Part shown: piece by piece, positions 1-64,000 of the stretch
Position numbering within the stretch: the stretch's first letter is position 1
Layout of the letters: each line of letters starts with the position of its first letter
DNA from: Pegea sp. RAD2-039
Lineage: Eukaryota; Chordata; Thaliacea; Salpida; Salpidae
Assembly (NCBI GenBank): GCA_034620365.1
Contig: JAQGEQ010000161.1
Coordinates: forward strand, 744,001-808,000
DNA: 64,000 bases
Direction: 5' to 3'
The notes under the pieces: generated by a model
Database searches by the model: none
What the model was told of the DNA's origin: nothing
Seen by the model: only the letters and a program-made list of their open reading frames with translations
Made by a program: the position numbers and the translations under genes

Positions 1-674
1 AAGCCAGCAGTAACAGTAGAATGCTTTCATGAATAATTAAACCTGCATAACGGTATCTGTCCATATGAAAAACTGAACAACTAAAACTAAACATCTGTAT
101 ATATATATGCTGTTTATACAAATAAATTTCCTTATATTCTAATTTATTAACAGATTTTTGAAATCTTTGAAAGTTTTATGACTTAAAGAACCAACTGAGA
201 GAAAAATTTCAACTTGATGAATCAATAAAGTTTTTTTAAGCTCGTTAAAAAAGCTAATCAAGATAATTCTAGTTACATTTGAAGCTAAAAAAAACTCTTT
301 TAACATCAGACTTATAATTGAAAGTTGATTATATCAAATGACAATCTAAAGATCATATATCAATAGAAGATTTAGATTGTAAAAAGAGAAAACAAATAAG
401 ATGTGCAGTTTATGTTAATTATTTTATTAACATTTATTCTGTAAATAACAAAGTTGTAATTTGATGGAAAGTTTTGAAAGTTTAAAACCAAATTATTGAA
501 ATTTTTGTCAGTCAAAATTAAATAAATATTTGAAACTTTATAAGATTAAAAGAAGAGATAAAGAACACAACAGATTCATTGTATCTAGCTTCTAAAAGAT
601 AAATTGATCTAATCAAATATTTAAAAGATTATTACTATTATATGAAGATGTTTTGTTAAATAATTTCTACAAAC
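1..674 (-). other. AT-rich intron of the QKI-like gene
   Basis: The donor after the KH exon (GTTTGT at 674) opens an intron that runs off the left edge. I see no further KH exon, so the rest of the KH/QUA2 region and the tail lie outside the window. Confidence 0.6.
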
Positions 675-3600
675 CTTTTTTTTATCTCTCATAGACCCTT
701 TACCTCGCACCATAATCTTACATTTCGTCTCTTGCTCTAGTTGCTTAGCCGTAAGTCCTCTTGGGCCAAGAAGACGACCAACAAAATTATACTGTGAATA
801 AATTTACAAATAACAAGTTTAAAAAGTAATTAAAATTATTTTCTAAATATTTGTAATTAAAAAAACTCTTTGATAAATTAGGTTTGATTTTGTTGAAAAT
901 TGAAATTAGTTTTTTAGTAAGCCATAATAACGTCAAAATCGGGTTAGGCTACAATCCAACAGGACAACATTTCCTACTTTATCTTTCAGTTTTACTTTTT
1001 CTTATTTTGCTTACAAGTTTATGTCGGGTTGAGAAAAAATTAATTTGGTAAAAATGATTAATTTTCGGTTTAAAACAAATTCGAGACACAAACTACGCGC
1101 TGATGTTGGAACTTGATTAGTTTATTAGGAAGATTAAAACGGACTTCAGAGCTTGAAAAACAAGAAATATTTTCACCTAAAGCTCAATATAATTGAGTAC
1201 TAACTTCAGGATGATCTTTTACTGGAACATAAACTTTCTCAGTCAAAGTTATTGTTGGTCCTAACGGTGCCGGTAGCTCTAAAGGTTGCTTGTCTCCATT
1301 TTGAAAGAGCATAGAACGAACTTTGACGATTTCTGAAAAAAAAACACATTTTAAAGTAAAATACCAACTCAAGTTTTGTTACTGAAAACTTACAAAGCTA
1401 AAATATCAGTTTAGTAATTACAACAGTTTTAGTATTTTTAAGTAATCATTGAAAACGTGTAGATATAGGCAAGTCTTGTTGATTTAGAAGTTAGGTTTTT
1501 GAAAAAGACATAGAAGTTGATAGTCTACATGAAAATTTTTACTTAGAGACTTAAAGTTTTGTGATTAAATCTTAAATAGCTGCAATTAGCTTAAGTAAAT
1601 AAATTAACCTAAGGTAGATAATTTAAATCAAATATGTAGTATTTGCTTACCAATTCATCAATTTATAAAACAAATAAAATTTCAAAGAAACAATAAATTG
1701 AAAACTAAATAGTTCTTGTTTACCAGATACATTTGAGTAAACAGTTTGTTTGCTATTAAGAAAGTTATTGAATAGGTGAACAAATAAAGTAGCAGTGTTC
1801 TAACAAATCAAAATTTTAAATGAAAACAGAATATTAGGAGAAAACCTTGCATATAAAATTATTTTTATACCCAAGATTATATAAGTAAGTTTAATTTTTG
1901 AGAACTTGTTTGCTTTCTAGTATACACAAAAAACATTTATAAAATACAAACTTGATATAAACTTGGTTGATATAATTTAGCCAAAAACAAAGTAACTTAA
2001 TTTCATGAATATTTTTACTATGTAAAAGCAGATAAAGACATTTTGTTGATAATAAGAAAGCAGCTTTAGAGGTTTCTTAATTTAGTAATATTTACCTTCA
2101 TCCAGTAACCTCTCAGCATGTACTAAAGGTTTTGGATAAACTTGAACAACATTTTTATCTTGTAAAAGTTGTTTTAAGTATTCAAAATTATTATTATGGC
2201 TTATAATATTTTGAGGTGGTTTATTAACAGGTTTCATCAAAACAGTGTGACCATTAACAACTTGAGAGTTGTGCATGGCAACAGAGTTTGGAATTTGGAT
2301 TGTACCACTTTCAGATTTTATCTGATCTAAATTTGAAGGGAATATATGCTTTACAGCAGTATTTAAAGGAGTAACATTAGGCATCATTTTTATCCAATTA
2401 ACTTCAGATTTAAACAAGCAGAATTATATCTATTCAAAAAATCTATTAACTTTAAAAATCTAGATAAAAAGTGTTTGCATTAGAACTTAGAAACAAAACC
2501 TATAAGGTTTTTGATTGTAGTCAAAAATAAGAAACAAGCATTATAACTATAAAATTAAAACAAAATATATTTATATTATTTTGAACAAACAAAAAATTAT
2601 TAAGTCATCAAGTTATACAAGTTAAAATTTAAACATAATTTGTAAACTTAAACAAATAAGAAGTATCAGTAAGCATTTAAAACATCTAAAGATAGTTAGT
2701 AAAACTATATAAGCTAGTCCAAACATATAATAATAGTTTAAATATTTAACTTGGAAAGTAAAAGTTTAGGTTTTCAGAAAGTTAAAATATATCAACTATA
2801 TAAACTTTGTAATATTAAAAATTGATTGAATGGTAAAATATAAATGACCATTGTTAATAAATAAATAAAGTTTAAAAGAAATAAAAGTTTTCAAGTAAAC
2901 TTTGAAAATCTAAACAAAAAAATATACAAAATTATGTATATCTCTTAATAAAAGTCAGCTTTTTAAACTTTATATATTTAGGCTAAAAAAAAGGAGAACT
3001 TTTAGTAAAAGTATTATTAGATCGAGTACTTAAACTTTTTTAGAAGATAACAAAGTAAGCAACTTTATTAAATATTTATACAAAGTATTCATATATTTTT
3101 AAATAATGTCAGCTATATCGATTATGGATAAGTAATCTATGTTATTTTTATATTTAATATTTCTAGATTTATCAGTAATATAATTTTTAATAAATTTGTA
3201 ATTTTTTTAAAGTAAATGACAAAATAAAAATATTTTGAATAGAATTTTCAGTTTAACATTAAAATAAACATGCATGATAGATACATTTATTTTTAGTTAT
3301 GTCAAAATGGCAAGAAGAAAAAATAATCAGACTTTAAAAATAAACTATCATTTGCTAATAAACAGATACGATAAATCAGAAAGTAAAGCATAAAATAATG
3401 CAGAATCATGAAACCATTTATAATCTAATGCTTCAGCTTATAATTAAAATTTAATATCCAGTGCTATAATTTAGAATAAAGCATAAGGTACACAAAATAA
3501 ATCACAAACAATAAACTACTAAAAAGAATGCTTGATTAAAACATATCAATTTAAAAACTGATATCTGAATTTATCACAAAAATAAAGCTTACAATTGTTG

Positions 3601-5716
3601 GCAAACTAAAGAACAACAGGAAATATTCAATTGATAAATCTCAACCACATAGCAACAAAACCAGTCAAATGAATTCAGAAACTAAATACAAATTAAGAAT
3701 GAAACAAAGAAAAACGTGAAACATATTTCCTAAAACTGACAAGCCATATCCTAATAACTTAACCACATTTAAATGCACACTATATACCAGCTGACTGAAA
3801 AACAGAAAAGTTAGAATCATCAGTAATTATAGCTGACATGAATAAAGTAAATCCAGCCTGTCTGTGATCAAAGATGGCAATTGAAGTAAGCACCTCAACT
3901 ACGGAAGCAATATGAAAACTAGTATCCTGTTTTTATCCTCACAAATAAAATTGAATGTTTGAAACTAAACAGCGCCTGTAAGCGGCATTTATGTTGTCTG
4001 GGTAAAAATGGCTTTTTAAAGCTTAAGTATAAGTTCATATTTTTTTAACTAAAATTTTCTACAAATATTTTTTGTATTTATCTGATACAGAAATATTTTT
4101 CTCGCGAAACACACCAAGAAAATTTATTTCTTTTATTTAATTAGGTTAATACAAGATTACATTACTTTATTTTTAAAAAATAGTTTAAACTATATTTATG
4201 CCTAAAATTCGTTTTGAACGAGATTTGTTTAAAAAATTTTTTTAAATATTTAATTTAATAATATTTTAATTGTTAAAGAAATTTTATGTATAAACAATAA
4301 CAGCAAAATACTCCTAAAAAACCTGACTTGCCAATATTACTTAACTGCATACACCAATAGTAAAAAGTGTTAGTTTTTTTATAGAGAAAAAAATGATTAC
4401 AGGGTAAAAGATAATTTTTCTAAAATGTGAATTATAAAAATAGATATATTAATCGCTCATAAATAATGAAACTCTGAGGTATAACTATTTACATCAAATA
4501 ATCTTTATTAAGCTGCTGGGATTTTGTTTAGGGTTTTAAAAAATTATTAAATTTGTTATTTTTCTAACAGGAAAATGAGTTTTAAGGCTCTGATGATTGT
4601 TGTGGGCCTTTAAGATACTAAATATTTTTGTTATATATGCAACAAAAAGTCTTAAAATCATTCGAAAATGAATAAATTAAAAGAACGCTATTCAAAAATA
4701 TTGCAGTTTTCTAAAATGTTTATAAACAAAAGCTTCAATTCTTATTTTAATAAATCAGTTTTAAACAAACTTTTTGAATAAAACCAAATACTTTTTTAGA
4801 AGTGATAATGCTTTATCAATTACAATTTTTATTGTAAGCTTTCTTAATTATGTTTCAAAGTATGTTTTTACCTTCGTCCAAAATTCTTTCAAGGTGCAAA
4901 AAACATCCAGTAAGCCCTTGCACTTGCTTCTTGTCTTGTAATAACTGTTTAAGATAAAGACATTTATCTCTAACTTTGACATCTTCTTCCCTAAACTGGA
5001 TAGGACTAGGTATAGCAACAGTATTGTTTAGTATTGAGTTTGAAGCCGATGTTATACCTAAAAAATTAATTAACCTTTTTTAATTTCAATTTTAGAAAAT
5101 ATTTATATCTAAATAAAAAGTGATACTCCTTTAAAATTGTTAAACTTTTTAAACGTGATCTAAAATTTATAATATAAAAAACGTAGCTTAAAATCTTTAT
5201 AAAACACATGTAGAGATAAGTTTTAAAATAAAATTAAAAACTCAAATAAAATTTGCATGTGATAATGATTATTTACTAAATTAGCTTTAGTTAAATTGGG
5301 TTTGAATGATAATGACAAATTGAAATTAGAATTCAGCAAAGTTTTAAATATATTTATTTAATTATTTTTGTGACAAATTAAAACCAATTTGATGTTAGAA
5401 CTAAACTAACTATGATTAACTAATGGTTTTATGTAAATAGTTTGCCAGAAAAACTTTATAAAAAAAGATTTTTAAATATGTTGTAAAATACGTTTTAAAA
5501 TACTTGAATATTAGAAGTACCTGAATTAGATAAAGGCGACGTGCTGCTGTTGGGGTTGACTAGTTGTGACTGTTGATAGTTTAAATGAGGCTTGGGAAGA
5601 GGAGAGGGAGCTTGTAGTTGTAAGTGAGTTGTCTGAGCCATTGGAGGAGACAAGGAATTTGTTTGAGCAGTGTGTGCTTGATGAGAGGTAATAAATTGAA
5701 GTTGCATAGGCTGCAT
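675..5716 (-). CDS. QKI: Quaking/HOW-like STAR RNA-binding protein, 3' incomplete
   Basis: STAR-family proteins dimerise through a QUA1 helical hairpin and bind RNA through a KH domain plus QUA2, controlling splicing and mRNA stability. Exons by phase: 5521-5716 (Gln/Pro-rich N-terminus from ATG 5716, with in-frame stops 35 nt upstream), then 4872-5057 and/or 2096-2401 (two versions of the QUA1 exon), 1205-1332 and 675-791. The 1205-1332 exon reads EIVKVRSM then a stretch ending [12 protein letters not shown], matching the QUA1-KH linker. The 675-791 exon (117 nt, phase 0) has [11 protein letters not shown] with the GxxG loop GPRG and ends SMRDKKK, the same exon edge as in vertebrate QKI as I recall it. 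All joins keep phase. The gene continues off the left edge. Upstream 5' UTR exons are possible but not identified. QKI/HOW fits better than the Sam68 branch, but I could not align. Confidence 0.88.
2096..2401 (-). other. QUA1 exon version B of the QKI-like gene
   Basis: A 306-nt exon, phase 1 in and phase 1 out, bounded by GAAG| and |GTAAAT. Its end codes [13 protein letters not shown]...HAERLLDE, a QUA1 helical hairpin. The first 70 or so residues are low-complexity and unrelated to version A. It has its own in-frame ATG pair (2387-2382), so it could also begin a shorter isoform from a downstream promoter. Splicing onto 1205-1332 keeps frame and gives ...LLDE-EIVKVR. Confidence 0.8.
3790..4010 (-). 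promoter_or_regulatory. Possible internal promoter or 5' exon between the two QUA1 exons
   Basis: This patch is visibly less AT-rich than the surrounding intron and lies upstream (minus strand) of version B, which carries its own ATGs. No TATA box or initiator is clear, so this rests on composition and position only. Confidence 0.2.
4872..5057 (-). other. QUA1 exon version A of the QKI-like gene
   Basis: A 186-nt exon, phase 1 in and out, with acceptor TTTTTTAG and donor GTAAAA. It ends [13 protein letters not shown]...HLERILDE. By eye 17 of the last 28 residues equal version B, and both are three residues shorter in the hairpin loop than human QKI as I remember it. It has no in-frame ATG, so it needs the 5521-5716 exon upstream. 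Confidence 0.82.
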
Positions 5717-7372
5717 CTTTGCTGATTTTTCACCAATTAATTTGAGGAAAAATTATTAAGTTCTTCGTATTCACAAAAAGTTCTCAATAAATGAAGCAAA
5801 ATGGATTAATTACTTTTTACTTTTTGGCGGTTAGTATTATTAGAAATAAACTTAAATAGTTAACACGATGGCTTCTTTAAGAAAAAAACATAAATGTAAA
5901 AGTTAAAATAAGATTGAAGCAAATAAATTTGTAAATAATTTAACATCCAAATGTATTAAAAGTAAATGATGAACTAGTGAAAACTACCTACACTAATATA
6001 ATTACTAAAGATTATTAACTAAAGCTTAACATTCAACTTCATCATAAGACCTTAAACTATAAGAGCAAGCAGAAAAACTGTAAAATGATACTTCCAAACT
6101 GTAATAATAATAAAAATTTGATAATCTTTTTCTATTTTATTACATCTCCCAAGAATTTTTAAAGAAATAGTTTAGTCAACTAGTAGTTTGCTTATCCGGA
6201 ATTTTTACTAAAAAGTACAACAGAAACTGTTTTATGAAAATTTTTCGCTTTCACAAAGCCTTGGGCGATGATTTTAGCAATCTTTTAGTAATCTATACAT
6301 GAAACAGTATGCAAAAACATACTGAGTACAATATAATGACAATAAATTGTATAAAAGACTTTGTTAAAATACAAGTCTCAAACTAATTAATGGTAAGGTA
6401 TTAAAAAAACTAACTTTATTTTTTCCAATGAGTAGAAAAGCAAAAACGTAAGCGACACAAACTAATTAGCTTTTATTACTGATGTGTTTTGATTCATTTT
6501 TGAAACAGTTATTTCGCTATGAGGTAAGCGAACTGATTTTTACAACTTTTTACAAAAAATATTTTAACTCAAACACAACACGCGTAATAAATGTGATTTT
6601 TTTAATAAGCATGTAGTGACAACTAATTAATGTAGAAGTTATTAAGGATTTGTTACAAAAGAGATAACTTTATTAAGACTTTTATTATTACAAACGCTAA
6701 GATTTTCAATTCTTAAGAAAGTGGCATTTATTAATATTTTACAGAAAGTTAAATTTAAACTTTAATAAATCGATCAATTTTTTTAATTTGAAAAGCATTA
6801 AAAAAACTTGACATAATTTTTACGATTAAATACTTTATAAAACTAAATCTTGTTATTATTAATACTTTTGAAGTATGAAAAAATAATTTCCATCTTTGAT
6901 GGATAAAAAAATAATTTAAAAATTTATATATATAAATATATAAAGATTTATAATATAATAAGAATTTATATAAAGATAAAAAAAATTTGTGAAACATCTT
7001 ATTTGTACTATTTAGTCAATTACTAAATTACAAATTTAATTTGTTAAAAAAAAGTTTTTTTGCAAGTATTTTTGAAGATTAAAAAGTCGATCAAACTAAA
7101 ATGAATCATTTTGTAAAAAAAACTTGTTCAAAAAAGATGCAGTGAAAAATTCAACTTTATAGTACACTTAAATCATTTATTTCCCACATACATTAAATTT
7201 TTATTTAAAGAGTTTTATGTTTTCACTATTTTAGCTTTATCTGTACAAGTATCAAACAAATTATTTAACAAATTTGAATTAAAATTTCATCTTTTTGGGT
7301 TTTCTTTATGTATCAAAAATTACAAGAAAGGAGAATAACCATAAGTTGTATATGACTAGACCTTCTAAAAAG

Positions 7373-7387
7373 TTAGGGTTAGGGTTA
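7373..7387 (+). repeat. Short interstitial TTAGGG repeat
   Basis: Two and a half units of TTAGGG in unique AT-rich DNA. TTAGGG is the common metazoan telomere unit. This run is too short to be a chromosome end and could be chance. Confidence 0.4.
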
Positions 7388-8189
7388 TATGGCTTGACCT
7401 AATGTTGGTTGTGACTCATATATACTTAAAGCAATCAACCAGAACAATAGTGTTAAAAAGAAAGTTGAAAATACTAACTAAACTGGTAGAACTAGTTTTA
7501 AAAAGACTAGAATGTTTGCATATTAAAAAGCAATCGTATTTTTACGCAAAAATCTTTTCAGGTAATATCAATTTTATTATCATCAGAATGATATCTTTAA
7601 AATTTCAAAAAGTTTCAACTATTTAACAACACTTCTGAATTTTTGAAAACCACTCATTTATATTCTTTTAAGATTAATCTTTTAATATCAATTAAAACAG
7701 TTTGAAGAAAAAAAATTCTTAAACTCGTTTCATGTAACATAATGAACAGTTTTAATTACTTTTTGATTACTGGTTTATGATATTTTCTTATAAAACTATC
7801 ATTTAATTTCTAAAAACTCTCTTCAAAGATTTATTAACGTGATAGAAAATAATCAGTAAATACATTAACATATAATTATATGATAGTATAAATATAGAAG
7901 CTCAAAAATTCAACTTAAAATTAATATAAAATATTATATCAATACATAAAACCACTCTTCTTTAGCTTCAAGAATTTGATTAACATTAAAAAAATACTTA
8001 AACTATTTTTCATTAACACTATAAGCAAACACTTATTCATCTTTCCAGACCAACAGAATTTTACACTAAAACTCTTTCTTTAAACTTCTTAAACTACAAG
8101 AGTTCTGCTGAGCTATCTCAGCCGATTCGACTTTTTTGAAGGTTTAAGACTGATAATATTGTCTTGCTTTGTAAAAGAAAAAAATGTTA

Positions 8190-8620
8190 ACTATGTGATC
8201 TCTTTTCGCTTTAAATGCAGACGAGAACTCAACGAGCTGCACCTCTGTGCACATACAATATATACAGTGTAAGCCTCTGATTTTACGTGGGGTTACCTTC
8301 ATGCTTGGCTTCATTTTTTTCTTCTGAATACCCCGTTTTCAATCGCACCAATAGCAATGCAAGCTGTATACTTCACGCTTCAGTAAGTTTGTCGATAGAA
8401 AAGTTGTTCTAAAGCCTCTTTTATTTCTTCAGTATTTAAAGTTAAATACGATACATAGCAATTTTGTACTTTTATCTGCACTACAACTAAACTTCTTGCT
8501 GCTATTGTATACTTCTGGCACGCATCGCTTTCAGCACTTACTACTAACTGTAGTTCGCCTAAATTGCTTCAGGCACTTACGATTGTAGTTAGTTTTGGAA
8601 GTTTGCAGTACAAAGAAATA
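8190..8620 (-). promoter_or_regulatory. GC-richer island, candidate distal promoter/5' exon of the QKI-like gene
   Basis: The island stands out from the AT-rich flanks. On the minus strand it carries two good donor-like sites (ATCGTAAGTGCC and AGTAGTAAGTGC), as expected for an untranslated first exon of a minus-strand gene. No open frame is present and no core promoter motif is convincing. Confidence 0.22.
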
Positions 8621-10124
8621 AATGATTCGCTAATAAAAGCCTCACAAGACTGATTTAATTCTGTCTTTCTGAAAAAGTTATTTTTTAAACTTGCTTTTAT
8701 TCATTCAAAAAACCTTTTTAAGCCTAATTTCTCTGACTGTATTTAAAATCTTAGCATTTTGTAATAAAACTTTTATGTGAAGGAATGAAAACTTTTTATG
8801 AAATTCTCTACACATATTTCAAGTTAATTTTTTTTTTAATTTTTAAAAAGTTTTAGAAACTTAATTTAGATTTTAAACTTGTTTGACTGTTACACCAGAA
8901 GTACAATTAGATGTCAATAATTTAAAGGTTTTATAGTTTAACTTCAAGAGGAATATAAAAGCTCATAAATAAGAAAAATATTAGAATAACTTTCTCCATT
9001 CACTTTAAAGGTTAGTAAGTATTTTATTTTGCTTGTTTCAGTAACTAACAACATTTATATGAATATCACTTAATAATTGAAACCTTTATTTTTCTTGTTT
9101 TATCGTATTTGACTTAAATTTATCAAACTAAGTGTTATTTGCTTCTTTACATAAACGGGTATAAAACGTTTAAAAAGTTCAAAATAAGATATTTGTTGTA
9201 TAAAAAAACAATGGAAATATGTATAATACAGTTTCGTTTGGTTTTTTTTCAAAATAAATTCATATTCTTATTCGAGATTAAATCATAAAATAGTTGCAAT
9301 TCTCATTACAACTATGAAAAGCATTTAGTTTTTATGATGTATTGTTACTTTAAATGTCCCTATAAATAGTCCCATAAATAAAATACTCTTTATAAATATC
9401 ACAGAAACATTTTGAGCCAAAATTTTTACAACTAATGAAGAGGATAATGAAAATTTTACCTTAATTACACTTAATTAATTCAGTTGATATGACAATAAAG
9501 TGAAACTATTCTAATGGATTTTTACAAGTATTGATTTAGACAAAGGTAGAAAGTAACTTTTAAGTTTTAGAAGGAAATTACAGTTTTTGTAAAATCTTCA
9601 TAATTCGGATAACTATATGCTGTAATACTAAGGAAATCAAACGTAAGTTTTAGCAAAGCTTTTGGCACTAATCTATTAATATTTTAAGCTCTTTTTGTTG
9701 TATCTCAATCTTAAAATGTTTGAATGAACCTTAAAAAAAACAAGTCTGACGAGCTGAACAGTCTTTTAGATAGGTTTTATTCATATTTTAATATAAACAA
9801 ATTCAATTTTAAACAAGTCTTGTGCTAAAATACATCACTAAAAATTATTTAAGTTTTTATTGGTTGTTTCAAAAGTTCAATCCTATTTCTACTAATAAAA
9901 AATGTGGCTATATCCTCTACTGTAACTTGTAATATTATTAATTGAATAAATGATTTTATTTCTTTTTATAAAAACTATTTAAGCAAACTTAAAATTGTTT
10001 TATAATTAATTTTTTTTGTACTAGATAGTTGATTTATATTTATCAACCTTTTATTTATATAATTATAATTAGTTTAAATGTAAAAAAACTACATCTTAAA
10101 TGTTAAAATGATATAAGTTAAAAT

Positions 10125-10199
10125 GAGAATGTGTGTTAGCGGGAGGTGCTCTTTTTAGGCACCCTCCTTCACGTTAATTAAAATAAATAAATAAATAAA
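10125..10199 (+). mobile_element. Extreme 3' tip of a LINE (about 75 bp)
   Basis: This matches the 3' end of the element at 26490-26995: GAATGTGTGTTAGC, then the hairpin 10142-10167 (GGAGGTGC paired with GCACC(C)TCC, one bulged C), then an AATA-type tail. Only the last 75 bp or so are present, typical of severe 5' truncation during target-primed reverse transcription. Confidence 0.8.
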
Positions 10200-13100
10200 G
10201 GACTTGAGATTTTTTCTAAACTAAGAAAAAATACTTGAAATTGCTAATGATGGTTTTGTTCAATCAATTCTCATAAGTATCTATCATTTTTTATACATAT
10301 TTCAGTATTCTAATGAATTAGGGTCCCATCAACTTTAAACTTGATTGGTAAAATAATTAAATGAAGTTTTGGTTATCAAAATAATTTGCCTAAAATAGTT
10401 AAATTTTATGATAAAATTAAACTTTTCATAATTAATTGACGATAAAAATTGTACCCAAATACAACATTTCTAAGTAAGTGAATAAACAAGTAAATAAACA
10501 AAAGAAAAATATAATCTTCTCAAGAGTAAAAAAAAGAGGTTTTTAAAGATATCTTTCTAGTTTTGCTAACAGATTATTCATACATACATAATCAAAAATG
10601 TGGTATTTACTGTACAAACATCTTTTCGAATAAAACTCAAAATTGTTCAAGAAATAAAAAATCCATCAGGTAAAAGCCATCAATTGTTTGAAAATCTTTT
10701 TGTAGTAATATTTATCATTATAAAAAATTCAAAATATGCTAACCATTAATATTGTTGACAAGTTAAAAAACAATTTTTTGCTTTTACAACATAGGCATTT
10801 ATTGGTTTATTCAATATTAATGTTCTATACAACTTATAAAAACAAGTTCAAAACAATAATTTTATTGAGTTATTTGAAAATTTTCGTATGCAATATTAAA
10901 GGCCTGCAACTTATATAATAACTACGCCCTGTTTTAAATTGCAGACAAAAGAAGATGGTAGTAAAATTACACGCTTTTAGTCAACCACACCTTGATTCGT
11001 GTTGAATATCTTCACAAAGAAGCCATTGTAGCTGGTTTAGACTAAAATAGACAATTTCTGTTCATAATAACCTAGATAAAAGACTAAAATGTAAACTTAA
11101 AGTGTTTAAAAAGTTAAAAATTTGTATTTCTTTTATTTTATTTGCCAAGTTTTCTAGTTTTAAATGAAATAACTGAAAATCTTTATAAGTTATTTTTCAA
11201 CGTTATTTTTTTGCAAGTTTTAAAAGATTTCTCAATAAATCACAACACGTTTTGTGACAAAGGCTGGTTTAATTTCAACTTAAAATATTTAATCATAAAC
11301 TCAAATTTGATTAACAGCAAAATTTGTCAAATTGTTGAGAAAAAGTACAAATTTAATATCAAATCCACAAACTTTATTTGAAGTTATCAAGTCCTTTTAT
11401 TATTTAGACATAAGTAATCTTTCGTTGGTTACTTGTAAAATTAAATCATTTTCGAAATAAATTTTTTGTCAATAATTTGATCGGAATTTTTATAACTTAA
11501 ATCGCAGCTTATAATCTGATACTTTAATCACATTTTCTATTCTTATCGAAACCGGCGAAAATAGAAGTTTTCATTCTTTAAAAACTTGTTGTTGTTCCCG
11601 TTGTAATATAAACGCAAAAATAATAGACTTATTATTAAGCTTCATCTGATAAAACTTTTTTAATCTTAAGAAAATTTTTGTTTTTAGCTAATTATTTTGA
11701 AAAACAACTTTGCTTTTTCACATCAAACAGAAAACTGAAAATTTGTTTTTCGTTAAAATATTTTTAGGAGAAAATGAAAATCAGTTGAATCTATTTAAAG
11801 TGAAACTCTCATTTGTAAATATTTGAGATAGGTTACCACATTGTCGTCAAATCGTTCTCGTTTTTAAACTCTTTGCTTTTACCTTTTCTCAATTTCTGAT
11901 ATTTACTTATTTGGTCACTTTTTACTTGATCCATTTAAAATGACTAAAAGGTAGAATAGCTAGCCGTATGTCCAGACTGACTCACCTTTTTAGTTTGACC
12001 CATGACTATTTTAAGGTCCAATTGCTTTATGGACCATACTGCGTATGTTTTTGTTACACTTACGGTATAATAAATCAAATATTTTCAACTTCTATTTTTC
12101 TAGTTAATTTATTCATGTGAAGCGTGTAGATTTGATTAGTGTTCAAATATTTTGTTCGTTTTTTTTTTCATTACAACTTAGCAACATTTAAAAACCCTGG
12201 GTTTCAGGTCTTACAGTCAAATCGATTTATTTAAATCTTTTATCATTTCATCAGTCACACAGTAGTTAGAATATTATTGCAATTACTCATTGTTTTCAGG
12301 ATTTATAAAAATAGAAAATTTTGAATTTAAGTATTTGAAGTATTTGATGAAAATTGAGTTTAAACGTCTTACTAAGATTAAACATAATTCATTTGCGAGT
12401 ACAGCAGAAATTTTAATAAATTCTTTGATGTTAGAAAAATGATAATCATTTGAATTTTTCTTATGTAAGATTTAACGTTAACTTATTTCTGCTTAAAAAA
12501 TGTTGTTTCAAGTTATTTAATTTAATTTTTCATTTACAACAAAAGTGAAACATAAAATACTTTCTGAAAATAATTGGTATTTAAATACAAAACGCTTATA
12601 ATATAATTCAAAACAATCCTACAAAAATACTTCAATATCTCTAAATTAATTACCAAACTTTTAATTTTTCAAAATATGAAGTAAACGTTTTGACATCACA
12701 CACCAACTAATGCAGAGAGCGGAAACCATGAATTGAAGTAAAAATGTTTAAACAAAAGAATAGTGTTTGATTTAGTTTATACTCTTTATTTACTGAATAC
12801 GGATACTGCATTTTTCTTCAGCTTCTTTCAAATATTTTAATCAAGAAAACACAATCGCCAATAACATCTGTACTAAGTACATGAGAATTTATTTCTTATA
12901 CTTCTGCCATTCAGATTGATTTAAATCTTTGATTATAGTTTAATCACTTATAAGTTTTTAGCGATTAATATGATCTTTATTATTTCATAAAGAAAATTAA
13001 ATGGTTATCTTGGAGTAGAAAGTGCAATATTTGGCAATCATGAAAAAGTTTTGTTGTTAATCAAACTTATCGTTTATCTATTTACAAGCATACACAAATT

Positions 13101-13560
13101 TTATCTTTAAATTATTAATTGTTGTGAGCGCTAAAAATAAATGCCTCTATTCAAGCAAGAAATTTATTATAAGTTTATTTACCATGGTAGTGAGATTATT
13201 AAAATTTCTTAAAAAAAAAGAGCTTCTTATCTGTAGTTGATAATATCAAATGAATTTTTAGGATAATTTATAAGCACGTTGTAGCTTGACTTAAGTTCTG
13301 AGTTTTCCACTATTAAATATTGTACAATAATTTTTGCAATTCATAAAAATCTTACTCAATTTTAAATGTTCTCGGTATAATGGTAACAACAAATAAAATT
13401 TAATTATTTAAGATTGTGTGCCTAAAATTTAGCAATTTTTAACAACTATATTAACAGTTAAAAATTCCTAATTAAGTAAAATATTTAGTAAATATTAAAA
13501 ATCTAAAATAAATTCAGCTTCATTCTCATCAACCATTTGCAAACCAAACTCAGACTTGAA
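10200..13560. other. AT-rich stretch, nothing recognised
   Basis: Only short low-complexity frames rich in Phe, Lys, Asn and Ile. I see no exon pattern, RNA gene or repeat. Confidence 0.5.
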
Positions 13561-13785
13561 AATATTTTGCAATTAGTTATTTTGGTAAAGGTTTTTATTG
13601 ATTTTATAAATAGATTTAAGTAAAAGATATGTTTGTAATCGACACCGTGTTATCTCTTTTTGTGTAATAAAAAACGAGTTTATCAAACTGAAAACATCTT
13701 CAGTAGTCGAGACTTTGAGTCCTACTGTGTTAAGGATGAGTGAGTGAGGAAACCAAATTGTTAGAAATACAAGAAAGAAAAAAAT
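13561..13785 (-). repeat. Dispersed repeat, copy 1
   Basis: The reverse complement of about 13561-13678 closely matches 27354-27472, sharing AGATAACACGGTGTCGATTA exactly. A second block (about 13727-13785) matches 27306-27353. Copy 1 carries an extra segment of roughly 50 bp between the blocks. A 97-codon frame (13573-13866) overlaps it but resembles no protein I know. It could be a degraded transposon end. Confidence 0.65.
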
Positions 13786-16700
13786 GAGTATCTGATCCAA
13801 AAATGCATTTTTGGTTTTGAAGTGTTTCAGAAAAGAGTTAAAACTAGATATGCTATGTTTATGCATGATGACTACTTAATTTTAACAACTACTACTTTCT
13901 TGAAAAGCTCAAATTTTATCAATAAAATCTGTTGGAAAAAAGTTGGTAATAAACAATTACTTTTTGGATTTTTAACAATTTAGGTTAGATGATATTTTAT
14001 TTATTTTTTACTTAGATAAAACAGAAATGAATATTTGATATACTTGGCAAAAGAAAACAAGTAATTTGATGGAATTTTTAAACATGTTTTGTGACAATTT
14101 TGAATCGAAAATTCAAATAGATTTTGATCAATTGAATTTTAAAATATTAAAGGAGTTTTTCATTAATTTTAACTGTTTGGTTATTTCTATCTCACAATTT
14201 GACTTAAAGAACTTGACCTATTTGCAATTAAACTGTTTTTATCAAAAAGAGAATCAATAATTCTAGTATAAAACTATTGATCAAATTTTAATTAACTTAT
14301 TTATGCATAGAAAGTATCTTAAAGTAGTACGTTAATAAAATCAGATTCAAAATTGAACTGTTCGTAGAAAAAATTTAACTATTCCATTGCTAAAAGTACT
14401 TTACAAAAAGTTTTCTTGTAAGTATCATACTTTTAAAAACACATTTTGTTACATGATTGTAATAAACTTAAGAAATTGTTTATTTTGTAAAAATCAAAAC
14501 AGAAAAGAATTAGAGAAGGTTCATTTTAAACTATATGAACTAAATACTGATACTAGATAAACATATTTTTCTCAGATAATATCTGATAATAAATAGTTCT
14601 CTAGATATTTTACGTCATATAGGTTTAATGAATCTTAAAAACAAACTTATTCGTTATAACAATATATTTCCATAAGATAATTGTTTAATAAATTGTTATT
14701 TTAAGTAATAACTTCATTATAAGAGATAATATAATTTATAAAAAAAGTTTTGTTAGGTTTTACAGTATTCAAAAATACATTATTATTAAAAGTGTATCTA
14801 TCAGTCAATTTTTTATTTAAAATTTCTTTTAAAATGTTATTACCTCACTAATTAAGTTATCTTTATTATCATTTTCCAACTATTTAATTATAAAACATTG
14901 AAAAAAAAAGACTTTTTTTAAGTTCAATGTTTTATTTTGGCTGAATGACAGATTTTTGATATAGTTTCAAAAAAAAAATTGTAAAGTACTTTCAGAAAAA
15001 AATACCAAATTTTAAGTTAACTAAAATTAGTTCTCTTCAAAATAAAGTTACTTTACATGCTTGAGTTAATTAATTTATGTTCAAGAATAATTTCAAAATA
15101 CTTTTTGGCTACTTAGAATGATAAATGATATTTGAAGATTTAAAATGAAATATAGATTTTGTCTCTGCCATTGCTTATTCTTATATACTAAGAGCTTTAA
15201 AAATAAAATTATAGATCTTTGAAATGTAAATAAAACGTTTTATATCATTCAATACTATCAATTAGAATAATTATATAACAAAATTATCAAGACATATTTT
15301 TCTTTGATCGTTTTTAAGTGGTATAATTTTCACAATTTTGGTTTATAACAACAAATTTTTAAAATACTTCCAGGCTGGTTTTTGAAAATAAGTCTTTAAA
15401 TTTTGTTATTGACTAAAGATTACATCTAATGACTTTACTTGATCTTGAACAAACATCTAACTGCAAAGTAATGCGCAGATAATATTACTAGCAGTTGCAT
15501 AAATCTATTATCAAACAGATAAATTTAAAAGAATAATAATAAAATAAAGTAATTTTTTGTAGTTAAGTTTAGAGAAACTATTTTATGCCATTTTAAAACC
15601 TTTGTTAATTAAAACTTTTAGTTGTAAATTAAAAAAATAATAATAATTAGCCTTAATACTTTATTCTTTACAAATGACAAAATTTAGAGGTTTGTGGTGA
15701 AAAGCTAGGAAAATGATTTAAAGGAATTATAGAAAGTTATTAAAGAAAAACTGTCTTATAAAATCAACTATTTGATATATAAGAAATATGAATTCCAGAA
15801 GAATAAAAATGTGTTCTTCAACTAAGTAATGTTTAAACCAGAAATAAAATCATCCCTTTCAAAATACAATTTTTTTCATTAAATAGTTATAAAGGTAGTA
15901 CTTAACTTAAAATGATTAGGTTTCATGATTTTACATTTTATTCAACTATTTAATTAAAAACATTTTTTAATTTGAAAAATTAGTTTTGTTTTATCTTTAA
16001 ACTTTGAATAAACTAAATCTCTAATAAATTTATAACTTTTACAAAAGTATGCTTTTGTGTTTATGCTAAGTTTTAGCCTTGTCAAATCTGTTTAATACAG
16101 GTATTGTTATTAAATATTAAAAAGAAATACTTTCATAAGAGTAAAAGCTGAAAGAAATAGTTGACATATACTTATCCATTTAAACTGTTTTTTATCGTAA
16201 ATTGTACGAAGCCAAAGGTAAAATACTTAAACTCTCAAAAACCGTCTGAAACTGAAAACCGCAGATTTTTTGCGAAAGAAATAAGATCTTTATTGATTCT
16301 AGGTTACATACTTTTGTATAAATATAAGAAACAGCTACAATAAAGTTTGCAAAAATATAGGCTATTATTAGTAAATTTAAAAATTCATTCAAATAATATT
16401 TTCTAAATGATATAAAAGAATTTTTTAATGGGAAAATATTAAAGAAAATATAATAAAGTAATGCACAAAATTCGTTGAAAAAGATGACATCAAAAATATG
16501 CTATCTGCGTTAAAAATATTAACTAAACTACATCTTATTGACAAAATTGGAATTAAATTGTTATTAAAGATTTATTACTTATAAAAATTTAATTATTTTA
16601 TAAAAAAATTTACAATTAGTTCACTGCAATCTAAAAATCAAAAGAATTTCGACCATTAAAAATTATTTTATGTTTTTTGTGTTTAGATTGCGAATAGAAG

Positions 16701-19700
16701 TAATCATGTTTACTGCCTAAAATTTATTCATTTTTTAATTATTATTAGGCTTCAGAAAAGTTTAAACTTGCTAAAATGTATTAAGCAACCAGAATCAATA
16801 TTTTTTCATAGTATTGAAAGTTTAACGTATAAATAAATGAAGATTAAATTCGAATTTACAATCGAAATTTACAAACTACATATTTTGTTCATAAGTTTAT
16901 TGTGAAAACCATTGACATAAAATAATAATTTATCTTTACCTTCATTTTGATTACTTTAATTACATTTTATTTCAGTTTTGTTAGCTGTCAGATCAAATAA
17001 GAACACAGAGTATAAAATCTTGTTTGATATCAGCTTGACATTAAATTGTTTTAAGTGTTGTGGTCATAACTAAACATAAGAAAAAAATTATTTTTTTAAT
17101 TAAATTAAAACTTAAAACCATCTTAATTGCCAGAAGATATAAAAGAAAAAAAGTACAAATAAATTATTTTGTACAGTTGTAAAGTTGTCTTGCAAAATTT
17201 AAAAAAATGAAAAAGAATTTGCATTAAATAAACTTATGCAAAGATGTATAGAAAGATTTAAGGATTTAAAAAGAATAATATTAAATAGTTACATCAATAT
17301 CTATTATTATAATAAAAAATAATTATATTTAATGAAATATTTTTAAGTCCTCTTACTTGTTTGTAGCTCATATTTTGATATAATGAACATAACAGTATGC
17401 CACAACAAACAGCTTAGCAATTTAAACTTCAAAAATAAGTGTATAACCACATCATCAGTAGAGCAAAACTTTTATCTTAATTCAATCAAATGACTTATTG
17501 AAAGATTTAGTTTTATACTGTTCCCCAAAACAACGAAATTAAAGTTTAAATTATCTAAGATTTAAAGTTAAAAATTGATGAAAAGAAAATAATCTTAAAT
17601 GAAAAAGTGTTACTTTTAACACATCTGCAAATTATAGTATTAATCACTAGTTCAAATATTTTTTTGATGCCGACTACAGTGAACTTATTTAGTACAGTAT
17701 TGTGTAATGATTAAGCTGTACTAATTGTCTAAAACGTTTATGATCTTATTCCAGATATATTCGTTGAAAGAAATAAGAATATCCTTTACCATGATGGTAA
17801 AAGATGGCGCTCTGATTTGGCATTTTAAGTTGACATTACTTCTTTCATCAGTAAATAACTCATTACAACAAAAATAGCTTCGCTACGAGAACTAAGTATC
17901 TACTTTCATTTCAAGCTTTATCCACACAAAACACATTTTCTAACCCTAGCAAAACAACAAACTGAAAGATTTTTTAGATGTATCAAATGCTAAGCAGAAA
18001 CTTGGTCGACGAGCTCAAACGTCTTATAAGCGAGATAGATTTTTCCATCCTGCGTTTTATAATTTGTATAATATTAATATCATAGGAATCTCTCGACGTA
18101 CAAAAAGATTTTGGGATGAACAAAGAACTTAAAAGTAAATATCGGTTTTTGAAGTCGATATCTCTAAAGAAAATATCTCAATTTGACAGCAAATGCTCAG
18201 AAGATTGAATATTTAGTTTGAAATAAAAAAGTGAATCAATTTTAAGTAGAATAATCAAAATGATAAATCAATATCTCAGCTCTGCTCCAACTCAATTGAT
18301 ACTGATGCATTTTATGACAATTGTCAGATTTCTCAATAAAATAGCTCTGATTGAACATTTTGATCTTTATTTGACTGAGTGCTTGTTTTTCAGTAGATTT
18401 TTGTAATTTTATGACATTTTTTAGCGTCTCTTGCCCTAGACTACCTTAGAGATTGAAAAGCGGCCCCTGAACTTCAAAAGTTTGAGAAACCTTTGAAGGT
18501 TTAGACTTTTGAAGTATTTCTAAATAAATTTTTAAATATTTTTTTAAATAAACAACTGGCGCTTGAATGTCACTTCTATTTATGCTTTTGATGTTTTTAA
18601 AACTAAAAAAATATTTTTGATTCTTATTTAAATGAATATTTTAAAACTGTTGTTTAATAAATTTTCATTGAATTAAATTATCCGTAGATACTTGATGTTT
18701 TAATTACAAAAAGAAACAAAGCTGTAAAAAGAATATGGTCTACAGAATTTGTTTACTGCGTCCACAAGACTCCGGGGCTGTTCACGATCCATGCTGTATT
18801 GGCTGATCGTCAATTTATGGAAATCGTTTAAAGAAAAATATAAAATGGATGCAAAAAAGCAATACACGTGGAAAAAATATATAAAAAAATTGCGTTTTTT
18901 GTTATAATTTGATTTTTGCATTTTTTAAAATACTTTTTAGGTTACAGCAACTCAGTGATAAAAGGGTGTTGAAAACAAACGAATGACGTCATACTTCGCG
19001 CGTAGCTTTGTAGAAGTTAATTTTCTAAGAAAAGATTGTCATCTGTTCTACCTCAAGATCTGATAGTTATCATAGAATAACTAAATCGAAGTATTTTTTG
19101 CAAAATATAATTAATACGTGAAAAATATCTGTTCATGGAAGTTATAGTCATTTGGGGCACATTAAGCGCCGCTTAATGTATCAATCTTTGCTGATAACTC
19201 TTTAAACGCTTTTTAAACAACCATTAGCTACACCAAAAATTTTACAAATTTTCTGAAAAATTTAAAGAAATAGAACACCAAGCGAGCCATACTGATTGTA
19301 AAGAGTAAAATAATAAGCTTGCTGATGAATGAAAGACAAATTTGGATTAAAACTTAACCTTATTCTGAGATTAAAGTAATTTTTGAAATAAATGATACAA
19401 ATTTGGATTTTCCAATTTTTAAAAGTATTTCAATAAATTTTTATATAAATCAAATCGCTATAGATATTCTTACTATAAACTTTTGTTTCAAAAAGCTCAT
19501 TCGGAAGAAATGTATTATTAAATCAGCAATTCTCAGTAATTGTGTAAGATTCGATTTTCAGATCTTTATCAATAACTTTTTTGATGAATCCAAGTGCTTG
19601 AAAAAGTCCTTAAACTTTTTTATTTAAAGAAATATTGTACTCAATTGAGACCTTGAAAAACTTTTATAAACTTTTTTTTTGAAAACCTGTATTTACATCT

Positions 19701-22562
19701 AAAATTTAAATCACATATTTATTCATTTCTGTTTTATTCAATCATTCTTTGCAAGAGGATTTTCTTAGTTAACTTTCTATGTTATTGATGCTAACTTTTC
19801 TGTATTTTTAAAAGTATGTTTCAGATTAGAATTCAAATAAAAAATTTTAATTATCTATTAACAAACTTATCATTAACTTTTTGTTTTAAGAAAATTTTTA
19901 TGAAAAATAGATATGAAGCTTACTTTGTTTTAATATTTTTCGTCACTATTATTGACATTTAAACCTACCTTATAACTTTTAAAAAGTTTGAAATTATGAT
20001 ATTGAAAAATGATTAGCTGTAGAAAGGTTGGAAAGATTTCAAATGTATGATATAAAAGTGTTGATATAAAAACCAACAATCAAATTTGCTAAGAATTTCT
20101 ATAAACAGTTTGATTAACTAATAACATTTTTCACATTTCCAATAAAAATATGCCATCATATACTTCTAAATGTTTCCACAATTCACGATTTCTTTGCGGA
20201 GACATTAACTAATTGTTAAAAATCACATCTATTAGATACCTGAATATAACTTCAAGTCCTATATATTCATATATCGTTCAATCTCTATATATTAAATTAC
20301 AATTTTTTAACAGTTGCAAAAAATGCTTTATAGGATTAATAATCCTTCAATCACAGAATATAACAGATGTATTGTAATTACTAGTAACATTTTGACAGGC
20401 TTTTAAGTATTTTATTTATCATGTATTTGTCAAATAAAGTTAAATTAAAGTCTTAAGGTCAGATGTTTCATTTAGGATTTATCAATAAAGTGTTTGTTTA
20501 ACTATAAAGCTTTTGAGGAGCTTTTTAAGAAACTTGAAAAGTGATTAATTTTTGTAAATTTTGATCAACTTCCATGAAAAATAAAATAAACAAATTTTAT
20601 ATTTCTTTCTAATAATCATTTTAGCACAAAATGGCGATAAATTGATAAGAAAACTTAATAAATCAGAAAAGTTTTTATAGACATCAAATATCTTTTAAAA
20701 ATAAGAAATAAATTCGTTTACTCAAATTAAGCTTGCTCATAAATATAATAGTTAAATATTATTGTCAGAGTTACTTTGCAGTTATTTTTGAAAGTTTTAA
20801 AAAATAAGCAATTACCAAAATCAGGTTGTTAGAGTTATGAGCTTTATCTCAGTCTTTGTTAAAGTTGTATATTGTTGCGAAGGCTTATACTATATGCGTT
20901 AAATCATTTTGTAAGGTTTGTCAGATACAATTTATGTTTTGTAAAGGTGCATATACACTCGGACTTTTTCAGTTCAACACTCTTTCTTCCACTTGATTTA
21001 TGGAATAGTGTTCAAACTTTTGAATTAAATCATCTAATTACACTTGTCTATAATTATCTGTTGTCATATAACTTAATGATAAAAAAATAGTTACAAATTT
21101 AAGTATTTTTGCTTGAAAAAATTCCGATTATCATTAAGCTGGAGGTTTTAAAGCTTCAAAGCCATATTTAAATCATAAAGGTAGTAAAAAGCTCTTCGAT
21201 TTTCGTAGTAGAAAGATCTTTTGCAGTTAAAAGAATTATTTAAGTACTATAAAACTTCTGGTAACCAAATATTTTTACAAATAATATTCCAAAAGTTTAA
21301 GAAATTATTTAATTGCCAATTTTGACGTTGTTGCAAAATGAGGTTTATATCTTTGATATTGAACCTTTATTTTAATAATTTGATTCTTTATTTAGTTTGA
21401 AATATATTTGTAAGTGACTTCTTAATAACCCCAAGAGCATTCACAATTAAATTGGGATATCTTCTTGATCCCAAAAGTTTAACAAAACTTCACCTTTCAA
21501 GTTTTATTATATCCTAAAATCCAATAATTTGTAATTCCAATATAGACAGAAACTTGCAAATATCTTCAAGCAAACTGCTTATAAGTCGTTGTTTCAAAAG
21601 ATCCGTGAACTCAATGGCCTCTTAGGTTGGAAAATTTGTTGTAAGTAGATTGTTTAGTGAAACCAAATACTGTGCTATAGAACTTTCGATGTAAAGCTCA
21701 GGAATATCTTTCTTTTTCTAAATAATTTAATCTATAAAATAAAATCATAAAATATGTTTGCACAACTAACACCATTTAACTAACCCAATGTTATGAGTAT
21801 TAGCAGGTTTCTATAGTCGATATCAAAAACATTTCTCAACTTGCAATGATTCAGTGAATATGTTTTAATTCACTTTTCTTATTATAATTTCATTTTTTTC
21901 TGATATTTTTTGTCGTTTAATCGATTAGATAGAGAAGTTTCTTTTTTATAAAAAACGTCTACAAAAGTTAAATGGTTTAATTTGCTGATTCATCAAAACC
22001 TTTTGAAGAAAAATCCAAATAGATGCAAAACAATCATCTAATGAAATGAGATCAAATTCTGCGTTTACTTAAAGCAGACAAATCCTCAAGCAGTGTAGAT
22101 AGCAGTGGTAGAAGCTTTTTTGTATTATTCGTTGGTGGAGAAGTTTTTACAGCTTAAGGTACTTAACTGATCAAATGAATCTTTTTCTACTTTATGAGAA
22201 TTACTAACCAGACTCACTTATATTTCAGAGAATTTTTACCAGGCTTTCAGACCAGTACACTAAGTTGACTAATTAGTTTATGTAATTAGTTGCTTCATAT
22301 ACTGAACCACATCTAAACTTGTTATTTTTTATTTAGTCTTATCTAATTAATTTACTTTACAGCGTAAACTAAACTATTATTCAAAAAGTATTAAAAACTT
22401 AAGAAAATCTGCAGATCTTATCCAAGTTTTTTTAGGTGAGTTTATTAAAAATCTGATATACAAATTAGATTTTCATTCAATTAGAAGCTCAGTAAAATGT
22501 TATGAAATAAAAGAACAGTTTAGATCACAGTAGACTCGAAGTAAACAAAAACATGTTTGAGA
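13786..22562. other. Long AT-rich stretch with no supported gene
   Basis: Nearly 9 kb without a believable coding exon. GC-richer patches occur near 17.75-18.06 kb, 18.42-18.90 kb and 18.95-19.18 kb; the last holds a CRE-like octamer (18984-18991) and a perfect hairpin. The short frames at 18700-18921, 19403-19627 and 20872-21090 have no family features. Confidence 0.45.
19159..19179. repeat. Perfect 9-bp inverted repeat with 3-nt loop
   Basis: ACATTAAGC and GCTTAATGT are perfect complements around the loop GCC. Such a GC-capped hairpin is uncommon in this DNA. It could be a protein-binding palindrome, a transposon trace or chance. Confidence 0.35.
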
Positions 22563-24851
22563 TCACTTGTATTCACTGTATCTCCCTTCTTTCACACATT
22601 CTTTTTCCGCTTTTGTAAACATTACAGGTGCAGGCCTCAACATATTTACCTCGCCATCAAATTTCTTTTTACTTGCACTAATTTTTGGGACTTTATTTAC
22701 TTTCAACGAATTAATCAACTCACCGTCTTCTTCATACATCTTCATCACCACATTTTTAATCAAACAAAGTTCTTGGCGATGAGATAAAAGTCGATCTACA
22801 TCCAAAGACATTTCTTTCTTAACCAAAACTAGTTCTTCGTTACTCTTCTTTAAATCTTCAACTTCTAATTGAAGTTTTGAACACTTCATCTGTTCTACTT
22901 CTATTTCTTCATCTCTTTTTCGCATACTTTCAATCATGTAGCTCATTGGTTGTTTTGACTCCTCTAATAATCTTTCATTAGCATCCAACTTGCTCCTGAG
23001 AGTTCTTATCTCTTCCTTTAACTTCTCATTATCACAAACATGAGATGAATTGATTTTCTCTAACTGTAAGACCCTCCTAGCTAACTCAACACTTTGTTTC
23101 ATTCTTCTTTTAGCAGTCAACGGAATATTAGCCCCGTAACCATATGAGAACAACATCCTTTCATCACCTTTCCCATCATCTATCTCAGCAGCTTGCATCA
23201 CAATATCATCCATCTCTTTTTCCATGCTCTCATACACACTGATTCTTTTTTCAAGATCACAAACTTTTTTCGACAAATCACTTTCCGTCATTAAAGACTT
23301 TCTCTGAAGATCACCAAAATCTGTCGTCACCAACTCCAACTTCCTGCTCTTCCTCTCAACCTCAATCTGCATCCGTTCTAAGCTCTTCCGTGTTTCTTCG
23401 TGAACAAGATGAAGGCGATCCAACTCAAAAGTCTTGATCTGAGCAGTGTTGTGAATCTCTGAAACACGAGATTCAACCTGACTCTCCAGCATACGAATCT
23501 CATTTGAATAGACTTCATTTCGTTTCTCCGCGTCATCGCGCAGTCGAATCGCAGTATCGCGTTCCGCTAAAGCTGCATCACGTGATTCACGGAGACTTCG
23601 TTTTTCGCGTTCGTAAGCTTCTTTACTATCATGACGAACTTTATCCAACTCTGTTTCGGTTTGAAGTCGCAAACGGTCCACCTCACTTTGCAATCTCTGC
23701 TCATAGCTACTTCTTGCTTGATCACGTGCTGAAGCATACTTTTCGTAAAGCTCTTCTCGACTTTGTTTCACAGCTTCCATTTGTTGATTGTCACGTGATA
23801 AACGATCTTCAATTGTTTCTAGCTTCACTTGTGACTCTGTCAAATTCTTACTTAAATACTCCTTATCTTGTCTTAATAGATCTCCTTCTCTTAATAACTT
23901 TTCATTTTCTTTTTTTAAATCTTCATTTTCTTTCAACAAACTTTTTTTCTCTGCAGATACAAGCATACTTGTCTTCATCACTTCATTGTAATCTGTTTCA
24001 AACTTATTTCTTTCACATAGAACAATATCAAATCTTTGAATTTTACCCACAGTTGATTCAACTTGCTTTCTTAAGTCATTTACTTCATTATTTTGAGATT
24101 TATTCATCAAATCTAAACGACAACGTTCTCTGCGTTCGCTAAATAGGTCTTGCTCTATCACATGTAAATTGTTAGATAAGCTGACAACTTTTGCTGCTAA
24201 TTCGTCACGTTGTTCAAAAACATTCTTCTTTTCAATCACATGAGCTTGCAAGCCTTCATACAATCGTAAAAAGAAATATTCACCAATAGATAGAGATTCT
24301 GTGGGTTGAGACTTCAATTTTATATATTCATTCTCTGATATATTTTTACCATTTTCAATTTCAGAACGAAAATTGTCATTTTTTTTTTCCAATATCTTAT
24401 TTACTTTTTCTAATTCTTCTTGTCGTTCTAATATTCTCTTCAAATCTTTTTCTGTTTTATCTTGCACTTTTTCACTCTCAGCCTTATAAAAACTCTTTGC
24501 ATTATCAAGCTGAAGCTGGAGAATCTTCTTCTGATGTAGAGCATCATGCAATTTTTCTTCAAGCTCATCAACTTTCGTGAAGCTGTCTCTTTTCAGATTA
24601 TCAATGATTAAGGATTTTTGGGATAGCTCAATTTTCAACAATTCTAATTCATGCCGGAGTTCTTTATTTTCAATAATTTTGTTCTTAGGATTTTTAGAAT
24701 CCTTTTCAAGAAAACTCATAAACTCTTCAGTACGTCCAGACATCACCAAATCATCATTACTTAATCCCAGACTGGAATCACTGATTGCATTTGAATGAAA
24801 AGACACAGATTCATTTGATTCAGTCGCCAAAGATGCTTCAGAAGATTCCAT
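22563..24851 (-). CDS. PIBF1: PIBF1/CEP90, centrosomal and ciliary coiled-coil protein
   Basis: PIBF1 (CEP90) is a centriolar-satellite and distal-appendage-associated protein needed for mitotic spindle integrity and early ciliogenesis. One uninterrupted frame of 762 codons runs from ATG 24851 to TGA 22563, close to the human length (757 aa as I recall). Almost the whole protein is heptad-rich coiled coil. The diagnostic segment is near residues 569-600: SYGYGANIPLTAKRRMKQSV followed by ELARRVLQLEK, closely matching the conserved PIBF1 block. A conserved MIESMRKRD and a C-terminal PVMFTKAE also fit. The gene is intronless here, unlike most neighbours. It lies about 3 kb downstream of IFT140 on the same strand. 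Frames overlapping it on the plus strand are shadows. Confidence 0.95.
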   Translation of the reverse strand: MESSEASLATESNESVSFHSNAISDSSLGLSNDDLVMSGRTEEFMSFLEKDSKNPKNKIIENKELRHELELLKIELSQKSLIIDNLKRDSFTKVDELEEKLHDALHQKKILQLQLDNAKSFYKAESEKVQDKTEKDLKRILERQEELEKVNKILEKKNDNFRSEIENGKNISENEYIKLKSQPTESLSIGEYFFLRLYEGLQAHVIEKKNVFEQRDELAAKVVSLSNNLHVIEQDLFSERRERCRLDLMNKSQNNEVNDLRKQVESTVGKIQRFDIVLCERNKFETDYNEVMKTSMLVSAEKKSLLKENEDLKKENEKLLREGDLLRQDKEYLSKNLTESQVKLETIEDRLSRDNQQMEAVKQSREELYEKYASARDQARSSYEQRLQSEVDRLRLQTETELDKVRHDSKEAYEREKRSLRESRDAALAERDTAIRLRDDAEKRNEVYSNEIRMLESQVESRVSEIHNTAQIKTFELDRLHLVHEETRKSLERMQIEVERKSRKLELVTTDFGDLQRKSLMTESDLSKKVCDLEKRISVYESMEKEMDDIVMQAAEIDDGKGDERMLFSYGYGANIPLTAKRRMKQSVELARRVLQLEKINSSHVCDNEKLKEEIRTLRSKLDANERLLEESKQPMSYMIESMRKRDEEIEVEQMKCSKLQLEVEDLKKSNEELVLVKKEMSLDVDRLLSHRQELCLIKNVVMKMYEEDGELINSLKVNKVPKISASKKKFDGEVNMLRPAPVMFTKAEKECVKEGRYSEYK

Positions 24852-26489
24852 CTTTTAAATTTGAAATTACTGAAATAATTGTTATTTAATTTTGATATAA
24901 AAAAAAACCTAAAAAAGATTTACAAAAATTCAATTTAAATTTTATTATAAACTGAATGTTTCTTAAACATTTGATTTAAGTATTATAAACTTAAACCAAA
25001 TCAGTATTATAAAGTTTATTAGAAATATTTTAAAGTAATTTTAAAAAGTTTGAAAGTGAAACATGCTAAATTGCTACAGAATAAACCCCAATATTAAATA
25101 AGAATTATCCAAAATATTTTATTTCTTTTCATTAGAATTATTCTTATTCAGATCTATATAAGCATTTTAAGAGCTAAGATTGAAATTTTACTTATGCAAC
25201 AAATGAGCTTTTAATTTATTAAGATTAACAAAATTTTAAATCAATTAAATTTAAACAATTTCCAAATACATCAGAATAAGTTAGGTAAACTTGTATTTTT
25301 GTCTATTGCAAATCATTTTAAAAAGTTTAGCAACAGAAAAATGCTAGCAATTATATTAAAAACTATTAAATTATAATAAAATAATATTAAAAAGATTATT
25401 ACTATCATAGCTTTAGTTTAATCTAAAAACTATTATTGAAACATAAAAAATGAAAATAAATTCAGAGTCATTACTGCCTTAATAATGATTCCTTTTTATT
25501 TTATACAATTTTTAAACCTTTTATGACCTCTGGCCTACAAGAGCATTTTATTTTTATTAAATAATAAAATGATTAAGATAATTAACTTAAATTTGTATTT
25601 ACATTCTAATAGAATCGTTGACTGTGCGATGAAAATTGTTATGACATATGAAGATAATTAAAAAATTCAAATCAAAAAAATGAAATTAAACATCTTATTC
25701 GTAGTAAATAAATTCAAACTTACCACCAGTAAACTTCGTTAAACATTCATAACATAAATTGTTTTGAAAAGCTCAAAATTTATAGTGTCAAAAATGGCTA
25801 AGTTATTTTATTATTTAATTTGTGGCTTTAAAAAGGCAACATTTTTCAAGTATAAAACATAATTTTAGCTTTAAGAGCTTTTTATTAATTACTTTAATTC
25901 TGAAATTCAAATAATAATACATTTGTTATACATTTAATTAACTTGCTTTCACCAAAACAGTTAGAACATGTAGCTTATAAAGTTTATATCTAATATCAAT
26001 GCTTCTTTATTTACTTATTTGATAGTAGGTAGAGTTTCCACATATACCCAAAAAATCGACTTATAATTTTTTTTTGGCTGAAGGAAGTGCAGATTAGAAG
26101 TGTGGGGGGTTTTTCTTATATATTCTTTTAGGTAATGTCTCGTACTCTAACAAAAGCTGACTAAAGATGAAATAAAAGCTAGTGATGATAATGGAAGAAA
26201 ATGTCTTTATGTCTTATTGCATCAATGTTAAGGACAGATTGCATTATTAAATATTTCAAGATTACTGAATAACGTCTGATTATGACTTTGACCATTTAGA
26301 CAAAGAATCAAAATGTTTGTTGTCGTCATTTGTTACTGTCATTGATAAAACAGTTTTTTTTTAATTTATTAAGTATAGTTAAAATTAAGATAAATTTAAT
26401 GATTTATGACTTTTAGGCATCATATCAATTATATCAAAAATAGTATCTTGAATCCAAAATGTTTTTAGGAAAGTTAATTAAAAATTAGT
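24852..26489. other. PIBF1 upstream region, no gene
   Basis: AT-rich intergenic DNA that should contain the PIBF1 promoter. I cannot point to a clear core promoter or an RFX X-box. Confidence 0.45.
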
Positions 26490-26995
26490 TAGATTGGAAT
26501 ACTACTTAATTCTTATTTTTAAAATTATTAACAATTTAATCGACCATAAATTCGATGTTTTTTTCCATTAATCTTTCCCTCAAGTTATATCAAGTCAGAC
26601 GACACACATTACATCTTAATAAACTCATATCACCTGGTACGTTAATCAGAACAAATTTTTTCTCATACAGCACAATTAGTACATGGAACCAGCTGCCATC
26701 AAACATTGTCATGTCAGAATCACTCGTATTGTTCAAGCAGAAGTTGAACCGTTATAACATTGTCAATACTGCCATTTCTAAACTGAATTTTTCTCTTTTT
26801 GTTTCTTTTTTTAGATATTACTATAATTCCATGTAATTGTTCACTGTCATATGCTTTGAGGACTACCGAAATGTCATGTGTTACATCTTTTGATTTCCAT
26901 ATTTTTGACTAAATAGATGTTATTTGTGAGAATGTGTGTTAGCGGGAGGTGCTCTCTTCAGGCACCCTCCTTCGTATTTATTGTAATAAATAAAT
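26490..26995 (+). mobile_element. 5'-truncated non-LTR retrotransposon (LINE), 3' end
   Basis: The element holds the last part of the reverse-transcriptase ORF and the 3' UTR. The frame ending at 26836 shows RRHTLHLNK, then FFSYSTISTWNQLPSN and FKQKLNRYN, the C-terminal signature common in CR1/Jockey-like ORF2 proteins. The DNA matches the reverse complement of 36110-36440. The 3' UTR holds the hairpin 26945-26970 and ends in an AATAAATAAA-type tail. The fragment cannot move by itself. Confidence 0.85.
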
Positions 26996-27305
26996 TGATA
27001 TAGAGTTATGTATAAACGATTATTGTATCAATTTTGGTTTACAATCAACTATAAAACTTACTTGAGATTCATAATTTTCTTAATTTAATTGATTTGTTTT
27101 AAATATATATTTTATTAAGAACTTATAAGTATCAATATTTGTTTCAGGTTGTTAAACATTTAAGGTTCCTATAAAGTATCACTAGAATGTGTCTCTAATT
27201 TAACAGTTCTGGTTCCTGGTTCTTATTTAAATTTATTTTTTAAGAATAGTTTGCTTTTACTACTAATATAATATAAACAGTTGATTAGAGATAAGATGTT
27301 GCTAT

Positions 27306-27472
27306 TTTCTATTTCTTGTATTTTTAACAATTTAGTTTCCTTACTCTTTTGATCCTCGTTTTTATCACATAAAAAGAGATAACACGGTGTCGATTACAAA
27401 CATTTCTTTCACTTAAATCTATTTCTAAAATCAGTAAAATCCTTTTACAAAAAATAACTAGTTGTAAAATCT
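27306..27472 (+). repeat. Dispersed repeat, copy 2
   Basis: Matches the reverse complement of the repeat at 13561-13785, with several substitutions and lacking about 50 bp in the middle. It lies 3' of the IFT140 end and 3' of a LINE fragment but is not part of that LINE. Between it and 27985 is AT-rich DNA, presumably IFT140 3' UTR and spacer. Confidence 0.65.
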
Positions 27473-27985
27473 TAATCAATTTTAATAAAAGAGTAATTCT
27501 AAAAAGTATTTATAAAATCCTACATGATTCACAAGTTAAACAATTCGAAAGTTTCTACTTCTGATCATTTTAAGTGTAAATGATTAATTAAGTTTTTATT
27601 GTTCATGTAAAAGCATATTAATCGATTTCAATTTCAAATATCATATTTTATGTTATAAATCTTTAATTAATACTGGAAGAATATTTGATTATAATAAAAA
27701 ATCTTATCTAACTTGTTCAAATAATATATGACAAAAACTAATTAGTTATAAAAGGTAAAAATTCTCAAAATATTCTATGAAAATATAAAAATGTAAAGTA
27801 TATCTAAAAAAAATAATTCAATTCAATTTTATAAGAAAACCTCAAGTTGATATTAAAGTTATTAAAGAAATTTATTTCTGAGATAAGTAAAAGAAAGTTA
27901 ATAAAGATAAAGTTCGAATATTTGTGAAATAAAACAATTAACATTTTTAAAGATTAATAAAAAGTGTTTCAACTTTCTTGTATCT

Positions 27986-30900
27986 TTATCGAAAAGCAAA
28001 ACTACTTCTAGTCATTGGGCTGCGATTTTCTTCATATAGCTCTTCACCAACCTCCTCTTCTTCTGAATCTTCATTTTGGATCCGTTCATTAAAGTTATCA
28101 GAATGAAGAGGAGCCCCTACAGCATGATAAACATTTTCTAATGTCCTCATATTGACGAAAAACGACATCATGATATTTGGAATTTTCTGTTTTAGTTCTT
28201 GTACCAGTTGATAAGCCTTTAACAAACAAGTAAGAATGAAAATAATTTAAGACATCTTAATCAGTTTTTACTTCAAATTGAAATGACTTTTTGTTAAATA
28301 TAATAAAACTGAAATTACCTTCTGATAATTTTGCTGAGAAGCATAATGTTCAATTAGCAAGGAATATATGTCACCATATCTAACAGATGAGTTCAAATCA
28401 GGCTCTGCCAACAAGCTTAAACATTGTTTGATTCCATCTTCTCTATCATTTTCGAAAAGTCTTCAATACAAAGTATTTTCAAATTGAATAATTAAACTTT
28501 TTTCACAGATTGAATTTCTACAGACAGTATGTAGCTTACAATTTCGCTATTTTCAAACATACCTTCTAGTTGTAATAAACTTTTTAATCAAAGCAATTTT
28601 GGATTTCAGTTCAGTTATTTTATCTTCTTTTTTAGACTGATCTGAAGTTTTTGCTTTTGTCAAACATTTAAAAGCTTCAGTTAATGCACCAACAGCCTTT
28701 TCATAGTTCTGATACTCATCAATTTCAACCTATTAATTTTGATGGAAACAAATTTAATTTAAAGATTTTATGAAATACTAACCTGAGCACAAGCATCATA
28801 AAAGTTTGCTAGTGAATCATAAGCTTTCCCTTTTGTATAAAATGTGATAATATTCTTCATCACTTCAGCTTCTTTCCTCCAATCTAACGACTGCAAATAA
28901 TTAGCTGCCATCACATAAATATTTCTTTGCTTTGATGCTCCAGCAAAGAACACAATTCTTTCAGTATCTCCTGATTTTAGAAGCGCTTTCATTGCCTAAT
29001 AGTAAGAATTTTTAACAAACTCGTGAGTAGGAATTTTATCGTAAATTACTTTGTCACGAACTCCAGCTTGAGTATATTTCTTGCAAGCTAAATGGTAACT
29101 TCCCTGTTTCATACAACAATCAGCTAATTTAATCAAGAGCTCGTCTCTACAATCAAAAGACGTAAGTCGAAATAAATAGTTTGTTGTAAGACCAACCTAC
29201 CTTTCTTTAGAATGGAAAGCTCGGTCTTTTGGTACTGTCAACTTTTCAACTAAATCTTCATCTAACTGAACATTATTCTCACTACAGATTTCAATTGCTT
29301 CAGTGAACTGCAAACAAAAATTGAACAAATTAAACCACACAAGGCTAACTCGCCAACAATTTCTATCTTTCAAATAAAAACACCTTTTTGGCAGAAACTA
29401 GTAACCCAACAGCCCTGTCATGCTGTCCATGTTCAGTGAAAAAGTCAGCACATCTAGCTAACAGTACAGGGTCGGTTTTATCATTTAAACTACTTGAAAT
29501 TGATTCTAGTGCCGAGAATTGTTCATGTTCAAACGCAAGCTCAATCGCTTTGGAGAAGTTGCCGGCCTGAAGCAAAACAGTTTTACAAACTTCAAAAATT
29601 ACTTACAAAATAACCTTTTGATATAACATTATGGCTTTATCAATGGTTTCTGTTTGGTTTTCATAGTATCTTGCTGCCTCAATCATATCAGCAGGTGAAC
29701 TCAACAAAGCCAAGTTCATCAATTGATCTTCAAAACCATGTTCCTAATTCCACAACAAAATTAATCAACTTTCAAATCAAATCAAACAAAATACTTTGCA
29801 AATTCGAATAGCATTTCCATAAGCTAATGCTCGTGTAAAGAAGTGGATAGCTTGCTTGATGTCTTCATTTTGTTCATATTGACGAGCAAGATGAAAGCAA
29901 GCTGCTCGATCTTCATATTCATTCGCAATCTCAGCAGCCTTCAATATCAAACAACTTTAGAATTGTAAAAGTTTAATTACTCAACAAACTTTATCTAATT
30001 GTCCGAGGAAGCTGTACACACGGACAAGAGAAAGAGGATCTGATGCCTGTTTATAGAATTTTAAAGCTGAGTCCATATCTCCGGTAGATTCCATATACTG
30101 CGCCCACCACTTTCGAAACTTGCTGTAAAAAGGCATTCACTTGAATGTCAATTTCAAATATCTTTTACCGATCCTTAGACTTCATGATATACTCTTCAAG
30201 AGTTTCTGGTTCATCAAATAACATCCGAGGGACTTCGAAATGATGAGTCCCTGACTTTTCGTAGCTTAGAAGAAAGACGTAAAAGAAAGAAGTTGTTATA
30301 GAGGACACTAACTGTGAAATTGCTTCTGGTAACTCTCCAATTGTTTCTAAATGCTTGGCGTAGTTGTAGTAAGTAGTTCGTAGGTGGATGCGATCATAAA
30401 CTTCTGCTGCTTCAAGAGCCTTTAAAGATCACAGTGATGAAGAGCAAATATTTGATCCTAATTACCTTCTCCCATTGACCAGTCGCTTGATAGAAGTTAT
30501 TAAGGAGATCAAAACGAGAAGATTCGATGTACAGCTTCTCAGCTTCATCCTTTAAAACATCACCTTAATCCTAATCTTCACCACAAATTAGTCTCTCACG
30601 TTCATCTTTAGTTCCACAGCTAATCTTGCCACTCTTGCATTTTTTTCTGGCTCCTTTTCTGCCTCTCGAATTGCCCTTACTCCTCTTGCATGCCCCATCC
30701 TAGCAAGACACACTTGAGCAACATCCAATCTTTTCGATTTTACACACATCTTTGCCATACTCTCCCAAACACGTGATCTAAGAGATGAAGATTTAGAAAG
30801 ATTTTTTTGATCTTTGTTTTTTGGGACCCTTTGATTAGTTTGATGGATTTGAAGGCTTCATCCATATCTCCAGCAGTTAGATGAAAACTGAAGTTCAGCA

Positions 30901-33900
30901 TCGACTTCAGAGTTGATTTATCATCCGAATCAAGCCCCACAAAATCCTTCATTGTCCTCCGAGACACACTCCACTTAAAAAGAAGATTAGAATGAATTGA
31001 ATGGAGATCAAAAACACGTTTTTACTTTTTCTTTTTCTTTGAAACCAGCTGTCTATAAAAGAATCAAAACTCGTGAAGAAAAATCTTCAAGAATTTCCTG
31101 GGAGTCTTACTTTAGGTGTGAAGTAGAAGAAAGGAACTTTTAAACCAATCAACAAGTTTTCTTCTTCCTCTTTCTTCTCAAATGCATCTTGTAGCATCAA
31201 CCCATGATCTTGTGTGCTGAACAAAGACACAACAATCGCTTCTGCCTGAAACATTTAAAAGATGGAAGATTTGAAACAAGCAATTTGAACTGACAGTTAG
31301 TTTAGGTTTCTTCTGAACCGCCTCTTTATCTCTCTTCGCGTTTTTATCTCGCTTTTTATCTGTCTCTTCATGATCATCACTAATTTGTGCCTCACAAGAA
31401 AGCAATCTGCTTTCAGTTACATCCCAGTGAACAGAGATCGGGTATCTTCCTGAAATTTCCCATGCTGCATCAAGTTTGCTCCTAAAAGACACAAAGCTGT
31501 AGAAAGATGAGATCCCAGAAGGATTAAAGAGACTGACTGCTCCATATCAGATTTAGATCCTGAAAAATCTGACATTTCATCTTCATCATTAAGTCCTGAT
31601 GCAAAATCAAAACTGTGCAGCTTATTCACTTCTGTATCATAAACATATAATCTCGAATCTGGTACCCCATTATCCTAAAAACATTTGATCACAAGAAAGA
31701 TCTTGTCAAGATGAACAAGATTTACTTTTGTGCAAAGAATTGCAATTTTAGTTCCATTTGGACTACAAGAAAGATAGAAAATGTCGCCAAAATCGTCGAT
31801 AGACTCACTTAAATGTTTACTTGTACTAAAAGGTTTTGCATCTCTGTGAAAATCAAGTTAATAGCTACAAAGTACAAGCTGGTAGTTTGAAACCTTCTTG
31901 AAAGATCGTATACACGAATACAACCAATATCAGTACCAACTACTAGAAAGTTGCCAGTAGTTGATAGCATGACTGGCTTGCCCTCCTTCTCTTGCATGGT
32001 TAGAAGCTGCTTCACCGTCCCCTACACCAATCATTCAAGATCGTGAAGATCAAGTAAGAGATCTACCTGGAAGTTGCGAACTAATATCTTCATCTGTTCT
32101 CCTTTTTCTTTATCAATTGAAAAGAAACTTTGATCGTGAAGTGCAGAGCAGAAAGAATTACAAGTGAACGATCCTTTAAGAAATTAAAGATTTTTTAAGA
32201 ATCTCACTGCTGCAGTGTTCTTTACCTATATGCTGGTATTTTGACGATGAAGTTATTTCGTAGACTTCTACAGTGTTGTTGTTCCATACCGCTAAATGTT
32301 CCTTTAAAGAGTTAAATGATCTAAAATGTTACTTGGTGGTTAACAAGACTGTTGTATATATAAATAATTTTTGTAAAAAGTAATAAACAAATAAACTGTA
32401 GAAGAAATTTCTCTTTTTTATTTAAATATTAGAAAAGAAAACTTTTTTATTTAATAAAATTTTGAAAAGAGCTTTAAATTATAAATTGATTTTAGTATCA
32501 GTATTGACAGAGGTTTTTTAAATAAGAAGTTCTCTCAGTAAAATTGTCATCTAAATCATACTTCCTTAAATGAGATTAATTTGATTATGAAATAAGATTC
32601 GAGTTTACTAATGTTAGTAAAAGCAACAAATAAACATTTGTTGAAAATAGACTAACTGAAGAAATATCCATTCCATTAAAAGCAATTTGTGTGTTAATTT
32701 CTAAATGATTTGTATTTTCATTGATTTGTGATATATTCTTTTCAGGAGATAGATTAAGACCTAGTAAAGATTAATCAATTATCATAAAAAATGAAACTTT
32801 TCAATTAATTTCTGCTTTAACCTGATACATCAAGTTCATCATGATTTTTAATTCCGATGAAATCTACAACGAGTTGTTGTTTTCCAGTTTGAGTAGCTAC
32901 TAGCATATTAGATATGCAAGAATTCACTTTTTGCTCTGTTATCAACCAAGCTGTTGATTGAGAAGTTATAGCTGCAGTCGCCATTGTAGGATTCCACTAG
33001 AAGTAAAAGAATTATTATGATTATAAGTAATTAAAAGATTGGTATTAACAAACTTGGATTTTTGCAGGGCAAACTTTGAGGCTTATGACAGGTAATAACC
33101 TCCAATAGTCTTCAGGTTCTCTTTTCTCTTTCTTGTTTCCTCGTTGGTAAACCCAAACAGCTAAATTACTTCTATCAGTAGTAGCAGCGATATAACCTGA
33201 CAATTTTCTACGACTTTTGATTGTATCAAATGTAAGATGTTTAAAAACTAAAATGTAAACTTAGTTTTATCGAAAAATAAATATTTTAAATCTTTTTGCT
33301 TAAAACTTTGCAATAAAATACTTTCACATTTATCAAAGGTTTGATAAATCATTTTTCGACTTCTTATGTCACTTTTTTACCTCGACAAACCAAATAGTCA
33401 ACAGTTGTTATTCGTTCACTTGATGAAAATCCACAATCATCAGATAAGGGCAAGGAGAAGTTATCACCACTTTTGACGTCCCATAATCTTTTTGACAATA
33501 ATTTTGAAAAAAGGATTAGATTTAGATAATAACTTATTTCACATAAACAAAATTTAGATGAAATATTTTTATGAAATAAATAATAAAACAAGTTACCTTA
33601 GAGAGTGATCGGATGTTGCAACAGCCAATAAACTTCTTCCAATCCAGCAAATTTGGGAGCTTGACCCTTCTCCGCTAAACTTTACTCTTTCTACTTCTTC
33701 AGGCTTTTCATTTTCATCAAATTTACATTTAACCACCTGAAAATGGATGAAAATGAAAAATTGATGGAAATTGAAAAATTGATGGAAATTGAAACGATTT
33801 AAGATTAAAAACCTGAAGATCAGATGATACTACAATCAAATATTTTCCATTCTTTGAATGTAATATTTGTTTAATTGAATGATCAAGTGACAAATGCTTT

Positions 33901-35253
33901 TCAATGTCACCCTTTTCATTTACTGAATAAACTTTACCTAAAATTAAAAAACAAAAAACTCAGCAATTTCAGTAGTTAAAATTTGTCTATTCCAAAACTA
34001 TTTAGAAATAAAACATTAAACTGACCATCATCTGTTCCAATAAAGAAGGATTCTCCTTCTTTGTGAGGAACCTTCATCCTTGAGTTAAACTCTGATTTAA
34101 ATCCTGCAAGTATATCAAGAGCTGCTTGATCTCCATCAACTGCTGCTTTTGCTAAATTTGTAATACTGAAAAAGATCATTCATCATGAGTCAGGGATAGT
34201 TTTCAAATCTGTAAACTTTTTTTTAGTTTCTATTTAGTTTTTTCATACTTATAATTGAATCAAAATATTGTTGTAAACTGAAGATATGTTTTACTTGTTA
34301 CCTATTAGCAATTAGTTGAAACAAAACAGTTGAAAATAAAACAATTAAAAAGGATACAATAAATAAAACTAATTCTAATCTTTACAAAATAACTTTTTAT
34401 ATTAGAAATATGGAATTTTAAAAACACTCAAATATAAATCAATAGAGCAAAAATTAAAACAACTAAGCTATTTTACATGAAATAATATAAGCAAAAGACG
34501 AAACAATTGTAATATTAAATCCACCTTATATGAGATAAATGGCCATGAACCTTTGAAACACAATCAGTAATAATTGATTGAAAATTATTTCGAAACATTG
34601 GATTTGGTTGACATTTACCAAAACTGTCAATTTTCCAGGTTGCAAAATTTCCATCCTATTAAGATTTAAGTTAATTATATTCAAACATAAACTATAAATC
34701 CTACCTTATCACCTGACCCTAATTTAGACCCACACCATACAAGAACTTTAATGGGATTATTATGAATAGTTGTAATTTCATGAATAGTTTGGTCTTGATT
34801 ATTCCAAACAAATAATTCACCAGATGACCAACCAACTGCTAATAGCTGTCTTTCAGTATGCCATGAGAATGATGTGACTTCAGCTTTTTTTTCTAACTCT
34901 GGTTTACAAGTTATTTTTCTTCCCTATTTCATAATTTATTAAATTAAAACGAATGACAATTGTATACCTCATAAGCCACACAAAAAAAAGAAAAATTTAA
35001 AACTGCTTAAATTATATGGGTCCTATTATACAATCATTATTTAAAATTATTGTATCAAAAAATAAAGCTACAAAAATTAATTATAATGAAGGTCATGATA
35101 TGTTTTACTTACGATTCTGTTGTATATATAAAAAGTTCCACCATTGTTCCATTTATAAGCAACAGCAAGAATATTTTGTTGCTTATGCCATGACAATAAT
35201 GTAGCTGTAGAATTTGAAGGGCTTTCTAATTCATTATCAAAGTAAAGAGACAT
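27986..35253 (-). CDS. IFT140: IFT140, intraflagellar transport complex A subunit
   Basis: IFT140 is a core IFT-A subunit for retrograde transport in cilia and for moving membrane proteins into cilia. I could place 33 coding exons with consistent phases, giving about 1,498 aa (human about 1,462). Exons: 35113-35253, 34705-34923, 34525-34655, 34026-34165, 33813-33937, 33597-33736, 33381-33487, 33054-33196, 32822-32996, 32657-32760, 32226-32301, 32067-32173, 31894-32021, 31726-31843, 31538-31674, 31295-31481, 31111-31245, 31026-31052, 30828-30973, 30600-30777, 30466-30549, 30313-30419, 30169-30264, 29990-30122, 29795-29938, 29615-29743, 29384-29566, 29201-29307, 29050-29146, 28783-28995, 28563-28729, 28319-28460, 27986-28216. 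The N-terminal half is WD40 propellers ([18 protein letters not shown]); the C-terminal half is TPR-like helices ([34 protein letters not shown]). It ends in an acidic tail. The start is ATG 35253; an AG just upstream may mark a 5' UTR exon. Confidence 0.96.
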
Positions 35254-35949
35254 ATTTGAGACAATAATTCTGAAGAACAAAAATAAAAGCTGTTTAAATT
35301 AAAACAAAATATTATAAGAGCATATAAAGAATTTTGCGGATACTCATAAACATTTAAAAAAATAATTTCTTGTTAAATTACAATTTTAAGGTTATAAATA
35401 AAACCATTAAAAGTAAACAAAGGAATAAAAAAACCTTAAGAAAAATTTTATAAAAATTAAAGATTGGAACTTAAAAAATATAATCCAGCTACGATTAAAT
35501 GGTGTAAATCAATTGTTAGTTACTAAGTTTAATTAGTACCTTCAATAATAAAGATAGAAAAATAAATAATTTGCAGTAATAAAGTTGTAATTAAGTTTAA
35601 AAGCTATAAATATTATTAAAAATCAAGTCTGGTACTAAAGTTAACAAATTGTTGTTATCAAAAATGCATAAAATAATAATAGAAACATAATTCACAACAA
35701 CTTGCATAGTAAAAACGAAATTAACATGAGGTTAGACAGTTAAAATATTTCGGTTCATGTTGTTGATGCGTGACGAGAAGTTTGGTTAAGTCTAGCGGTT
35801 GTACAGTAATTTAGTAAAGTTGACTAAATAAGAAATTGGTTTATTTAGTATTTTAGAATTTATAAAACTTTAATTTCAGTTGCAGTAATAAAACTGTCCG
35901 TGTATAATGTTAAAATAAGTGATATCTGTAAAAAGTATTATATACAAAC
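35254..35949. other. IFT140 upstream region
   Basis: Probable promoter and 5' UTR of IFT140. A minus-strand acceptor (TTCTTCAG, about 35272) suggests a non-coding first exon, perhaps in the less AT-rich patch at 35740-35820. No RFX X-box could be defended. Confidence 0.35.
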
Positions 35950-37412
35950 AAGAAAGGGTGCTTGGAAAGACCTCTCGCCAATCGAAATTCGCACAAATAA
36001 TACCTATTATATATAGATAAGTTGGAAATATAAAAAAATATACGTAATACATGGCATTGCAGTAGATTCCATTCAATATAAAAGTCATAGGAAAGCAGTC
36101 ATAGGAAGCAAAAAGGAATCACATCTTAGAAATGACAATTGTGGCAATATTATAACGGTTCAACTTCGGCTTAAGCAGCACAAGTGATTCTGAAATGACA
36201 ATGTCTGATGGTAGCTGGTTCTAAGCACTATTTATGCAGTATGAGAAAAAATTGCTCCTATTAACGTAACAGGTCATATGGACTTATAAAGGTGTAATGT
36301 GTGTCGTCTGAGTTCATATAACTTGAGGGAAGGACTAATGGAAAAGAAAGCATCGAATTTAAGGTCAACTAAATCGTAAATAATTTTAAAAATAAGAATT
36401 AAGTCGTATTTAACTCGTCGAATTTCCAAAGTATCTAAATTGAAGAAGCTGAGACGATGTTTATAACTACCATATTTAATATTAAATTTCCTTCATACTA
36501 ATCTCGTAAATATTGACTGAACAGATTCAATTTTTTTGATATCACTAACTTGATATGGCATCTATGCACTAACATTGTATTCAAGCATTTGACATACGTA
36601 CAATTTAAAAAGATTGATAAAGAAGCATGTATTCTTAGAATTTAAAGTTTTTATATTAGAGTAAACATGACTATACGATTTTTGAAGATTTTAGAAACAT
36701 AATTGTGCCATTTTAAATCAGACGATAATAAGGTAATAGGATCAGTTCTAGGTCCGACGAATTTCGTGGAATAATAAGTTCATTGATGAAGTATTGATTT
36801 AAGGAATTTGCAGTTGGCTTACGAGAAAAAGTTATAAGTTCAGACTTTGTTAGCTGGATTCTGAGCTGCCAATTCGTAGACCAGTTTTCTACAGTGTTTA
36901 GTGCAGTTTGACGTTTTGAAGGATTACAAGATAATAGCTTGATTTCATCTGGATACACAAACACTCTGACATCATCTACTGCTACTAATCTTCTGATGAG
37001 GTCTTCAATGAAAATTAAAAAGAGAAGGGGACCCAGAACAAGACCATGAGGGACACCACTAGTGATTTGACTTGGAGTTGATAAAGTTCTTTCTACACGA
37101 GTTTGTTGGGTTCTACCTGATAATCTTCAATCCACTGTAAGATAAAGCTGTTGATTATTAAGTTTTCCAATACAGTAACGAGCTTAGTGTGTGGGACAGA
37201 ATCAAACGCTTTAGCAAACTCGAGACATAAGATGTCACAAGGAGTATTACTTTCATAATGGGCTGTAAGCTCATTAAGAAAAGTGAGATGTTGAGTCAGG
37301 GAAGATTTCCCTTTCACAAAGCTATGCTGGACATCAGATATTATATGCTGCTCCATCAAATGACTGGTCACATGGTTGTGAATGATATGATCTTCAGTTC
37401 TAAAGATAAATC
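35950..37412 (-). mobile_element. Truncated LINE copy with broken reverse-transcriptase ORF
   Basis: This copy covers the middle and C-terminal part of a CR1/Jockey-like reverse transcriptase plus 3' UTR. Visible RT blocks are FVKGKSSLTQHLTFLNEL, LEFAKAFDSVPH (motif A), GLVLGPLLFLIFIEDL (motif B region) and VYPDEIKLLS (motif C). The usual catalytic LDF and YADD are changed to LEF and YPDE, and the frames are interrupted, so it is inactive. The C-terminal 300 bp and 3' UTR are more diverged. A degraded 3' hairpin lies at 35952-35976. Similarity to the copy at 49.6-52.0 kb stops near 37412. It lies upstream of IFT140. Confidence 0.9.
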
Positions 37413-37862
37413 AAGAAAAACAAATTCAAAGTTGAAATATATAATAAAAATAAAAATATATTAAAAGATTTTTTGATTTGTTCACTCTATATCAACAATC
37501 ATCATTTATAAAATCTTTGGCAGCTTTCAAAAAATCACTTCGTTGGTGTAACTTTATACATTGAAGGTGTGACATATTTCATGCTTTAGATCTACCTTTT
37601 TTTCAACTGATTTGATAATCAAATAAGTTTCAATAGCTTTGTATTTAGTTACAATTGTTCGCATAATTCATCCGGTTATTTGCTTCACCTTTGATAAATA
37701 TGGAACAATTATAATTTTTTTTCTAATATCTTTGACTCAAACTTAATGATCAAAAGTTTTTAGAACGAATTTAATAACCTTTCTTTTCAGTATGGTCCTT
37801 AAGCAGGTACCTTATAAGAAGTTACCATTGTTAAAACAAAAGGACCTTAAAGTAAAGTTGTT

Positions 37863-37898
37863 AAGTCACGTAATAATCACGTTATCAAGTTACGTAAT
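37863..37898 (+). promoter_or_regulatory. Two near-identical ACGTAAT boxes 24 bp apart
   Basis: AAGTCACGTAAT (37863) and AAGTTACGTAAT (37887) resemble bZIP (CREB/PAR) half sites and sit about 160-190 bp upstream of the stefin start codon. A second tandem motif (AATATATTCAGTAT repeats) lies at about 37930-37960. Promoter function is inferred from position only. Confidence 0.3.
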
Positions 37899-38055
37899 TA
37901 TCAACAGTGCGTGGTCACTTCCTTCCAGGAATATATTCAGTATGAATATATATTCAGTATAGCATTCAGTGGGCTTTAACAAATTTGTGTTATAAATTCA
38001 ATTCAAGAATTATTCACTTTGCAACAGGTAAAAAGCACTGAGTCAAAGTCGAAGA

Positions 38056-38554
38056 ATGGACGGCGAGTTACTAGAGGTTAATTCGGATGTTAGGGATATT
38101 TGTTATCAGGTTTGTGGTATAAAAAATGACTAATAAGCTTTTTGCTTTGTCAGATATCTATTTGTCTCTAGGTAAAACATAAAGTTGTAGAAAAAATTAG
38201 TAGAAATTTTCAGCAGTTTCACCCTTATATTTACAAATCCTATAAGATAAAAGAAAATAATGTTGGAATCGGAACTAATTACAAAATATGGGTAAAGTTT
38301 TCATCAATTTGAAGATTATTATAAAAAATTGATATTAGGTTGATTGTGGAGAAGTGAAAGTGAAAATCGAAGTTTTTCAGCCACTCCCTTCAACAACAAG
38401 TCAACCTGTTTTAATTCATGCGAAAGTAGATGTAAGTTGTTACAACATCTTTCAAAGTTTCACGTTGTTATATAATTTAAAAGTTCTTAATATTATTCTA
38501 AATCGTAATCAAACTGATGTTTATTATTTATATGTGCAGCGTGATAAGAGTTAA
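38056..38554 (+). CDS. Stefin (type 1 cystatin-like) cysteine-protease inhibitor
   Basis: Stefins are cytosolic inhibitors of papain-like cathepsins, about 100 aa, without a signal peptide. Four phase-0 exons: 38056-38109, 38172-38291, 38339-38431 and 38540-38554, giving 93 aa; human cystatin B is 98. The family pattern is clear: an amphipathic helix (VKHKVVEKISRN), the central GTNYKIWVDCGE, which corresponds to the GTNYFIKV region of cystatin B, and the second-hairpin segment VFQPLP. The usual QxVxG inhibitory loop reads NVGIG, with Asn replacing Gln and Gly replacing the second Val, and the N-terminal Gly is not evident, so inhibitory strength is uncertain. The last coding exon is only 15 nt (RDKS-stop), so the tail is shorter than usual; a missed exon is possible. 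It lies between LINE copy 1 and the BAR-RhoGAP gene. Confidence 0.82.
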
Positions 38555-38625
38555 TGTCAACATCAATCTTAATTGTAGCGTATATGCTCCCATATGATAC
38601 AATATGAATGATAACAAATATCCTA

Positions 38626-38631
38626 AATAAA
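38626..38631 (+). terminator. Polyadenylation signal of the stefin gene
   Basis: AATAAA lies 72 nt after the stop codon, a normal 3' UTR distance. Confidence 0.5.
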
Positions 38632-41600
38632 TTATTTTTTAAATCCTTGAATTATTACTTTAAATGTAATATTTTCAAAACCTAATAAGCTCATTTAATC
38701 CATCAAACTATCTTCTCAACAAATGCAAACAAATCCTTGGTAATTGGAGCACCTTGAAGTGATTAGCTTTATGTGATATATTGTAAAGTACGTAAAATAG
38801 TGGTAATGGTAATATACTGTTTAAATGAAAGTAAACGCAATTTGAATAAATAAGTAAATTACAGAAAATTATGCTAAGCTTGAATCTTTAATCATTAAAC
38901 TTTAGTAGAAAGTTACAGGTAATGTATAATTTTTTCTTTTCAAATATTGAATTAAAAAGTCAAAATATCGTTACTAGTGTTAAGAATAAAAGCTTTTATC
39001 GCACTGACAGACGTAGTGATTTGATTGTTCATTTATTCATTTTCAAATTATAGCAGTCTCTCAGGTATTACAACTTATATTGATTGGAAGAAAAATTGGC
39101 AGTACTATTATCAAATATTTGTAAAAATATTGTCTTTTACGTTTACAGGAAGATTTTGGTGTGAATGACGGATCAAGAAATCGATCTGACTTTAATATCG
39201 GCTCCAATTAGAAAAGATTTCTTCGTTTGTTCAGATTGTCTTTGATGTATTGTCATTACTTTACTCGCAAAAATAATTTGAACGAATATTTTAACCGTGA
39301 AAAAATGCTTATATAAAGAATTGTAATCAATAAATTAAATAAGTATTAAGAAAAATAACTCTTCATTAATTAAAATATGATTATTTATCAGTAAAGTTCT
39401 TTGCCTGCTAAATCTTAGGTTGTTTACAGAAAAGCAAATTTGTTTCTAGAAATATTTTTCTTTGAAAGTGCTAATTGTCAGTATTTATTAAAACTTATTT
39501 TTTGAAGTAATTTTATGATATTTATTAAGTTTATAAATCAATAAACGTGAAATAAGTATAAAATCAAAAAAACCCTTTTTGAATTTCAGCCTTTTTAGTT
39601 TTTATTTTTGAATATTCATTCAAATAACGATTTTAAATCAATTGTCATTCATATAGTTGTAATATACAATTTTGAGATTATGAATAAGTAAAATTCAGTT
39701 TTCTCAAAATTATAAGATACATTTCATATTCTACTATATTATCAAAAGCTGTTAACATGTTTTTCAAAGTTTTTCAAACTAGTAATCACACAGTTCCTAT
39801 TTAAAAGGATCAATTTTAAATCCAAAATATTTTTTCTACAACCTTTCTTTTATTCATACTTTTTTTAATTAATAGATTTAATAAAATGCTTTTGACTTAT
39901 TAAAATCATTATTTAAACACATTTAAATAACTGCATGACAAGTTTGTCAAAACTTTTGAATTAATCATAGATTTATTAAGAAAAAGATATTCGATTTTGT
40001 TTAATTTGAAAAATTAATAAAAAAGTGATAAAAGAGTTATTCAAATAATTATAATATTTGTCTATATTTAACTAATTGTTTTGATATTTTCAACAATTTA
40101 TCAATAGCGATATCCTAAATGGTTGTTAACATCTTTTAATTTAAAAAATGAATCCATTTAAAAGAATAGAGTTAGTTTTAACATTTTTTAAAAGCAAATC
40201 ACAACCTTCAAGGCAAAGAGTTGGAAATTGTTTTTTCACAGTTAGAGAGTAATTGCAAAATTTGTTTAAAAAAAATTACAAAGTCAAAAATATTTTGCTA
40301 TACTAAATTTAAATTACAAAATTGATTTTAATCTCTAAATATTTGTATTAACTCAAAAAATGCAAGTTTTCAATTCTTATTTATTACAAATAAATTAAAT
40401 ACGAATGTTAATTTGCACCAAAGTAGAAATTTATATTTTTCTCAAAACTTTAAAAATATTCAAAGATTTATCAGTTTAATTTAAGTAATATTTTTCTGTC
40501 TACCTTAATTTATTATATTAAATACCAAATTATATTATTGTGTTATAATATTGTTATAACACTGCTGAAGAATTTGAAATCAAACTTGTTTTTAAGTAAA
40601 CAAAAATTAATTACTATAAAAAGTCCGACAATACCAATATTTAATAAGAAGTTAATTTTGGATGGTTTTAATCAAGCTGTTGTATTTACATTTTATTCCT
40701 AAATTTTACAAATTAGCTGCATCTAACAAGAAATTTACAAACTTTTGATTTAAACTTTAATGTGATTTTAAATATATGTCAAATAGGTTTCATTTTACAA
40801 CTTTTTTTACTATATTAGAAGCCAAGATCAAACAACTAAAATAGTTCGAAACATTTACTATAAAAGCTGAACATTATATGTGCAAGATTAAAGTATTTAA
40901 ACCTTTTAAGTAATTTTTAGTTGTAAATTAAACGAATATTGGAAACCTACTATCTGTTAGAATTAATAAAATTTCATTTAAACTTTCTTAAGAGCTATAA
41001 AATAACATTTCATTAAAACATTTTTTAGATTCAATTTGATATTTAATTTAACAATTAGTTGGAAACTAAATTAACTTTATTGCTATAAAAAAACAATTTA
41101 AATTAGATTTAAAGTTTAAATAAATGATAAAAGATTTTTGTTTCAGACTTAAATAAATTGAAACTTGAAAAATCAAAGTTTATTTAAAGTAACTTGATAT
41201 CAAAATATAACAAAAAAAACTAATTAGTAAAATATTTGATAAAAATAAGTTTCGATAAAATCAAAATACTAAATTTGATAATTGACCAAAAATTTCAGAT
41301 TTATTTTAATTTTCAGAAAGATTTTTTGTAAAAAGACAGAATTGTCCGATTAACTTTCATCTAATGGTAGTTATAAAAGATTAAAACTAGTTGTGTGCTG
41401 AAGATTTAATTCAAGATTTATCTAAATTTTCTTTTAATATAAATATTTGAATATTTTATGTAAGTAGAATAGAAAAAAAATCTTCAAGTTTGATATTTAA
41501 TAAGAATTGAAAATCTTGATTAGCAGTAAAATAAATTGTCAGTAAAATGAAAGAAAATGAATTTGGTGATAGTACCGTTGTAGCAGATGAATAAAAGCAA

Positions 41601-41938
41601 AAAGTAGATATTATGAAGATCAGATGTAATTTGCAGCTGTGTAGATTAAAAAGAAAAACTTGAATAGTTTTTAGAGATGAAAAAGAAGCAGAAAAGTGAA
41701 GCTGATAATTACACATGTACCAGCTTGCTTACTCGATTGATTGATTGTACGTAGCTTTGATTGAAAGTAAAATGATGAAAAAATGCATAAATGATATAGA
41801 GGAAGGAGGGAGACATTTACATTTGGACTTGATTCGGATCAGAAACACAGCTCATTAGTGATTTGAAAAGACATGCTAGAAGAGGAAGAATTTCTGCCCA
41901 ACTAGAGGACGATAAAGTAAAAAAAAAATGGAGAAAAA
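38632..41938. other. AT-rich intergenic stretch, nothing recognised
   Basis: No exon, RNA gene or repeat could be supported. The frame at 41456-41716 shows no family similarity; the last part is probably 3' UTR of the BAR-RhoGAP gene. Confidence 0.5.
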
Positions 41939-44900
41939 TTAAAATCGGGTCATTTCAGCTGTATCATCAAAATCAGGTTTTGAAGATGTTGGAAGAAAAG
42001 GTTTGCGGTTGCTGCTGTTGTTCAGGTTTGATTCAACCGGATGTTGCTCATTGATGATAGTAGGAAGTGGAGGAGGAAGGGATGCTGGTGGATCTGTTGG
42101 ATGAGATTCGATGAAAGTTTGGCGTCGGCGAGCTGCTATTGGTGGTTTAATGACGCGTGGTGCGTCAGAAGGGGCTGGCGGTTCTGGAGGGGATGTTTGA
42201 GGTTTACTTCGTGATGATAAACGTCGCGTTGCCACCGGAGGGCGGGCAAGAGGTTCAGTATCCGATGAACTCAGTTTTGTTCGCGCTCTGTGACGTCATA
42301 CAATTGCATTAGAAAGCGACGGTGTGAATTATGGAGCAGCTTACTTGTGTTGAAGAGGGTCAGGGGGGGGAGGCGCCTTACTTTTCTGCTTCTTCAATTT
42401 AATCGCGCGATTTTCTGCCGCTGAGCCACTAAAGTATACGAATATGCAAATGAGCATCGAAAACACGTGATCAACTACCTGACGGCGTCACAAACGAAGG
42501 CACCATCAGCACTAGATGTACGAGAATGTCCCTTTGTTGGTTGATTTGGTGGCATTATGACGTCAGCAGTAGTGGCGTCATTATTAGTGACGTAAGAAAA
42601 GGCATCGGGAGTAACAACAAAATCGATTTCTACCAAACAGCGTGGTTAGTGATTGGTTGCTAGGTAACTAGATGGTTAGTTACCTGCAGGAAAGAACCAA
42701 TCGGAATATATGATCATACTCTCGACAATATTTAAGATCAGGTTTGATTCGCGCATGTGGACACTGTAAAAGATGATGTAGAAGGTTAAAATGATGCGGA
42801 CGACTTCTTAAATTGCTTCACAGCAGATAAAAGCAGAAAAAGAAGCTGATCGGTTTCATATCATGTGACTACTTGATGATGTGAAATCTTAAAGCAAATA
42901 AACATCATCAGTAAGTGTTGATGATGGTTGCTGTGAGGGAACTGCAACCAGCAAAACTAACCAGCGACAACTAATCAACCAACCAACCAGTCAACACCTA
43001 CCTTTTACGATGTCGTAACCTTCGACAAATTCTGGAGAAATTACTTAATTATTGATGTTTTGATAAAAAGTTTTGTTAAAGTGTTTTGAAAGCAGTACAA
43101 GCGGACAGATGACATTTAATTAGTGAAAATATTTGAGGAAACGCCTACACCGGTTTAGCATTCAGGAAATTGACAAATTTGTTAATAACTGATTTGGTGA
43201 CGAAATATGGTTAAGGTTCTTTTGATGATGAATATTTGTAAGAATCTGAAATTTGCGCAATTTGAAGTTTGCTTCTATTATTTATATCACAAACCAAAAA
43301 CAGTTTGCTCAAAATGGGATTTTGTCAACTAAAGTAGGTAAGTAAGACTTCTACTTTTATAAATGAACAAAAATGAGAGTCACCTGATATCATCCTTAGC
43401 TGACCACAACATATTAGGAGCCATCACTACAGCGAGATTGGAAGGAGTCATCTTGTTCATCTCACTTTGACTTGCAATCAGTGAGAGAAACTTTATAACG
43501 TATCTTGAAAGAAAAAATTCCGGAATTATGCAACAGTTGAGACGTTGAACTCGACGAACCTTAAATTAGCCATGTGGGTTGGAGGCAATGACTCAATCAA
43601 ACGTAGAATCTCCTGAAGTTTTGCATCATGATCAGTGATTCTAAGATGAAGATATAAGATCTTTTGTAACACTTGATCGGACTTCTACTCACGCGGCAGC
43701 TTTCAACCACTGCGAATGGAGTTCGAAGGTCAGCAGAGGGTCTGGTAATTGACGAAGATATTGTTTCAAGGCTCCTGCTACAGCGTGGATGTCATCATGA
43801 GCGTTCAGCACAACTAAGTCCATTTTTCCTGCATCCAAAATCGCGCGACATTTTCGTAATTTTGAAGTTGAACCAGCAACACGAAAAATTCCCTGAGAAA
43901 GAAGTTTGAAAAGACCGAAAAGTGATCTTATTCAATCTTCTGACCTCTTCTCTTTGAGCATACTCTTTCAGCAAAACGATACAAGCTTCAATAGGAGAAG
44001 CAATCTCCCGATTAGTGACTAGTAGATGATCTTCCAGAGGGTATCCATATGTGGAACGTTTACGGAAGTCCTCTGCAATTAAACAGGTGAATATGTGATG
44101 AGGATCACAAAGGGTACTACCTTGAGTTGCTTGCATTTTAGATTCTGTATTTTCAAGAACTTGAACACATTTTCTGTGATAAGATAAACGTTTTGCGTGA
44201 AGCTGAAATAAGAAGTGAAAATTTAAGAAGAAAGTTAATAAGTTGAAGTTACATCAAGTAAATGTTGGTTGTGTTGACTTTCTCGAGATAAAAACTCGTA
44301 CATCTCTGTGATCAGCTGATCCTAAAAAAGCTGCTGATTAATTACTGATAATGTTTAAAAAGAAACAAACCTTGCATTGTTCCATCCTAGTGGATGCCGA
44401 GTCAAGTTCATCCTGAAGTTGTTCCAATTTGATGCTTGCTTGTTGTGGGTTGTAGTGAAGGGCACTTTGGGTCTTAAACTTTCGAACATTTTGAGCTGCA
44501 TTATCTCTATCTAATACAAGCCGTTTCAAGCGTTCACGTAACTTCAAAATTGCTGGAATATCCACCTTCATTTAACATCAAAACTTGCAAAGGATCACAA
44601 AACGACAAAACATCAGTACCTCAACTAAACTCTGTAAAGGACCTACAACTCTTTCTTCAACGAATGTTTCATATATCGCTTGCTCCATAGCTAATGAAGT
44701 AAAAATATCACCACATACTTGAAGTGAGCCCCTAAAATTAAAAGCTCAAACCAAAAACTCTTGGATTTTCATCCACTTACCAAAGAGATTCATCAAGGAC
44801 ATTATCATTGTCCATGGGAGGTTTACTTTCCAGAAAAGAGATACCAAGATGATTTTCAGGTATTCTTTTCTAAAGTTTAGAATTTTTTACACTAATCAGA

Positions 44901-45495
44901 AGTTGGTGTTTAAATACAAATTTATAAGTATCTAAAGCTGTTTAATTAAACTGATTTTCACATTTTTAGATAATTTCAGCTGAGATGAAACTAACCAATC
45001 GCTTGTCAATGTCGCCATTATGACCATGGCTATGTAAACACTGCTGTAGTTTCTTATATGGAAGCTGATAAGCAAATTTCACGCGTTCAAGATGTTTCTC
45101 AACCTACAATTTAAATAGATATTAAAAGGTAACGATTTTATTTTATTGTTCTAAAGTATATTTTTTATACTAGTCTCACTTCAGAAAATAGTTCCCAAAA
45201 ATAAGAACAATTCATAAAATATCAATGTAAAGAAATGAGTTTATTTAAACCTGCAGTAGTTCATCATTAAGGACTTCTGTTTTATTTGCTCTATAAAAAA
45301 GCTAGATGTTAAAAAAATAATTTGACAAATTAACAAACTAAGTATTAAAACTAGTTGCAAAATGTTAACTTATCTATAGAATTTAATCTATACAAATTGA
45401 TGCAGCTTAAAAAACAAATTTGTTGTATAATGAATTTGTCACCTGCCAACTTTCTGGTCAGCTATTAGTTTATATCTCATAAATTGTTTCTTCAT
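41939..45495 (-). CDS. BAR-RhoGAP protein, ARHGAP17/ARHGAP44/SH3BP1 (RICH/nadrin) family
   Basis: These proteins bend membranes with a BAR domain and switch off Rac/Cdc42 with a RhoGAP domain. Sixteen exons join in phase to 646 aa: 45443-45495, 45251-45290, 44996-45103, 44781-44869, 44620-44731, 44371-44565, 44253-44321, 44121-44202, 43945-44072, 43693-43892, 43560-43640, 43384-43503, 42684-42763, 42479-42629, 42345-42428, 41939-42287. The start MKKQFMRYK...KTEVLNDELLQ and the YHRKCVQVLE segment match the family BAR domain (about residues 1-240). RhoGAP: PLEDHL, REIASPIEAC, arginine finger GIFRVAG (Arg about 296), GALKQYLRQLPDPLL, NKMTPSNLAVVMAPNMLW, closing DWFFP. The tail is proline-rich with APPPPDPLQ and ends in MTRF, a possible class I PDZ ligand. 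The 1:1 vertebrate paralogue cannot be chosen. Confidence 0.93.
43002..43031 (-). other. Candidate 30-nt microexon in the RhoGAP domain
   Basis: Within the intron 42764-43383 a 30-nt segment has a strong acceptor (TTTCTCCAG) and a strong donor (GTAGGT) and keeps phase 2 on both sides. Inclusion would add ten basic residues (ICRRLRHRK after a shared codon) before the last RhoGAP helices. Skipping gives the normal family sequence, so if real it is alternative. Confidence 0.25.
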
Positions 45496-46043
45496 ATTTG
45501 ATTATTTACTGTTTTCATAGAACCTAAGAAGCTAACAAACTAAGGATTAAAAAATCATTTGAGAAAATGTTTAAACAAATATTGTTTAGAATAACAAAAA
45601 AGTTGTTAAAACATTCAAAGGAAAAACAATTTGAAGTATTAGTTTAATATTTATGTTAACAAACAATATATATGGAATAAACATTTTTATTTTTCATAAA
45701 ATCATATATTTACCAAAATTACTTCATCTATCTTCAATGTTCTAAATTTGAAGCAACACAAATCAGAACACTGCTATTTAGAAAATATTTATTCTCAAAT
45801 CCAAGATTTTAATTATCTAAAACATTATGATGTTATTACTCAATATGATAAAGTCATTTAAAATGAGAATTAAATTTATTGAAATTCAGAGTTATTCATA
45901 AAGTTTACATAAAAAATAACAACTGACATTTAATCATTAAAACAAAAACTCCATCATAATGAAATAGTCAAATGAAAATATTCATGAAATTAGACTAAAC
46001 AGACAAAACTTCACCTAACTAAGAGTTCATATATTTACATGAT
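45496..46043. other. Spacer between BAR-RhoGAP gene and La
   Basis: About 550 bp, holding the 3' UTR of La and the upstream region of the BAR-RhoGAP gene. An acceptor-like CTTCTTAG occurs 30-40 nt before the BAR-RhoGAP start codon, so a spliced 5' leader is possible. Confidence 0.4.
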
Positions 46044-47123
46044 TTACTCTTTTTTAGTCTGCTTATTCACGGGTTCACCATCATTATCAAAAGTAAGATG
46101 TTGATTCCTCTTTTTATTTCGTCCTTTAAAACCTCCAGCCTTATATCCCTTAGAACCTTTTTTAGTTAAAAACTTGGCTCTCTGTCCAGCATAACTTTCC
46201 ATGGCAACAGCTAATTTATCTGCAGGCATGGCTTCAACTGATATTTTAGTTGATGAATTGATTGAAACAATTCCATTTTTCTTCTCCTGGAGTATCTTAA
46301 GAGCATCTTCTGCATCTTGTTTGGTGCTTGTTACAATATAAGCATCAGGACCATCTTTTTCAAATTTATAAAAAAACTTAAAGCTTGGTGCTCCTAATTC
46401 TTCCCATAAGGTTTTAAAATCATGATGAGACACAGTTTCATCTTCAATGTTACTAACCAGCAAGTAAGAGACCTCATCCACACTTTCATTTTCTTGTTTA
46501 GATTTTTTAGCTTTAACTAAAGATTCTTTCTCCTTATAGAAGTCTCCCTTTGACTTCTTCTCTAAAGGCTTATTTTTATAATAAACCATAGGAGCTTGAA
46601 TAAATCGTTCAGCTTCTTCAAGCTTGGAATAAGTCACAAATAAATTTCCTTTGAAGCTATTTGGTTTATTGTCATCTTTATGAAATCTACAAAGCTTAAC
46701 TCCATCAACTTTTCCATAGTCTTCTAAGAAATCAGTTAAATCTTCAATAGTTTCTTCCTGAGGGAAGCCATCAACATAAACAGTTCTTAATTTAAGATCT
46801 CTCATAAACTTAGCATCATTAGCAGGAACAGGTCTCTTGGGATTTCTTCTGATCTGCAAATTTTCTACATCAATTTCTAATAAACCACTTTTTGACTTCG
46901 CTAATGCAGCTAAAATAACTCCTGGTTCAGAACATAAGCTAGAAAGTCTTTGAAATTGAAGCATCACATCCATAGAGAACCAACCATCATTTGCCTGCAT
47001 CTTTTGCTGCATAAACTTATCTCGATGTAAGTTGAAATCACCGAAGTAAAATTCCACTTGACGAATAAGCTTTTTAGTAAGAGCCTCATCTTGGGAAACT
47101 TCTACTTTAGTATCTTCTGTCAT
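46044..47123 (-). CDS. SSB: La protein (La autoantigen homologue), RNA chaperone
   Basis: La binds the 3' UUU-OH of new RNA polymerase III transcripts and protects and folds them in the nucleus. The intronless frame gives 359 aa from ATG 47121-47123; an open extension of eight codons upstream has no ATG. The La motif spans about residues 12-95, with QVEFYFGDFNLHRDKF carrying the UUU-binding Gln22, Phe25 (usually Tyr), Tyr26, Asp35 and Phe37. RRM1 follows (RTVYVDGFPQ... GNLFVTYS, about 112-180). A third domain from about residue 219 (YLLVSNIED...KFFYKF) fits the C-terminal xRRM. The end is basic and Gly/Lys-rich. Human La is longer (408 aa). It sits 236 bp downstream of ADAL on the same strand. 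Confidence 0.94.
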   Translation of the reverse strand: MTEDTKVEVSQDEALTKKLIRQVEFYFGDFNLHRDKFMQQKMQANDGWFSMDVMLQFQRLSSLCSEPGVILAALAKSKSGLLEIDVENLQIRRNPKRPVPANDAKFMRDLKLRTVYVDGFPQEETIEDLTDFLEDYGKVDGVKLCRFHKDDNKPNSFKGNLFVTYSKLEEAERFIQAPMVYYKNKPLEKKSKGDFYKEKESLVKAKKSKQENESVDEVSYLLVSNIEDETVSHHDFKTLWEELGAPSFKFFYKFEKDGPDAYIVTSTKQDAEDALKILQEKKNGIVSINSSTKISVEAMPADKLAVAMESYAGQRAKFLTKKGSKGYKAGGFKGRNKKRNQHLTFDNDGEPVNKQTKKE

Positions 47124-47227
47124 TATTAGAAAACTTCCTATATTCAAAGATATTCCTATTAAACAAGTATAATGCCATTAATGATTTTCAAAAGTTATGA
47201 TTTGTTTAAAAAACAGTGACCAAATCA

Positions 47228-47233
47228 TTTATT
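47228..47233 (-). terminator. Possible polyadenylation signal of ADAL
   Basis: On the minus strand AATAAA lies about 127 nt after the ADAL stop and about 105 nt before the La start codon. Two acceptor-like AGs (TGTTTAATAG and TTGAATATAG) follow just before La, so La may have a spliced leader. Confidence 0.4.
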
Positions 47234-47359
47234 AAATAAAAATTAAATTAAATAAATATACAAAACAAACCTTTTGATATATAGAAACTTAATGATAAAA
47301 ATTAAATTACAAAAAATTATTTCATAAAAGTAAAAATATATATATATTTAGTAAATTTA

Positions 47360-48406
47360 TTATATGATTTTATTATAATCAAATAATTTTAAAAGTTTCT
47401 GTTTTGTTTGAAAATCAGCAAAAATATATTGAACTGAATTTTGAGAAAATTCAAAAGTTTCTTTTTTTGATAAACCAAAAGCTCTAGAGACATCATGATA
47501 TTCAGATGACAATGATGTACTAAAAACTCCTTTATCATCAGTACACAAGATGCAAGGGTGTTGGGAAAGAGATGAGACAAACTGATTAGTCCACCAGCCC
47601 AAATGATGTTGACTAATATCAACTGGTGAAGTCTTAGTTTTTATATTTGAAGTAACACAAACCTCAAGAGGAATTCTTTCTTTCTTAATTACATCACATA
47701 ACTCTTTGCTTTCATTTAAGTATGTGCCATGGCCTATACGATCTGGGGGCAAACTTAAAAAAGTTTGGTTTTCATCACCATTATCTTTTATTTCTGCCAT
47801 ATGAACAGCTAATTTTAAACCAGAGTTTTTAGCAGCAAGTAAGATTGGCAAAAACTCTTTTGCTTTACCAACATATGGATTCCCACTAAAATCTATTCCA
47901 GGTATCAAGCCATCAGACAACAGAAAATATTCTTGAGTTAATTTCATAGTTTCCCAAGCATCATTTACAGATTTCCCCCTATCAATTGAAGGTAAAAAAC
48001 GAACTAGCATTTTATTACCATGCTGGTAGTTCCAATTTTTAATCACATTAAGAATAGTTTCAATATAATTACGTTTAGTTAAATGAGTATTAGGATTGGA
48101 TCGAGGCGTACTTCGCAATTCGAGATATTTTACATTATCTTTTTCAAAATCATCAAGAACAGATTCAGTTACAGTTTTAATAGCTTCACAATCATCAATC
48201 AATTCATGCAAAACGTTGAAAACGTCAAAACATTCACTCATAGACCTCTGATTTCCTTTTCTAATAACAGCAGAAGATGATTTAAGCTTTTCTGTATTTT
48301 TTAATTTTAAAAGTTTTAAAAGAGTCTCATCACTCAAAGAGCCATTTAGATGAGCATGCAGTTCTACCTTAGGTAATTGAGAACAAAAAAACTCATCAGC
48401 TAGCAT
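47360..48406 (-). CDS. ADAL: ADAL, N6-methyl-AMP deaminase (adenosine deaminase-like)
   Basis: ADAL (MAPDA) hydrolytically removes the N6 substituent of N6-methyl-AMP to give IMP, clearing modified nucleotides from RNA turnover; it is cytosolic. A single 348-codon frame covers the full family length (human about 355). The zinc and catalytic residues of the ADA fold are all present: HAH (His17, His19) in LPKVELHAHLNGSLS, His202 and Glu205 in LAVHMAE, His226 in RIGHG, and Asp290-Asp291 in CTDDKGVF. The LELRSTPR motif is typical of this branch rather than ADA1. The start ATG 48406 is followed directly by the conserved domain. A tiny upstream ATG frame (four codons) overlaps the start and could lower translation. 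Confidence 0.95.
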   Translation of the reverse strand: MLADEFFCSQLPKVELHAHLNGSLSDETLLKLLKLKNTEKLKSSSAVIRKGNQRSMSECFDVFNVLHELIDDCEAIKTVTESVLDDFEKDNVKYLELRSTPRSNPNTHLTKRNYIETILNVIKNWNYQHGNKMLVRFLPSIDRGKSVNDAWETMKLTQEYFLLSDGLIPGIDFSGNPYVGKAKEFLPILLAAKNSGLKLAVHMAEIKDNGDENQTFLSLPPDRIGHGTYLNESKELCDVIKKERIPLEVCVTSNIKTKTSPVDISQHHLGWWTNQFVSSLSQHPCILCTDDKGVFSTSLSSEYHDVSRAFGLSKKETFEFSQNSVQYIFADFQTKQKLLKLFDYNKII

Positions 48407-49629
48407 TTTGCCATTTATTTTATGACTTTTAAACTAAAAAACAAATAGCAAAAAAACAAATTAATGTTAAAATAAAAATTCAGACAATTTCTTATTTAAA
48501 CAGATATTTAGCTGAAAGAATTCAACTTTATTTCACTAACAATCTGGGTTAGTTAAACAATCTCTAAAATTTTGTAGAAAATCTTCGACGTTACAGCTTG
48601 AACAGAATAGCAGGGCCTTACTCTGGTAAAATAATAAAAGAACATTTTCGGCAAAGGTGGCGCTAAAGAGAACAATAGTCGAAAAATTGTTTAATAAAGA
48701 CGTTTTTGATCAAACAAATTACAATAATACAACAATATATAAGTTTTATTTGCTCAAAAGCAGTAACAAATTGCAAATATGATATGAAGTGCCTATATAA
48801 GTTAAACTAAATAACAAATTATACCACAGTATAATTATCTGCATAATTAGAAACTATTACAATAGTTTTTAGCTTTAAATATTTTTGCATAGAAAAATAA
48901 AGTAAATTTTACCAAGTTCGGAATGATCTAGATCTTTATTTATTGAAAGATAATCAAAATATATGTTGATGGCTTAATTTTTTCATATAGCAGTGCCTAT
49001 TAAGTATGGTAAGAGCTCAAAAAATATAGGACTTTAGCAATAAGGATTAACCTTTGGCTAGTATTGTTATACATTCATGTAAAGTACGCTACAGAAAGTA
49101 GAAAAAACTGCCAGTTTTATTATTTTTGTAATTTAGCAGCCACACAAAATAAGCTTTTATTATTCTACTTATAAAAAGTAAGAACTTAGAATTAGCTAAC
49201 TGTAGCAAATATATAGTGCTTTCTTCTAGTGTCGCTCTGTAATCGATTATGCCTTTGTTGAGAAATTATCGATTTTACATAAGAAGTTTGGAGTATAGAA
49301 AACAAATTGAAAATTTGTAACTCTATTTTAATAAACCTACGTAGAAGTATTTTGAAATTACTAAAATAGATTGTTATCTCTGGATTGTAATCACAATATT
49401 ACAATTTACATATTTTCAAATATATGTTTGTGGATCAAAGTAAATCTAAAAGAATTTATAAATTTTTTTGAATCGAGACTTGTTAGATAATGAATGAATA
49501 AAAATATTAAAAATAATTACGTAGATAATCCTTTGAAACTAAATATATTACATTAATATTCGTTGAAATTTAAGAGATGGCAAATATTTTAAACTCTGGA
49601 AAAGCTGGATAAAAAGAATTTATTTCAAT
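48407..49629. other. ADAL upstream region
   Basis: Contains the presumed ADAL promoter; the patch at 48580-48680 is less AT-rich than the rest. No other gene is visible before the LINE. Confidence 0.4.
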
Positions 49630-51960
49630 AAATGCAAGGGAGGGTATCTGAAAAAGCACCTCCCGCTAACACGCATTCTCACAAATAACATGTATTTAGT
49701 CAAAAATATAGAAAGTAAAAGATGTAACAAATAGCATTTCAGAAGTCTTCAAAGCATATAACAGTGAACAATTACATAAAATGTTAATAATATAAGATTG
49801 AGAAAAAGAATCACTGCCTAAAAATGACAATTTTGGCAATATTTTAACGGTTTAACTTCAGCTTCAACAACGCGAGTGATTCTGACATGACAATGTCTGA
49901 TGGCAGCTGGTTCCAGGTACTAATTGTGCGATATGAGAACAAATTTGCTCTGATCAACGTACCAGTAAAGAAGCTGAGACTATGTTTATAACTACCATAT
50001 TTAATATTAAATTTCCTTCATACTAATCTCGTAAATATTGACTGAACAGATTCAATTTTTTTGATATCACTAACTTGATATGGCATCTATGCACTAACAT
50101 TGTATTCAAGCATTTGACATACGTACAATTTAAAAAGATTGATAAAGAAGCATGTATTCTTAGAATTTAAAGTTTTTATATTAGAGTAAACTTGACTATA
50201 CTATTTTTGAAGATTTTAGAAACATAATTGTGCCATTTTAAATCAGACGATAATAAGGTAATAGGATCAGTTCTAGGTCCGACGAATTTCGTGGAATAAT
50301 AAGTTCATTGATGAAATATTGATTTAAGGAATTTGCAGTTGGCTTACGAGAAAAAGTTATAAGTTCAGACTTTGTTAGCTGGATTCTGAGCTGCCAATTC
50401 GTAGACCAGTTTTCTACAGTGTGTAGTGCAGTGCAGTTTGAAGTTTTGAATGATTACAAGATAATAGCTTGATTTTATCTGCATACACAAACACTCTGAC
50501 ATCATCTACTGCTACTAATCTTCCGATGAGGTCTTCAATGAAAATTAAAAAGAGAAGGGGACCCAGAACAAGACCATGAGGAACACCACTAGTGATTTGA
50601 CTTGGAGTAGATTAAGATCTTTCTACACGAGTTTGTTGGGTTCTACCTGATAATCTTCAATCCACTATAAGATAAAGCTGTTGATTTTTAAGTTTTTCAA
50701 TACAGTAACGAGCTTAGTGTGTGCGACAGAATCAAACGCCTTAGCAAAATCGAGGTTTATGAGCTGTAAGCTCATTAAGAAAAGTGAGATGTTGAGTCAG
50801 GGAAGATCTCCCTTTCACAAAGCTATGCTGGACATCAGATATTAGATTGTGCTCCATGAAATGACTGGTCATATGATTGTGAATGATATGTTCTTGAATT
50901 CTATAGATAACTGAAGTCAGCAAAACTGGTCTGTAGTTAAGTGCAGTGTTTCTGGGATTATGTTTATGAATTGGAGTAATATTAGCTTTCTTCCAAATTT
51001 GTGGAACTCTTTCTCGTCTCAGAGTCATGTTAAAGAGTAGCGATAAAGTGATAAAAAGGAAGTAGTTTTTTCTTAAAAACAAAGCTAGGATCTTATCTGT
51101 AGTGTTGAAAACTGATGATTTGAAAAAATATATAGCCTTAGTTACCATATCGACCGTTATGTCAACATAAATCATATCAGAAATATTTGTAAGAATGTTG
51201 GAGTAGGAGAGAGAAGGAGTATTGCCATCATCAATAAAAAACGCTATTAAATTGGTTGTTTAGCTATTCAGCTTTGTTCTCTGGTTCCATCACAAGCTGG
51301 TCGCTGTTATCAAGTAGGGGAGGTATTTGAGATCTCGCCTTAAGCTTGTGATTTATGAAACCAAAAAACGTTTTCTTTCAAGGTAAAAATAAGACTGCAC
51401 TTTCTCTTCTTAAGTAGAAATTAGAAATATATTTCCTGTGAATTATGCAAGGATATTTGTACAGAGATTTGATGGAAAGATCTGTTTTAGTTTGTTTGTA
51501 TAGGAGGTTTTTCAAATGTTGTAAATTCTTTAAATACTTGGGCAAATGTGGTTTTTTGTTGACTCGATAAAAACGTATGGAATTCTCAATTGACTCTTTA
51601 ACGATGTTATTAACTTTGAGTAAATAGTATTGATGTGACCGGTAGAGTTGAAAATAGAAATCCAGTAGACACCTGATAGAAAACTATTAATGCCTTCATA
51701 ATTTCCACGATAGAAATTCTATTTGCTTTGAGTTTTAACGTTCATGGAAAAAGTTTGATGAAGCTTGAATTCAATTTATTAATAAATAAATCATGTTCTG
51801 GTCGCATTTCAGAACAAAAGGTTCTTTTTGACCAAAGTCGAAAATCTCAACAAGGCTAACTAAGCTGTCTAATGTACATTAAGCTTCAACAACCAAGATA
51901 AACTGTTTTTACAAACAACTATAGCTTGTGGTAGTCTAGAGTACATAAAACTTGCCTATT
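49630..51960 (-). mobile_element. Longer LINE copy: endonuclease end, reverse transcriptase and 3' UTR, inactive
   Basis: On the minus strand it starts near 51960 with traces of the endonuclease C-terminus (NFYRGNYEGINSFLSG, about 51665-51715), then FFGFINHKLKARS (about 51350). RT follows: VPQIWKKANITPIHK, NYRPVLLTSVIYR, FVKGRSSLTQHL. Roughly 30 bp carrying the motif A aspartate are deleted near 50750. Motif C reads VYADKIKLL instead of YADD, and about 170-190 bp are missing near 49975 compared with the first copy. Several stops occur. The 3' hairpin is at 49638-49664. From 49975 to 50750 it is about 97% identical by eye to 36445-37220. It lies 420 bp upstream of ZNF341, in the opposite orientation. 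Confidence 0.9.
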
Positions 51961-52382
51961 TATTGCAGCACACGGCGAAGTAAGAGAATCAATGATGAGC
52001 ATATTTATAAAACTATTCGTAACACCATACTTTCATATAAGAATAATTTTAAAACAATTTATAATGACTTATTTCATCAAACCTAATTATAATTTTTTTA
52101 AACAACTTTTAGTAAAAAATATATAACTCCCTTTTAGAGTGCCATTATTTGTTCGCGTATATCTGATAATTGACATTTTCAAAAGAAAAAATCTTACTTT
52201 TTGATATACTTGTAGATTATTGTATATTTATATTTTTAACTTGTAATTTTGATAAATGATAGAAAAACATTTTACCAGTAAAGAAATTATTTTAAAAAAT
52301 TGTTTTATTTATTAAAAACGAAAAATTTAATAGTCTTATAGTGATTAGAATACACATAGTTGTTGAAATTTTGACTAAACAA
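51961..52382. other. ZNF341 upstream region
   Basis: Very AT-rich; should hold the ZNF341 promoter and 5' UTR. No motif stands out. Confidence 0.4.
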
Positions 52383-55300
52383 ATGAATTATAATGAAGAA
52401 ACCATGTTGGGTAATAATCCAGTGTTTTTACTTCTTGATATGGAATGTGATTTGCATGAATGCTGCAGGTTTGATTTTTATTGTTAGTGGTGATTATTTT
52501 GGTAAAATTAATTTTTAGGCAAAAGAAAAATATTGTTTTTATATATATTGTGATCAGTATTTGTTTAGGTTTTTGGTAATATAACTTGATGTAAATTAGA
52601 ATAATTTGAAATAAGTCATATTTTAAATTATAATTAAGATTAGTATCAAAAAATTATTATTTATTCTATATCTTATGAGTTAATTGCATAAATTTATAAG
52701 TTATGTTAAGAATTATTTCTAAAATTAAAAGTGAAACAATTGAACAATCTTTAATTAAATAAGAATCAATTTTATTTTAAACTTCCATCTGATATAGATA
52801 TATAGAAAAGTTATTTGATCTGTATATTTTAACTTATACTTTTTTAACTAGAAATTTACTTTATTTCAGATGTAATTTCAGATTTTTCAACTTTCGTCAA
52901 TATTATTTTCATAAAGTGAATCAATGTCAAGATACTAATGTAATACAAAGTCAATATTATAGTAATGGTGCAATAGAAAGTAACAATTATGAAACTCCTA
53001 TTAATAAGCAAGTTACTTGTATTGAAGGTATACCTGATTATAATCAACCCCCAGAACACCAAATGCAATTTCTTTGTAATCAAAGTATGTTTGAACATGG
53101 TAGAAAGTTTTACATCTTGAAAATATTCTTCATTTTTATTCAGATGAACCATCTTATCATACTATGTATGCAAATAACTCAGTATCAGACTTCCAAAGTA
53201 ACAATCATAGCTTACCTTCAATTTCAACTGTGAATAGTGGGTGAGTCATTAAATAAAAGAGTAATTTTGATTTAAAGTAGTTATAGAATTATATGAAATA
53301 ATTTCTAATGTTATTAGATAGCAGATAATTTCTTTATGTTGTTATTTTTTACTTTATTTAATAGTCAACCAGACACAAATATGAATTATGCTGTTCCTCC
53401 AATTATAGTGGATAATTCTGCAATAACATCAAGAAATGAGTCTGCTCAGAACTTTGTTTCTTCAACTCAAAATGATATTTCACAAATAAATCTCAGGTAT
53501 AGTCTCCCACGGATCTTAGGTTCGATATTTACTTGAGGTACAACATTGAAAAAAAAGACTAAAGTATTGCATTTGGAATTTTATCTGTAAGCTTAATTAA
53601 ATATTAGAAGCAAGCTTTAAGTTGATGGTCTAGATTGTAACAATAAATTCAACAAAGAAGACATTACTAGATAGTTATTTTGAAAAAAAAATTGTTTTGT
53701 TGATGCTAATTAGTAGATAGTGAATCAATGACTGAAAAAACAAACTGAAATAAATCACCAAATAGCCAAATAATAAATTAAAGTACTTATAGATACAAAA
53801 TATATATAGAATTAACAAATACAAAATACTTTTTTCGCTTTTATCTTTTCTAGTTATTGATTATCTGATGTTTTTGTTAACATATTCTGCCAATATAAAC
53901 TCATATATTATTTTTAAACAAGACTATTTTAGAAAATAACTTTTTTTTCAGATGTTTTTCTTTAAGCGTTCAAAGATATAGTTTTAAAAGTTTGTTTTAT
54001 TTACTTACAAACAAAAACTTTATGATATAGAAATTAACTTTATAAATTAATTTAAGCAGTGATCATATCAACACAAACGGACTATTACAAGATGAAGATA
54101 TTTCAACAAATAGTGAATTCATGCAGTTTTGGCCACCAAGCCAACCATCATCTCATACCTGCCAACATTTAGTCAGTTGAGTTTTTATTTGAAGTATTCA
54201 AACTTGAAGTTTTATACAACAACAACAACAAATTGTTTAAAGGATGCACCAAACACTGCTGAATATATGAACCAACCGGTTATGGTAATCGAACCAAACC
54301 TTTGTTTAAATCCTTCTGATAGTCAAAAATCTAATATGATACTTTTACAGTCTGCATCATCCACACCACTGCCTCAAAAGTAACTACATAGTTTCTTTTC
54401 AACAAAATATTTTATTTGTATTCTCACAGTTATATCGAAGAATCATGTTTACAAACAAATGCTGAAGAAATTAGTATATCTCAACCTTCCTCCACTCTTG
54501 TCAGTAATTCGGTTGTTAAATCAAATAACCCCAAACCAAAACACAAGTGTAAATATTGCGAGAAATCTTTCAATAAAAATTTCGATTTGATTCAACATGT
54601 TCGCTCACATACAGGTTTCTCTTCATTTTTACTTACATCTCTTATTTGAAATAACTTTTGACTTTAGGTGAAAAACCATTTCAATGTGTCGCTTGTGGAA
54701 GAGCCTTTGCTCAAAAATCGAACGTCAAAAAACATATGGCTTCACACAAAGTTTGGTTAAAAGGAGACTACAACCGCTCACTTACAAATGGTTTCTATAT
54801 TCGTACTGTTCTACTTTTTAGAACTTATTTTTTCACCTTCATTATAAATATATTTGTAATTGGTTTTTAGATGCAAATGATATCTCTGACAATATCGACT
54901 TATCATTCCTTTGTCAATATTGTGGGAAAACATTTTCCTCTTATAACAAACGAAAAACTCATCTAGCAACTCACAAGGATAAACAAGTTAGAAGTTTCAA
55001 TTTCTCTCAAATATTTTCTTAAACTCCATCTTTCTAGGTTTACAAATGTCCCAAGGAAGACTGCTCATGTACATTCAAAGATCTTGAAGATTTTGTGGGT
55101 CACATAAAGAGTCATGGGGATGAGATGACTTATCGTTGTCATCAATGTCATCAAGTTTTTAAAACATTAGAAGATATTGGCTTGCATGAATATCAAGTTC
55201 ACCTTGACTGCAGCATCAACAAAAATGTTATTCCTTCAAAGTAATTATTTGTCAATTTAATTCAAGTTTCTTAAAGTTTTCAAATTTTTCAGACAATTAA

Positions 55301-56089
55301 CACGTCGCTTGTACACTTGTAAATTATGTCCTAGCAAGTTCACAAACCCCTCATCTCTTCGTGAACACGTTGAGAATGACGAGCACCGCCTTCCATGCCA
55401 TATTTGTCAAGCAGTGTTCACATGCGAACGTTATTTGCGAAAACATTTGCTTCTGCAACATAAAAAGCAAGACGATATATCGTGAGCTTCTCATTTCCAT
55501 TTGTCCAACTTTATCAATTTTCTTTATTTTCTTTCAAGGTGTTCAATATGCAAAAAAAATTTCAAAAGTGTCTATTATCTTCGTCAACATATGCTGATTC
55601 ATACCAAGGAGCTTCCGTTTCAATGTCCTAAATGTGATTCTGCTTTTAATAGAAAAGATAAGATGAAACGCCATATGCTAATACATGAAACAGAAAAGAA
55701 GTATAAAGTGAGTATTACAAGTTGTTTAAAAGTTTTACTGATCAGAGAGTTTTAGTGTCCTTTTGCTATTATTGGATGTACCAGAGAGTTTTCTAGAAAA
55801 GATAAACTAAAAGAACACGTTAACACTCATAAAACTTCGAAACAAACGTTTTCTTGTTCATTTTGTGGAAAAAAATATTCCCGTTTCTCATTTAAGGTTC
55901 GGATTTTTTTATTAATCAACTTTTATTATTTTGATTGTTTTGTAGAACAAGCATGAACAGTTGCACAAAAATGGACTTTTTTGTTCATTTTGCAAACAAA
56001 TGTTCACTACTAAATCAAAATTGAAAACTCATAAATGTCCAGGAGATAAAAAAGTTCATTTAAATACTAATAAAATGAAGAAAGTTTAA
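52383..56089 (+). CDS. ZNF341: ZNF341-like multi-C2H2 zinc-finger transcription factor
   Basis: In humans ZNF341 binds DNA through a long finger array and drives STAT3 and STAT1 transcription. Fourteen exons join in phase to 687 aa: 52383-52468, 52870-53099, 53144-53240, 53365-53496, 54060-54171, 54243-54379, 54430-54614, 54668-54790, 54871-54986, 55038-55240, 55293-55481, 55539-55707, 55756-55896, 55946-56089. An N-terminal C2HC-type finger (CCRC...H...C, across exons 1-2) is followed by a low-complexity Asn/Ser-rich region, then about twelve fingers. The pair [17 protein letters not shown] and [18 protein letters not shown] followed by HKVW is nearly identical to the human protein as I recall it. 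Later fingers also match in order: [36 protein letters not shown], and the wide-spaced [14 protein letters not shown]. The last finger is C2HC-like. Linkers are irregular, as in ZNF341. Confidence 0.93.
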
Positions 56090-56198
56090 ATAAGGCACTG
56101 TTAAGTAATTCCTGGCTTTAAATGCTTTTATTTTCATCTATTGTAGATCATTATCTAAATTTGTTTTACATTTATCGTGCCTTATGCTTTATATTCAC

Positions 56199-56204
56199 AA
56201 TAAA
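56199..56204 (+). terminator. Polyadenylation signal of ZNF341
   Basis: AATAAA 110 nt after the stop codon. Confidence 0.55.
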
Positions 56205-59200
56205 ACTTGAAGATTATCAACATCTGTTAAATTTAATAAGAGAAAAAGCAAAATAAATAATAACTAGATAAGAAATAATTATAGCAAGATGTGCACCACG
56301 TAAATTATTAATTCAGGTTTATCTACTTTATACGAAATTCTCAAATATTTTAAGACCAGAATTATTTGCGTTAAAATTTGCGTGCTATTAAAACTGTTCG
56401 ACGCATTTTCGTTTCTAATTAGAATTCAACTCAGTATGGAGTCCTCACTTTGAAAACGATATTATAAAGCTTAAATCTGTTCACTGGGAGGTCATGCCCT
56501 TTTTTGATACAAAAACTGTCTGTATAAGCTTAATAACAAATCTTTAAAATATCGATTCCCCCTTTCCTGCTTTCTTATTACTATTTAGAATTACATATAG
56601 CTTCTGTCATCTTAACTTCATGGACTTCTTTAAAGATTGCAATCTTTCATACGTCCTTAGAGATTTGTCATTCAAAACTCAACAAGTTTACTAACAGCCA
56701 GTGAACAAATAGCCACTAATAGCAAAATCATGGTTTGGACTTCATCATTACATCAAAATCTTTCCTCTCTTTAAAAAATATGATTTGATTTCGCTAACAA
56801 ATGATTTGCGATACCGTTAGCCTCCTTATTTTTATTTTGTTTTTAAGTTATTTTTTATATTAACTTATGTTAAAATGTGAGACTTAAGACTTTTTAATTA
56901 TTTTTCTTCTCATAATGTTTTGTGGCTGCTATAAGAGCTGGATGACTTGTCAGTTGCAGCTATGTGTTGATTAAAATAAATTAATAGATAAAATGAAAAA
57001 ATTATACATTAATCTTTATCTGACAACTACTTGTAAATTGCTTATAAATATGAATTAAAACTTTGTGAGAGATTCAGAAGGGTGTTTTGAATGAAACTAT
57101 TAAAACTTTTGTTACTTCCTTTTTTTACTCACTTCCTTTGTTACATACTTACATCAAGGAAAAAGTGAACCTCTGCAGAAGGTGCTTATAAAAATTAAAT
57201 AAAATCTTAAGTAAATAGAAAAATTGAATTCCAAGAAAATGCCAATTAATTTTGACGTAAATGCATTTCTAAAATCATCTAACAGTTTACAAATGAATTT
57301 TTTCTATTAATGCTTATTTATATTTAAATAAAAAGCTGTTCACACTAACTTTTTAACAAACATTTTTGATTCAAATCAGAAACGTAACTGATACAACTTT
57401 TATTTGTTTTAAAATTTTAATTTTTTCTTGAGTAGCCTAGTTAGTATCTAATTCCTATTATACTTGGGCATTATTAACATTTCCACAAGTAAGTTGAGAA
57501 TAATTCTTTATAAAGTGAATAGCTTTATTATACAAGTATGTAAATAACCAAACAATATATACTTTATAATTTTGTTTAGTTATATGACCATGAATATTTA
57601 TGCATCTTTTAGGAATAATATGTTAATTGTTAGAGTCGATTACTAAACTGTGAAAAATTTCATAAAATATTTGTAAATTTAAATTATAAACTTATTATTA
57701 AAGCAACCAAAGTGTTATTTGATATAATTTGCAAGGTATTAAATGTTATGCAAAGTATTTGGGGTTCTGATCACTTTATCAAGTATATTGAAAATGAATA
57801 GGGAAAAAATTCATTTTAGTTACCTTGGCATAAATTACAAGACTTGTTTGAAATCAATCAGGTAATTTTTCAGATTGCTGCAATTATCTTATTTTCATTT
57901 ATTGCATTTAATATACTATAGTTCCAAATTAAAATGCAAAATACTCAAAGTTATAACAACCAAATGTTAAATTAAGGTTTGCTTTAAACGCTCTTTAGAC
58001 TAGTTATGTTATTAAGCTAGTTTAACTTTACTTCTATTTCAGTAACATTTACAACTTATGCATTTTTTTAATTACTCTAAATAAATAAAATAAAGAGATC
58101 TTTTCAGTTTGAACTTATTTCAAGATTTAGAATTAAGATGTTACAAATAGGCCTTCATGTACAAGTGAAAACATCTTTCATAAATTCATTTTAGATTTTT
58201 TTAATGTTTATTCAAGTAACAGTTTATATTTCATTTTGTTGAGTAAGAAGTTTAAGATTAACGTAAATAGTACCAACCCTTGCTCCTTAAGCTAATTTTT
58301 CTAAAGTTTTTTTAGATCGCTTTATTAATCTGATGATTTACCTTTGGCATAATCAATACTTTGATCCAATCAACTTAAAAAATAAATTTCAGCAAATTTT
58401 TATAACAATTATTTTCAGCAAAAAGTTGTTTTTAATCGTCTATTGTAAACGTTATACTATTAAGAGATTGCAAAAGAAAAGAAGCAAAGAAAATAATCAG
58501 TTTTGAATAAATAGAAACGCACAAAAGCTATAAAACACCAAACATATATGCATCTCAAATTTGTTTTATTTGGAATAATCACATGATAAGCAAAATAATG
58601 AAGCAAAACAATATTTAAGAACATATCAATATTTATTAGAATGAATACAATACAAAGAAGTTTCGTAACCTTTTATCAATATTGAATACTCGATTATTAT
58701 GCATTTTATTTTTTCATTAAAATTTCAATTTAAGAAATTTGATTAACATTATAAACATATTTTATATAGTAACTGCATAACGGCCTTTTTATTTATTGAA
58801 TTCATTAATTCAGCCAATCTTTAACTTTGTTTACATTTTATTAAAAAATATAATTTATTTCTTTTTAATTTTATTATTTGAAATTTTCAATAGTTTATTC
58901 AATAAAACATTAAAAATAATATAAAATATATGAATAATTTAAAATAAAGATTTTATTAGAATGGTAATAACTTCATTAAATTAGTACATATTAGTTTTTA
59001 TCGTAATTTAAAAAAAATAATTTTTCAAAATGATATGCTAAAAATTATTTTATCTAAAAGATTATTTAATCTTTATTAAATACTTCATAATCAACCATAA
59101 CATCTATTTTGGTTTCTTGTTTTTTTACTTTGTAAATAACTGATAACAATCTTAAAGTAACTTTGTTGATGTATTCTACTTTGATACTTTTTATGATAAA

Positions 59201-59561
59201 AAGTAAATATTTTTTTGTTTTATTCTATTTGCTTTCAAAATAATCTTAGATTTGTATCTAAAAAGCTTATGAAAAAAAATATTCAAACCTATTACTGATA
59301 TTTTGTTTATATCAATTATAATCATCTATAAAATTAATTATTTGTAAAATTTATTAGCAAATTAAAAAAGTTGTTGTAATATTTTTTAAAATTAAAGTTT
59401 TTTATAAAATATTATTAACTTTAAGATCGTTGCTTAGATAAGTAATCTGTATATAAGAATTTTATAATATTATATATAAAAAGAATATATAAATATCAAT
59501 ATTTATTTTAAGGGTTGGTTTCAAAATATTAATCTTATGAAGCTATACTATATAATTTGTG
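56205..59561. other. Intergenic stretch, nothing recognised
   Basis: No exon-like segment. 56380-56720 is slightly less AT-rich; 58700-59540 is extremely AT-rich. A short upstream ATG frame (59537-59575, twelve codons) overlaps the TMEM64 start out of frame and may dampen translation. Confidence 0.45.
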
Positions 59562-60908
59562 ATGAACACCTCTGAAGTTGATGAGAAATCTTGTAATCAG
59601 ATAGATGTTGAGATATCTTCTCATATGAAATTATGCCAAAAATGTATTTTTTGTTCATCATGTCATAAGTATAATGAGAAAAAAACCTATGCAGTTGAAT
59701 CAACTGAGTCTTTAAATAACAATTACCAATTATCTATGTGTGGCTTGTTGCAATGTGACTCAGTTTATCAACCAAAGAGCAATTATCTCAAAGAAATTAG
59801 CTCTAAATGTTGTTTAGTCAGTGTTTCTTTTAAAGTTGTGATTGGATTATTAATCTTTCTTATCTTTTTACTTTTGATATCTTACCAAAGTTATTATAAA
59901 CAACCTTCAATTTCCAATATTCTTTCATTTTTGGAACACCAAAGTATATGGTATTCAATTGTATTTTTTACTTTTGCTTTTACAATTGTCTCTTTTCCTA
60001 TTATGTGGGGCTATCTGATATTAAACGTGGCTGCTGGGTACTTTCATGGGTTTTTAGGGGGATTGGCCTTAGTAATCTTTTCTGTAATATGTGGAACACT
60101 GTTGAGTCATTTGATTTATAAACATTATTTTAGTGTATATGCGATTGAATGGTTGAAAACTAAAGATAATTATCCTAAAATACAAGGAATATTAAAGATT
60201 TTAGATGGTTCCTCTGGAATGAGAATCATTGGTCTTCTTAGATTGACACCAATTCCATTTGGATTCCAAAACTCATTAATTGCTGTATGTTTTGATCTTT
60301 TATAATTTGTAAAATAATTTTGACAAATTTTATGTAGGTTTCAAATGTACCAATTCGTCAATATATCATCGCCTCTACAATTGGACTTCTACCAACACAG
60401 GCACTGAATTGTTATATTGGTTCTAAATTTCGATCTGTTCAAGAATTAAGCAATTCCAATGTGCCTGGAGGGTATTATATACTTGCTGTTCAGGTTAAAA
60501 AAATCATATTTATATTTTGATAAATTTGAAACTTGAAGTAGATATTTTTTAATTGATTAACTTTTCATTTATTAGATGTTTACACAATTTTTTCAAATGT
60601 TTTTTTGTAATTTTTTTCTTGACTTTCAGTTATTTTTTGGAGTTCTTCTTTCACGAATTGTTGTGAATCGAGCAAGAAAAGAATTAGATAGTGTTGTAGC
60701 CAAAGATATTCCTGATCAAGTGAAAATAAATTTTATTTTTGTTATATTTTTTAAATTACATTTTTATTCTTTTGTAACAATTATGAAAACAAATCTGTTC
60801 AAATTTATAACAGCTTTTTACAATTAGATTCAAACCGAAACTAAAGAACGTCAAGAACCTGAATGTGTGGTCCAAATACAACCTGTTAAGCCTGACGACA
60901 TCGTCTAG
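59562..60908 (+). CDS. TMEM64: TMEM64, DedA/VTT-family membrane protein
   Basis: TMEM64 belongs to the SNARE-associated/VTT (DedA, TVP38) membrane family; in mammals it is an ER protein linked to SERCA2 calcium signalling. Four phase-0 exons (59562-60284, 60338-60493, 60630-60719, 60828-60908) give 349 aa; human is about 380. A hydrophobic segment at about 88-108 is followed by the VTT domain: FPIMWGYLILNVAAGYFHGF, then LDGSSGMRIIGLLRLTPIPF (about 215-234), the hallmark that places the Arg and the re-entrant Pro loop. VSNVPIRQYI and GLLPTQALNCYIG follow, close to the TMEM64 GLLPTQ segment, then a last membrane helix and a polar tail. The cytosolic N-terminus has Cys25, 28, 31 and 34 in a CX2CX2CX2C array. 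ATG 59562 is chosen; the codon before it is GTG. Confidence 0.94.
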
Positions 60909-61801
60909 TTACATTTTATAAACTTTTTAACTTGCTTTTATAAACATAACGTGAACTTTTTAGTTGCGATTCTATTTATTTTTTGCTTGAACCAGCAGGC
61001 TGACTTTATTAGAAGCTTTTTAATGTCACGATTACTCACCTGACACCGTACTAAAGTTAACATTTAATCTTTTGAAAATAATGAATGACTTTGCCTGCCT
61101 TCACTGTTAATTCGTCTTATTAATCACATATTCTGTTCTTTCATCTTTTTTATTGTATTTGCTGCTTTTTTAAAGTACTTAATCATTTATTGTATTTCTG
61201 TTATACTCCATACGCTTTTTCATCTTGTTATAACAGCGTTGTAATTGAGGAGCTAAAAATATTTCTCTCAGTAACCCCTCTTTAAAAATCTTTATTTTTC
61301 TACCTCTGATTTTTATCTTGTTTAGGAATTTTTAAGTGGTATCACTTTCACTATAAATGATGACATAAATCTTTTTTCAAAAATTGTTGTAATTACATTA
61401 GTGGTAGAAAGTAAGGTTATTATATCTTTAATATAATATAGAAATCTTCTGTTTACCTTAGAAACAAATTCAAGTTTTTAAAAACAAAAAGAATTTGATT
61501 TATAAACACGAACGAAAAAATTGCTTAGCAGCACGAAAAACTATCATCTTGCGAATTGAACTGTACAAAAAATAAACAACCAAAACTGTTTAACGACAAG
61601 TTAAAAAATATCGGGTAACTATTGAAAGGGGGTTTTATTGTAGAAGGCAGTTTCAAATCCGCGAATTTTATAAATTATCTTATGATTGATTTAGAATGAT
61701 TGAAATTTGGTTATATGTTAGATGCCATCAAGTATATCTCAGTAATAAAATATTGACATGATAAACATGTAAAGATTTAGATGAAGATTTTTGAGACTAC
61801 T
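60909..61801. other. Convergent 3' ends of TMEM64 and UNG
   Basis: About 890 bp between two convergent stop codons, presumably the two 3' UTRs. No gene-like feature seen. Confidence 0.5.
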
Positions 61802-63640
61802 TTACAAACAATTCCAATAAACCTTTTTTTTGCCATTTTTTTCCAAGTATTGATTGGCTTTCGAGAAATGCTCACATCCAAAGAATCCGTTGTGTGCAGA
61901 CAAGGGTGAAGGATGCGCACACTTCAACACTAGATGGCGTTTCTGCTCCAAGTTGAATTATAAGAAAAAAATAACAAATTGATTAAGATCAAACTCACTT
62001 TATCAATGTTAGAACCCTTTTTCTGGGCGTATAAACCCCACAGCATGAAAACAACCCCTTCTAAATTCTTACTTATCCATGAAATTATAGAATCTGTAAA
62101 TTTCTCCCAGCCTTTGTTTTTATGCGAATTGGCATTTGAAGCCTGAACAGTGAGAACTGCGTTGAGTAGAAGGACACCTGCAATAAACCAATCAAACATT
62201 TAATCTCGAAATTTGATTGTATAAAAGTGCCAAATGTAGATGGGATAGTGAAGAGCAAGCATTCATTTGAGATTCAAACACTTAAGGTTAGTTTTTATTA
62301 CAATATTACGTTGCAAGTATGTTCTTATCAGCTTGGTTTTGTTAACCAAGGAGTTTTTACGAGTGAAAGTGTTGAATCAACTCAGCTGACTAATAAATGA
62401 GTTTTTGTAAATGATTCGAACTTGCTTTGTTTACAACTAAGCTGCGAATCAAAGGTTTTATCATACAGCTAAACAAGTAATAGCAACATCTAACAACCAT
62501 TTGGTTGATAAATCTAATTTGCAAAGCTAATTTAACTAAGATTAAATCTTAGGCCTAATAACTAAGCATTATGAGGTAAACTCAAAACCGATTGAAAGTT
62601 TAGAGTAGAAAATTGAAGAAAAAATTCAAATAATCTTCATTTTGAACCTTGTTTTGCCCACTCTGTAAGTTCACCATGAGCTGGCTTCACAAAATCTTCT
62701 ATTTCATCTTTTAACTGTTTGTAAATATTCTTCAAGCTGGGTGGAGCAGAAACTCCTTTCTACAAAAATGAATTAATGCTGAAAAGCTAGAAAAAATCAA
62801 AAATCATATTTTTGTTTCAGATGTATTTTGATTAAATAATCAATTTATGAATTTCTAAATGAACCTGGACACTGAAACATAACCCATGCGCTTGGTCTGG
62901 ACCATGGTACGGGTCCTGGCCAAGAATTATCACTTTTACATCTTCCAATCGATGGTGTAGGGTCCATGAAAATATATTTTGAACCAATGGATATATTTTT
63001 TTAGTTTTAGCTTCATCAGTCAAAAACTTGTTAAGCTATTTGAGATAAAACAAAAAAGTCTTGAATAAAAGAAGGCTTTTAGCAAAATGAAGAAATATTT
63101 TTTATTTGATTTTTTATGAAAATTCTACTAACTTTTAAAAAATATGGTTTTAGTGTCTCCGGCAAAATAACTTTTTTCCATGAGTTTCCAATCCTGACTT
63201 TTGATGACATAAAAGTTATTTCATAACTTTTTTCTTCTACTTGGGAACTATGACAAAAATAGATTAGTTGTAACATCTATCTTACTACTTCAAGTAAATC
63301 AGTCAATTTAAGTTGAGAATTTTCCATAATTAAGATAATAATTAGGCGAAAATTGAATATATACAAACCAATCTTGAGATTTTGTCTTTTTCAAATCTTT
63401 ATTACCATCTTCTGTTAAGTTTGCTTTTTTATTTGGAATTTTATTATAATTCTCTTTCTATAATGAAAATTTATATAAAATAGTTTTAAAACATTACGGT
63501 TGTTTATATATAGAATTACAATTATAGTTTTTATAATGCATTTTATTAACATTTCTAATAATAAAACTTTTATAATTACTCACTTTAGAACGTTTTTCAG
63601 GTAAATTGAAAAAAGAGCTAATAGTTTTTTGGTTTGACAT
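61802..63640 (-). CDS. UNG: Uracil-DNA glycosylase, nuclear UNG2 type
   Basis: UNG removes uracil from DNA as the first step of base-excision repair. Seven exons in phase (63584-63640, 63369-63457, 63133-63247, 62865-63035, 62648-62759, 61999-62177, 61802-61942) give 287 aa. The N-terminus [11 protein letters not shown] is a clear PCNA-interacting box (Gln4, Ile7, Phe10, Phe11), as in human UNG2, pointing to replication-coupled repair. Catalytic parts: the water-activating loop [18 protein letters not shown] (Asp128), Ser/Pro loop [12 protein letters not shown], uracil-binding [22 protein letters not shown], and the minor-groove loop [14 protein letters not shown] with His251. The end WNCL corresponds to the family DWKEL end. 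No alternative mitochondrial first exon could be supported. UNG is convergent with TMEM64. Confidence 0.96.
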
Positions 63641-64000
63641 CTTATGTACAATTACTTACAAGATACAGTGATAAAAATATCAAAACTACAACTGTTCTAG
63701 TCAAATAAGATCGAAAATAAGTGATTAGCCATATCATATGAAATAAAGTGATGGTTAAAAATTATAGAATTTTTTTTAATTGACAGATTTTCAAGTGATA
63801 TATACAAATGAAATAGTTAAGCAATTAAATCTAAGAAAAAAATATCTTAGTAGCAAACAGAATTTAATTTAATTTGCAATTAAGTTCTATAGTTTAATAT
63901 CTAAACTTTATTCATATAAAATGTTTATTTCATAAAAATTTTCAGATAGAAAATGATGAAAAAAAAAATAAAGTTTAACCAATCTAAAGAACTTGTGTTT
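63641..64000. other. UNG upstream region
   Basis: AT-rich DNA that should hold the UNG promoter. No clear motif and no other gene before the window edge. Confidence 0.4.

Follow-up and report, generated by a model that had tools for sequence, protein, structure and literature searches.

A QKI/HOW-type STAR gene with two QUA1 exons, one of them a candidate alternative first coding exon

In STAR proteins, QUA1 joins two RNA-binding bodies. In mice, the E48G mutation of QUA1 is lethal although RNA binding persists, about fourfold weaker (PMC3592866). A gene that puts either of two QUA1 versions on the same RNA-binding body would allow the contribution of the dimer to be tested, with the same RNA contacts and different pairing. 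As described in the sources consulted, HOW(L) and HOW(S), as well as QKI-5 and the shorter QKI variants, differ at the C-terminus, whereas in the gene described here it is the N-terminus and QUA1 that differ. Regarding alternative first exons, the STAR gene asd-2 (star-2) of Caenorhabditis elegans has them, one being used in muscle (PMC3469465). The likeness to our gene concerns the presence of alternative first exons; if both asd-2 first exons carry QUA1, the dual-QUA1 arrangement is of a kind already known. Outside the STAR family, the exon for the dimerisation helix (HLH) of COE/EBF has been duplicated in tandem and both exons are included in gnathostomes (PMC2394523), while alternative use is more likely in our case. 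By title and abstract opening, none of the matches listed in a literature search dealt with a STAR gene having alternative QUA1 exons or alternative first exons, most subscription papers being outside the scope of this search.

Two QUA1 exons in one QKI/HOW-type gene

The window, that is, the whole stretch of 64,000 nucleotides analysed (C44:744001-808000; the genome comprises 105.7 Mb in 387 contigs), contains a STAR gene of the QKI/HOW type on the minus strand, which runs from position 5716 leftwards beyond the window edge (Table 1). The remaining part of KH, together with QUA2 and the tail, lies to the left of the window, at about 738.2-741.8 kb of C44. Read exon by exon, the product consists of a low-complexity N-terminus, QUA1, KH, QUA2 and a tail, and its QUA1-KH-QUA2 part matches QKI and HOW in order and sequence. 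The low-complexity N-terminus is encoded by exon 1, which has an in-frame stop upstream of its ATG. The predicted tail, whose last two 3' splice sites are putative and were chosen from phase and likeness, terminates in LHPYQRPSGKTATSLQAISV and carries an HPYQR motif, as known from QKI-5 and HOW(L).

Table 1. Features of the gene, in window positions; a slash marks a splice boundary.
Feature	Position	Strand	Details
Exon 1, coding part, A form	5521..5716	-	ATG 5716; end phase 1; CAG/GTACTT
Exon A, QUA1	4872..5057	-	186 nt, 62 codons; phase 1/1; 3' splice site TTAATTTTTTAG; donor AAG/GTAAAA
GC-elevated stretch between A and B	3601..4000	.	32.5% GC
Exon B, QUA1, spliceable form	2096..2401	-	306 nt; 3' splice site CTGCTTGTTTAAATCTGAAG; donor AAG/GTAAAT
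Exon B, coding part as first coding exon	2096..2387	-	ATGATG at 2387
Exon B, shorter internal form	2096..2326	-	231 nt; same phase; 3' splice site CCCTTCAAATTTAG
Common exon, completes QUA1 Glu (QKI E48) and leads into KH	1205..1332	-	includes VPVKDHPE
Common KH exon	675..791	-	

The initial annotation had reported two QUA1 exons in one QKI-like gene, and both were recovered here with the coordinates, lengths, phases and splice joins that it gave. When the whole genome was searched in six frames with the Pfam family STAR_dimer (cut-off 26.3 bits), two places emerged, exon A at 40.9 bits (E 1.7e-8) and exon B at 33.2 bits (E 4.3e-6). They are a lower bound for the genome, since a Sam68-like gene on contig C278 has a short QUA1 that the search missed. 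With the common next exon joined, the scores rose to 65.5 bits for the form containing A and 58.0 bits for the form containing B, while a form with neither gave 15.0 bits, under the cut-off. KH families were above cut-off in the predicted protein. The two hairpins end at the same boundary, GACGAAG/GTAAAA in A and GATGAAG/GTAAAT in B, in phase 1 inside the QUA1 Glu codon. We built six spliced combinations (A; exon 1 with B; exon 1 with the shorter B; B from its own ATG; A and B in tandem; neither exon), and in all of them a single frame stays open as far as the common terminal stop.

By alignment bits, the gene appears closer to QKI and GLD-1 than to Sam68 or SF1. The A form aligned to QKI (4jvh) with 257 bits over residues 99-282, from QUA1 through KH and QUA2, and reached 240 bits with GLD-1 (4jvy), 114 with T-STAR and 77 with SF1. 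The B form matched the GLD-1 QUA1 entry 3k6t with 31 bits, and no isolated QKI QUA1 entry was found at E 0.001. Regarding the hairpins alone, 18 of 29 residues of A and 14 of 29 of B are identical to QKI, and 11 of 29 of either to GLD-1. The GLD-1 QUA1 has a loop length like that found here, and yet the identity of B to GLD-1 is below that to QKI.

A chance resemblance between A and B was ruled out by the domain scores and by codon shuffling (5000 shuffles of B against A: mean identity 3.0, maximum 10, against the 17 observed). An origin of B from a second gene copy or an allele was ruled out as well, since a DNA search with 1900-5760 returned that region itself plus one short match within the A-B intron, and a protein search with exon B matched B and A only. 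In window positions 1-12000 we found no tRNA or known RNA gene.

Constraint on both copies

Before the split Glu codon, 17 of 29 residues are identical between the two hairpins (17 of 28 in the initial annotation), 12 of these 17 being encoded by different codons in A and B. Proportions of differing sites were 0.89 for silent sites (pS, 16.5 of 18.5) and 0.31 for amino acid-changing sites (pN, 21.5 of 68.5). To put these values in context, we randomly mutated hairpin A under an AT-rich base model until it carried 38 differences, as many as separate A and B. In 3000 runs, the mutated copies kept a mean of 7.4 identities and a maximum of 14, so none reached the observed identity, and 90% of the runs gained a stop. 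Since silent change is saturated while much of the protein is unchanged, long purifying selection on both copies is suggested, and A and B both look old; as a comparison of one pair, this gives no date for the duplication and is compatible with recent disuse of one copy.

Coding-potential models were less informative. The first one, trained on 13 ORFs, was overfitted and gave negative in-frame scores throughout. Under the second, with 75 training ORFs and a null of 272 ORFs, exon 1, A, B and the two KH exons all scored above zero in frame, but so did an unproven frame at 3783-3932, with 7.7 nats. Exons A and B both scored 0.07 nats per codon, against a mean of 0.18 for the training ORFs and 0.03 for the null ORFs, in a model that separates poorly and whose null surely includes real exons.

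Possible uses of exon B

The initial annotation had regarded A and B as alternative versions of the QUA1 exon, which agrees with our data; their use as mutually exclusive internal exons is possible, and first-exon use fits B somewhat better. We thus favour, with a probability of about one half, exon B as an alternative first coding exon. One QKI/HOW-type gene would then encode two forms that differ at the N-terminus and in their QUA1 hairpin but share the KH-QUA2 body. The A form would begin at exon 1 (Met 5716) with the internal exon A spliced in, while the B form would start from a second promoter within the A-B intron, with exon B (Met 2387) substituting for exon 1 plus A, and both would join the common body at the phase-1 boundary in the Glu codon of QUA1. 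An old duplication would have produced the two QUA1 exons, both then retained by selection. The separate promoters might be used in different cells or stages, and the two forms might differ somewhat in dimer strength or partner preference.

Each of the two forms has a start codon of its own, in exon 1 before A and in B, respectively. Exon A has no in-frame Met and depends on exon 1. In exon B, a stop 12 codons before the ATGATG is followed by an open frame that starts at 2423 and extends through the hairpin; the ATGATG itself is preceded by AAAA. With an ATG of its own, B might do without a 3' splice site for its coding part. The ATG and the upstream stop are nonetheless weak signs of first-exon use and suggestive only, because B has four Met codons in its frame and intronic stops are frequent. 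The 61 nt between the ATG of B and the inner 3' splice site scored 3.1 nats in the B frame and -4.4 and -19.9 in the others, a coding signal that counts weakly against the shorter internal form of B.

The GC-elevated stretch between A and B may contain the promoter or the 5'-UTR of the B form. Its GC content lies at the 96th percentile of 1860 overlapping 400-base windows with little open frame, about one in 26 of which matches it. A similar region lies upstream of exon 1, where 8101-8600 has 36.8% GC over its 500 bases, the first 400 of them at the 99th percentile. A rise in GC of this kind does not prove a promoter in either place.

A Sam68-like paralogue of the same genome offers a further comparison. 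The coding part of its QUA1 exon, found by reading the locus (C278:43180-43288), starts at an ATG (MTETSSSSDSTYLPELMAEK...) and terminates in GAAG/GTAAGT; it thus shares its 3' boundary and phase with A and B, and the presence of a start codon with B. In the 6 kb read at this locus, one QUA1 was seen, with a hairpin of the Sam68 type (33.7 bits to 2xa6). An ATG-bearing QUA1 exon is therefore already used by another STAR gene here, and this layout together with B's own ATG favours the first-exon reading of B.

One could argue that A and B are instead internal exons, either mutually exclusive or of the cassette type, with exon 1 joined to one of them (A, or B at 2401 or at 2326). We consider this the strongest rival and a tentative one, on which the splice sites bear directly. 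Exon 1, A and B are all joined in phase 1, and every combination built stays open. The outer 3' splice site of B, AAATCTGAAG/TTAATT, ends in AAG and has no pyrimidine run longer than 3, while a second site of the same phase, CCCTTCAAATTTAG/ATCAG at 2327/2326, lies 75 nt further in and has a run of 8. The outer site is as rich in pyrimidines as the constitutive 3' site of exon 675-791 (T 6, Y 7 and a longest run of 3 in both), and the main difference between them is the AAG in place of a CAG end; the 3' site assigned to the last exon likewise ends in AAG. Longest pyrimidine runs were 6, 10, 3, 7 and 6 in the five constitutive 3' sites and 4 and 7 in the two putative tail sites, a comparison based on these seven sites of one gene, within whose range both candidate sites of B fall by one measure or more. 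As the outer site equals a constitutive one in pyrimidine content, B could be an internal exon, which lowers the odds of first-exon use and raises those of mutually exclusive splicing. An intron search (33 introns) yielded no splice consensus, and a self-trained gene finder over-split everything.

Against mutually exclusive splicing, the ATG-bearing layout of B resembles the QUA1 exon of the Sam68-like paralogue, and the splice-regulator motifs tested, QKI-type included, were not enriched in the flanking introns. In the three introns, ACTAAY occurred twice against 4.2 expected and the bipartite site 0 times against 1.7, with no enrichment of ACTAA, TGCATG, GCATG or TGTGTG either. On this absence of enrichment in the three introns we also rejected self-regulation via QKI-type RNA sites. 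Skipping of both A and B would keep the protein in frame but remove QUA1, formally the situation of SF1.

Two other possibilities fared worse. It is quite unlikely that B (or A) is a duplicate fallen out of use: the weak codon-model scores of both would fit, but the codon-level constraint, the domain scores and the donor retained at the same boundary in A and B all speak against it. As for the tandem QUA1 raised in the initial annotation, the reading frame does permit it (539 codons including the stop) and the duplicated HLH helix of COE/EBF is a precedent (PMC2394523), but we deem it the least probable of all, given the linker of about 72 residues between the hairpins and, with the 306-nt B, the change to Val of the Glu closing hairpin A (LDEV), a place equivalent to that where E48G unfolds the QKI hairpin (PMC3592866).

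The dimer interface of the two hairpins

Whether or not B is a first coding exon, A and B can be compared at the residues that contact each other in the dimer. For this we used the list given for Xenopus Quaking in PMC3592866, converted to QKI numbering (minus 24). The list comprises the polar contacts Y17, Q20, D24, H40, R43 and E48 and the non-polar contacts M28, L31, I37, F38, L41 and L44. At the polar positions, A and B are identical to QKI in six out of six cases, E48 being completed by the common exon. At the non-polar positions 28, 37, 38, 41 and 44, whose alignment is beyond doubt, A has V, C, F, L and I, and B has V, P, L, A and L; L31 was omitted, as it lies beside the loop, which in A and B has three residues fewer than in QKI. 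Four of these five contacts differ between A and B, compared with 11 of 28 positions overall (hypergeometric P 0.06, for a contact test chosen post hoc, after inspection of the data). In the same source, Ala at F38 of QKI lowered the melting point by 16 degrees and Ala at L44 by 32 degrees, and Ala at the GLD-1 counterpart of L41 raised it by 4 degrees (PMC3592866).

From these residues, both hairpins would be able to dimerise, perhaps with different strength. Since the polar dimer residues are the same in A and B, mixed A/B dimers are plausible, and the non-mixing dimers suggested in the initial annotation are hypothetical. That the diverged non-polar contacts would make A and B prefer their own kind, giving two dimer pools and possibly a QUA1-less monomer, seems doubtful to us. 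Folded alone as single chains, exon B gave an unusable model (pLDDT 33) and exon A a two-helix hairpin with a mean pLDDT of 66.

Dimerisation-related features of the QKI-like gene

When exon 1 is joined directly to the shared exon starting at position 1332, the reading frame of the QKI-like gene also stays open (window 1205-5716, minus strand). In a profile search, this spliced form gave a STAR_dimer score of 15.0 bits, below the cut-off of 26.3 bits. Such splicing would yield a protein devoid of QUA1, formally an SF1-like monomer.

Exon B carries a Thr-Pro within MMPNVTP (window 2367-2372, minus strand), while the N-terminus of the A form has four Ser-Pro and no Thr-Pro. Phosphorylation of HOW by ERK at Thr-Pro sites enhances its dimerisation, according to PMC3315481.

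Intron between exons A and B

Within the GC-elevated stretch of this intron we observed a short open frame (18 residues; window 3783-3839, minus strand). It runs to GCTG|GTATAT, a candidate donor in phase 1, and splicing from there to exon B would preserve the frame. The open frame may have arisen by chance. Besides, a DNA search matched a 75-base piece of the intron (window 2575-2649) at 79% to contig C1 (5921298-5921375); this piece is perhaps a dispersed repeat.

Possible alternative tail and Sam68-like paralogue

Regarding the tail of the QKI-like gene, left of the window, we noted a second possible end (L003 5815-6225 and 4118-4288). Reading through the donor TTATTAG|GTGAGT gives LLGELN and then a stop, the alternative being splicing to the HPYQR exon.

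Features of the Sam68-like locus on contig C278
Feature	Position
Stretch with the Sam68-like STAR gene (L033)	40501-46500
QUA1, in ATG-bearing exon (coding part)	43180-43288
KH frame	41954-42265
Adjoining open frame	43477-43953

We take the adjoining open frame to resemble ribosomal protein S10.
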